This document shows positions 1 through 39,401 of a stretch of 39,401 nucleotides of DNA, piece after piece (the first letter of the stretch is position 1; every line of letters begins with the position of its first letter). The DNA lies in assembly GCA_020072565.1 (NCBI GenBank), contig JAIQGI010000052.1, positions 1 through 39,401 of the forward strand. Reading direction: 5' to 3'. A program made the position numbers and the translations under genes. The notes below the pieces were generated by a model. The model was given only the letters and a program-made list of their open reading frames with translations. It made no database searches and was not told where the DNA came from. Source of the stretch: Terriglobia bacterium (GTDB lineage Bacteria > Acidobacteriota > UBA6911).

Positions 1-86
1 GTGTCATGTACAACGAAGAGATTCATATCCAATCGCTTCGAAATAAAGGGTCCGAGGTTTTGGACTATATTGACAAGGCCGCATAG
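1..86 (+). CDS. C-terminal end of an unidentified protein (partial)
   Basis: The third forward frame is open from the window edge to a TAG at 84-86 and encodes about 27 residues ending EVLDYIDKAA. The composition (acidic, with an amphipathic helix-like tail) looks like a real protein end, and the other two frames look less protein-like. The fragment is too short to assign a family. It is read away from the convergent CocE hydrolase gene, with the palindromic repeat at 195-264 between them. It could still be a chance open frame. Confidence 0.4.
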   Translation, partial: VMYNEEIHIQSLRNKGSEVLDYIDKAA

Positions 87-194
87 AGAATCATGAAATC
101 AAAAATACTTGACAGACTACCTCAGATGTCTTCGGGCCTTTCTTGTGGGATCTCCAGTCCGTGCGGCATTCTGCGATCGGGCGCGCAGCGCCAT

Positions 195-264
195 GGAGTG
201 CGGCGGCATGACGCCGCCTTTGACATCCAGAGGTTGAAAAAGCGGCGTCATGCCGCCGCACTCC
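195..264. repeat. 23-base perfect inverted repeat (REP-like palindrome)
   Basis: The arm 195-217 (GGAGTGCGGCGGCATGACGC and three more bases) is the exact reverse complement of 242-264. The 24-base spacer holds a weak inner pairing of TTTGAC with GTTGAAA. The arms are themselves rich in GCGGC and GCCGC. It lies in the 295-base gap between a gene end and the convergent hydrolase gene, a typical place for REP-like elements or bidirectional terminators, but no T-run follows. A degenerate relative is at 6166-6248. Confidence 0.8.
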
Positions 265-381
265 GAAGGCGCCTTCGGCGCACAAACTTCCCCAGAAACA
301 GCTTCCATTTTGTGAGGCAAGGTTTCTCTTGCAAGTAACCTCACCAAAGGCGTGGTGGGACGCTGCTCACTGGGACGCCAT

Positions 382-2346
<1,965 letters not shown>

Positions 2347-2540
2347 AGGCTCACTCCGTAGGCGCATCTTACACCATAAACATACCGCGGCGGCCATATT
2401 TGCCGGTCACACCGTGGGCGCCAGTCGCCAGACGCCAGGACAAATCGAACAGCGCTGACTAGACCAGACAATGTTCTGTCGGCAGCACAACTGGGGTCGC
2501 GTCTGGCAGACGCGATCCACCTGCTGTCGGGCCTCTTCAA

Positions 2541-2569
2541 TTGACGTCCGGGTGGCGCATGGCTACAAT
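2541..2569 (+). promoter_or_regulatory. sigma70-like promoter for the HerA-like ATPase gene
   Basis: TTGACG (2541-2546), a 17-base spacer and TACAAT (2564-2569). The predicted transcript would start near 2576, about 27 bases before the ATG at 2603. It also argues against any start codon upstream of 2570 for that gene. Confidence 0.6.
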
Positions 2570-2602
2570 TCGCCCCGGGTGCACCGAGCGGGAGGGCCGA
2601 TC

Positions 2603-5044
2603 ATGCAGGATTACGAGAAGATGGGCGCGTTCTACCTGGGCCGGGCCTACGACCTGGATACCAGAATGACGAAAGAGGATCTGATTCTGTACGACTCCAA
2701 GGACCTGGTCACGCACGCCGTGTGCGTCGGTATGACAGGCAGCGGGAAGACCGGCTTGTGTATTGCGCTGCTTGAAGAAGCGGCGATCGACAATATCCCG
2801 GCCATCATTATCGATCCCAAGGGTGACCTGGCCAATCTGCTTCTGACTTTTCCCCAACTCCGCAGTGAGGATTTCCTGCCGTGGATCAACGTGGAGGATG
2901 CGCAGAGGAAGGGACTCACGCCCCAGGCGTATGCCGGCCAGCAGGCTGAGTTGTGGAAGAAGGGCCTGGCCGACTGGGGCCAGACCGGTGACCGGATCCG
3001 GAGCCTGCAGGATGCCGCCGACATCGCGATTTACACGCCGGGCAGCAGTGCAGGCATCCCGGTTTCGATCCTCAAATCGTTCTCCGCGCCCGATCCGGCG
3101 ATCCGTGATGATGGTGAACTCCTGCGCGAACGGATCGAGACCACGGTCACCAGCCTGCTCGCCTTGTTGGGAATAGAGGCCGACCCGATCCGGAGCCGCG
3201 AGCATATCCTGCTATCGACGATCCTCGATTGGGCCTGGAAGCAGGGGCGGGATCTGGATCCGGCAGCCCTCATCCAATATATTCAGGTGCCGCCGGTAAG
3301 CAGGATCGGCGTACTGGACCTCGATACGTTCTATCCTCCGAAGGACCGCTTTGCCCTGGTGATGGCGCTCAACAACATGTTGGCCGCGCCGGGCTTCGGT
3401 TCCTGGCTGGAAGGCGAAGCGCTCGACATCGGCCGGGTTCTGCACGGGGCTTCAGGCAAGCCGCGGCTGGCTGTGTTCTCGGTCGCGCACCTGGACGATG
3501 CCGGCCGCATGTTTTTTGTCTCGCTGCTGCTGAATCAGGTATTGGGCTGGATGCGCACCCAGTCGGGCACAACCAGCCTGCGTGCCGTTCTTTACATGGA
3601 TGAGATCTTCGGCTATTTCCCGCCGGTGGCGAACCCGCCGTCGAAGAAGCCGCTGCTCACGCTGCTCAAGCAGGCGCGCGCGTTCGGCCTGGGCATCGTC
3701 CTGGCCACCCAGAACCCGGTGGACCTGGATTACAAGGGCTTGTCCAACGCGGGAACCTGGTTCATCGGCAGGCTGCAAACCGACCGGGACAAACAGCGCG
3801 TGCTCGACGGCCTGGAAGGGGCGGCTGCGGGAGCGGGCTCGGGCTTCGACCGGCAGCGAATGGAGCAGGTGCTGGCCGGCCTGAGCAATCGCGTCTTTCT
3901 GATGAACAACACGCACGAAGATGCGCCGGTGGTGTTTCAGTCGCGCTGGACTTTGTCTTACCTGCGCGGGCCGCTGACACGCGACCAGATCAGGGTGTTG
4001 ATGGATCCGCGCAAGGCTTCGAGTCCGGCCCCGCCGCCCGTCGAATCGCCGGCACTGCCGGCCGCTCCGGCAGCACCAGCCGTGTCCGCCGCGCCCATGC
4101 CGTCGCTCCCCCCCGAAGTGTCGCAGTTTTTCATTCCTGCGCGCGGCAACAAGCCGGCCGGGAGCAGGCTGCTCTATCAGCCCGCGATCTTCGGTGCGGC
4201 AAGGGTAAACTTCGTGGATGCCAGGACGAAGGTGGAGGCGCTGCAGGAGGCCGTTTTCACAACGCCGGTGACGGATGAAGCCGTACCGGTCAGTTGGGAC
4301 AAGGCGCAGGCGGCGCAAGTTGCCGTCTCGGATCTGGAGAAGAGTCCTCAAGACGCGCCGCAGTTCGCCGAGTTACCGGCCGCCGCAGCAAGGGCAAAAA
4401 ACTACCCCGCCTGGAACAAGGATTTTGTGTCCTGGCTGTATGGGACGCAATCACTCCAACTGTTCCGGAGTCCGGGTACCGGGGTGTGCGCCGGACCGGG
4501 GGAGACCGAACGCGACTTCCGCATACGGTTGCAGCAGACTGCCCGTGAACGGCGTGACCAGATGGTCGCGGAGCTTCGGCAAAGGTACGCGCCCAGGGTC
4601 GCAGCCCTGCAGGAACGGATCCGCAGAGCGCAAGAGGCCGTGGAGCGCGAACAGGCCCAGGCCCGGCAGCAGAAGATACAGACCGCGATCTCGTTCGGCA
4701 CGACGCTGCTGGGCGCGGTGCTGGGCCGCAAGACCGTCAGCGCCTCCACCCTGGGCAGGGCCGCGACCGCCGCGCGCGGCGTCGGCCGGACGATCAAGGA
4801 AGGGCAGGATGTGGGACGGGCGGAGGAGACAGCTGCCGTGCTGCAGCAGCAGTTGGCCGATCTGAACGCCGAGGCCGAAACGGCCGCGGCCGGCTTGCAG
4901 TCGAGGGTTGATCCTCTGACCGAACTATTGGAGACGATCACCATCAAGCCGAAGAAGACAGACATCTCGGTGCAATTGGTCACATTGGTGTGGCTGCCCT
5001 ATTGGTGCCACGCGCAAGGCACCGCCACGCCGGCTTGGATCTGA
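2603..5044 (+). CDS. HerA/DUF87-type ATP-binding protein with C-terminal coiled coil
   Basis: An 813-residue P-loop ATPase of the HerA/FtsK-like superfamily. Walker A is GMTGSGKT at residues 43-50; Walker B is VLYMDEIFGY with Asp333-Glu334; a sensor-like stretch LATQNPVDLDYKGLSNAGTW follows. Residues about 473-506 form a Pro/Ala-rich linker, and about 658-776 are Gln/Glu/Ala-rich with coiled-coil character, interrupted by a glycine-rich TTLLGAVLGRK segment that could touch a membrane. The start at 2603 is set by GGAGG seven bases upstream and by the promoter at 2541-2569. Relatives are annotated only as ATP-binding proteins; HerA itself works with the NurA nuclease in DNA end processing, but no nurA-like gene is nearby, so the function here is unknown. 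The gene stands alone between divergent and unrelated genes. Confidence 0.88.
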   Translation: MQDYEKMGAFYLGRAYDLDTRMTKEDLILYDSKDLVTHAVCVGMTGSGKTGLCIALLEEAAIDNIPAIIIDPKGDLANLLLTFPQLRSEDFLPWINVEDAQRKGLTPQAYAGQQAELWKKGLADWGQTGDRIRSLQDAADIAIYTPGSSAGIPVSILKSFSAPDPAIRDDGELLRERIETTVTSLLALLGIEADPIRSREHILLSTILDWAWKQGRDLDPAALIQYIQVPPVSRIGVLDLDTFYPPKDRFALVMALNNMLAAPGFGSWLEGEALDIGRVLHGASGKPRLAVFSVAHLDDAGRMFFVSLLLNQVLGWMRTQSGTTSLRAVLYMDEIFGYFPPVANPPSKKPLLTLLKQARAFGLGIVLATQNPVDLDYKGLSNAGTWFIGRLQTDRDKQRVLDGLEGAAAGAGSGFDRQRMEQVLAGLSNRVFLMNNTHEDAPVVFQSRWTLSYLRGPLTRDQIRVLMDPRKASSPAPPPVESPALPAAPAAPAVSAAPMPSLPPEVSQFFIPARGNKPAGSRLLYQPAIFGAARVNFVDARTKVEALQEAVFTTPVTDEAVPVSWDKAQAAQVAVSDLEKSPQDAPQFAELPAAAARAKNYPAWNKDFVSWLYGTQSLQLFRSPGTGVCAGPGETERDFRIRLQQTARERRDQMVAELRQRYAPRVAALQERIRRAQEAVEREQAQARQQKIQTAISFGTTLLGAVLGRKTVSASTLGRAATAARGVGRTIKEGQDVGRAEETAAVLQQQLADLNAEAETAAAGLQSRVDPLTELLETITIKPKKTDISVQLVTLVWLPYWCHAQGTATPAWI

Positions 5045-5062
5045 ATTTTCAGACCGCAAAGC

Positions 5063-5109
5063 CCACGAAATACGCGAAAGGGATTTTGCCTATTTCGTGT
5101 GTTTCGTGG
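5063..5109. repeat. imperfect palindrome with CCACGAAA arms
   Basis: Left arm 5063-5079 (CCACGAAATACGCGAAA) pairs with 5093-5109 (TTTCGTGTGTTTCGTGG) with two mismatched positions. It starts 18 bases after the stop of the HerA-like gene and could end its transcript, although no clear T-run follows. It belongs to a different sequence family from the CTCAACGC repeats elsewhere in the window. Confidence 0.6.
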
Positions 5110-5123
5110 TCAGCTTAAGGGGC

Positions 5124-5129
5124 TATAAT
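5124..5129 (+). promoter_or_regulatory. consensus -10 box before gpsA
   Basis: TATAAT lies at 5124-5129, 19 bases before the gpsA ATG. No convincing -35 is seen; the best placed six bases are GTTTCG at 5101-5106, within the right arm of the palindrome. If used, the leader would be only about 13 bases and would lack a Shine-Dalgarno site. Confidence 0.3.
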
Positions 5130-5148
5130 CCTGATCCGGTAACGCCCT

Positions 5149-6147
5149 ATGGAAGGAATTTCAGTCATTGGCGCAGGCAGTTGGGGAACGGCGCTCGCCA
5201 TCACGCTCGCGCGCAAGGGCCGCCCGGTCAAGCTGTGGGCCTACGAACGCGAAGTGGCAGAGAGCATCCGTGCGCGCCGCGAAAACGAAGTCTTTTTGCC
5301 CGGGGCGATGCTGCCGCCCAATGTTGCCGCGACCAACGATCTCAAGGAGGCTCTCGATGGCGCAGGCATCGTGCTCACGGTCATGCCGTCGCACATCTGC
5401 CGGAGCTTATTTGAGCGCATGATCCCCGATCTGAAGCCCGGCATGATTTTCGTCAGCGCCACCAAGGGGATCGACACCGAAGGTCTGATGCGCATGAGCG
5501 AGATTATACGGGCTGCAGTCGCGCCGCACTTCGAGCCGCGGTTGTGCGTGCTTTCGGGGCCGAGTTTCGCCAGGGAAGTTGCACACGGCGATCCGACGGC
5601 CGTCGTCGTCGCCTCGGAGGAGCGCGCGCTGGCGAAGACGGTTCAGAACGAGTTGTCCTCCACGACCCTGCGCCTGTACACGTCGAGCGATGTGGTGGGT
5701 GTCGAAATGGGCGGCGCTCTCAAGAATGTGATTGCCATTGCAGCCGGAGTCATCGAAGGGCTCGGTCTCGGTCACAATGCCACGGCGGCCCTTTTGACCC
5801 GCGGGCTCGCCGAGATGACGCGGCTTGCCTGCGCTTGCGGCGCGCGGCGTGAAACCATGGCCGGGCTGGCCGGCATCGGCGATCTGGCCCTCACATGCAC
5901 GGGCAGCCTCAGCCGCAACCGCACCGTCGGAGTCGAGCTGGGAAAAGGGAGGAAACTGGCGGACATCATCAGCTCCATGCGCATGGTTGCCGAGGGGGTC
6001 AAAACGACGCGGGCCACGATGGCGCTCGCCGAACGGCACCGCGTCGACGTCCCGATCACGCAGCAGGTGAATCGCATACTCGAAGATGAAGTTTCCCCTC
6101 GAGAAGCGATCCGGGAGCTGATGGAGCGGTCCCTCAAGGAGGAATGA
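5149..6147 (+). CDS. gpsA: NAD(P)H-dependent glycerol-3-phosphate dehydrogenase
   Basis: A 332-residue enzyme that interconverts dihydroxyacetone phosphate and sn-glycerol 3-phosphate, supplying the backbone for phospholipids in the cytoplasm. The N-terminus carries the Rossmann motif GAGSWGTA at residues 8-15. LSGPSFAREVAHGDPTAVVV is the family signature, and GALKNVIAIAAGV holds the catalytic lysine (Lys192). The length is normal for bacterial GpsA. The ATG at 5149 puts the GxGxxG loop at the expected position, although no clear Shine-Dalgarno is present; the consensus -10 box at 5124-5129 suggests a very short leader. The gene is followed after 136 bases by a sirtuin gene on the same strand, with a repeat between them. 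Nothing looks degenerate. Confidence 0.96.
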   Translation: MEGISVIGAGSWGTALAITLARKGRPVKLWAYEREVAESIRARRENEVFLPGAMLPPNVAATNDLKEALDGAGIVLTVMPSHICRSLFERMIPDLKPGMIFVSATKGIDTEGLMRMSEIIRAAVAPHFEPRLCVLSGPSFAREVAHGDPTAVVVASEERALAKTVQNELSSTTLRLYTSSDVVGVEMGGALKNVIAIAAGVIEGLGLGHNATAALLTRGLAEMTRLACACGARRETMAGLAGIGDLALTCTGSLSRNRTVGVELGKGRKLADIISSMRMVAEGVKTTRATMALAERHRVDVPITQQVNRILEDEVSPREAIRELMERSLKEE

Positions 6148-6165
6148 GGATGCTGGGCCTCTCCC

Positions 6166-6248
6166 TGGAGTGCGGCATCCTGCCGCCGCCTTGGGACCAC
6201 GCAAAGCAGGCCGATGAACGACAAGGCGCACGCAAACTTGCGCACTCC
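6166..6248. repeat. degenerate palindromic element related to the repeat at 195-264
   Basis: The ends TGGAGTGCG (6166-6174) and CGCACTCCA (6240-6248) are exact reverse complements. The interior GGCATCCTGCCGCCGC resembles the GGCGGCATGACGCCGC arm at 195-217. It lies between gpsA and the sirtuin gene. It looks like an older or diverged copy of the same palindrome family. Confidence 0.5.
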
Positions 6249-6283
6249 AAGGGTATCGTCGCAAATTCCAGGTAGGAGGCGTT

Positions 6284-7060
6284 ATGGCCTCAGGAGATTC
6301 GATTGCGGAGGTCGCCGGCCGCATCAGGTCCGCCTTGCGCATCACCGTTCTTACCGGCGCGGGCGTGTCGGCTGCCAGCGGAGTTCCGACATTTCGCGGA
6401 CCCCAGGGTCTCTGGAGAAATCACGCACCGGAGAAGCTTGCCACGCCGGAAGCGTTTGAGAGCGATCCCAAACTGGTGTGGGAATGGTACAACTGGCGGC
6501 GCGAGCTGATTGCAAAGTGCCGTCCGAACGCAGCCCACACCGTCCTCGCCGCCTGGAGCCGGCGCTATCCTCGGTTCACGCTGATCACCCAGAATGTCGA
6601 TGGCTTGCATGAGAAGGCCGGAGCCGTGAACGTGGTGCGGTTTCACGGGTCGATCTGGGAGGTCCTCTGCCGGCAGCGCTGTCCCTCCGCGCCGGCGCGC
6701 TGGTGGGACGACAGCGTTCCGCTCCCGAAGATCCCGCCGCAATGCCCTTACTGCAACGGGCTCTTGCGTCCGGGAGTCGTCTGGTTTGGCGAGAGCATCG
6801 ATCCCGAGGTGCTGGAACGATCCCTGCAAGCCACTGTATGTGAGGTGTTCATGACCGTGGGAACCTCCGCGGTCGTGTACCCGGCGGCGGGCCTGGCACG
6901 CGAAGCCCGCAGCCAGGGGGCGTTCACGGTCGAAATCAATCCCGAGAGTACCCCGAGTTCCGGCGCAGTGGACCTGGCAATCCAGGAACCGGCGGAAGAA
7001 GTGCTTCCGGTCCTGGAGTCCCTTCTGCTGGGGAGTCACGAAAGCCACGGAACCGCATAG
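6284..7060 (+). CDS. cobB: NAD-dependent protein deacylase, sirtuin class III
   Basis: A 258-residue sirtuin that would remove acyl groups from lysines using NAD. It has TGAGVSAASGVPTFRG near residues 24-39, TQNVDGLHEKAG and the catalytic histidine His121 in RFHGS. Tyr69 and Arg72 in WYNWRREL match the Tyr-x-x-Arg pair that marks desuccinylating and demalonylating class III enzymes such as SIRT5 and CobB. RPGVVWFGE is also class III-like. The structural zinc site is odd: the first pair is Cys129-x3-Cys133 rather than the usual CxxC, while the second is normal (Cys154, Cys157). The start at 6284 has AGGAGG about 4 bases upstream. It is downstream of gpsA on the same strand but separated by a repeat, so co-transcription is uncertain. 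Confidence 0.93.
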   Translation: MASGDSIAEVAGRIRSALRITVLTGAGVSAASGVPTFRGPQGLWRNHAPEKLATPEAFESDPKLVWEWYNWRRELIAKCRPNAAHTVLAAWSRRYPRFTLITQNVDGLHEKAGAVNVVRFHGSIWEVLCRQRCPSAPARWWDDSVPLPKIPPQCPYCNGLLRPGVVWFGESIDPEVLERSLQATVCEVFMTVGTSAVVYPAAGLAREARSQGAFTVEINPESTPSSGAVDLAIQEPAEEVLPVLESLLLGSHESHGTA

Positions 7061-7070
7061 CCGCGCCAGA

Positions 7071-7172
7071 AAATCTCAGCGCAGAGACCGCAGAGAAAGC
7101 TCCAGGGCTCGCATGCACTGGTAGGCATCCCCGCTGGTTTTCTCTGCGATCTCCGCGCACTCCGCGTTGAGA
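7071..7172. repeat. imperfect palindrome, CTCAACGCAGAGG family (copy 1)
   Basis: The left arm 7071-7098 (AATCTCAGCGCAGAGACCGC then AGAGAAA) mirrors 7138-7172 (TTTCTCTGCGATCTCCGCGC and on to GTTGAGAT). It sits between the ends of the convergent sirtuin and TPR genes, where a two-way terminator would be expected. Other copies are at 16346-16434, 19282-19344, 20534-20600 and 39124-39209. Confidence 0.7.
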
Positions 7173-7181
7173 TCGTTGAGG

Positions 7182-8015
7182 TCAGCGTTTATCCAGCAGG
7201 GCCAGCTCGCGGGCGAAAACGGAGTTCTGAGGAAACTGGCGGTTCAGGTCTGCGAACAGCGCGCGTGCACGATCATTCTGATGTTCACGCTCTGCGACGA
7301 GAGCCAGCAACGCCTTGGCGAGCGGCTGCAGGTAGTGCCCATGATCGGCAGCCTGCTGGAGTTGCTCCATCCCGCGCTGCCGGTCGCCATGGTATCCCCC
7401 GAACCACAGCAACACCCGCTTGTAGACCGGCAGGCAGCCGATGATATAGTTGGCGGCGCCGAGCGCGACATAGGCGTCACCGGCGTTGGGCTGCACTGCC
7501 AGAAGGCGTGTGGCTTCGACCTCCGCCTTGCGGATCAGGCGGAGGCTGGCGAGCGGTTGCCTGGCGATGAGGGCCTCGTAGTCCCCCTCCATGCCATCCG
7601 CAAGGGTCAGGACTAAGAGTCCATCCGGATCCCTGGGTTCCGTCCCCAGGCGCCGTTCCGCCATAAGGCGCGCGCGCCGGTTGTTTTCTAGAAAGGACGT
7701 CTTGTGCTTATCGTCGGCTGTGCCGGCGATGCCGCCGAGGAGCTTGTCGTCATCGAGGAAAAACGACGAAGTCAAGATGCCTTGATGATTGAATTCTTCG
7801 AAGAGGTAGCTGGCCGCCTCTGCGGCCGGCCCCAGCGGGTCAGCGGGATGCTCTTTTTCGAAAGTGCGGATCTCACCTCGGGCGTCGTCGAAGCGCAACT
7901 GATACATCAGATTGAAGCCGGCCTCGAGCTGCGGCTTTTCCGGAGTGTCGAACCCAAGCGCCGCCAGCGTTATCGTCAATGTCCAACCCGGCAGACTCCA
8001 AAACAGTTTTCGCAT
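7182..8015 (-). CDS. secreted TPR-like repeat protein
   Basis: A 277-residue protein of unknown specific function. It opens with MRKLFWSLPGWTLTITLAAL, a likely signal peptide, so it probably acts outside the cytoplasmic membrane. The rest is helical and rich in Ala, Leu and Glu, with tetratricopeptide-like units such as EARLLAVQP-type helices and YVALGAANYIIGCLPVYKR in the middle and HYLQPLAKALLALVAEREHQ near the end. The family appears in acidobacterial genomes as hypothetical proteins; no catalytic motif is visible. The start has AGGA about ten bases upstream. It converges on the sirtuin gene and is separated from the upstream mutase gene by 337 bases that contain the 98-base repeat. Confidence 0.8.
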   Translation of the reverse strand: MRKLFWSLPGWTLTITLAALGFDTPEKPQLEAGFNLMYQLRFDDARGEIRTFEKEHPADPLGPAAEAASYLFEEFNHQGILTSSFFLDDDKLLGGIAGTADDKHKTSFLENNRRARLMAERRLGTEPRDPDGLLVLTLADGMEGDYEALIARQPLASLRLIRKAEVEATRLLAVQPNAGDAYVALGAANYIIGCLPVYKRVLLWFGGYHGDRQRGMEQLQQAADHGHYLQPLAKALLALVAEREHQNDRARALFADLNRQFPQNSVFARELALLDKR

Positions 8016-8168
8016 CCTGACGGTCCTTTCTCGTCGTCAAACTGCGCCGGGCAAATTCTAACGCAGCGGCGGCCCTGGTGATAGGTGCGCCGCATGACTC
8101 AATACCGGCCTACTCTCGAGTCCCAGGCTGAATTCCTCATGAAGCAGAAGCGCTGGCGCCGGCGGCGC

Positions 8169-8266
8169 GGCAAAAGCTCTTGCACGCCGACCAAGGCCGA
8201 ACGGTCGGCGCCGGTCAGCGTTTCTCCGCGTCCAAAACTGCATTTTGGTCGCACATAGATGAACAA
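8169..8266. repeat. 98-base dispersed element, copy A (candidate structured RNA)
   Basis: This segment matches 32671-32768 at about 90 of 98 positions with no gaps. Two stem-loops are predicted: CGCCGACC (8185-8192) with GGTCGGCG (8203-8210), and GCG-T-CCAAAA (8228-8237) with TTTTGG-T-CGC (8243-8252). In copy B the first stem keeps pairing through a G-U pair and the second is unchanged. The rest of the 337-base gap (8016-8352) holds nothing else that I recognise. A minus-strand open frame across it is not supported as a gene because most differences between copies would change amino acids. Confidence 0.75.
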
Positions 8267-8352
8267 CCCGGGCTGAAAGCGCCTCAAAAACTCAAAGACT
8301 CGAAGCCGCGAACAGAGACAGCGGTGAGATGAATTCCGCTCCGGGGCCATGG

Positions 8353-9702
8353 TCATGCGATCAGGTGCCGGGCACGCTCTTCCACCGTGCGGCGGATGGC
8401 CTCGAGGTGGGACTCGTTATCGGCTTCGAAGCGCAGCACCAGGACCGGCTGCGTGTTGGAAGCACGAACCAGGCCCCAGCCATGCTCGAAAATGATCCGG
8501 GCGCCGTCCACGTCTATGACTTCGTGAGTGTTCCGGAAATCCTCGGTCAGAGCGCGCACGACGTCGAATTTCCTTTCGTCCGGGCATTCGAGCCTGATCT
8601 CAGGGGTATAGACTGTCCGCGGCAGCGAGGCCAGCAGGCTCGAGATCGGTTCGTCGGTCCCGGACATGATCTCGAGCAGCCGCGCGCCTGCATACACGGC
8701 GTCATCGTAGCCGAAATAGCGATCGGCAAAGAAAAGGTGCCCGCTCATCTCGCCCGCGAGGGCCGCGCCTGCTTCCTTCATCTTGGCCTTGATCAGGGAG
8801 TGGCCGACTTTCCACATGATCGGATTGCCGCCGTGGCGCCTGATGTCGTCGAATAACGTCTGCGAGCATTTGACCTCGGCGATGAACGTCGCGCCGGGAC
8901 GGTCCCGCAGGATGGCGCGCGAAAAGATCACCATCAGCTGGTCGCCCCAGATGATCCGGCCGCGTTCGTCGACGACGCCGATGCGATCGCCGTCGCCGTC
9001 AAAGGCCATCGCCAGGTCGGCGCCGCGCTCGTGCAGGAGGTCGATCGCGAAGCGCATATTCTCCACGATCGTGGGGTCCGGATGATGGTTCGGAAAGCGC
9101 CCGTTCGGGTCGCAGAAGAGTTCGAGCACGTCGCAACCCAGTGCGCGATACAGGGGCGCGCCCACAAAACCGCCCACACCGTTGCCGCCGTCGACGACCA
9201 CCTTCAGACGGCGCGAACCCATGCGGATGCCCTCGGTGATATGCTCGTGGTATTGAGGCAGCACGTTCCGCACTTCTACCGCGCCGCCGCCGGATGCGAA
9301 GGCGCGGGCAACAGCTATGTCTTTGATCTCCTGGATCCGGTTCCCGTAAATCGTACTCTTTCCAAGGCACACCTTGAATCCGTTGTTGTCGCTGGGATTG
9401 TGGCTTCCGGTGATCATCACTCCGGCGTCCACGCCCTGCGTGAACAGCGTGAAGTAGAGCACCGGTGTCGGCACCATGCCGGCGTCCAGCACATCGCAGC
9501 CGGTTTCATTGAGGCCCTGCACCATCAGGTCGCGGAACCGCGGCGAACTCTCTCTGGCGTCGCGCCCGAGACTCACGCGCCGGGCTCCGTTATTTCTGAA
9601 ATAGGTTCCGAAAGAGCGCGCGAGGTCCAGGACGGTCGCATCGGTCAAATCCTTGCCAACCACCCCTCGAATATCGTACTCGCGAAAAATGTGGGTATTC
9701 AT
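8353..9702 (-). CDS. phosphomannomutase/phosphoglucomutase
   Basis: A 449-residue alpha-D-phosphohexomutase that moves phosphate between C6 and C1 of mannose or glucose, feeding sugar nucleotide and polysaccharide synthesis. The catalytic phosphoserine is Ser100 in TGSHNP. The metal loop is DGDGDR with Asp235, Asp237 and Asp239. The sugar-specificity loop is GEMSGH (317-322), typical of PMM/PGM enzymes rather than phosphoglucosamine mutase. The C-terminal domain ends with the phosphate-binding RASNTQPVLVLRFEA. Length is normal for the ManB/AlgC group. It lies 46 bases after an SDR gene on the same strand, so the two are probably co-transcribed. Whether mannose or glucose phosphate is preferred cannot be read from the sequence. 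Confidence 0.95.
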   Translation of the reverse strand: MNTHIFREYDIRGVVGKDLTDATVLDLARSFGTYFRNNGARRVSLGRDARESSPRFRDLMVQGLNETGCDVLDAGMVPTPVLYFTLFTQGVDAGVMITGSHNPSDNNGFKVCLGKSTIYGNRIQEIKDIAVARAFASGGGAVEVRNVLPQYHEHITEGIRMGSRRLKVVVDGGNGVGGFVGAPLYRALGCDVLELFCDPNGRFPNHHPDPTIVENMRFAIDLLHERGADLAMAFDGDGDRIGVVDERGRIIWGDQLMVIFSRAILRDRPGATFIAEVKCSQTLFDDIRRHGGNPIMWKVGHSLIKAKMKEAGAALAGEMSGHLFFADRYFGYDDAVYAGARLLEIMSGTDEPISSLLASLPRTVYTPEIRLECPDERKFDVVRALTEDFRNTHEVIDVDGARIIFEHGWGLVRASNTQPVLVLRFEADNESHLEAIRRTVEERARHLIA

Positions 9703-9748
9703 GAGCTTCCTTGATCACCCAAGCCCGATCGGTGCTCTTCGTTTGTTT

Positions 9749-10501
9749 TTATCGGCTGGCGAGGCCGCCGGCGATTTCGCCGCCGTCGAGCGGGTAGACG
9801 TGGCCGGTGATGTAGGCGGCATCATCCGATGCGAGGAAGGCAAACAAGGCAGCCACTTCTTCCGGTCGGGCGTGCCGCTTCAATGGCAACTTCCGGTTTA
9901 CTTCCTCGAGCATCTGATCGGTGTATTCGGCGCGCTGCATGGGAGTAAGAACATAACCCGGTGCGACGGCATTCACACGCACCGCCGGCGCGAGCTCCAG
10001 CGCCATGGAACGCGTCAATTCGATAACGCCCGCCTTGCTGGTGTTGTAGTCCGCATAGTATGGATATCCCACAATGCCGTTTGTGGACGCCGTGTTGAGG
10101 ATCACGCCGCCCCCGCGCTGGACCATGTGACGGGCGGCAGTTTGAGCGACGTAGAAGCAGCCGGTGAGATTCACCGCGATGACGCGCGCCCACTCGTCGG
10201 GTGTGATCTCAAGAAACGGGTGGCGGATGCTGATGCCGGCATTGTTAATCAGCACGTCCACTCCGCCCATGAGTTTGAGGGCTTCCGCGAAGGCTGCCTG
10301 CACCTGATCGAGATGTGTCACGTCGTAAATCAGGGAGCCCGACAAATGAGGCAACTCTTTGAGGATTAAGGCCCCGCCATGCGTATCCCGGTCGAGCACG
10401 CACACGCGGGCGCCTTCCTCCAGGAAGCGCGCCGCAGTCGCCGCGCCGATCCCGCTCGCTCCTCCGGTGACCAGCACTGTCTTGCCGTTCAGCCCGCGCA
10501 T
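9749..10501 (-). CDS. SDR family NAD(P)-dependent oxidoreductase (FabG-like)
   Basis: A 250-residue classical short-chain dehydrogenase. The cofactor loop is TGGASGIG at residues 12-19, NNAG is at 86-89, and the active site is Ser139 with Tyr152-x3-Lys156 (YNTSK). The C-terminal LDGGE is the usual end of the family. Asp37-type acidic residue in VLDRD after the second strand suggests NAD rather than NADP, an inference. The start at 10501 is chosen because GAGGGG lies just upstream and it places the Rossmann loop normally; an ATG 54 bases earlier gives an atypical extension. It sits between an M20 amidohydrolase and the mutase on the same strand. The substrate is unknown; annotation as 3-oxoacyl-ACP reductase would be too specific. 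Confidence 0.92.
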   Translation of the reverse strand: MRGLNGKTVLVTGGASGIGAATAARFLEEGARVCVLDRDTHGGALILKELPHLSGSLIYDVTHLDQVQAAFAEALKLMGGVDVLINNAGISIRHPFLEITPDEWARVIAVNLTGCFYVAQTAARHMVQRGGGVILNTASTNGIVGYPYYADYNTSKAGVIELTRSMALELAPAVRVNAVAPGYVLTPMQRAEYTDQMLEEVNRKLPLKRHARPEEVAALFAFLASDDAAYITGHVYPLDGGEIAGGLASR

Positions 10502-10588
10502 GCTGTGTCCCCCTCGGGAGGAAGATAGGATGTTTGAGAGTGTCATGCAATACAAATGATGACTGACGAGTCCTGCATGCGTCCGTCG

Positions 10589-11752
10589 TCATTTCTTCAG
10601 GTATTCCAGTGCCAGGCTGCTCATGAGCAGGGTGGCTTGCGGCAGCGCCCTTTCGTCGATGTCGAATGCCGGGTGGTGGTGTGGAAATTCCGTGCCGTCG
10701 CCCATGCCGAAGAAGAGGAAGGCGCCCGGGACTTGCTGCAAGTAATAGGCAAAATCCTCGCCGCCCATGACCGGAGCGGCTTCCTGAACGCACCCTGCGC
10801 CCAGCGTTCTCCGCGCGACTTCCAGGACGAGATCGCTCATCGCCGCGTTGTTGACCAGCGCCGGGTACCCGCGCTCATATTTCAGGATGCCTTTGGCGCC
10901 GAAAATCCGGCAGGTTCCTTCCATGATTTCTTCGATCCTTTTCTCGATCAGGCGTTGGATTTCCCGGTCGAAGGTCCGGACGGTGCCGTAGATCGAAGCC
11001 TGCGAAGGGATGATATTGTGCGCGAATCCCCCTTCGATCTTTCCAACCGTGACCACAGACGCCTGCAGTGGATCCACATTCCTGCTGACGATGCTCTGCA
11101 GATTCACGACCAGCTGGGAGGTGGCCAGGATCGGGTCTACCGCCACCTGAGGCATGGCTCCGTGGCCGCCCTTGCCGGCAACCGTGATTGCGAACTCGTC
11201 GGTTGAAGCCATCATGGCGCCTCGCAAGCAGGCGACGGTGCCGGTGGGGAAGCCCTGCCACAGGTGGAGTCCGAAGATTGCATCCACATCCTGAAGTGCT
11301 CCCTCGGCGATCATCTGGCGGGCTCCACCGGGAAGTTTTTCCTCAGCCGGCTGAAAGAGAAACACGATCTTACCCGGGAATTCTCCGCTTCTCCGGGACA
11401 GGAGGCTGGCGGCGCCCATCAAAATGGCCATGTGCCCATCGTGGCCGCAGGCATGGCAGGCCCCCGGGTTTTCAGATGCGTAGTCTTTATCGCCTTCCTC
11501 TTTGAGGGGAAGGGCATCCATGTCGGCCCGCAATGCAATGGTTTTTCCGCCGGGCATCCCCTGCAGCTCTCCGATCAGCCCTGTACCCGCGCAGGCTCGA
11601 ACCTGAAGGGCAAGGCTCTCCAGGAACTGCCGGATGACGGCAGAGGTTCGATGTTCCTGGCAGGCGATCTCGGGGTGGCGGTGGAAGTCACGGCGCCAGC
11701 GGATCAGTTCTTCCGCAAGTGATTGCGCCTCGTCTCTCAGTCGCTCGATCAT
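10589..11752 (-). CDS. M20 family metallo-amidohydrolase (N-acyl amino acid amidohydrolase-like)
   Basis: A 387-residue M20D-type amidohydrolase, related to hippurate and IAA-amino acid hydrolases, which release an amino acid from an N-acyl conjugate. FHRHPEIACQEHRT (residues 23-36) is the usual opening. Metal ligands lie in CHACGHDGHMA (Cys102, His104), the catalytic pair is Glu137-Glu138 in QPAEEKLPGGA, and His163 (GLHLW) and MGGEDFAYYL complete the site. HHHPAFDIDERAL is the family C-terminus. The start at 11752 uses GGAGGA immediately upstream; an ATG 12 bases earlier is possible. It is divergent from the Mut7-C gene and 87 bases before the SDR gene, so it may lead an amidohydrolase, SDR and mutase transcript. 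Confidence 0.92.
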   Translation of the reverse strand: MIERLRDEAQSLAEELIRWRRDFHRHPEIACQEHRTSAVIRQFLESLALQVRACAGTGLIGELQGMPGGKTIALRADMDALPLKEEGDKDYASENPGACHACGHDGHMAILMGAASLLSRRSGEFPGKIVFLFQPAEEKLPGGARQMIAEGALQDVDAIFGLHLWQGFPTGTVACLRGAMMASTDEFAITVAGKGGHGAMPQVAVDPILATSQLVVNLQSIVSRNVDPLQASVVTVGKIEGGFAHNIIPSQASIYGTVRTFDREIQRLIEKRIEEIMEGTCRIFGAKGILKYERGYPALVNNAAMSDLVLEVARRTLGAGCVQEAAPVMGGEDFAYYLQQVPGAFLFFGMGDGTEFPHHHPAFDIDERALPQATLLMSSLALEYLKK

Positions 11753-11874
11753 GGCTCCTCCCATGTCTGGAAGCTTAACATGCGGGAGCCGTCCAGGACC
11801 CTACTGAATCCTTGTTTCATTGCCATCCGCCTTATCCGTCGTTTTTTCCCCTATGTACGCTTAAGATTGTACCG

Positions 11875-12564
11875 ATGGAACTGGCCTATTTGCGATTCTA
11901 TGAAGAGCTCAACGAATATCTTCCAGAGGACAAAAGGAAGCGCAGCTTCATTTGCCGCTTCAGCGGGGAAGTGACCGTCGCAAGGCTGCTTCAAGTCGTT
12001 GGCATACCCCTTCGCGAGGTCGATCTCATCATGTGCGAGGGGGAGTCGGTGAACGGGACCCATGTAGTGCGCAACGGCGACCGGATCGGCTTCTATCCGG
12101 TCTTTGAATCCTTCGATATCAAAGGCGTAACCAGGATGAGGGAGGAGCCTTTGCGCCGTCCGCGCTTTGTCACCGGACCAGGGCTGGGGCGGCTGGCCGC
12201 CTACTTGCGCATGCTCGGGTTCGACACCCGTTGCGGCGCGCATTGCAGTCCCGGCGAAACTGCGGCCTGGGCGGAAGCAGAGAGGCGCATTTTGCTCACC
12301 GCGGGCAGCCTTCCGCCCCAATCCTCACGCGCCATCATAGTGCGCGGCTCCAAGCCGCGGCAGCAGGCGTCGGAAGTGATTGCGCGGCTCGATCTCTATC
12401 GGCTGATCATGCCCCTGGGCCTTTGTCCCCGCTGCAACAGCAGGCTCACCGAAGCAGACGGCCCCCCGCACTGCGCAACGTGCGGCAGGATCTATCGCAA
12501 CGGTATTCATCTGCGCCGCGTGTGCTGGTTGATCAGCCGTCTGTCTCGAAGGGAGAGTGTGTAG
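11875..12564 (+). CDS. MoaD-like ubiquitin fold fused to a Mut7-C domain
   Basis: A 229-residue protein. Residues 1-80 match the ubiquitin-like Mut7-C partner (MELAYLRFYEELNEYLPED, then VNGTHVVRNGDRIGFYPVF). Residues 96-225 are Mut7-C, a PIN-like predicted nuclease domain, recognised by GLGRLAAYLRMLGFDT, RILLT and the zinc ribbon Cys184-x2-Cys187 with Cys200-x2-Cys203. The usual catalytic acids are missing: the family FLADxxLGRLA reads FVTGPGLGRLA (Gly101 instead of Asp), and LLTRD reads LLTAG (Gly144 instead of Asp). I infer that it has lost nuclease activity or is remodelled. No good Shine-Dalgarno is seen; the ATG is chosen because the ubiquitin-like strand starts there. It is divergent from the amidohydrolase gene. 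Confidence 0.85.
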   Translation: MELAYLRFYEELNEYLPEDKRKRSFICRFSGEVTVARLLQVVGIPLREVDLIMCEGESVNGTHVVRNGDRIGFYPVFESFDIKGVTRMREEPLRRPRFVTGPGLGRLAAYLRMLGFDTRCGAHCSPGETAAWAEAERRILLTAGSLPPQSSRAIIVRGSKPRQQASEVIARLDLYRLIMPLGLCPRCNSRLTEADGPPHCATCGRIYRNGIHLRRVCWLISRLSRRESV

Positions 12565-12572
12565 CGAATAGG

Positions 12573-12682
12573 GAGGTGAGGGAAAAGGGGAAGGAGTCAG
12601 TAGTCAGAAAGAAACCGTCCGACTGAACGGCTCCGGCAGATCACGCTGGACGCGTGGTTATCTGCCTCACCTCATTCTGACT
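12573..12682. repeat. intergenic composite of inverted units with a central hairpin
   Basis: GAGGTGAGG (12573-12581) recurs inverted as CCTCACCTC (12665-12673), and AGTCAGAA (12602-12609) recurs inverted as TTCTGACT (12675-12682). Inside is a hairpin: GGCAGAT-CACGC (12635-12646) against GCGTG and ATCTGCC (12652-12666). It fills most of the gap between the Mut7-C and TPP genes. No T-run follows, so a terminator role is unproven. Confidence 0.45.
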
Positions 12683-12754
12683 CCCGATTCCTGACTTCTC
12701 ACTTTCGTGAGGCTTGCCGCCTGATGTAGGATGTCGCCTTGCATGAGGGAACCC

Positions 12755-13294
12755 ATGGCCCAGGCGCGGCTGATTCTGGAGGAACTGAAAAAGAACGGTG
12801 TGAGCCATGTCATCGGCCTGCCCGACAACTCGTCGGCGAAGCTGTTCGATCTGCTCAGCGGCGACCGCGACATCCGGCTCGTCCCGGTGACACGCGAAGG
12901 CGAGGCCTTCGCAATTGCGGCCGGGCTGTGGATCGGCGGCAAAACACCGCTGGTTCTGGTTCAAAACACCGGTTTTTTCGAGAGCGGGGACGGCTTTCGC
13001 GGGACGATCACGCGCATGAGGGTTCCACTGGTATGCCTGATCACCTATCGCGGCTACGGGAAGATGGTGAATATGACCAGCATTGCTACCGGTGCGGCGC
13101 TGGATGCCGAGACTCTCAGCTGCGCGCACCTGGATTCGGCGGCGCTCATCACCGAGCCTACCCTCAAAGCCTGGGGGGTTCCTTACGACTTCCTGCACAC
13201 CGATGAAGATGTGCCCGGGATATCCGGAGCGTTTCAGAAGGTGAATGAACGTCAGCAGCCGTTCGCGATCCTGATTACCCGGGATTTGACCTGA
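12755..13294 (+). CDS. TPP-dependent decarboxylase, alpha (Pyr) subunit, sulfopyruvate/phosphonopyruvate decarboxylase-like
   Basis: A 179-residue pyrimidine-binding half of a split TPP enzyme. It resembles the alpha subunit of sulfopyruvate decarboxylase (ComD) and the N-terminal half of phosphonopyruvate decarboxylase: VSHVIGLPDNSSAKLFDLL, then VTREGEAFAIAAGLWIGG, whose glutamate (in REGEA) is the residue that activates the TPP aminopyrimidine, then PLVLVQNTGFFESGD. GAGGG six bases upstream favours the ATG at 12755 over two earlier in-frame ATGs. The matching beta subunit begins 31 bases after the stop. The 2-oxo acid decarboxylated is unknown; there is no other coenzyme M or phosphonate gene in the window. 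Confidence 0.85.
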   Translation: MAQARLILEELKKNGVSHVIGLPDNSSAKLFDLLSGDRDIRLVPVTREGEAFAIAAGLWIGGKTPLVLVQNTGFFESGDGFRGTITRMRVPLVCLITYRGYGKMVNMTSIATGAALDAETLSCAHLDSAALITEPTLKAWGVPYDFLHTDEDVPGISGAFQKVNERQQPFAILITRDLT

Positions 13295-13325
13295 GAATCG
13301 AAGACTGGATGTACCGCAAAGTCTT

Positions 13326-13919
13326 ATGCTGACAAAAGAGGAGTTGCTCAAACCGCTGGCCAGGCTGCGCGCGGATGCAGTCGTGGTCACCTGCATGGGA
13401 ATCACGCGCCCGTGGGGCAAGTATTCGCAGAGCGCGCTGGATTTTGCCTCGGCAGACAGCGCCATGGGACACACTGCGGATCTGGCTCTCGGCATTGCCC
13501 TGGCGTGCCCCCAACGGAAGGTCATCTGCCTGAACGGCGATGGCAGCATGCTCATGACTCTCGGCACTCTGGCAACAGCCGTTCAAGCTGCGGCAAGAAA
13601 TTACATCCTGTTTGTAATCCAGAACGGCACTTACGAGATTACGGGAAATCAGCCCGTGCCGGGTGCCGGGCTGGTCGATTTCGCGGCGCTGGGGCAGGGC
13701 GCCGGATTCAGGCGCATCTACTCATTTGATGATGCTGATACCTACGCCGCAAATCTGCCCGAGGTACTGACTGTGGAAGGGCCTGTGCTGGCAGTAGCCA
13801 AAGTAAAGCCCGGTGCCGAAGGGCCGATCAGCCGCAGTGACAAGGAATCATCCCACTATCTCAAGGTATCTCTCGCCGAATGGGGCCGCCGCCTGCGCCA
13901 GGCCCTCGCGATGCGGTGA
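13326..13919 (+). CDS. TPP-dependent decarboxylase, beta (PP) subunit
   Basis: A 197-residue diphosphate-binding half that should pair with the product of the preceding gene. The TPP/Mg motif runs from GDGSMLMTLGTLATA to VIQNGTYEITG, with the expected 26 or so residues between GDG and the final Asn. MGHTADLALGIALACPQRKV is the region just before it and is typical of sulfopyruvate decarboxylase beta (ComE) and phosphonopyruvate decarboxylase C-termini. About 45 residues beyond the core (EGPISRSDKESSHYLKVSLA) form a charged tail. The ATG follows a weak purine stretch. A transketolase-like gene begins 43 bases downstream, so three TPP genes are likely read together. Confidence 0.86.
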   Translation: MLTKEELLKPLARLRADAVVVTCMGITRPWGKYSQSALDFASADSAMGHTADLALGIALACPQRKVICLNGDGSMLMTLGTLATAVQAAARNYILFVIQNGTYEITGNQPVPGAGLVDFAALGQGAGFRRIYSFDDADTYAANLPEVLTVEGPVLAVAKVKPGAEGPISRSDKESSHYLKVSLAEWGRRLRQALAMR

Positions 13920-13962
13920 CTGGATACCCATTTCCTGGTTGCCTGGACAACGAGGAGAAGCT

Positions 13963-16323
13963 ATGACACTACGGTTTGGTCCGAGGCGTGCTGTCTACCA
14001 CGATGTGACTGACTACCTGAAGACCGAGGGCGCTCCGCTGTCGCCTGCTGAACTCGAGCATTTCGAAACCCTGGACCTCGTCTACCGCTCGCTCTGCGCC
14101 CTGATGTACAACTACGTGCCCACCTCGGGACATCCCGGAGGATCCATTTCGTCGGGCCGCTTTGTGGCCGGCATTCTTTTCGATGCGCTCGACTACGACA
14201 TTTCGGACCCCGATCGCGACGATGCCGATATCATCTCTTACGCGGCGGGCCACAAGGCTCTCGGCCTCTATGCGATGTGGGCGGTGCGCGACGAGATCGC
14301 CCGCCTGGGATGCCCCGCACTTCTTCCCCAGGATGAGAAGCTGCGCCTGCGTCTGGAAGATCTGCTCGGCTTTCGGCGCAACCCGATAACCCGCACGCCC
14401 CTCTTTATCCAATTCGCGTCCAAGCCGCTCGATGGCCACCCTACCCCTGCAACTCCTTTCGTGCGTCTCTCAACCGGCGCCTCGGGGGTTGGCATCGCAA
14501 GTTCGCTCGGGCTGGCTATTGGCGCCAAAGATTTTTATGGCGCCGACGCGCCCCGGATCCACATTGTCGAAGGCGAGGGCGGGCTCACGCCGGGGCGCGC
14601 GGCCGAAGCGCTGGCTGCTGCCGCGACGGCGTCGCTCAGCAACGTTGTTCTCCACCTCGATTGGAACCAGGCTTCCATCGATTCCAATCGCGTCTGCCGG
14701 GAGAACGGGCAGCCCGGCGACTATGTGCAATGGAATCCGATCGAGCTCTTTCACCTGCACGATTGGAACGTGATCCATGTTCCGGATGGAAAAGATCTTC
14801 TGCAGGTCATCGGCGCGCAGCGACTGGCCGCCGCGATGACCAACGGGCAGCCCACGGCGGTCATCTATCGTACGGTAAAGGGCTGGCAGTATGGCATCGA
14901 AGGCAGGGCGTCCCATGGGGCCGGGCACAAACTGTGTTCCGAAGGTTTCTGCAAGGCGCTCGCCGGGCTGACGGGCGAAGCCGACATGATGGTTCCCACG
15001 TGCGCAGCCGGCCTGCAGCGCTGCCTCGGGAGCGCGGACGAACAGACGATCATGGAGCAGTGCTTTTGGGAATCGCTCGCCATCGTGCGCAAAGTGCTCG
15101 AGGAGAGCCGCCCGGCAGTCGACGCGCTGGCACACCGGCTCGAACAGGCTCGTGATCGTCTTGTGCGCCATGCGCGGCGCCCGCGCAACAACGGCCCGCA
15201 CGTCGAGGCGATCTTCGCTCTGGCCGCGGCCGGCAACGGCACACCCAATGAACTCACGCTCAAGCCCGGCGCGGAGACGACGCTGCGCGGTGAATTGGGA
15301 CGCGTGCTTCAATACTACAACCGGGCATCGCGGGGAGCCATCCTGACTGCTGCCGCGGATCTGCTCGGCTCCACGAGCGTCAACCTGATCGGCAAAGACT
15401 TTCCCGAGGGCTACTGGAACGCCGCCACCAACGCCAGTGCCCGCACACTGTCGATCGGAGGAATTTGCGAGGACGCCATCTCCGGCATCATGTCCGGCCT
15501 GTCCGCCTTCGGGCATCATATCGGAGTGGGCTCGTCGTACGGCGCGTTCATTGCACCGCTTGGCCACATTGCAGCGCGCCTGCACGCTATCGGCGGCCAG
15601 GCACGCCATTCGGTCATGGGAAGCCCGTATCGGCCGGTGATTCTTGTGTGCGCCCATGCGGGACTGAAAACGGGCGAGGACGGCCCGACCCACGCCGATC
15701 CCCAGGCACTGCAGTTGCTGCAGGAAAACTTTCCCCGCGGCACCGCAGTCACCCTCACCCCCTGGGATCCTCAGGAGATCTGGCCGCTTTTTTCCGCCAC
15801 CCTGGCCCTGCGGCCTGCCTTGATCTTGCCCTTCGTTACGCGCCCCGCCGAAAGGGTCGTGGATCGCACCGCTCTCAGGCTGGCTCCTCCTGACGACGCG
15901 ACCACCGGAGTCTACCTGCTGCGAAAACCGCGCGGAAAGGGAGAAGGGACCCTGGTATTGCAGGAGAGCGCCGTCGCCTACGCCTTCATCGAGGAGGCGC
16001 TCCCCCTCATGGAGAAAGAGGGATTGGATCCCTGGGTTTATTACGTCTCGAGCGCGGAGCTCTTTGATCTGCTTCCTGCCGAGACCCGGCGCCGGATTTT
16101 CCCCGAAGAGCGCGCTCTGGAGGCGATGGGCATCACCGGCTTCACTCTGCCTACTATGTTTCGATGGGTCCGTTCCGACCTGGGCCGCTCCATGACGCTT
16201 CATCCATACCTGCTTGGACACTTCCTCGGCAGCGGGCAGGGCGCCATGGTTCTGGCGGAAGCGGGCCTCGATGGCATGAGCCAGTATCATGCCGTCAAAC
16301 GTTACCTCGCAGCGCGAAAGTGA
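13963..16323 (+). CDS. transketolase-like TPP enzyme
   Basis: A 786-residue protein with the full transketolase order: SGHPGGSISS near residue 53, a ring of His residues (AAGHKALGLYA), a TPP-binding segment, the Pyr domain with GICEDAISGIMSGLSAFG carrying the catalytic Glu, GLKTGEDGPTHADPQAL, and a C-terminal domain. It would transfer two-carbon ketol units or be a relative with other chemistry. Two points are unusual. It is longer than the roughly 660-residue classical enzyme, with extra sequence around residues 330-430. And the first TPP motif reads VEGEGGLTPGRAAEA to LDWNQ, with Glu replacing the Asp of GDG that binds magnesium. GAGGAG five bases upstream supports the start. It follows the two decarboxylase subunits in the same direction. 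Confidence 0.88.
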   Translation: MTLRFGPRRAVYHDVTDYLKTEGAPLSPAELEHFETLDLVYRSLCALMYNYVPTSGHPGGSISSGRFVAGILFDALDYDISDPDRDDADIISYAAGHKALGLYAMWAVRDEIARLGCPALLPQDEKLRLRLEDLLGFRRNPITRTPLFIQFASKPLDGHPTPATPFVRLSTGASGVGIASSLGLAIGAKDFYGADAPRIHIVEGEGGLTPGRAAEALAAAATASLSNVVLHLDWNQASIDSNRVCRENGQPGDYVQWNPIELFHLHDWNVIHVPDGKDLLQVIGAQRLAAAMTNGQPTAVIYRTVKGWQYGIEGRASHGAGHKLCSEGFCKALAGLTGEADMMVPTCAAGLQRCLGSADEQTIMEQCFWESLAIVRKVLEESRPAVDALAHRLEQARDRLVRHARRPRNNGPHVEAIFALAAAGNGTPNELTLKPGAETTLRGELGRVLQYYNRASRGAILTAAADLLGSTSVNLIGKDFPEGYWNAATNASARTLSIGGICEDAISGIMSGLSAFGHHIGVGSSYGAFIAPLGHIAARLHAIGGQARHSVMGSPYRPVILVCAHAGLKTGEDGPTHADPQALQLLQENFPRGTAVTLTPWDPQEIWPLFSATLALRPALILPFVTRPAERVVDRTALRLAPPDDATTGVYLLRKPRGKGEGTLVLQESAVAYAFIEEALPLMEKEGLDPWVYYVSSAELFDLLPAETRRRIFPEERALEAMGITGFTLPTMFRWVRSDLGRSMTLHPYLLGHFLGSGQGAMVLAEAGLDGMSQYHAVKRYLAARK

Positions 16324-16345
16324 AGCTGCTATTCGCCGACACACC

Positions 16346-16434
16346 AAAATCTCAACGCGATGGCCGCGGAGGGGCAGAGGGGGAGACACAAGAGCATTCC
16401 TCCGCGTTCTCTGTGCGCTCTGCGTTGAGGTTTT
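16346..16434. repeat. imperfect palindrome, CTCAACGCAGAGG family (copy 2)
   Basis: AAAATCTCAACGCGATGGCC at 16346 and following mirrors the end at 16434, which reads TCTGCGTTGAGGTTTT. GCGGAGG and CCTCCGC pair inside. It starts 23 bases after the transketolase-like stop and ends in TTTT, so it could end that transcript before the DUF302 gene. Confidence 0.65.
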
Positions 16435-16504
16435 AGGCACTCCGCCGGTGCTTGCCGGTCTGGTAAAATCGAGAAGGATACATTCGTCAAGGGAGAGGAA
16501 CGCC

Positions 16505-16891
16505 ATGCTGATTATCATAGAATCAAAGAAGTCCCTGAGGGATGTGTGCGCAGCCATGGAACCGACAGTGCAGAAGCATAAGTTCGGGGTGCTCGGGGTG
16601 CACAACCTGAGGGAGACCATGGCCCGGAAGGGAGTCGATTTGACAAGGGACTGCTTCATCTACGAGATCTGCAATCCCACGCAAGCCAAGAAAGTGCTGG
16701 ATTCGAAGATGGAGGTGTCCACCGCACTGCCGTGCCGCGTGTCTGTTTACCAGGAAGGGGGGACGGTCAAGATCGCAACGATCAAGCCGACAGAAATGCT
16801 GGCTGCCTATAATGCCCCCGACCTGGCCCCTGTGGCTCAGGAAGTGGAGCTGGCAATCACCGCCATCATGAAGGAAGTCGCCGGACCATAG
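16505..16891 (+). CDS. DUF302 domain protein
   Basis: A 128-residue single-domain protein of the DUF302 family (COG3439), small cytoplasmic proteins of unknown function that are often near heavy-metal, redox or transport genes. The recognisable pattern is SLRDVCAAMEPTVQKHKFGVLGVHNL, then CFIYEICNPTQAKKVLD, then ALPCRVSVYQEGGTVKIATI and a C-terminal helix. There is no signal peptide. GAGAGG lies about 8 bases upstream of the ATG, which places the start well; longer in-frame extensions run back through the repeat and are rejected. It is flanked by a palindrome upstream and a regulatory-looking gap downstream, so it is probably its own unit. Confidence 0.85.
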   Translation: MLIIIESKKSLRDVCAAMEPTVQKHKFGVLGVHNLRETMARKGVDLTRDCFIYEICNPTQAKKVLDSKMEVSTALPCRVSVYQEGGTVKIATIKPTEMLAAYNAPDLAPVAQEVELAITAIMKEVAGP

Positions 16892-16990
16892 CGTACTTGG
16901 AGCGCGCAAGCTTGCCTGCGCCTTTAATTACCGATGCGTGCCTTCACCCCATGTGTACTTGCGCCCGGCATTTTGCCTCACTATAAGATC

Positions 16991-17017
16991 CAATTGTAAA
17001 AGTAAGTTTTACGATTG
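16991..17017. promoter_or_regulatory. palindrome upstream of the radical SAM promoter (operator or hairpin)
   Basis: CAATTGTAAAA (16991-17001) pairs with TTTTACGATTG (17007-17017) around a five-base centre, with one T/G position. Around it, TTGCGCCCGGCA (16959-16970) is mirrored by TGCCCGGGCGCAA (17016-17028) with one extra base. The inner palindrome is centred about 65 bases before the start predicted from the promoter at 17034-17062, a usual place for an activator. The rest of the 362-base gap 16892-17253 shows no gene. Confidence 0.4.
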
Positions 17018-17033
17018 CCCGGGCGCAAAGGTG

Positions 17034-17062
17034 TTGAACAATGCCGCCGAGCTTCGTATCAT
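17034..17062 (+). promoter_or_regulatory. sigma70-like promoter for the large radical SAM gene
   Basis: TTGAAC (17034-17039), a 17-base spacer and TATCAT (17057-17062). Transcription would begin near 17069 and give a leader of about 185 bases before the TTG start at 17254. The same two hexamers with the same spacing occur at 27289-27317 on the other strand. Confidence 0.5.
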
Positions 17063-17253
17063 TAAATCCTCGGGCAAGAGTATTCTGACGGGGACTTTTT
17101 GGTTTTTTTGAAGAACACAAGAACCGTAGCATCCGTTCATCTGCCCGTTGATAACTTACTCCGTCATTCTGATCGGAGCTCAACTCTGTTTTCCCTTCGG
17201 CGGGGCTTGCATCGATCCTGACGCCTGGATGGGAATCCTCTAGGGGTATTGAA

Positions 17254-19266
17254 TTGAAGACAGCGAAGCACAAGCCGGAAACACCGCAGCGTCTGAACAT
17301 CGTCCTGATCAAGCCGTCGAAATACGACGACGAGGGGTTTGTCATCCGCCACTGGCGCGGCGTTCTGCCGAGCAACACGCTTGGCTGCCTGTACAGCCTG
17401 ACGGAAGATGTCAAAAGGCGCAACGCGCTCGGTGCCGGAGTGGAGATCGACGTCGAGATCTACGACGAAACGGTGCAGAAGATTCCGGTCAACCGTATCA
17501 TTCGTTCCCATCGTCCCGGGGCCCGCAAGACCGTCGTCGGCCTGGTGGGCGTGCAGTCGAACCAGTATCCTCGTGCGGCCGACCTCGCGCGGCGGTTTCG
17601 CCAGGGAGGCCTTCCGGTCATGATCGGCGGCTTCCATGTCAGCGGCACGATGGCGCTGTTCCCCGACGGGAGCCCTGAGATCCAGGAGTTGATCGATATC
17701 GGCGTCACTGTGGTCAAAGGCGAAGTTGAGGATGCCTGGGCGGATATTCTAGCTGATGCGCTTCATGACCGGCTCAAGCCCGTGTATGATTTCCTGGCGG
17801 ACAAGCCCTCCCTGTGCAACCAGCCGGTGCCCAGGTTTTTGGGCAGCTATATGAAGAAGTTCGTCGCCCCGAAGTTCGGCACCATCGATTGCAGCCGGGG
17901 CTGCCCTTTCAATTGCAGCTTCTGCACGATCATCAACGTTCAGGGCCGGGACATGCGCGTGCGCTCGGCGCTGTCGCTGGAGCAGGCCATCCGTGAGAAC
18001 TACCGCCTTCACGGCATCGATTATTACTTCTTTACGGACGACAATTTTGCGCGCAACAGCAACTGGCGCGAGATCTTCGAGATGTTGCTGCGGCTCCGGT
18101 CTGAAGGGATCAAGATCGAGTTCATGATGCAGGTCGACACGCAGTCCTATAAGATTCCCGATTTTGTAGGCCTGGCCGCCAGCGCCGGTTGTACGCAGGT
18201 CTTCATCGGCATGGAGAGCATCAATCCGAAGAACCTGAAGGCCAGCGGCAAGGGCCAGAATCGCGTCCAGGACTACAAGAACATGATCACCGACTGGCAC
18301 AGAGCCAAGGTGAATACGCATGTGGCCTATATTATCGGGTTCCCGTTCGACACACCCGAATCGGTGCAGGAGGACATCGAAAGCCTGAAGAAGGAACTGA
18401 AGGTGCAGCAGGCGTCTTTCTTCATGCTCACGCCGATTCCCGGCTCGCGTGACCATGAGCACATGGTGCACACGGGGCAGTGGATGGATCCCGACCTCAA
18501 CAAATACGACTCCTTCCACGAGACCATGCTTCACCGGAACTTCAAGCCTGGGGAGTGGTATGCAACGTATCGGAAGGCGTGGGAGAGTTTTTATTCCTTT
18601 GCATACATGCGCGAGGTGCTCGCCAACACGAGCGCGGATAACTATTGGAACATATTCCGCAACTTCATCTGGTACCGGAATTCCGCCTTCATCGAACACG
18701 GGCATCCCATGATCCACGGCTTCTTCCGTCTCAAGGATCGGAAGGAGCGCAGGCCCGGCTTCCCGATCGAATCGCGGTGGCGCCATTTTGTGTGCCGCTT
18801 CCACGAAGTGAAGAGCCTCATGCGGGCCTGGCTGCGGCTTTTGCTCGAGATGGAGGAATTGTGGCTCCAGACGCGCAAATGCAGTGATGCCGAGAGAAGA
18901 CTCAGGGTCGAACTCGAGCGCATGCGCGGTGAGCTCAACCGCAGCCTGCACGCAGCCGAACTGCAGCTTGCGCACATGCGGGCGCGGATTCACGTTCCCG
19001 ACCTTCAGGTGCCCTCACGCCTCACCCTGGCTTTCAGGCATTTGAACTTCAACGTGGCAAAACGGATCACCTACACGCGCACCGACCTGAATCAGTTCTG
19101 GAGGAAGACCCGCGAACGCTGGAGTCGGCGCCAGTTTTTGCGCATCTACCCGCACAGGGTTTTTATAAATATGCTGCGTGACGTTCAGCTGATGGTCCTG
19201 TTTGCCGCCGCCCTCATGCGCGGCGGGGGAAGTACCGGTGGGACCGACCTCCGCGCCTGGAGATAA
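17254..19266 (+). CDS. B12-binding-domain radical SAM protein with long C-terminal region
   Basis: A 670-residue protein of the cobalamin-binding radical SAM class. Residues about 15-190 form the Rossmann-like B12-type domain (LNIVLIKPSKYDDEGF, later VMIGGFHVSG). The [4Fe-4S] site for S-adenosylmethionine is Cys217-x3-Cys221-x2-Cys224 in CPFNCSFC, with one more Cys at 213. FFTDDNFARN, QVFIGMESINPKNL and YIIGFPFDTPESV are the TIM-barrel signatures. Beyond residue 440 lies a region with a helical, Arg/Glu-rich segment (residues about 540-580) and a hydrophobic C-terminus that may touch the membrane. The start is TTG, with AGGGG eight bases upstream. Such proteins do methylation or ring and lipid chemistry; the substrate is not predictable here. 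It converges on the RidA-like gene. Confidence 0.9.
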   Translation: MKTAKHKPETPQRLNIVLIKPSKYDDEGFVIRHWRGVLPSNTLGCLYSLTEDVKRRNALGAGVEIDVEIYDETVQKIPVNRIIRSHRPGARKTVVGLVGVQSNQYPRAADLARRFRQGGLPVMIGGFHVSGTMALFPDGSPEIQELIDIGVTVVKGEVEDAWADILADALHDRLKPVYDFLADKPSLCNQPVPRFLGSYMKKFVAPKFGTIDCSRGCPFNCSFCTIINVQGRDMRVRSALSLEQAIRENYRLHGIDYYFFTDDNFARNSNWREIFEMLLRLRSEGIKIEFMMQVDTQSYKIPDFVGLAASAGCTQVFIGMESINPKNLKASGKGQNRVQDYKNMITDWHRAKVNTHVAYIIGFPFDTPESVQEDIESLKKELKVQQASFFMLTPIPGSRDHEHMVHTGQWMDPDLNKYDSFHETMLHRNFKPGEWYATYRKAWESFYSFAYMREVLANTSADNYWNIFRNFIWYRNSAFIEHGHPMIHGFFRLKDRKERRPGFPIESRWRHFVCRFHEVKSLMRAWLRLLLEMEELWLQTRKCSDAERRLRVELERMRGELNRSLHAAELQLAHMRARIHVPDLQVPSRLTLAFRHLNFNVAKRITYTRTDLNQFWRKTRERWSRRQFLRIYPHRVFINMLRDVQLMVLFAAALMRGGGSTGGTDLRAWR

Positions 19267-19281
19267 TCGACAGACACCGAA

Positions 19282-19344
19282 GCCTCGACGCAGAGGACGC
19301 GGAGAAAAGCACATTTCTTGTCTGCGTCCTCTGCGTTGGGCTCT
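19282..19344. repeat. imperfect palindrome, CTCAACGCAGAGG family (copy 3)
   Basis: CGACGCAGAGGACGCGGAGA (within 19282-19309) mirrors TCTGCGTCCTCTGCGTTGGG (within 19318-19344). This is the tightest copy, with only about eight bases between arms. It lies between the ends of the convergent radical SAM and RidA-like genes, 15 bases after one stop and 10 before the other. Confidence 0.75.
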
Positions 19345-19354
19345 TCCGATGCGA

Positions 19355-20509
19355 CTAAATCGGCAGCGCGGCGATGGCTTCCATTTCGCACAGGAGGTCG
19401 GGGCGGCAGACGGCGGCATGGACCAGCGCGTTCGGCATGTCGTCGAGTCCCCGGTCACGGAGAATCCGGCGCAAGATCGGGGCATCGGCCGCGGTTTTGA
19501 GGTAGGTGACGGCCGAGACCACGTTCTGGAAAGAGGCCTTCTGCGCCGAGAGTAACGTCTCCACATTCAGCATCATGCGCTGCACCTGGGCTGCGAAATC
19601 GTCCACGTGCGCGGTGCGTCCCTCCTCATCCACGCTCGCGGTTCCCGAGATGTAGAGCGCGATTTTGTTTCCCTCCACGACCCTAAGCCCGCGCGAGAAG
19701 TCGGAGCCGTAAGTGCAGGCCTCGTTCAAGGTGGGCGTTGTCATGGCCGATGCGCCGGGAGGCCCGGGCGATTGGATGGCACAGAAGCTGAGCGTGAAGT
19801 CGGCCTTCTCCGGCAACGGTGATCCGTAAATGCCGGTGCTGGCCGGAAGCAGGATTACCTGCCGCTCCCGGAAGAACTCACGGCGCGCCCGGTTGAACTC
19901 CGCGTAATCGCGCTCCATTTCCCGCAGGTAGATCCAGGTGCGGACCACGTTCCGGAAACTCATCCCCTCCTTGGCGAGCACTTCGTCCGCCTGACAGAAC
20001 ATACTGTAAGCCTGGTCAAACGCATTGCCGGGGGCGCCGCAGATACTTCCGGCGTAGAGATATTTCTGCTCTCCCAGCGCGAAAGAGCGCCCCAGAGCAG
20101 GAGCGGAGAAACTGCGAGCCTCCAGCGATCCGCGCCGGGGGATGATGGCAACCGCGCTCATGATCAGGTCGACTTTGGCATCCAGGGGAGGCTGCTCGAT
20201 GAAGGTGGAAGCCGGCAGGCGTTGAGGGTTGCCCGCAGCCGCATGAAAAATCCGCAGGCGCGCTGTTTGGAACGGATCGAAGTCCCTCTTGATATTACGG
20301 AACCACACGGTCTCATACACGACATGGTCGAGAGAACCTTTTTCACGGCGCAGCAGAGAATCCAGCGCCTGATACATCGACGCGGTTTGAAGAGCGGCAT
20401 CCCCCGGGCGCTCGGGATCGGGCCGGCATTGGATGAAGATTTCGTCGGCTGCCGGGCCTGAAAACCGGCGACAGACGACGTTCGCGGTCTGGTTTCTCTG
20501 CTGTTGCAT
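19355..20509 (-). CDS. three-unit RidA/YjgF-fold protein, chorismatase-like
   Basis: A 384-residue protein that appears to hold three RidA-type units: about 20-123, 132-246 and 266-384. Units 1 and 2 both contain VWFRNIKRDFDPF/WIYLREMERDYAEF-type helices followed by LPAST (98-102 and 221-225), evidence of duplication. Unit 3 keeps the RidA-like site with Arg369 and EMEAIA (375-380). ALYISGTASVDEEGRT and the FN.AR region resemble the FkbO/Hyg5/XanB2 chorismatases, which hydrolyse chorismate and are built on the RidA fold. The adjacent DAHP synthase gene, 101 bases downstream on the same strand, makes a chorismate link plausible, but the activity is inferred. RidA itself forms trimers, so one chain with three units could mimic a trimer. 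AGGA lies nine bases before the ATG. Confidence 0.8.
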   Translation of the reverse strand: MQQQRNQTANVVCRRFSGPAADEIFIQCRPDPERPGDAALQTASMYQALDSLLRREKGSLDHVVYETVWFRNIKRDFDPFQTARLRIFHAAAGNPQRLPASTFIEQPPLDAKVDLIMSAVAIIPRRGSLEARSFSAPALGRSFALGEQKYLYAGSICGAPGNAFDQAYSMFCQADEVLAKEGMSFRNVVRTWIYLREMERDYAEFNRARREFFRERQVILLPASTGIYGSPLPEKADFTLSFCAIQSPGPPGASAMTTPTLNEACTYGSDFSRGLRVVEGNKIALYISGTASVDEEGRTAHVDDFAAQVQRMMLNVETLLSAQKASFQNVVSAVTYLKTAADAPILRRILRDRGLDDMPNALVHAAVCRPDLLCEMEAIAALPI

Positions 20510-20533
20510 GAATCATGTCCTGTTGAATCAATT

Positions 20534-20600
20534 ATCATCTCAGAGACCGCAGAGAAAAAGATAGAAAACTCTCTGCGGTTTCTGCAATCTCTGGGGTGAT
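20534..20600. repeat. imperfect palindrome, CTCAACGCAGAGG family (copy 4)
   Basis: ATCATCTCAGAGACCGCAGA (20534-20553 of the left arm) is mirrored by CTCTCTGCGGTTTCTGCAAT and TCTCTGGGGTGAT ending at 20600. It lies upstream of the RidA-like ATG and just after the DAHP synthase stop side, so here the element separates two genes on different sides of the same intergenic gap. Confidence 0.65.
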
Positions 20601-20610
20601 GTTCCGGCTG

Positions 20611-21441
20611 TTACATTTCCCGGCCGATTGCCTGCGCGACCGGCCGGAGATCGTTCATCATGGCGGCGAACTTATCCGGCCTCAGAGACTGATCGCCGTC
20701 GCTCAGGGCTTTGTCCGGGTCTGCGTGAACCTCGACGAGGAGGCCGTCGGCTCCGACGGCGACGGCGGCTCGGGCCAGCAGCGGCACCAGCCACCAGATC
20801 CCTGTGCCATGGCTGGGGTCGACGATGACCGGCAGGTGGCTCAGCTTCTTGAGAACGGGGACCGCGCTCAGGTCGAGCGTGTTCCTGGTCGAGGTTTCAA
20901 AAGTGCGGATGCCACGTTCGCACAGGACGATGCTGACGTTGCCGCCGCTGGCGACGTACTCGGCGGCGCATAGAAACTCCTCGATCGTGGCGCTCAGACC
21001 GCGTTTGAGCAGAACCGGCACGCGGAGCCGTCCGACTTCCTCGAGGAGTGTGTAGTTCTGCATGTTGCGCGAACCGATCTGGATCATGTCGGCGTGTGCG
21101 CAAACCGCCTCGAGATGACGCGCGTCCATGGCCTCGGTGACTACCGGAAGTCCGGTCTCGCGCCTGACATCGGCGAGTATGCGCAGACCCTCTTCTTTGA
21201 GGCCGCGAAAACTGTAGGGCGAGGTCCGCGGTTTGTAGGCTCCCCCGCGTAGGATTACCGCACCGGCTCCCTTGACTGCCCAGGCGGCCGCAAGGAGCTG
21301 GTCGGCGCTTTCGACCGAGCAGGGTCCGGCCATCATTACGACTTTGCGGCCGCCGATGGCTACGTCTCCGACATGGACAATGCTTCCGCCTGGTTTCTGC
21401 TCCAGCCCTACCAACCTGAGGTCGGGAATCGGTTTCAGCAT
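20611..21441 (-). CDS. aroF: 3-deoxy-7-phosphoheptulonate (DAHP) synthase, short type I-beta
   Basis: A 276-residue enzyme that condenses phosphoenolpyruvate and erythrose 4-phosphate, the first step of the shikimate pathway. Hallmarks in order: [50 protein letters not shown] and [11 protein letters not shown]. This is the KDO8P-synthase-like (I-beta) barrel. The ferredoxin-like regulatory domain found at the N-terminus of the Thermotoga enzyme is absent, and there is no fused chorismate mutase, so feedback control by an in-cis domain is unlikely. The start at 21441 has GGGAG five bases upstream and removes an unlikely Cys-rich extension. It stands upstream of the RidA/chorismatase-like gene on the same strand. 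Confidence 0.95.
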
Positions 21442-21662
21442 CTCACTCCCGTAAACCATGCAGGCCCTGACCGGAAACGACAAGGCTCCGCACTTCACCG
21501 AGACTGGCGACTTTCAAACCACCCTTTGTAGCATGCGGCACCTGCATCGTCAACGCGAAATCATTGCCCATGAAAGCATTGCAGACGCTGCTACCGATAA
21601 TAACCCGAACCGACCGGTTTTGTTGCGCCGATCAGCGCGGTTTCTCGCTGTTTTTTGAGATT

Positions 21663-22178
21663 TCATTGATGGCGGAGCGCAACCATGGGGTCTACTTTCG
21701 TGGCGCGGCGCGCAGGAATGTAGCTGGCCAGCCGCGCGACCGCCATGAGGAGGAGCGCCGTTCCGCCGATGGCTATCGGGTCGGCCGGGCTCACCTGATA
21801 GAATGCAGTGCGAAGACAGTAGCTTGCGCCGAGTGCGAGGGGCAGTCCGATGGCCGCGCCCAGGAGGGACAGGCGCAGGCCGTGCCGCAGAACCATGAGG
21901 AGCGCGTCGCTACGCTGCGCTCCGAGGGCCATGCGCAGGCCGATTTCGCGGGTGCGTTGGCTGACGGTGTAGGAGACGATGCCGTAGAGCCCGAACGATG
22001 CCAGGATCAAGCGGAACAGGCCGAAAGCGCCCATGGTGGAACGCGCCGCGTAAGGCTTACCTGTTTCACCCCGGGCAACGCCTGAACGCGCTCCTGCAAG
22101 GTCTGATAGAACGCGCGCGCATGGTTCCCGTCATACCCGTTGAAGCCCAGCACGAATTGCGCCAGCAGCATGTTTTTC
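21663..22178 (-). pseudogene. remnant of an ADOP/MacB-like permease gene
   Basis: Two pieces of one permease type are joined out of frame. The 5' piece (about 22178-22040) reads [20 protein letters not shown] and then [17 protein letters not shown], a periplasmic MacB-like stretch. The 3' piece (22034-21663) reads [27 protein letters not shown] and finally [17 protein letters not shown], the C-terminal transmembrane end. The several hundred residues that normally separate them are gone, and the N-terminal half is missing. ADOP permeases are expanded in Acidobacteriota. It abuts the 3' end of the CPBP gene, so the deletion may have brought that end here. Confidence 0.75.
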
Positions 22179-25100
22179 TCAGCTGCGTCTGTTGCTGTGG
22201 AGGTGAGGATGCCACGCGGCCGGGAACAACAGGAGCAGAGCGCTTCCCAGGACCAGCAGCCACAGCAGCCAACCTTGAAACTCGAGGATGACGTTCCCCT
22301 GGCCGAGGAGGGAAAAGGAGGAGCGCGCGGCGGACAGAACTGCGGTCGAAAGGAAATAAGCCGCGTAGTTGTCACGCAGAAAATGGGCGACCAGCGCGGA
22401 GGCAAGCAGAATCAGCACCGCCGAGAAAACAGCTTCCAAGGCGGCTTCCGGCCAGCGCCTCGCAGTGAAGGGGAGAAAGCTGCCGAGGAGGCCCGCCAGA
22501 AGCAGCACGCGCAGCCAGAGTCGGCCGGCCGTGCGCGTCCACAGGTGCGCGCCGAACGCCAGCACCGCGCTGAACAGCAATGCGCTCAAGAAGGTGTCTC
22601 GCAAGCCGGAAACCAGCGGAATATAGGTGCCCAGGTCTGCAGGAGCGGCAAGCGGAGGGGCGAGCGCAAAACGACTAGCGTGGTACTGGACCAGGGTGGT
22701 GCACCACTGAAGGATCAAAAATGCGCCAATCGTGGCTGCGGCAGCGACAAAGGCATCGCGCCCCCACATCCTGCGGTTGTCCCGATGCAGGACCGCGGGT
22801 GCATCCGGACAGCAAGACATGATGATGGCGGCCGCCAGGGCGCCTGCGAGCCCGATTCCGATCAGCAGGAGCGCTCCCTCGACCAGCCCGGACAAAAGGA
22901 AGATCTGCGGTGACACCTGAGTGTCGTACCAGAACAGAAAAGCGGGGATCGAGTTGATCATGTTCAGCAGTTCGAAGAGCGCGGCGAGGAGGCCGATCTT
23001 TGCCGCCAGAGGCCACTGGATCGTGCCCCGCCGCGTGCCGCGCACCAAGCTCAATAGCGCCGCGGCGAACATTGCCGCCACAAAGATCCCACGCAGTGCC
23101 GTTGCTGCGATGGCATACAGACTGAATCGTTCACGCATCCGCAGCCAATCCTCAGGCACCTTGATAAAGTCCGTCCAGGAGCCGAGCTTGTCGCCCGCGA
23201 CCCCTGCCTGGATACGCAGGCGGGATTCGCCCACGGCGCCCGGCGTCCCCGGCAATGCCTGCCACACCAGCGTGGTATCGCGGCGGCGCTCGAGCTTCTG
23301 GGTTCGCGTTTCCTGCAGCTCGAAGCGGGAGAGATCGTAGTGACGGCCTTCCAGAAACGAGGTGACGAACGCCACCGCCTTCTGCTGGGACAGGTCGGCT
23401 CCCGGCGCATCCTCCGGGAGTGCATGGTCGAACGCGATCACCCTGCCGTCGGAAGGATCGACATCGACCCGGAATTCCTCTTTCTGCAGAGGCTGATAAA
23501 AGCGCGTTTGCCAGGCCAATGCGACCGTCTGACCGCCGTAAATCCGGTTCAGACTGTCGATGCCGCCCGCAGTGTAGATGTACTGCACGGCAGAGGCATC
23601 GGTTCGGTTCCGGGGCTGAGTCGCCTGACGGTATTGGTCCACATCGAACCGCTGCTCGACGAGGAAGTGTCTCGCAGACTGCGCCGCCTGGGTGGAGGAA
23701 AGGCGGAATTCGGAGGATTGGCCTAGGCGGGGAGCGCGGAAGAAAAGCAGCGCCACCCCCAGGGCCAGCGTCGCCAGCGCAATCCAGATCGCGTGGCGGC
23801 GCAAGGGGATATAAGGGCGGATCACCTCAGCCGCGGCACGCTCCGATGCCTCCTCCGGCGGCCGGACGCTGCCTGCATGGGCATTGCTCACGTCGGCATC
23901 GGCACGGAACCGGCGCGTGAAAACGTAGGCACCGGCGGCGAGCAGCAGCGGCACAAGGTTGATTCCGGCCGTCAACGCTCCCGCCACAGTCAGATATGCG
24001 TTTCCCGAACGCAGGAGCAGGAATGCGGAGTAGAAAGCGTCGATGCTGTAATGCGCGATCAAGGGCGCCAGGATTCCGAAGCGGAGCATCGCCCAGCCGA
24101 GCACCAGGCCGACGAGGCCGACCTCAATGCCCCGAATATAGAAAGGCTGATTGGGATAGTTTGCGTGCCCGAAGCCCCAGATAAAAGCTGCAAGCGCGAC
24201 GGCAAGCCACCTGCGGCGAAATAGCCCCTGCAGAAAGGGGATCGAGAAAGCGCGAAACATCCACTCTTCCGAGACTGCCGGGAAAAAGCCTCCCAGCAGC
24301 ACGAATATCCACGGGAAGTGGGTGTTGAGGAGATTTGTATACGGCACCTCGGCCGGAGCCCAGGCACCCAGCTTGTTGGCCAAAAGGTAGAAACCGATCT
24401 CGAAGGCGAAAAAGAAGAAGGTGAGCGCGATGCCGGCCAATGACGCCCGGAAGAAATTGCGGGTCCGCAGCGCCCGCCAACTCAGGATGCTCGATATGGA
24501 GAGGTGGGAAGGGTACGACTGGCGATAGAGCGGCTCGATGCAGGCGGTCAGCATGGCGATGATACCGGCGAAGCCGAGAGCCTCTGCAGCAGCGGTGATA
24601 AGGGACAGGCCCAGGAAACCCCCATACGAATCGCTGGTGTCGAACCTGTATTCCGTGAGGGGAAACTCGTTCATGGATGCCAGGAACTGAAGGGCAAAGC
24701 AGATGGCGCCGAAGGTGACCGCCGTGGACCAGTGGACATCCCTGAGGCGTATCCGCCGTCCCAGGGTGACCAGCATGGCCACGGCCAGGAGAGCGGAAAA
24801 AACCAGATCCACCTGGCTCGCGCTTTCGTTGAGAGAACGCAGGCGGGCGTAGCCCCGTCTCCATTCCTCCGGGATTTTCAGATATTCCTTATAGCCGTCC
24901 ACGCGATCGCCCTGGATCGTGACTGAAATCCGACAATTCGCGCCGTTATAATCTGCGCCCCTCACTTTCCACGTGAACACGTGGTCAGTCCGCGCGGTGC
25001 GCTTTTCGGTTTGACCGTCGAGGAACTCCAGCGAGTCCACGGGCCGGGCGGCTTCGAGGAACAGGAAAGACTCGGCCAACGCGCGGGCGGCGTCGGTGGG

Positions 25101-25532
25101 CAGATCTGCGCCGGGAGCATCCTCAGCCACTACATGGAAGAAGGAAGCGATCTCACCTCTGGTGGTAACCTCCACCCTGATTTCTTCCTTCTGTAGAGGG
25201 CGGAACCAGCGATGGCCCCACCGCCAGAGCTTGATCTCGCCGGCCATCACGACATTGGCTCTTTTCAGCCCGAGCTTGCGCTCCAGGAACACCTTGGCCT
25301 CATCGTCGTACACAAAAGCCGAGGCGTGGCGGTACCCTTCCAGGGGGATTCCCTGTGCCGCGAGGAATTTTTGCGCGGGCGGCTCGGACGAGTCCCTGTC
25401 CACGTTGAATTGGATCGATGCTTCGGGGAAGGCCCGGTAGAAATAGCGGATGCCCACAACCAGGCTCGCGGCGGAGACGAGCAGGCACAGCAGGATGAGA
25501 CGATAATCCTTGGCACGCAAGGTGTCAGGCAT
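22179..25532 (-). CDS. large CPBP-family intramembrane protease with duplicated extracytoplasmic modules
   Basis: A 1117-residue membrane protein. After an N-terminal anchor (residues 11-30) comes a first extracytoplasmic module, a block of about eight membrane helices with the CPBP/Abi glutamate protease motifs, then a second module and a second helix block. The protease residues are Glu422-Glu423 and Arg427 in EEWMFR, His456 in FIWGFGHANYP, and His494 with Asp498 in AHYSID. The modules repeat PLQKEE (112-117 and 681-686) and EDAPGADL. The second helix block has no visible EExxxR site. CPBP proteins include Rce1-type CaaX proteases and bacteriocin-immunity proteins, usually 200-350 residues, so this is unusually large. 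GGAGG five bases before the ATG supports the start. It follows ubiX by 12 bases, so both are probably in one transcript. Confidence 0.88.
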   Translation of the reverse strand: MPDTLRAKDYRLILLCLLVSAASLVVGIRYFYRAFPEASIQFNVDRDSSEPPAQKFLAAQGIPLEGYRHASAFVYDDEAKVFLERKLGLKRANVVMAGEIKLWRWGHRWFRPLQKEEIRVEVTTRGEIASFFHVVAEDAPGADLPTDAARALAESFLFLEAARPVDSLEFLDGQTEKRTARTDHVFTWKVRGADYNGANCRISVTIQGDRVDGYKEYLKIPEEWRRGYARLRSLNESASQVDLVFSALLAVAMLVTLGRRIRLRDVHWSTAVTFGAICFALQFLASMNEFPLTEYRFDTSDSYGGFLGLSLITAAAEALGFAGIIAMLTACIEPLYRQSYPSHLSISSILSWRALRTRNFFRASLAGIALTFFFFAFEIGFYLLANKLGAWAPAEVPYTNLLNTHFPWIFVLLGGFFPAVSEEWMFRAFSIPFLQGLFRRRWLAVALAAFIWGFGHANYPNQPFYIRGIEVGLVGLVLGWAMLRFGILAPLIAHYSIDAFYSAFLLLRSGNAYLTVAGALTAGINLVPLLLAAGAYVFTRRFRADADVSNAHAGSVRPPEEASERAAAEVIRPYIPLRRHAIWIALATLALGVALLFFRAPRLGQSSEFRLSSTQAAQSARHFLVEQRFDVDQYRQATQPRNRTDASAVQYIYTAGGIDSLNRIYGGQTVALAWQTRFYQPLQKEEFRVDVDPSDGRVIAFDHALPEDAPGADLSQQKAVAFVTSFLEGRHYDLSRFELQETRTQKLERRRDTTLVWQALPGTPGAVGESRLRIQAGVAGDKLGSWTDFIKVPEDWLRMRERFSLYAIAATALRGIFVAAMFAAALLSLVRGTRRGTIQWPLAAKIGLLAALFELLNMINSIPAFLFWYDTQVSPQIFLLSGLVEGALLLIGIGLAGALAAAIIMSCCPDAPAVLHRDNRRMWGRDAFVAAAATIGAFLILQWCTTLVQYHASRFALAPPLAAPADLGTYIPLVSGLRDTFLSALLFSAVLAFGAHLWTRTAGRLWLRVLLLAGLLGSFLPFTARRWPEAALEAVFSAVLILLASALVAHFLRDNYAAYFLSTAVLSAARSSFSLLGQGNVILEFQGWLLWLLVLGSALLLLFPAAWHPHLHSNRRS

Positions 25533-25544
25533 GGTCCCTCCGCG

Positions 25545-26126
25545 TCAGTCTTGCGAGCTCTTCCAGCGCTTGAACAGCCCGTGGGGAATGGAAAGGAGGT
25601 CCAGGGCTTTTCCCACGGAGTGATTGATGATGTCGTCGATGGTCTGCGGATGATGATAGAAGGCCGGGATGGGCGGCAGGATGATCGCGCCTGCCTCCGT
25701 TGCCAGCACCATATTGCGCAGGTGGCCCAAGTGGAGCGGAGTCTCGCGCACCAGAAGGATCAATCTGCGCCGTTCCTTGAGGTGAACATCTGCGGCGCGC
25801 GTAAGCAGGTTGCCGGCGACCGAGTGCGCGATCTCGGCGAGGCTGCGCATACTGCACGGTGCAATGATCATGCCGTCGGTGGTGAAGGAGCCGCTGGATA
25901 TGCCGGCAGCCAGATCGTGGTTCTGATGGACCACATCTCCCAGCTTCAAGACCTGTTCGGGGGACCATCCGGTTTCCAGGAGAATGGTCTGGCTCGCAGC
26001 CTCCGTCAGGATCAGGTGGATTTCGATGTTGCCGGCGGCGCGCAGCGCCTCGAGCGTGCGGATGCCGTAAATGGGACCGCTTGAACCGGAGATGCCGACG
26101 ACGATTCTTCGGGTTTGTCCGGACAT
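25545..26126 (-). CDS. ubiX: UbiX-family flavin prenyltransferase
   Basis: A 193-residue flavoprotein that makes prenylated FMN, the cofactor of UbiD-type decarboxylases. Signatures: RIVVGISGSSGPIYGIR at the N-terminus, the SFTTDGMIIAPCSMRSLAEI phosphate and flavin site, LLTRAADVHLKERRRLIL, and the C-terminal RETPLHLGHLRNM and PPIPAFYHHPQTIDDIINHS. Length is normal. The start at 26126 is preferred over an ATG 24 bases upstream because AGG lies 8 bases before it and it puts the first strand at the very N-terminus. No ubiD-like gene is in the window, so the partner enzyme must be elsewhere. It precedes the large CPBP protease gene by 12 bases. Confidence 0.93.
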   Translation of the reverse strand: MSGQTRRIVVGISGSSGPIYGIRTLEALRAAGNIEIHLILTEAASQTILLETGWSPEQVLKLGDVVHQNHDLAAGISSGSFTTDGMIIAPCSMRSLAEIAHSVAGNLLTRAADVHLKERRRLILLVRETPLHLGHLRNMVLATEAGAIILPPIPAFYHHPQTIDDIINHSVGKALDLLSIPHGLFKRWKSSQD

Positions 26127-26305
26127 GCAAGACCTGCCTGGAAGCTCCACCTATACCACAACCGGCAGGCTGGAGACGAACCAAAAGACTCAGTCGCGAA
26201 TGGTACCGATTACACTATAGCCAGTGTCCGGCAGGGCTATTTCATATGGCCGATCCGCGACGGCTGTGCGGCCATGCCGGCCGGTGTATTCCGCGACAGG
26301 TCCCT

Positions 26306-27211
26306 TTATTTGTCCGAAGTCCGAATGGCGCGTTCTGCGGCGAGCGACTTGTCCCTGGGAGTGCTGAGATAACCTCCGGCCGTGTCTTTTTGAATCCAGT
26401 TGACCACCAGTTCGTATCGGAGATGGTTCTTTCCCACAAGGAACTGAAGCGGTTCGTTGACGTTGCGATCCATCTTTTCGATCCGGTTGTCGTCGACCAT
26501 GATGTCGATGCTGAACTTGCCCTTTTTGGGATCGGTCTTTCTCAGGGCCACGCGGATGTCTTCAACCTTGGTGATCTCGTTCTTCTTGGGAATGGTGAAC
26601 TCGAAGTAGTCCCGTTCCCCTTTGCGGCGGAGCGCGTCCAGTTCGGAGGAATTTTTCGCCACGGCCGCGGTGAGGGTTTCGCGCACATCTATGAGCTGAC
26701 GCTGCGTTCCTTCCAGTTCTTTCCTGGTGTTGGCCAGATCGGTCTTGACCGTTCCGACATCGGTTTTTACGGTACCTACGTCGCTCTTTACCCCGCCGAC
26801 TTCGGAGCTGACCTGGCCGATCTTGGAATCCGCCTCGCTCTTGACCGCTTGCAGTTCGGCGGCATCTGCCTTGGAAGACAGGGCCTGGTTCAGCTCGGCC
26901 TTGGTCTTTTGGCCCTCGAGCTGAATCTGTTGGGCTGTTTTCTTAATCTCCGCTTTCGTGGAACCTACGGCTGCCTTTGTCTGGGAGATTTCGCCTTTGA
27001 GAGTCGAGATCCTGGCTTCGCCTGTCTTGTCCAAAATGCGGATCTGTTCGGCGATCTGTGCCAGCTCGGCACGGTTGGCCTGTTGAAATCGGTAGCTGTC
27101 GTAAAGCAGGAAGCCTACGGCGATCAGCAGTACGAAAAGCAGAGCGGTCTTGATCCCCTCGGGAATCAAAGGTGGGTTCTTTTTTGACCCATAAGGCGGC
27201 GCATCACTCAT
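26306..27211 (-). CDS. membrane-anchored coiled-coil protein of unknown function
   Basis: A 301-residue protein. Residues 1-17 are cytoplasmic and proline-rich, and about 20-41 (IKTALLFVLLIAVGFLLYDS) form one transmembrane segment, after which the protein lies outside. Residues about 50-200 are a long coiled coil with Gln/Lys/Glu/Ala heptads, including the short tandem VGTVKTD repeat (twice, with a related VGGVKSD just before). The C-terminal 100 residues (from RDYFEFTIPKKNEITKVEDI) form a globular domain, probably beta-rich, that I do not recognise. GGAGG precedes the ATG by about seven bases. A promoter lies at 27289-27317. No specific function can be claimed. Confidence 0.78.
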   Translation of the reverse strand: MSDAPPYGSKKNPPLIPEGIKTALLFVLLIAVGFLLYDSYRFQQANRAELAQIAEQIRILDKTGEARISTLKGEISQTKAAVGSTKAEIKKTAQQIQLEGQKTKAELNQALSSKADAAELQAVKSEADSKIGQVSSEVGGVKSDVGTVKTDVGTVKTDLANTRKELEGTQRQLIDVRETLTAAVAKNSSELDALRRKGERDYFEFTIPKKNEITKVEDIRVALRKTDPKKGKFSIDIMVDDNRIEKMDRNVNEPLQFLVGKNHLRYELVVNWIQKDTAGGYLSTPRDKSLAAERAIRTSDK

Positions 27212-27288
27212 AGCGTACCTCCAGAATCATTCCAATGATCCGGCCGGAAGGTGCCATGGTCCAACTTCCTGGCCGGCTTCAAGTTAAT

Positions 27289-27317
27289 ATGATAGGCCGT
27301 AGGGAGCCTAAGTTCAA
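27289..27317 (-). promoter_or_regulatory. sigma70-like promoter for the coiled-coil gene
   Basis: Read on the minus strand: TTGAAC (27317-27312), 17 bases, TATCAT (27294-27289). Transcription would start near 27282, giving a leader of about 70 bases before the ATG at 27211. The hexamers are identical to the promoter at 17034-17062. Confidence 0.55.
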
Positions 27318-27495
27318 TGGGACCCAACTGAAGGCGGCTCATTTCCTCCCATGTTGATAGGGGCTATCCCCCGTTGGCTTTAAAAGCGCCTGTTCTGGTA
27401 AACTTCTCGGCAGAGCAGCCCTCAGAGTTGCGTGAATTTTTCTGCCGTTTGGGAAGTCTTTGCAGTTTGATTTTGATGATGCTGCGGAGGTGGGG

Positions 27496-27894
27496 ATGAA
27501 AGATGCATGGCTGACATCTCTTCGTGGACCTGTCCTGTCGTTAATGAGGCTTGTCCTGGGATTTACCTTCATGGCGCATGGGCTCCAAAAAACGCTGGGT
27601 TTGCTGGGTGGGAAGCCGGTCCCGCCTCTGAGTTTGGCGGGAGTAGCCGGCTACATCGAGCTGGCTGGGGGCATTCTGATCATGCTCGGCCTTTTTACCC
27701 GGCCTGTGGCGTTTGTGCTGTCGGGCCACATGGCGGTCGCGTATTTCATGCAGCACGCGCCCCAGGGTTTCTGGCCGATCATGAATCACGGTGAGCTGGC
27801 GGTGGTATACTGCTTCGTCTTTCTCTATCTGGCTTTCGGTGGCGGCGGGCCCTGGAGCCTGGACAGAGTCTTCCGCAAGGGTGGAAAGAGTTGA
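27496..27894 (+). CDS. DoxX family membrane protein
   Basis: A 132-residue integral membrane protein of the DoxX/DUF4149-like group with four helices (around 15-33, 48-68, 72-90 and 98-116). Family hallmarks are LMRLVLGFTFMAHGLQK, GYIELAGGILIMLGLFTRPV and VAYFMQHAPQGFWPIMNHGE. DoxX proteins take part in redox or thiosulfate-linked membrane chemistry in some organisms, and many are uncharacterised. The start at 27496 has GGAGGTGGGG directly before it and avoids a non-hydrophobic extension. Its stop codon overlaps the start of the next gene (TTGA at 27891-27894), so the radical SAM protein downstream is probably translationally coupled to it. Confidence 0.88.
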   Translation: MKDAWLTSLRGPVLSLMRLVLGFTFMAHGLQKTLGLLGGKPVPPLSLAGVAGYIELAGGILIMLGLFTRPVAFVLSGHMAVAYFMQHAPQGFWPIMNHGELAVVYCFVFLYLAFGGGGPWSLDRVFRKGGKS

Positions 27895-29318
27895 CCGGAG
27901 CCCTGAACATTCTTCTGATCCGCCCCAAGTCTGTGTACGCCGACGTGGTGGCCGGCATCCCCATCGGACTGGCGCTTCTGGGGGCGATTGCCGAGGGTAA
28001 AGGACACCGGGTCCGTATCCTGGACGTCGGTTTGGAAGGGAATCCCGAGGAATCCCTGAATCAGGCTTTCGCATCCCAGCGTTATGATGTCGCCGGTCTG
28101 AGTTGCATGTCGGTCGAGTTTTTAGGCGGCCTGGAAACCGCGCAGGCCATCCGGCGGCTCTCGCCCGCGACGCACATCATTTTCGGAGGGCAACATCCCA
28201 CCATCATGCCGGAGGTGGCGATGAAGGCGGATTGCCTGGACTCAATCTGCCTGGGAGAGGGAGAGGACGTCTGGTCTGACTTTCTCGAACGGATGTCTGC
28301 GCGGCAGGAACTGGAGGGCGTGAAGGGGCTCTGGTTTCGACGCAATGGGGAAGTGGTGCGCAACCCGAGGCGCGACAGCTATGTAGATATCGATGGCGTA
28401 CCGATGCCGGCCTACCATCTGCTCGACATCGAGCGCTATTTCGACATCGATTTCGTGCGTTTCCCCACCGTCGACAGGCGTGCGATTCAGATCTTTACCA
28501 GCCGGGGCTGTCCTTACCGGTGCATTTATTGTCACGACCTGTTCGGTAAGAAGTTTCGCGGGCGGCAGCCGGAACTGGTCTGGGAAGAGATCAAGTTCCT
28601 GTTCGACAAGTACGGCATCCGCGAGTTCATGATTGAGGATGACATCTTCAACATGGACCTCGAGAGGGCCAAGCGCATCTGCGACCTGGTGATTGCAGCC
28701 GGCCTCAAGCTCGGATTTCAGTTCGGCAACGGCGTGCGCCTGGAGCGCTTTGATGAGGAGTTGATGAGGAAACTGGCTCAGGCGGGTACCCATCACATGG
28801 CTATTGCCATTGAATCCGCCAACGACCGCATTCAGAAACTGATCCGCAAGAACCTGAAGCTCGCCCGGCTCAACGACGTGCTTGGCTGGGCACGCCGCTA
28901 CAGTATTGAAACATTAGGATTTTTTATGATCGGATTCCCTGGCGAGACGGTGGCGGAAATCAACCAGACGATCCAGTACGCCTGCAAGTCCCATTTTGAC
29001 GAGGCCCTGTTTTCGATCGCGACCCCCTATGCCGGCACCGAGCTGAACGAGCTGGTGCGGGCCACGGGATCCTTTGAAGGGGGCAATGATGTTCATGACG
29101 AGTGGGAGGGTGTGGTCAAGGTCAAGTCCGAGGAGTGGGACCACAGGAAGCTGAGGCAGCTGCAAAGGAAAGCCTACTTCATGTTCTTTCTGACGCGTTG
29201 GCGCTTCGCCCGCATCCTTGCCAAAATGAGAAGCCCGAAGATGTTCCGCCGCTATTGGGCGGCTTTTGCCCGCAATTTCGTACCCTTTTTCCAGTCACAG
29301 CGCTCCCGCGTCAACTGA
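27891..29318 (+). CDS. B12-binding-domain radical SAM protein (second, compact)
   Basis: A 475-residue cobalamin-binding radical SAM protein of the BchE/HpnP-like class. The N-terminal 140 residues are the B12-type domain (LNILLIRPKSVYADVVAGIP, then HIIFGGQHPTIMPEVAM and CLGEGEDVWSDFL). The S-adenosylmethionine cluster is Cys207-x3-Cys211-x2-Cys214 in CPYRCIYC, followed by FMIEDDIFNMDLERA, HHMAIAIESANDRIQ and FFMIGFPGETVAEIN. The C-terminal 90 residues are basic and helical (RWRFARILAKMRSPKMFRRY). The TTG start overlaps the stop of the doxX-like gene, with GGTGGAAAG upstream. Class members make hopanoids, bacteriochlorophyll or antibiotics; which chemistry applies here is unknown. Confidence 0.9.
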   Translation: MTGALNILLIRPKSVYADVVAGIPIGLALLGAIAEGKGHRVRILDVGLEGNPEESLNQAFASQRYDVAGLSCMSVEFLGGLETAQAIRRLSPATHIIFGGQHPTIMPEVAMKADCLDSICLGEGEDVWSDFLERMSARQELEGVKGLWFRRNGEVVRNPRRDSYVDIDGVPMPAYHLLDIERYFDIDFVRFPTVDRRAIQIFTSRGCPYRCIYCHDLFGKKFRGRQPELVWEEIKFLFDKYGIREFMIEDDIFNMDLERAKRICDLVIAAGLKLGFQFGNGVRLERFDEELMRKLAQAGTHHMAIAIESANDRIQKLIRKNLKLARLNDVLGWARRYSIETLGFFMIGFPGETVAEINQTIQYACKSHFDEALFSIATPYAGTELNELVRATGSFEGGNDVHDEWEGVVKVKSEEWDHRKLRQLQRKAYFMFFLTRWRFARILAKMRSPKMFRRYWAAFARNFVPFFQSQRSRVN

Positions 29319-29350
29319 GACCACCTCATTAACATTTCCCAACGTTGAAA

Positions 29351-29379
29351 TTGACTTTCCGGCGGATAGAAAATATGAT
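29351..29379 (+). promoter_or_regulatory. strong sigma70-like promoter for the cold-shock gene
   Basis: TTGACT (29351-29356), a 17-base spacer and TATGAT (29374-29379), each one mismatch from consensus. The transcript would begin near 29386 and carry a leader of about 133 bases before the csp ATG, a length similar to known cold-shock leaders. Confidence 0.65.
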
Positions 29380-29423
29380 AGGGCCGTGTTTGTGCATCCT
29401 GTAGCCGGATTCTTCGGGTGACG

Positions 29424-29452
29424 GCCGCCAGAGAGACACATGGCGGCTTTTT
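29424..29452 (+). terminator. terminator-like hairpin inside the csp leader (possible attenuator)
   Basis: GCCGCCA (29424-29430) and TGGCGGC (29441-29447) form a seven-base GC-rich stem with a ten-base loop, followed by TTTTT (29448-29452). It is downstream of the promoter at 29351-29379 and 66 bases before the csp ATG. It may instead terminate read-through from the radical SAM gene, but its place in the leader suggests control of csp. Confidence 0.6.
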
Positions 29453-29518
29453 CATTTGGAGGGTCATGGAGAGGACACGCAATTGCTGTGAAAAGAAAAG
29501 CTAAGGAGTAGGGTTCCC

Positions 29519-29728
29519 ATGGAAAAGGAAATTGGGAAAGTAAAGTGGTTCAATAATGCCAAGGGATATGGCTTCATTGAGAGAGCGTCAGGTGGTGATG
29601 TTTTTGTCCATCATTCCGCCATCCAAATGAATGGCTTTCGGACTTTGACAGAAGGAGATGCGGTGTCCTTTAACGTGACCCGCGGTCCCAAGGGTCTCCA
29701 GGCCGAAAACGTAACCAAAGCCGAATAA
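29519..29728 (+). CDS. csp: cold-shock protein (single CSD)
   Basis: A 69-residue cold-shock domain protein, an OB-fold that binds single-stranded RNA and DNA and melts structure in mRNA. RNP1 is KGYGFIER (residues 17-24) and RNP2 is VFVHHSAI (30-37); the [14 protein letters not shown] start is classic. Length is normal for CspA. The ATG follows AAGGAG by about ten bases. The gene has its own near-consensus promoter, a long leader with a terminator-like hairpin, and a strong terminator after it (29753-29791), so it is a single-gene unit. Which cold-shock paralogue it is cannot be told. Confidence 0.96.
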
Positions 29729-29752
29729 AAGAAGTCAACAAGGTACATTCCG

Positions 29753-29791
29753 ATGCCCCTCCCGCCGAATAACGTGGAGGGGCATTTTTTT
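29753..29791 (+). terminator. intrinsic terminator after the cold-shock gene
   Basis: ATGCCCCTCC (29753-29762) pairs exactly with GGAGGGGCAT (29776-29785) and is followed by seven T residues ending at 29791. It starts 25 bases after the csp stop and faces the convergent VWA gene. Confidence 0.88.
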
Positions 29792-29913
29792 GAGCCAACC
29801 GGGCGACTGGGTGCCCCCGGCAAATTCGGTGCCTCACTCGAACGAAGGGAGAGCCCGTTTCCTGTCCTTTTATGCGAGTTTGATTTCCCACCGACAGAAC
29901 CGACGGTCCAAAA

Positions 29914-30972
29914 TCAGCGCTGGCGGATGCCGTCACGCGGGCTGAAGACCGGATCCGGATTGAAGTAGTAACCTTTCCGGTAAATGAGCCGGGTCGATGG
30001 CTGCAGGTACTCGACGGTGATCCGGTGGAAGGAATTGCGGGTCTTGGGCTGGGGCGATTCCGAGATGTAGGTGAGGTAATACTGGTTCCTCAGCTCCAGC
30101 GCAACTTGTTTGTAGACATCTCTGATCTGGTTGTAGCTGGCTGGGAAATAGCAGCGGCCGCCGGTTTTTTCGGCCAGGTCGGTCATCTGCGCTTCCTTCT
30201 TCGCGAAGAACTCGTCGATATAGTTGGCATCTTTGAAAAGCCGCTGATAAATATCATTGAGGATCACAACCCGCCGTTGTGTGCGGGCGGCTTCGCGCAC
30301 CATCATCGTCTTCGAGATGATGTAAAGGGATGCCTGGGATTGAACAATGGCCCTCACCGCGTCCTGATACCCCACCAGGCTTTGGTTGTTGAGGAAATCG
30401 GTCAACAGGATGATGGCTTTGCGTCCCTCGATGTTTTTGAGTTGGTCCTGTGCAGCCTCCAACATGCCGTCGTAGAGGGCGGTGCGCAGCCCGAGCTGGA
30501 CTTTATTCAATGATTTGCGGACCTGTTTGGTGTCCTCCGACCAGTTCATTACCAGCTGTACTTCATCGGCAAACGTGATGACCGATATCCGATCCCCCTT
30601 GGCAAGCGCATCGGCAAAGCCTTCGGCTGCCTCCTTGATCTGCTTCCACTCCTTCTCGACCGTGCCGCTGGAGTCGAGCAGCAGAACGATCGAAACCGGG
30701 TTTGTGTCCAGGCCCAAGCTGTTGATCTGCTGCGGCTCGCCGTCTTCATAGATCCGGAAGTCGCCGCGGCGCATGTCCAGGATCGGTGCGCCGTCTTCCC
30801 CAAAGACGGTGATAGGGATTTTTACGAGGTCGGTGGATATCGAAAAAGTGGGAATGCCCTGCCTGGCCTGTGCATGAAGGTAGACAGCGACGGCAAAACA
30901 GCTTGCCAGGAGGAATATCAGTAGTCTGCTCATCCTGGCGCTGCTCAACATCTCAGCCCACCCATTCTTCAT
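29914..30972 (-). CDS. secreted VWA-domain protein (acidobacterial VWFA-related family)
   Basis: Up to 352 residues. A signal peptide (about MSRLLIFLLASCFAVAVYLH) is followed by the strand FSISTDLVKIPITVFGEDGA and the segment LDMRRGDFRIYEDGEPQQIN that characterise this family, then a von Willebrand factor A domain. The metal site is DSSGT in IVLLLDSSGTVEKE (family pattern DxSxS, Thr in the last place), with Thr and Asp partners in LRTALYDG and ILLTDF. The C-terminus has YYLTYISESPQP and a beta-rich end. Such domains bind ligands through a metal ion. Three in-frame ATGs precede the signal sequence; 30972 is reported, but those at 30951 and 30933 fit the signal peptide better. None has a good Shine-Dalgarno. 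Confidence 0.9.
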   Translation of the reverse strand: MKNGWAEMLSSARMSRLLIFLLASCFAVAVYLHAQARQGIPTFSISTDLVKIPITVFGEDGAPILDMRRGDFRIYEDGEPQQINSLGLDTNPVSIVLLLDSSGTVEKEWKQIKEAAEGFADALAKGDRISVITFADEVQLVMNWSEDTKQVRKSLNKVQLGLRTALYDGMLEAAQDQLKNIEGRKAIILLTDFLNNQSLVGYQDAVRAIVQSQASLYIISKTMMVREAARTQRRVVILNDIYQRLFKDANYIDEFFAKKEAQMTDLAEKTGGRCYFPASYNQIRDVYKQVALELRNQYYLTYISESPQPKTRNSFHRITVEYLQPSTRLIYRKGYYFNPDPVFSPRDGIRQR

Positions 30973-31262
30973 GTTATTCTATCACAGCGCATCGGCGAAT
31001 ACATGCAGTCGCGGCCTGACTTCTTGGAAGCCAAGCCATAACAACAATTTAAGTGCTGCCACTATCAGCGCACGGCGCCCTCCCCCAGCGCGATGCGCCG
31101 GTGGGGGCAGATCCAGGGACCTGCGATGCCTGCCGATCCCATATTACGCGCCATGCACTCCGGACGGCAATGAATTTTGGCCTCCCGTAGTAAGCGGTGC
31201 CACCTGACCTGCACAAGTTCCCATGATTTCATACCAGTATCCTCCGCTTGGGCCGCTTTTTT
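30973..31262. other. intergenic region without a recognised gene
   Basis: Between the divergent VWA and hypothetical genes. I see one weak GC hairpin with CCCCCA and TGGGGG arms near 31083-31108, no T-run, and no convincing coding frame. Confidence 0.4.
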
Positions 31263-31292
31263 TTGACAGCAAAGGACTTTGTGGAGTTAAAT
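31263..31292 (+). promoter_or_regulatory. sigma70-like promoter for the secreted hypothetical gene
   Basis: Consensus TTGACA (31263-31268), an 18-base spacer and TTAAAT (31287-31292). Transcription would begin near 31299, about 150 bases before the ATG at 31452. It makes the longer open frame starting at 31248 unlikely. Confidence 0.45.
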
Positions 31293-31451
31293 AGAGAAGG
31301 CAGCCCTGGATTATGCCCGCCGGTTGTTGGTTTTGTTTACCTGAAGCTATCTTCTGTGAACCTTTCCGGGCTCCGCTACGTATCTGATGATGAGATTGAA
31401 AAGCAGTGCCATGAGGAAACAGCCAAGGACAAAATGCCCGGGAGGCATGCT

Positions 31452-32468
31452 ATGAACCGCCGCAAGTTTGTTGTTACATCCACCATTTCGATGTTGGCGA
31501 TCACCATTGCCGTTGTCGGTCTGGCTTACTATTCGGATTTTGCCGCCAGGGCCTTCCACCAGAATCTGCCCGAGGCCATCAACTATCTCCCTGCCGATAC
31601 CCAAGCGGTGTTCGGGATGAACGTGCAGAAATTCATTGCCTCGCCCGTCTACAGCCAGATCATGGAGAAGCACAGCCAGGAGATCGGCACAAATCTTGCA
31701 GAGTTCATTGACAAGACCGGCGTGGATCCACGCCGGGATCTCGACTATATCATCGGTGCAGGGAGAGCATCGCAACAGAAAGGCGCCGGCGTTATCATCG
31801 CCGTGGGGAGGTTCAATCCGGATCAGATCACTGCTTTCATCAATAGCCAGGCTATCATCAATAACCACACAACCCCGATCAAGCTTGATTACAACGGCGC
31901 TACCGTGCTGATGATTCCCGAGACCAGCGCAAACGGGGCGAAGCTCGAGAAGGGAATTGCTTTCCTCAACAACTCGCAGATAGTGCTCGGGGACCTGGAA
32001 TCGATCCACGCCGTCCTCGATGCATACAAACGGGGGCCTGTGGCCGGCAGCAACGCTAACATCTCGGCCATGGTGGCGAACCTGGATCCGAAAGAGATGT
32101 TCTGGTTCGCCGGTGATGCCACGGTTCTGGCGAAAGTGCCGCCAAATACTCCGTTCCTGCCGTCTCTGTCCGCGATTCAGAACGTTTTTGGAACGCTGGA
32201 CTTGACCACTACCATCAACGGCAGAGTCACGGTGACTGCGAGAGACGCGACGGCGGCAGGCCAGCTGGCCGATTTCGCGCGTGGACTTGTTGCCTTGGGG
32301 AACCTGGCAGGCAGCCAGAATCCGGATCTGGCTGCGTTGGTTGCAGGGGTGCACATCGTTCAGAATACACAGAATGCGAACCGGTTCGATATCACTCTCA
32401 CCGTTCCGATCGATTTGCTGCAGAAACTTGAAGCCACGAAGTCTCAGATAAAGGCCCAGATGAAGTAG
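31452..32468 (+). CDS. exported or membrane-anchored hypothetical protein
   Basis: A 338-residue protein. It starts MNRRKFVVTSTISMLAITIA and continues to GLAYYSDF, a signal sequence or anchor with no lipobox Cys. The remainder is a soluble alpha/beta sequence without known catalytic motifs. Two stretches look repeated in style (NLPEAINYLPADTQAVFGMN, and later PKEMFWFAGDATVLAKVPPN), a pattern seen in proteins with duplicated beta-grasp-like halves, similar to DUF3352-type lipoproteins; this is a weak resemblance. GGAGG six bases before the ATG at 31452 and the promoter at 31263-31292 set the start. It is followed by a strong inverted repeat and converges on mdh. Confidence 0.78.
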   Translation: MNRRKFVVTSTISMLAITIAVVGLAYYSDFAARAFHQNLPEAINYLPADTQAVFGMNVQKFIASPVYSQIMEKHSQEIGTNLAEFIDKTGVDPRRDLDYIIGAGRASQQKGAGVIIAVGRFNPDQITAFINSQAIINNHTTPIKLDYNGATVLMIPETSANGAKLEKGIAFLNNSQIVLGDLESIHAVLDAYKRGPVAGSNANISAMVANLDPKEMFWFAGDATVLAKVPPNTPFLPSLSAIQNVFGTLDLTTTINGRVTVTARDATAAGQLADFARGLVALGNLAGSQNPDLAALVAGVHIVQNTQNANRFDITLTVPIDLLQKLEATKSQIKAQMK

Positions 32469-32507
32469 ATTCGGGGGCTGCATCCGGAGCCGGAGAGTCA
32501 TACCGCC

Positions 32508-32563
32508 AAGACCTCCAGGAGATCAAAGGAACAGGCTGAGCCCTTTGATCTCCTGGAGGTCTT
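32508..32563. terminator. 22-base perfect stem, probable two-way terminator
   Basis: AAGACCTCCAGGAGATCAAA with GG (32508-32529) is an exact reverse complement of 32542-32563, with a 12-base loop. CGTGTTTT follows on the plus strand. It lies 39 bases after the hypothetical gene stop and before the end of the convergent mdh gene. Confidence 0.6.
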
Positions 32564-32642
32564 CGTGTTTTAGCCTGAGTTACTCATGGAGCAGAACCGC
32601 ACGCCCGTGAAAAGCAACAAAATTGGACGCAGATAAACGCAG

Positions 32643-32768
32643 GCAGGAGCTTTTGCCATCCTGTTTGCCCGGCAAAAGCTCCTGCACGCCGATCAAGACC
32701 GAACGGTCGGCGCGGGTCAGCGTCTTTCCGCGTCCAAAACTGCATTTTGGTCGCACATTCATGAACAA
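32643..32768. repeat. 98-base dispersed element, copy B, with an extra stem
   Basis: The segment 32671-32768 matches 8169-8266 at about 90 of 98 bases. The first hairpin is CGCCGATC (32687-32694) with GGTCGGCG (32705-32712), where the C-to-T change leaves a G-U pair, and the second is unchanged (32730-32739 with 32745-32754). Only this copy has a further 15-base perfect stem, 32643-32657 with 32671-32685, formed by CAGGAGCTTTTGCC and its complement plus one flanking pair. It fills the end of the 306-base gap between the hypothetical gene and the convergent mdh gene. Confidence 0.75.
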
Positions 32769-32774
32769 TCAGGA

Positions 32775-33707
32775 CTAGAGCTTTGTCTCTTCAACGGTTT
32801 TCCGGACAGAGGCCACGGTTTTCTGGAGCATGGCCTTCTCGTCTTCGGCGAGCTTGATCTCGAAGATCTTTTCCAGACCCTTGGCGCTGATCAGGCAGGG
32901 GACGCCGAGGAACAGGCCCTGAATGCCGTATTCGCCTTCGCACAGGGCTGCGCAGGCCAGGACCCGCCGCTTGTCGCGGAGGAACGACTCGGCCATGCTG
33001 ATGGCGCTCCAGGCCGGGCTGAAGTAAGCCGAGCCTTTGCCGAAGAGCTTCACGATCTCGGTGCCGGCCTCGCGGGTGCGGGTGACGAGGCGGTCTATTT
33101 GCTCTTTGGTTGCGATCTCGGTCAAGGGCACGCCGCCCACGGTTGTCAACCGGGGCAGGGGAACCATGTCAGGTCCATGACCGCCGAGAACCGTGCCGGC
33201 GACGTCAGCCACGGACACGCCCAGTTCCATGCCGATGAAGGCGCGCCATCGCGCGGTGTCGAGCGTCCCGGCCATGCCGACGATCTGGTGTTTGGCGAAG
33301 CCGGTCAGCTTGTAAAATGCGTAGACCATAGCGTCGAGAGGATTGGTCAGGACGATGCAGAAAGCCTTGGGCGCATGCTTCTTTACCCCGGCGGCCACAT
33401 CCGAGATGATCTTGAGGTTGACGGCGAGCAGATCTTCCCGGGTCATTCCGGCCTCGCGCGCCTTCCCGGCAGTTACGATGATAACGTCCGCACCGACGAT
33501 GTCCTGATAATCGGTAGTGGCGGTGATATTGGCATCATAGTTGCCGTGCGGCGCCATCTCCATCAGGTCGAGAGCCTTGCCCTTGACCACGTTGACATAA
33601 CTGGGAACGTCGACGACGACGATGTCGCCGAGCTCTTTCTGGGAGGCAAGCATGGCCACACCCTGGCCGATCTGGCCGCCGCCGACGACTACAATCTTTT
33701 TGCGCAT
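32775..33707 (-). CDS. mdh: malate dehydrogenase (LDH/MDH-like)
   Basis: A 310-residue NAD-dependent enzyme that interconverts malate and oxaloacetate. The dinucleotide loop is GGGQIGQG (9-16) with Asp33 (VVDV) for NAD, Arg84 and Arg90 in KAREAGMTRED contact the substrate, Asp150 and Arg153 (LDTARWR) and His177 (GGHGPDMVP) complete the catalytic site. This arrangement fits the LDH-like MDH group common outside enterobacteria. AGGAG six bases before the ATG at 33707 beats an ATG 15 bases upstream. It is the last gene of the TCA cluster and lies 80 bases after icd, with a small hairpin (33732-33750) in the gap. Confidence 0.95.
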   Translation of the reverse strand: MRKKIVVVGGGQIGQGVAMLASQKELGDIVVVDVPSYVNVVKGKALDLMEMAPHGNYDANITATTDYQDIVGADVIIVTAGKAREAGMTREDLLAVNLKIISDVAAGVKKHAPKAFCIVLTNPLDAMVYAFYKLTGFAKHQIVGMAGTLDTARWRAFIGMELGVSVADVAGTVLGGHGPDMVPLPRLTTVGGVPLTEIATKEQIDRLVTRTREAGTEIVKLFGKGSAYFSPAWSAISMAESFLRDKRRVLACAALCEGEYGIQGLFLGVPCLISAKGLEKIFEIKLAEDEKAMLQKTVASVRKTVEETKL

Positions 33708-33731
33708 GGAGACTCCTTTCATTAAAGAGCC

Positions 33732-33750
33732 TCCCGGCTTTTTGCCGGGA
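33732..33750. other. small hairpin between icd and mdh
   Basis: TCCCGGC (33732-33738) pairs with GCCGGGA (33744-33750) around TTTTT. It is not followed by a T-run on either strand, so it is not a clear terminator. It could affect mRNA stability between the two genes. Confidence 0.4.
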
Positions 33751-33787
33751 TGCCCGGATTATGTTGCTCGGGGCACCGTCGCAGGCT

Positions 33788-34987
33788 TCAGCCCTTGACG
33801 TAGCTCTCCCAAGTAGATGCAAGTTTCGGATGGTTCAGCCACTCTAAGACGTAGTCCGTGAAGGCACGGCCTGTAGCGCCTCCCGAACGGCCCGTGATGA
33901 CGAGTTTCTTCTCATATTGCCCGCAGACGTCGAGTGCCATCTCCAGGTTCTTTGCCTTCTGTGGGAAGCCAATATGGCCAAGCAGCATTGCCGCCGCCCG
34001 GGTCATCGAGGCCGGGTCGGCGAATTGGGCACGGCCCTCCTTGACCATGCGGGGAGCCGAGCCGTGGATGGCCTCAAACATGGCATAGCGCTTGCCGATA
34101 TTGGCGCTGCCGGCTGTACCCACACCACCCTGAAATTCTGCGGCCTCATCTGTAAGGATGTCTCCGTAAAGGTTGGGCAGAACCAGGACCTGGAAATCGC
34201 GGCGCCGTTTCTCGTCGACCAGCTTGGCCGTCATAATGTCGATGTACCAGTCGTCGACCTGGATGCCGGGATATTCTTTGGCGATGCGGTAGAAGTTGTC
34301 CAGAAAACGCCCGTCCGTGGTCTTCACGATGTTGGCCTTGGTAACGCAGGTAACCCTGCTCCGGCCGTTCTTCTTGGCGTGCTCGAAGGCGAGCCGGCAG
34401 ATCCGGTCGGAACCGGGATTGGAGATCAGCCGGAAATCGATGGCGATGTCAGCGTCGACTTCGATCCCGCAGGGGCCAAGTGCGTAGAGATCCTCTGTGT
34501 TTTCGCGGAAGAAGATCCAGTCGATGCCCTGTCGGGGGACTCGGACCGGCCTGACGTTGGCAAAGAGGTCGAGTTCCTTTCGCACCGCCACGTTGCAGCT
34601 CTCGATATTCGGCCAGGGATCGCCTTTCCGCGGGGTGGTCGTCGGACCCTTGAGGGTGACGTCGTATTTTTTGATCTCGGCCAGGACATCGTCGGGAATG
34701 GCCTTGCCGTGGGCGGCGCGGTTTTCGATGGTCAGGCCTTCAATATCGTGGATTGTTACCTTCCCGGTCTTGACCTCGTCTTTGAGCAGCTGCTGCAAGA
34801 CCCGCTTGGATTCGGCGGCGATGAACGGACCGATGCCGTCACCGGCCAGAATACCGATCTTGATCGGTTTGAGTGCGCCGTAATCAACCCAGTCCGGAGC
34901 GGACTTCACCTGCTGAATCCGCTTCATTTGATCCTGGAGAAGCTTGCCGAAATGTTCCTTTGCCCGTTCTATGGCCTGATGATCCAT
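33788..34987 (-). CDS. icd: isocitrate dehydrogenase (isocitrate/isopropylmalate family)
   Basis: A 399-residue beta-decarboxylating dehydrogenase, by context the TCA isocitrate dehydrogenase. ILAGDGIGP (residues 46-54) opens the fold after a 40-residue N-terminal extension. Substrate residues include Ser130, Asn132, Arg136, Arg146 and Arg161 in the segments ESCNVAVRKELDLFANVRPV and RENTEDLYA. The coenzyme region is YIDIMTAKLVDEKRRRDF, NLYGDILTDEAAEFQGGVGT and FEAIHGSAP. Isopropylmalate or tartrate dehydrogenases share much of this, but the TCA neighbours favour isocitrate. NAD versus NADP is not assigned. GGAGGG seven bases upstream marks the ATG at 34987; upstream in-frame sequence up to 35506 is not protein-like. 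A promoter lies at 35022-35050. Confidence 0.9.
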   Translation of the reverse strand: MDHQAIERAKEHFGKLLQDQMKRIQQVKSAPDWVDYGALKPIKIGILAGDGIGPFIAAESKRVLQQLLKDEVKTGKVTIHDIEGLTIENRAAHGKAIPDDVLAEIKKYDVTLKGPTTTPRKGDPWPNIESCNVAVRKELDLFANVRPVRVPRQGIDWIFFRENTEDLYALGPCGIEVDADIAIDFRLISNPGSDRICRLAFEHAKKNGRSRVTCVTKANIVKTTDGRFLDNFYRIAKEYPGIQVDDWYIDIMTAKLVDEKRRRDFQVLVLPNLYGDILTDEAAEFQGGVGTAGSANIGKRYAMFEAIHGSAPRMVKEGRAQFADPASMTRAAAMLLGHIGFPQKAKNLEMALDVCGQYEKKLVITGRSGGATGRAFTDYVLEWLNHPKLASTWESYVKG

Positions 34988-35021
34988 GTTGTACCCTCCC
35001 GGGGACAAAACTTCGGGATTC

Positions 35022-35050
35022 ACCATATTCGTTTTTGGCAGCGAATTCAA
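35022..35050 (-). promoter_or_regulatory. sigma70-like promoter before icd
   Basis: On the minus strand TTGAAT (35050-35045), 17 bases, TATGGT (35027-35022). Transcription would start near 35015, about 28 bases before the icd ATG, so icd and mdh may be transcribed apart from sdh. The rest of the 262-base gap holds only a CTTGCC/GGCAAG stem at 35159-35175. Confidence 0.45.
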
Positions 35051-35249
35051 TCTTAAAGCAATCCCGAAATACGTGATCGGATGATGCACGAGCAGCCGCT
35101 GAGGACACGGCCCGCCGGTCTCTTCGATCTCCGCGAACTCTGTTGATCTTTTGCTTTTCTTGCCTGAATGGCAAGGACCTGCAGGTAAGTAGTACGATGA
35201 ACCAGAAAAGAGTCCGCGTCCATCGTCCCCTTCGTGGCCGCTCTGTCTG

Positions 35250-36083
35250 CTAGACGGTTCTTGCGGGAGCGGGCGGGATGTTGGGCAACGGCTTCCCCTC
35301 GCCGGGGCCGTGGAGTTTGGAGCACGGTTTCCTCCGCCGGCCCAAATGGAGATAATCCAGGACCAGCCGGCGTTTGAGGTGCTGGATGGCCTTGCCTGGA
35401 TCGACTCCCTTGGGACATGCGCGGGAACATTCACCCGCATAATGACAACGGAAAGCGCCATGCGCGCTGCCGGTCTCTTCAGAGCGCTGCCTCCCGCCGT
35501 TGTCACGCGTATCTGCGTTGTAACGCTGAGCCGATGTCAGGGGCATGGGCCCCAGATAGTGGACGTCCGTGGCCAGGGTGGGGCAGGCGGCCATGCAGCA
35601 GCCGCATTTGATGCAATAGGTAAACTGGAGATAGGCCTCGAGTTCCTCCGGTGACTGGTAGAACTCGCCCTCGGGGGTGTTGATTTCAGCCTCGTCCTGC
35701 CGAACGATGTGGGGCTTGATCGACACGTGCTTGTCGAGCATGGGAGTGAGGTCGGGAACCAGGTCGCGAATGATCTTGAAGTTGGGCAGGGGACCGACGG
35801 TGAGATCCGTGCTTGCGATGTGGAGGATCTGGGTATTGCATGCCAGCGTGGGCCGCCCGTTGAGGAGCATTCCGCACGAGCCGCAAACGCCCATGCGGCA
35901 GGAATAGCGCCAGGAGAGGGAGGTGTCCAAATTCTCCTTTATATAGTGCAGGCCGTCCAGCACCGTCATGCCCTCGCGCACGGGCACCTTGTAGATTCTC
36001 ACATGAAGCGAGCGGTCCCGCTCGGGATTATAACGGGTCACGTGAAAGTTCACTTCGCGTGCGATTTTGCTGCCGTCTGCCAT
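35250..36083 (-). CDS. sdhB: succinate dehydrogenase iron-sulfur subunit
   Basis: A 277-residue electron-transfer subunit of complex II. The plant-type [2Fe-2S] cluster is bound by Cys62, Cys67, Cys70 and Cys82 (SCRMGVCGSCGMLLNGRPTL and the next residue). The [4Fe-4S] cluster is bound by Cys157, Cys160 and Cys163, with Cys167 next to Pro. The [3Fe-4S]/third cluster uses Cys213, Cys219 and Cys223 (CHYAGECSRACPKGVDP). The C-terminus has an extra 35-residue tail rich in Arg, Lys and Pro. It starts two bases after the sdhD stop, with GGGGG upstream, so the two are tightly coupled. It passes electrons from the flavin of SdhA to the heme and quinone sites in the membrane. Confidence 0.96.
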   Translation of the reverse strand: MADGSKIAREVNFHVTRYNPERDRSLHVRIYKVPVREGMTVLDGLHYIKENLDTSLSWRYSCRMGVCGSCGMLLNGRPTLACNTQILHIASTDLTVGPLPNFKIIRDLVPDLTPMLDKHVSIKPHIVRQDEAEINTPEGEFYQSPEELEAYLQFTYCIKCGCCMAACPTLATDVHYLGPMPLTSAQRYNADTRDNGGRQRSEETGSAHGAFRCHYAGECSRACPKGVDPGKAIQHLKRRLVLDYLHLGRRRKPCSKLHGPGEGKPLPNIPPAPARTV

Positions 36084-36085
36084 GG

Positions 36086-36466
36086 TTACCCCCTTGCTCC
36101 TGCAATGACGTGTACCGCGATCGCTGCCCAGGTTCCCAGGGCGAACAACCCCAGACCCAGAACCAGCAGAACGACACTGAGGGCCTTCTCGGCTGCAGGC
36201 TTAAGGGTCAGCTCGAACACGATGGTTCTCAGACCATACAGGCCATGATAGAGAGCCACTCCAAGGAGAATGATGTAGGTCACGGTGAAGAAGAGGGCCC
36301 CATCGCGGTACAGGCTGTTCGCTTTCGAAATGGCGGGTTGGCTGGGATTCTGAACGAAAAGGTGCGTGATCCCGCCCAGGTGCATGATGAGCATGTGAAT
36401 CCCGAGCAGGAAGAGGATCACCACTCCTGCTGCCATGTGCCAGGTCCAATATTTTGTCTCGCGCAT
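36086..36466 (-). CDS. sdhD: succinate dehydrogenase membrane anchor subunit D
   Basis: A 126-residue membrane protein with three helices (about 10-30, 58-78 and 95-120). His24 in GIHMLIMHLGG and the HGLYGLR region resemble the heme- and quinone-binding face of cytochrome b anchors. YWTWHMAAGVVILFLL and YIILLGVALYHGLYGLRTIV are typical. GGAGG four bases before the ATG at 36466. It lies between sdhC and sdhB, 8 bases after sdhC, so the three genes form one unit. Family sequences are weakly conserved, so the identity rests partly on position. Confidence 0.86.
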   Translation of the reverse strand: MRETKYWTWHMAAGVVILFLLGIHMLIMHLGGITHLFVQNPSQPAISKANSLYRDGALFFTVTYIILLGVALYHGLYGLRTIVFELTLKPAAEKALSVVLLVLGLGLFALGTWAAIAVHVIAGARG

Positions 36467-36474
36467 CGCTCCTC

Positions 36475-36912
36475 CTACTTTCCCAGTCCCAAGAATTCAT
36501 AGCCGCCCGCTGCCAGAAGAATCGCCGCCAGTATCATCATGAAAATGAGCAGAGGCCGCTGGACGTTCAGCGACGTCTTGTAGGGGTAGACGGGCTCGAT
36601 GGGCCTACCGACGGCGAAACCGAGTTCCACCAGCACCAGCCGGATGCCATTGAATGCGTGGTATGCGAAGGCCGCAAAGACGAGGAATTCACCGAACTTG
36701 AAAATGGGCTTGTCGAGATAAGCGCCCTCGACCCACAGGTAATTGCCGGTGGCGCGCAGGCTGGTCACCACGGTATGCATCAGGAAGTAGAGCAGAATAC
36801 CCAGGCCGGTGATGCGGTGCAAAATGTAGGCGTATCGTTCCACACCCCAACGCCCACCGCCGAGCCATCCCCAAAGCCCGAGCCGGTTGTCGTGCCTCTT
36901 GATTTCGGCCAT
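36475..36912 (-). CDS. sdhC: succinate dehydrogenase cytochrome b556 subunit C
   Basis: A 145-residue membrane anchor. RYAYILHRITGLGILLYFLM is the SdhC signature, with His32 and a second His (AYHAFNGIRLVLVE) as likely heme ligand positions. Three helices can be drawn at about 35-55, 76-98 and 122-142. GGAGG lies five bases before the ATG at 36912. It is followed after 8 bases by sdhD. It is the first of the membrane genes and is 303 bases from the sdhA stop, an unusual separation inside an sdh cluster. Confidence 0.9.
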   Translation of the reverse strand: MAEIKRHDNRLGLWGWLGGGRWGVERYAYILHRITGLGILLYFLMHTVVTSLRATGNYLWVEGAYLDKPIFKFGEFLVFAAFAYHAFNGIRLVLVELGFAVGRPIEPVYPYKTSLNVQRPLLIFMMILAAILLAAGGYEFLGLGK

Positions 36913-37050
36913 TCCGGCCTCCTCCAGTTTGTCTGAGCCGGGCAGCGCAAGTTCCGGCCTTCCGCTGCCCGGCGATTAATCGATTCTGTCCAGGTCGCAA
37001 ACCCAACTGCTCAGAAGCGACGAGCAAGGCTTCCGGGCGCAAAGAGTGCC

Positions 37051-37128
37051 GCCCTTTCAGGGCTCACTTTTCTCCTGCTCTCACCCCGGCCTCACGGCCG
37101 GGGCTACTCTCTGGCGCCCCTTTGGGGC
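37051..37128. repeat. three consecutive GC hairpins between sdhA and sdhC
   Basis: GCCCT-TTC-AGGGC (37051-37063), CCCCGGCC-TCAC-GGCCGGGG (37084-37103) and GCCCC-TTT-GGGGC (37116-37128). They occupy the middle of the 304-base gap 36913-37216, which has no gene. They could stall or process the sdh transcript, or be an intergenic repeat; no T-run follows on the minus strand. Confidence 0.6.
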
Positions 37129-37216
37129 TTGGATGTTCCATGGTCGTCACTATATTTCTTGATCATCAATAGGCGCTCATCTGAAACAGTCACTCGTCTA
37201 TTCTGACTCCTGTCTT

Positions 37217-38932
37217 TCAGTACTTGCGTTCCACCGGTTTCCACATGGTGATCGCCACGGGCTTGTATTGCAGCCGGGGCTTGCCACCGGTGTAATACAT
37301 CATGGAGTGGGATAGAAACTTGTCGTCGTCGCGTTTGGCGAAATCCGTGCGGGAATGAGCCCCGCGCGATTCCTCGCGCGCCAGTCCCGCGAACAGCAGC
37401 ACCTCGGCCAACTCGAGCATGTTCTCCGTTTCCAGCGTCTGGATGAGGTTGGAGTTGTAAATGCGGCTCTTGTCCTGGACCGAGATGTTTTCAAAGCGCT
37501 TCTTCAGCTCCGCGATCTTGCCCAGGCCTTCTCTCATGGACTCGCCCGTGCGGTAGACACCGGCGTGCTTGTCCATCAGGGTCCGCAGCTCACGCCGGAT
37601 CAGGGCAGGATTTTCTTTCCCGGCTCTTCTCAGCAGGCCCTCGAAAATGCGCTTTTCCTCCGCCTGGGCCTTGGATTCCGGCATGTCGCTCAATGCGGCG
37701 CCCTGACCAAGATATTTGGCGATTTCGCCGCCCGTAATGCCGCCCCACACAAGACACTCAGCGGTGGAATTGCATCCCAACCTGTTGGCGCCATGCATGG
37801 AATGACATGCGACCTCCCCCGCGGCCCAGATGTTCTCCACCTTGGTGCGGCCGTTGATGTCGGCTTCGATGCCACCCATGGAATAGTGAGCCACGGGCCG
37901 GATCGGAATGGGGGTAGTAATCGGATCGATTCCGAGGAACTTCATGCACACCTCGCGAATCAGCGGCAGGCGCTTGTTGATCCGCTCGGCGCCGAGATGG
38001 GTCATGTCGAGCTGGATGTAGTCCAGCCCCTCGGGTCCCGGGAAGCCGCGGCCCTCGAGAATCTCCGTCATCTCCGAGCGGGAAACGATGTCGCGCGGGG
38101 CCAGCTCCATCATCTTGGGCGCATACTTCTCCATGAATCGTTCGCCCTTGTTGTTGCGCAGGTAGCCCCCCTCGCCGCGGCAGCCTTCGGTCATCAGGAT
38201 CCCCGAGGGGACGAGCCCGGTCGGGTGGAACTGCAGGAACTCCGGATCTTCCAGCGCCAGGCCGGCACGATAGCCTATGGCCTGACCGTCGCCGGTAACG
38301 GTTTGGGAGTAGGTGGTGAATCCGTACAGGTTCCCCAGGCCTCCGGAGGCGAACAGAAGCGCCTTGCCGCGCACCACGAAGAACTGGCCCGACGGCGCAT
38401 CGTAGAGCGTAAGACCCGCAAACCTGCCGTTTTCCACGATGAGGGACGTGACGAAACACTCATCGTAGCGTTTGAAGTTTTTGTACCGCATCAGGTTGTC
38501 GTAAAGCGCCTGAACTTCCATGAAGCCCGTCTTGTCGGCTGCCATGCAGGCGCGGGGAAAGGAGTGGCCCCCAAATGGCCGCTGCATGATGCGGCCATCG
38601 TCGCGGCGCGACCAAGGGACTCCCCAATGCTCCAGCAGGCGGATCTCATTCGGCGAAGTCTTCACAAATCGATCGACCGTGTCCTGGTCTGCCAGGAAAT
38701 CCGCCCCTTTGACCGTATCCCAGGCGTGAAGTTCGAGGCTGTCGCCTTCCTCAGGGCGCATCACCGCCGCCGTGCCTCCTTCTGCACACACGGAATGGGC
38801 GCGCATGATCTGAACCTTGGACACGATGCCGATGTCTGCTTTGCCCCCGGTTTTAATGCAGATCTCCACGGCGGCGCGCAGCCCGGCGAGCCCGGTACCC
38901 AGGATCACGACATCATGAGATATCTGTTGCAT
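37217..38932 (-). CDS. sdhA: succinate dehydrogenase flavoprotein subunit
   Basis: A 571-residue catalytic subunit of complex II that oxidises succinate to fumarate. The FAD-binding loop is [10 protein letters not shown] (12-21). His46 in [15 protein letters not shown] is the residue that would hold FAD covalently. [34 protein letters not shown] and [15 protein letters not shown] are catalytic and family signatures. [19 protein letters not shown] and the C-terminal helical domain complete the protein. Length is typical. The ATG at 38932 has AGGAG about ten bases upstream, and a near-consensus promoter lies at 39075-39104. It is the first gene of the cluster but is separated by 303 bases of hairpins from sdhC. 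Confidence 0.97.
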
Positions 38933-39074
38933 TCTTTATGTGCTCCTTGACGAATCCCCGAGTGAGGGTCCTGAATGAAATGCAGGCATTTCTCCTGAAT
39001 CTCCCGGGTCTTCCGGTCGATCCTGCGCATGGTATGGGATGCCTAGCGCGGTCAAATGCGCTGTCAGAAGGCGC

Positions 39075-39104
39075 AGAATATTCCCGTTTCCCCCGCCCTG
39101 TCAA
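39075..39104 (-). promoter_or_regulatory. sigma70-like promoter for sdhA
   Basis: On the minus strand consensus TTGACA (39104-39099), 18 bases, TATTCT (39080-39075). Transcription would start near 39068, giving a leader of about 136 bases before the sdhA ATG. Confidence 0.6.
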
Positions 39105-39123
39105 TCGACAAAAAATCGCAACA

Positions 39124-39209
39124 GGATCTCAACGCAGTGGGTGCAGAGGACGCAGAAAGGCCTCTGATCTTCCTGCGTCGTCCGCGCTCACTGCGTTGGG
39201 GCTTTGAGA
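39124..39209. repeat. imperfect palindrome, CTCAACGCAGAGG family (copy 5)
   Basis: Left arm from 39124 (ATCTCAACGCAGTGGGTGCA, then GAGGACGCAGAAAGG) mirrors 39168-39209 (TTCCTGCGTCGTCCGCGCTC, then ACTGCGTTGGGGCTTTGAGA). It lies upstream of the sdhA promoter and next to the mobile element. The remainder of the 408-base gap 38933-39340 holds the sdhA leader and promoter and the left end of that element. Confidence 0.65.
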
Positions 39210-39259
39210 CGTGCGCTACCGCAAATTGTTTCGTTGAAATCGGGCGGTGGTTCCGAATA

Positions 39260-39401
39260 GGCTTTAGCTCAGTCCGCCAGGTCTAAGCCCACCGCCTTTC
39301 AGGCGGTCAGCTTTCAGCTCAAATATAATAGAATGGGGGCATGGTCGAATACAGGCACAGCGCGCACGCGGTCTACGACATCAAGTATCACGTGATTTGG
39401 A
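39260..39401 (+). mobile_element. left end of an IS200/IS605-type element, cut by the window edge
   Basis: The transposase start at 39341 is preceded by a subterminal hairpin: ACCGCC (39291-39296), loop TTTCA, GGCGGT (39302-39307). This is the layout of IS200/IS605 left ends, which are recognised as single-stranded hairpins and have no inverted terminal repeats. The exact left boundary is not determined; 39260 is a guess. Confidence 0.6.
39341..39401 (+). CDS. tnpA: IS200/IS605 family transposase TnpA (N-terminal part only)
   Basis: Twenty codons are visible, reading MVEYRHSAHAVYDIKYHVIW. The KYHVIW segment is the first beta strand of the Y1 HUH single-strand transposases of the IS200/IS605 family and of related REP-associated transposases. 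The HUH pair and the catalytic Tyr would lie beyond the window. GGGGG lies a few bases before the ATG. The element could be active or a relic; the window does not show. Confidence 0.8.
   Translation, partial: MVEYRHSAHAVYDIKYHVIW

Follow-up and report, generated by a model that had tools for sequence, protein, structure and literature searches.

The window, by which we mean the whole stretch of DNA analysed (39,401 nt, contig C52 of a genome assembled in 135 contigs), carries a repeat at 8169-8266 and again at 32671-32768. Direct comparison within the window gave 8 mismatches in 98 positions without a gap, as the original prediction had stated, and a repeat search of the window extended the ungapped similarity to 110 nt at 89% (8165-8274 and 32667-32776). 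The gene calls likewise agreed with the claim that the two copies are intergenic and share one orientation, and neither is overlapped by an ORF of at least 90 aa. The two stems that had been described are also present in both window copies: the core hairpin of copy 1 (8185-8210, forward strand; CGCCGACC/GGTCGGCG; helix 5 in the pair counts of the family) is kept in copy 2 (32687-32712, forward strand) through one G-U pair, the result of a C to T change at 8191, and the subterminal hairpin around CCAAAA-CTGCA-TTTTGG (8228-8252, forward strand; helix 6; in full GCG.CCAAAA-CTGCA-TTTTGG.CGC) shows no difference between the copies, loop included.

Anatomy of the element

A 40-copy alignment and an iterative profile search showed that the 98-base repeat makes up only the right-hand portion of a longer element, which also matches its own reverse complement. 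The element starts with CC[CT]GAATTATTC[AG]TGAA and has the same sequence in inverted form at its far end, so that terminal inverted repeats of about 17 bp (CCYGAATTATTCRTGAA) are found at both ends, as in a MITE. At 99-321 bp, and with no long ORF over the window copies, it also has the small size and non-coding character of a MITE.

Copy 1, identified by the profile search and the copy table, is an internally deleted subfamily A element of 146 bp (8127-8272, forward strand) that lacks most of what lies between terminal repeat and core hairpin in the left arm. Its left terminal inverted repeat (GCTGAATTCCTCATGAA) occupies 8127-8143 on the forward strand and its right one, which is degenerate, 8256-8272 on the reverse strand, as placed by the copy table and the sequence; the flanks are CCAG and CTGA, without a recognisable target duplication. 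Copy 2, delimited by the profile search and by an empty site described below, also belongs to subfamily A, measures 201 bp (32574-32774, forward strand) and is complete at both ends. By the copy table and the sequence, its terminal inverted repeats lie at 32574-32590 (forward strand) and 32758-32774 (reverse strand). An inner hairpin at 32643-32685 (forward strand; GCAGGAGCTTTTGCC/GGCAAAAGCTCCTGC), found from the fold and the context of the loci, is read as what would remain of a long central foldback. On the left, copy 2 is bordered by the target-site duplication TTAG (32570-32573), which agrees in three of four bases with the right duplication CTAG (32775-32778). The copy table and the gene calls place within this CTAG the TAG stop of a malate/lactate dehydrogenase gene (32775-33722, minus strand).

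The longest copies, L028 and L106, reach 321 bp, and L106 is flanked on both sides by TTAA. Besides these there are size classes of 201, 172, 152 and 116 bp and others, which would have arisen by deletions at the centre of the foldback. The inner segment carries two side hairpins. In both 321-bp copies, which belong to subfamily B, these are on the right arm; in subfamily C they are on the left arm in the long copy L199 and on the right arm in L042. A genome search with the loop hairpin gave 69 matches (34 forward, 35 reverse). Among seven loci whose context was read, L199 and L200 (one place), L203, L208, L211 and L214 proved to be copies of the element or of its subfamily C, and L197 a core-like fragment whose ends are not clear. 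Because the loci read were of this kind, we take the loop hairpin as part of the element, and the idea that it is an independent REP was dropped. One copy (L015:1501-1680, near 14400-14580 of contig C80 in the same genome) appears by eye to be chimeric, with the right half of a subfamily A element and, as its other arm, an inverted right half resembling that of subfamily C.

Copy number and distribution

The original prediction called for a search for further copies, and these were found in number within the same genome. A 106-base query from copy 1 gave at least 41 matches at E ≤ 0.001, including the two in the window and one weak match of 66 bases, and a 173-base query around copy 2 gave at least 44, the best 40 of more than 130 first-look candidates having been scored for each query. 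The recurrence of the window repeat, at no fewer than 41 matches to the copy 1 query, is far beyond chance. The terminal pattern was matched 65 times at up to three mismatches and, in its 17-base form at up to two mismatches, at 153 ends, with no match to the reversed control in either case. When the listed positions were clustered, the element was found at 80 places of the 7.46-Mb genome, or at 96 places in 46 contigs if the 16 places known from a single end are included. These counts are lower bounds, derived from the first 100 of the 153 terminal matches and from the 40 best candidates of each longer query.

The original prediction also called for a search of related acidobacterial genomes, and the element was not found in any other genome searched. 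Among 60 related genomes, the terminal pattern (up to two mismatches) occurred in the own genome alone. A 180-base query from L020 matched 8 of 396 genomes of the phylum, namely the own genome and seven others with only 21-37 aligned bases, in a search of limited sensitivity in which the best two candidates were scored per genome and near-identical records were possibly absent; the seven short matches are read as probable chance hits or a solo end. Exact patterns had no match in genome_contigs (two patterns), in viral_contigs or in plasmids. As far as searched, then, the family would appear to be confined to one genome. A distant genome contains a perfect 21-base match to the left flank and terminus of the element (L184; G350:C10:29596-29616); it is a single end, with neither a partner end nor a transposase nearby.

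Target duplication, empty site and gene context

We compared the four bases on either side of 53 distinct copies. They agreed in four of four positions in 16 copies, in three in 22, in two in 13 and in fewer in 2, leaving 15 of the 53 with two matching bases or fewer. Shuffling the right flanks among copies for 2000 rounds gave a mean of 4.6 and a maximum of 12 full matches, compared with the 16 observed, and a target-site duplication, another mark of a MITE, is thus present in the family. The preferred target is YTAR (TTAA, CTAG, TTAG, CTAA), and CTGA is used as well.

A search with the 2561 bases around copy 2 covered 15 genomes of the family, the own genome included. Apart from the own genome, G001 is the sole member of the genus among the genomes listed. 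There too the two convergent genes adjoin each other, the malate/lactate dehydrogenase gene (Pfam Ldh_1) matching at 81% and the gene upstream giving weaker, piecemeal matches. The spacer between them, on contig C23, measures 105 bases versus 306 in the window (32469-32774), and the difference of 201 equals the length of copy 2. The site of copy 2, the one site tested, is therefore empty in the genome of the same genus, as expected for a MITE insertion. The dehydrogenase gene ends with the TAG inside the CTAG flank in the window, versus TGA in G001. The G001 spacer also contains a terminator-like hairpin. In the window, a strong inverted repeat at 32508-32563, lying after the gene that ends at 32468 and before copy 2, is likely a terminator; the hairpin in G001 occupies the same place and differs from it.

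According to a simple codon-usage gene caller, 52 of the 53 copies lie outside called genes. Where genes were called on both sides (45 copies), their arrangement was convergent in 14, tandem in 22 and divergent in 9. In 10 of the 53 copies a gene pointing at the element stops at its edge, with the inner three bases of the flank as its stop codon. Since TAA or TAG occurs in YTAR whichever strand is read, an insertion at a stop codon restores the stop within the duplication. Two different copies, L023/L064 at the end of contig C30 and L074 at the end of contig C14, are followed by the same unrelated sequence: CAATACTGTTCACTTAAC... begins three bases past the CTAA flank and leads into the start of an ORF, MARTVAELPSGSRITDYISLGV, which may be transposase-like. 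This looks like another insertion sequence that prefers this spot.

Fold of the copies and selection on structure

One possible hypothesis is that the element is a conserved structured RNA, either cis-regulatory or a non-coding RNA, with stems maintained by selection in the cell. Intact copies do fold far better than shuffles: L106 reaches −189.7 kcal/mol (z −12.78), the subfamily C copy L199 (317 bp, folded with 4 bases on each side) reaches −160.5 kcal/mol (z −8.46), and the full folds of copy 2 and of another intact copy give z −5.19 and −4.97, respectively. The full fold of copy 1, which is missing an arm, is barely exceptional (z −1.98, with 5 of 200 shuffles as good).

If the stems were conserved as RNA, paired changes should be evident among the copies. 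We tested a structure of 58 pairs, named from copy 2, on alignment A1 of 37 of the 53 distinct copies; the 16 outside A1 are the two of 321 bp, the subfamily C copy L033:2946-3094 and 13 heavily deleted copies of 99-146 bp, which include copy 1. Across the 37 copies, pairing was retained in 86.6% of stem cells versus 86.5% with shuffled partners (equalled or exceeded in 112 of 500 shuffles), covariation scored 0.075 versus 0.071 (39 of 500), and pairs with double changes numbered 6 versus 5.3 (215 of 500). Covariation beyond chance, as an RNA family would have, was thus not seen in these 37 copies. Sliding the partners reduced pairing to 36-45%, as is expected of an ancestral palindrome. The RNAalifold consensus fold amounted to only −3.15 kcal/mol, and a search of the window at the Rfam gathering thresholds gave no described family at the repeat. 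The sole Rfam match in the window is Acido-Lenti-1 (RF01687) at 37084-37129, with 51.5 bits. The "stem-preserving changes" of the original prediction, which had their basis in one G-U pair, accordingly failed to hold up across the 37 copies.

Mean divergence from the consensus of the own subfamily is 8.6% in A (27 copies) and 6.5% in B (10 copies). In subfamily A the stems are slightly less diverged than the loops (209/2688 versus 201/2058), a small difference that is nominally significant (z about 2.4 by hand calculation) and would be in keeping with selection on stems; in subfamily B the figures are 66/1031 and 52/791. Because the difference in A is nominally significant, we call the decay of the copies largely, and not provably purely, neutral. 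Three paired double changes in hairpins also set subfamily C apart from A and B (C-G to A-T in 4 of 4 aligned C copies, G-C to C-G in two, C-G to T-A in one), as selection on a structured RNA would predict. These are few events, however, and selection on an amplifying master or copying from arm to arm explains them equally well. In view of these changes, the fold may have had a role during the mobile phase of the family.

Weighed against the good folds, the paired changes of subfamily C and the slightly lower divergence of the subfamily A stems are the lack of covariation above shuffles, the weak consensus fold, the missing arm of copy 1, the occurrence of copies in every gene arrangement, the absence of the element from the other genomes searched (60 genomes, and 396 of the phylum) and the lack of an Rfam match. 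We regard a structured RNA with stems under cellular selection as very improbable; with no covariation beyond shuffles over the 37 copies, a conserved cellular RNA is not supported.

Termini common with IS1380 elements

Because the 4-bp YTAR duplication pointed away from IS630, we sought the parent among other families. A PF13701 search of the own genome gave five matches, remnants included. In one remnant (L125), TTAGCCCGATTAATTCATGAA, which is 2 mismatches from the end of the element, lies inverted within 58 bases after a transposase fragment; this 113-aa fragment (P0002) has matches in 17 of 149 genomes, the own genome included. The terminus of the element was present at up to three mismatches in 14 of the 32 loci L125-L156, some of which overlap (L127 with L125; L146 and L150 with L126), and the reversed pattern in none. 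In shuffles of the IS1380 loci it was found in 0.04 loci per round, and among 26 control loci only in L158, which holds a copy of the element itself. The terminus was absent at this threshold from the other 18 IS1380 loci, some of which are cut or are internal fragments.

Five IS1380 elements of relatives have both ends, 1.60-1.70 kb apart, and fully duplicated flanks that are YTAR-like, as are those of the element: TTAG in L131, CTAG in L136, CTAG in L147, ATAA in L132 and TTAG in L145. In L149 the flanks match in three of four bases. The transposases of L131, L136, L132 and L128 match PF13701 and score 342.8-427.5 bits against an NCBIfam IS1380 cut-off of 180. The likeness concerns the outer 17-21 bp of both termini. 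The element lacks a transposase gene and is far shorter (99-321 bp versus about 1.6-1.7 kb); no IS1380 element was identified as the origin of its interior, and its foldback was not seen in the IS1380 elements of the fetched loci. Ends in common with an autonomous element, as a MITE should have, are thus found with the IS1380 elements of relatives, whereas the own genome has remnants only: no IS1380 element combining these termini with an intact transposase was found in it. It does encode an intact 501-aa IS1380 transposase of 294 bits (L123; contig C44, 12812-14155), but the ends of the element are absent at up to 5 substitutions from this 4.3-kb locus, in which no clear alternative ends were seen.

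Alternatively, a MITE with a 4-bp duplication might have been moved by another DDE family, for example of the IS5 or IS630 type. IS5-group elements also give 4-bp YTAR duplications, and the genome has three matches to the IS630-type DDE_3 domain (PF13358). None of the three DDE_3 loci carries the termini at up to three mismatches, yet IS1380 loci do; no link to IS630 as parent was found, and we find another DDE family hard to credit. Mobilisation as a REP/REPIN-type palindrome by a RAYT (Y1) transposase is suggested by the palindromic, extragenic nature of the element and by eight Y1_Tnp matches (PF01797) in the genome, but we discount it almost entirely: the element has a target duplication, which Y1 enzymes are not known to make, its termini match a DDE-type IS family, and at the eight RAYT loci no gene is flanked by the palindrome, the element occurring at one of them only as a separate subfamily C copy about 1.2 kb from the gene (L158).

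Discussion

The terminal inverted repeats, the duplicated YTAR flanks, the IS1380 elements with the same termini and the empty site in a genome of the same genus lead us to propose that the element is a non-coding palindromic MITE of the IS1380 family, spread by an IS1380-type transposase (probability about 0.92). The original prediction had offered two readings of the repeat, and it is the non-autonomous mobile repeat that these observations strongly support, in place of the candidate structured RNA. An IS1380 transposase acting in trans would have recognised the ends of the element, moved it and inserted it at YTAR. The foldback would then have been shortened by central deletions to the 201, 172, 152 and 116 bp forms and others, the family probably spreading in few bursts. 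The present copies would be decaying largely neutrally, the IS1380 parent in this genome presumably lost or broken. We are thus probably dealing with a new MITE family of a well-known sort and not with a new regulatory RNA.

A further question is whether the foldback was part of how the MITE moved and not a passive by-product. If so, paired changes would have preserved the hairpins in the masters from which subfamilies A, B and C were amplified, and the opposite orientation of the inner segment among long copies would look as if arms had been copied from each other. It would point to a stage as a cruciform or as a single-stranded hairpin, or to palindrome-templated repair, in an element mobilised by IS1380. 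We think that this is unlikely, though worth bearing in mind.

As a MITE of the IS1380 family, the element resembles several known systems. ERIC/IRU, Correia/NEMIS and RUP are also small, extragenic, high-copy repeats with terminal inverted repeats and a target duplication, strongly paired if transcribed, and RUP is presumed to be mobilised in trans by IS630-Spn1, an IS with the same ends (PMC2229807). The element differs from them in its 4-bp YTAR duplication and IS1380 ends, theirs being of the TA type with IS630 ends, and its longest form (321 bp) exceeds the < 200 bp given for bacterial MITEs in the same paper. For the Paracoccus IS1380-family element IS1247, a 5-bp duplication is tabulated in PMC3281130. 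The eukaryotic piggyBac elements have a similar 4-bp TTAA-like duplication with TTAG/CTAA variants, and IS1380 transposases form the outgroup of the piggyBac tree (PMC10813416); the comparison of the element with piggyBac concerns the duplication only. REP/REPIN sequences are likewise palindromic extragenic repeats in many copies, but the element is unlike them in its target duplication, DDE-family ends and lack of a RAYT link. Among the titles listed in literature searches, none concerns an IS1380 MITE or such a MITE family in Acidobacteria, which is weak evidence of absence.

The family adds an apparently IS1380-mobilised MITE to a field best known from IS630-type ends. Within one genome there are roughly a hundred places, three subfamilies, a graded series of sizes and nearly perfect foldbacks, and the subfamilies allow structural selection during amplification to be separated cleanly from later neutral decay. 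The case also cautions against taking an intergenic repeat for evidence of a functional RNA on the sole grounds that it is dispersed, can fold and shows a G-U change. The window contains a repeat family separate from the MITE as well: 28-nt units of the type CTCAGCGCAGAGACCGCAGAG are dispersed at five positions (7071, 16347, 19280, 20530 and 39124) and are 68-86% similar to the first.
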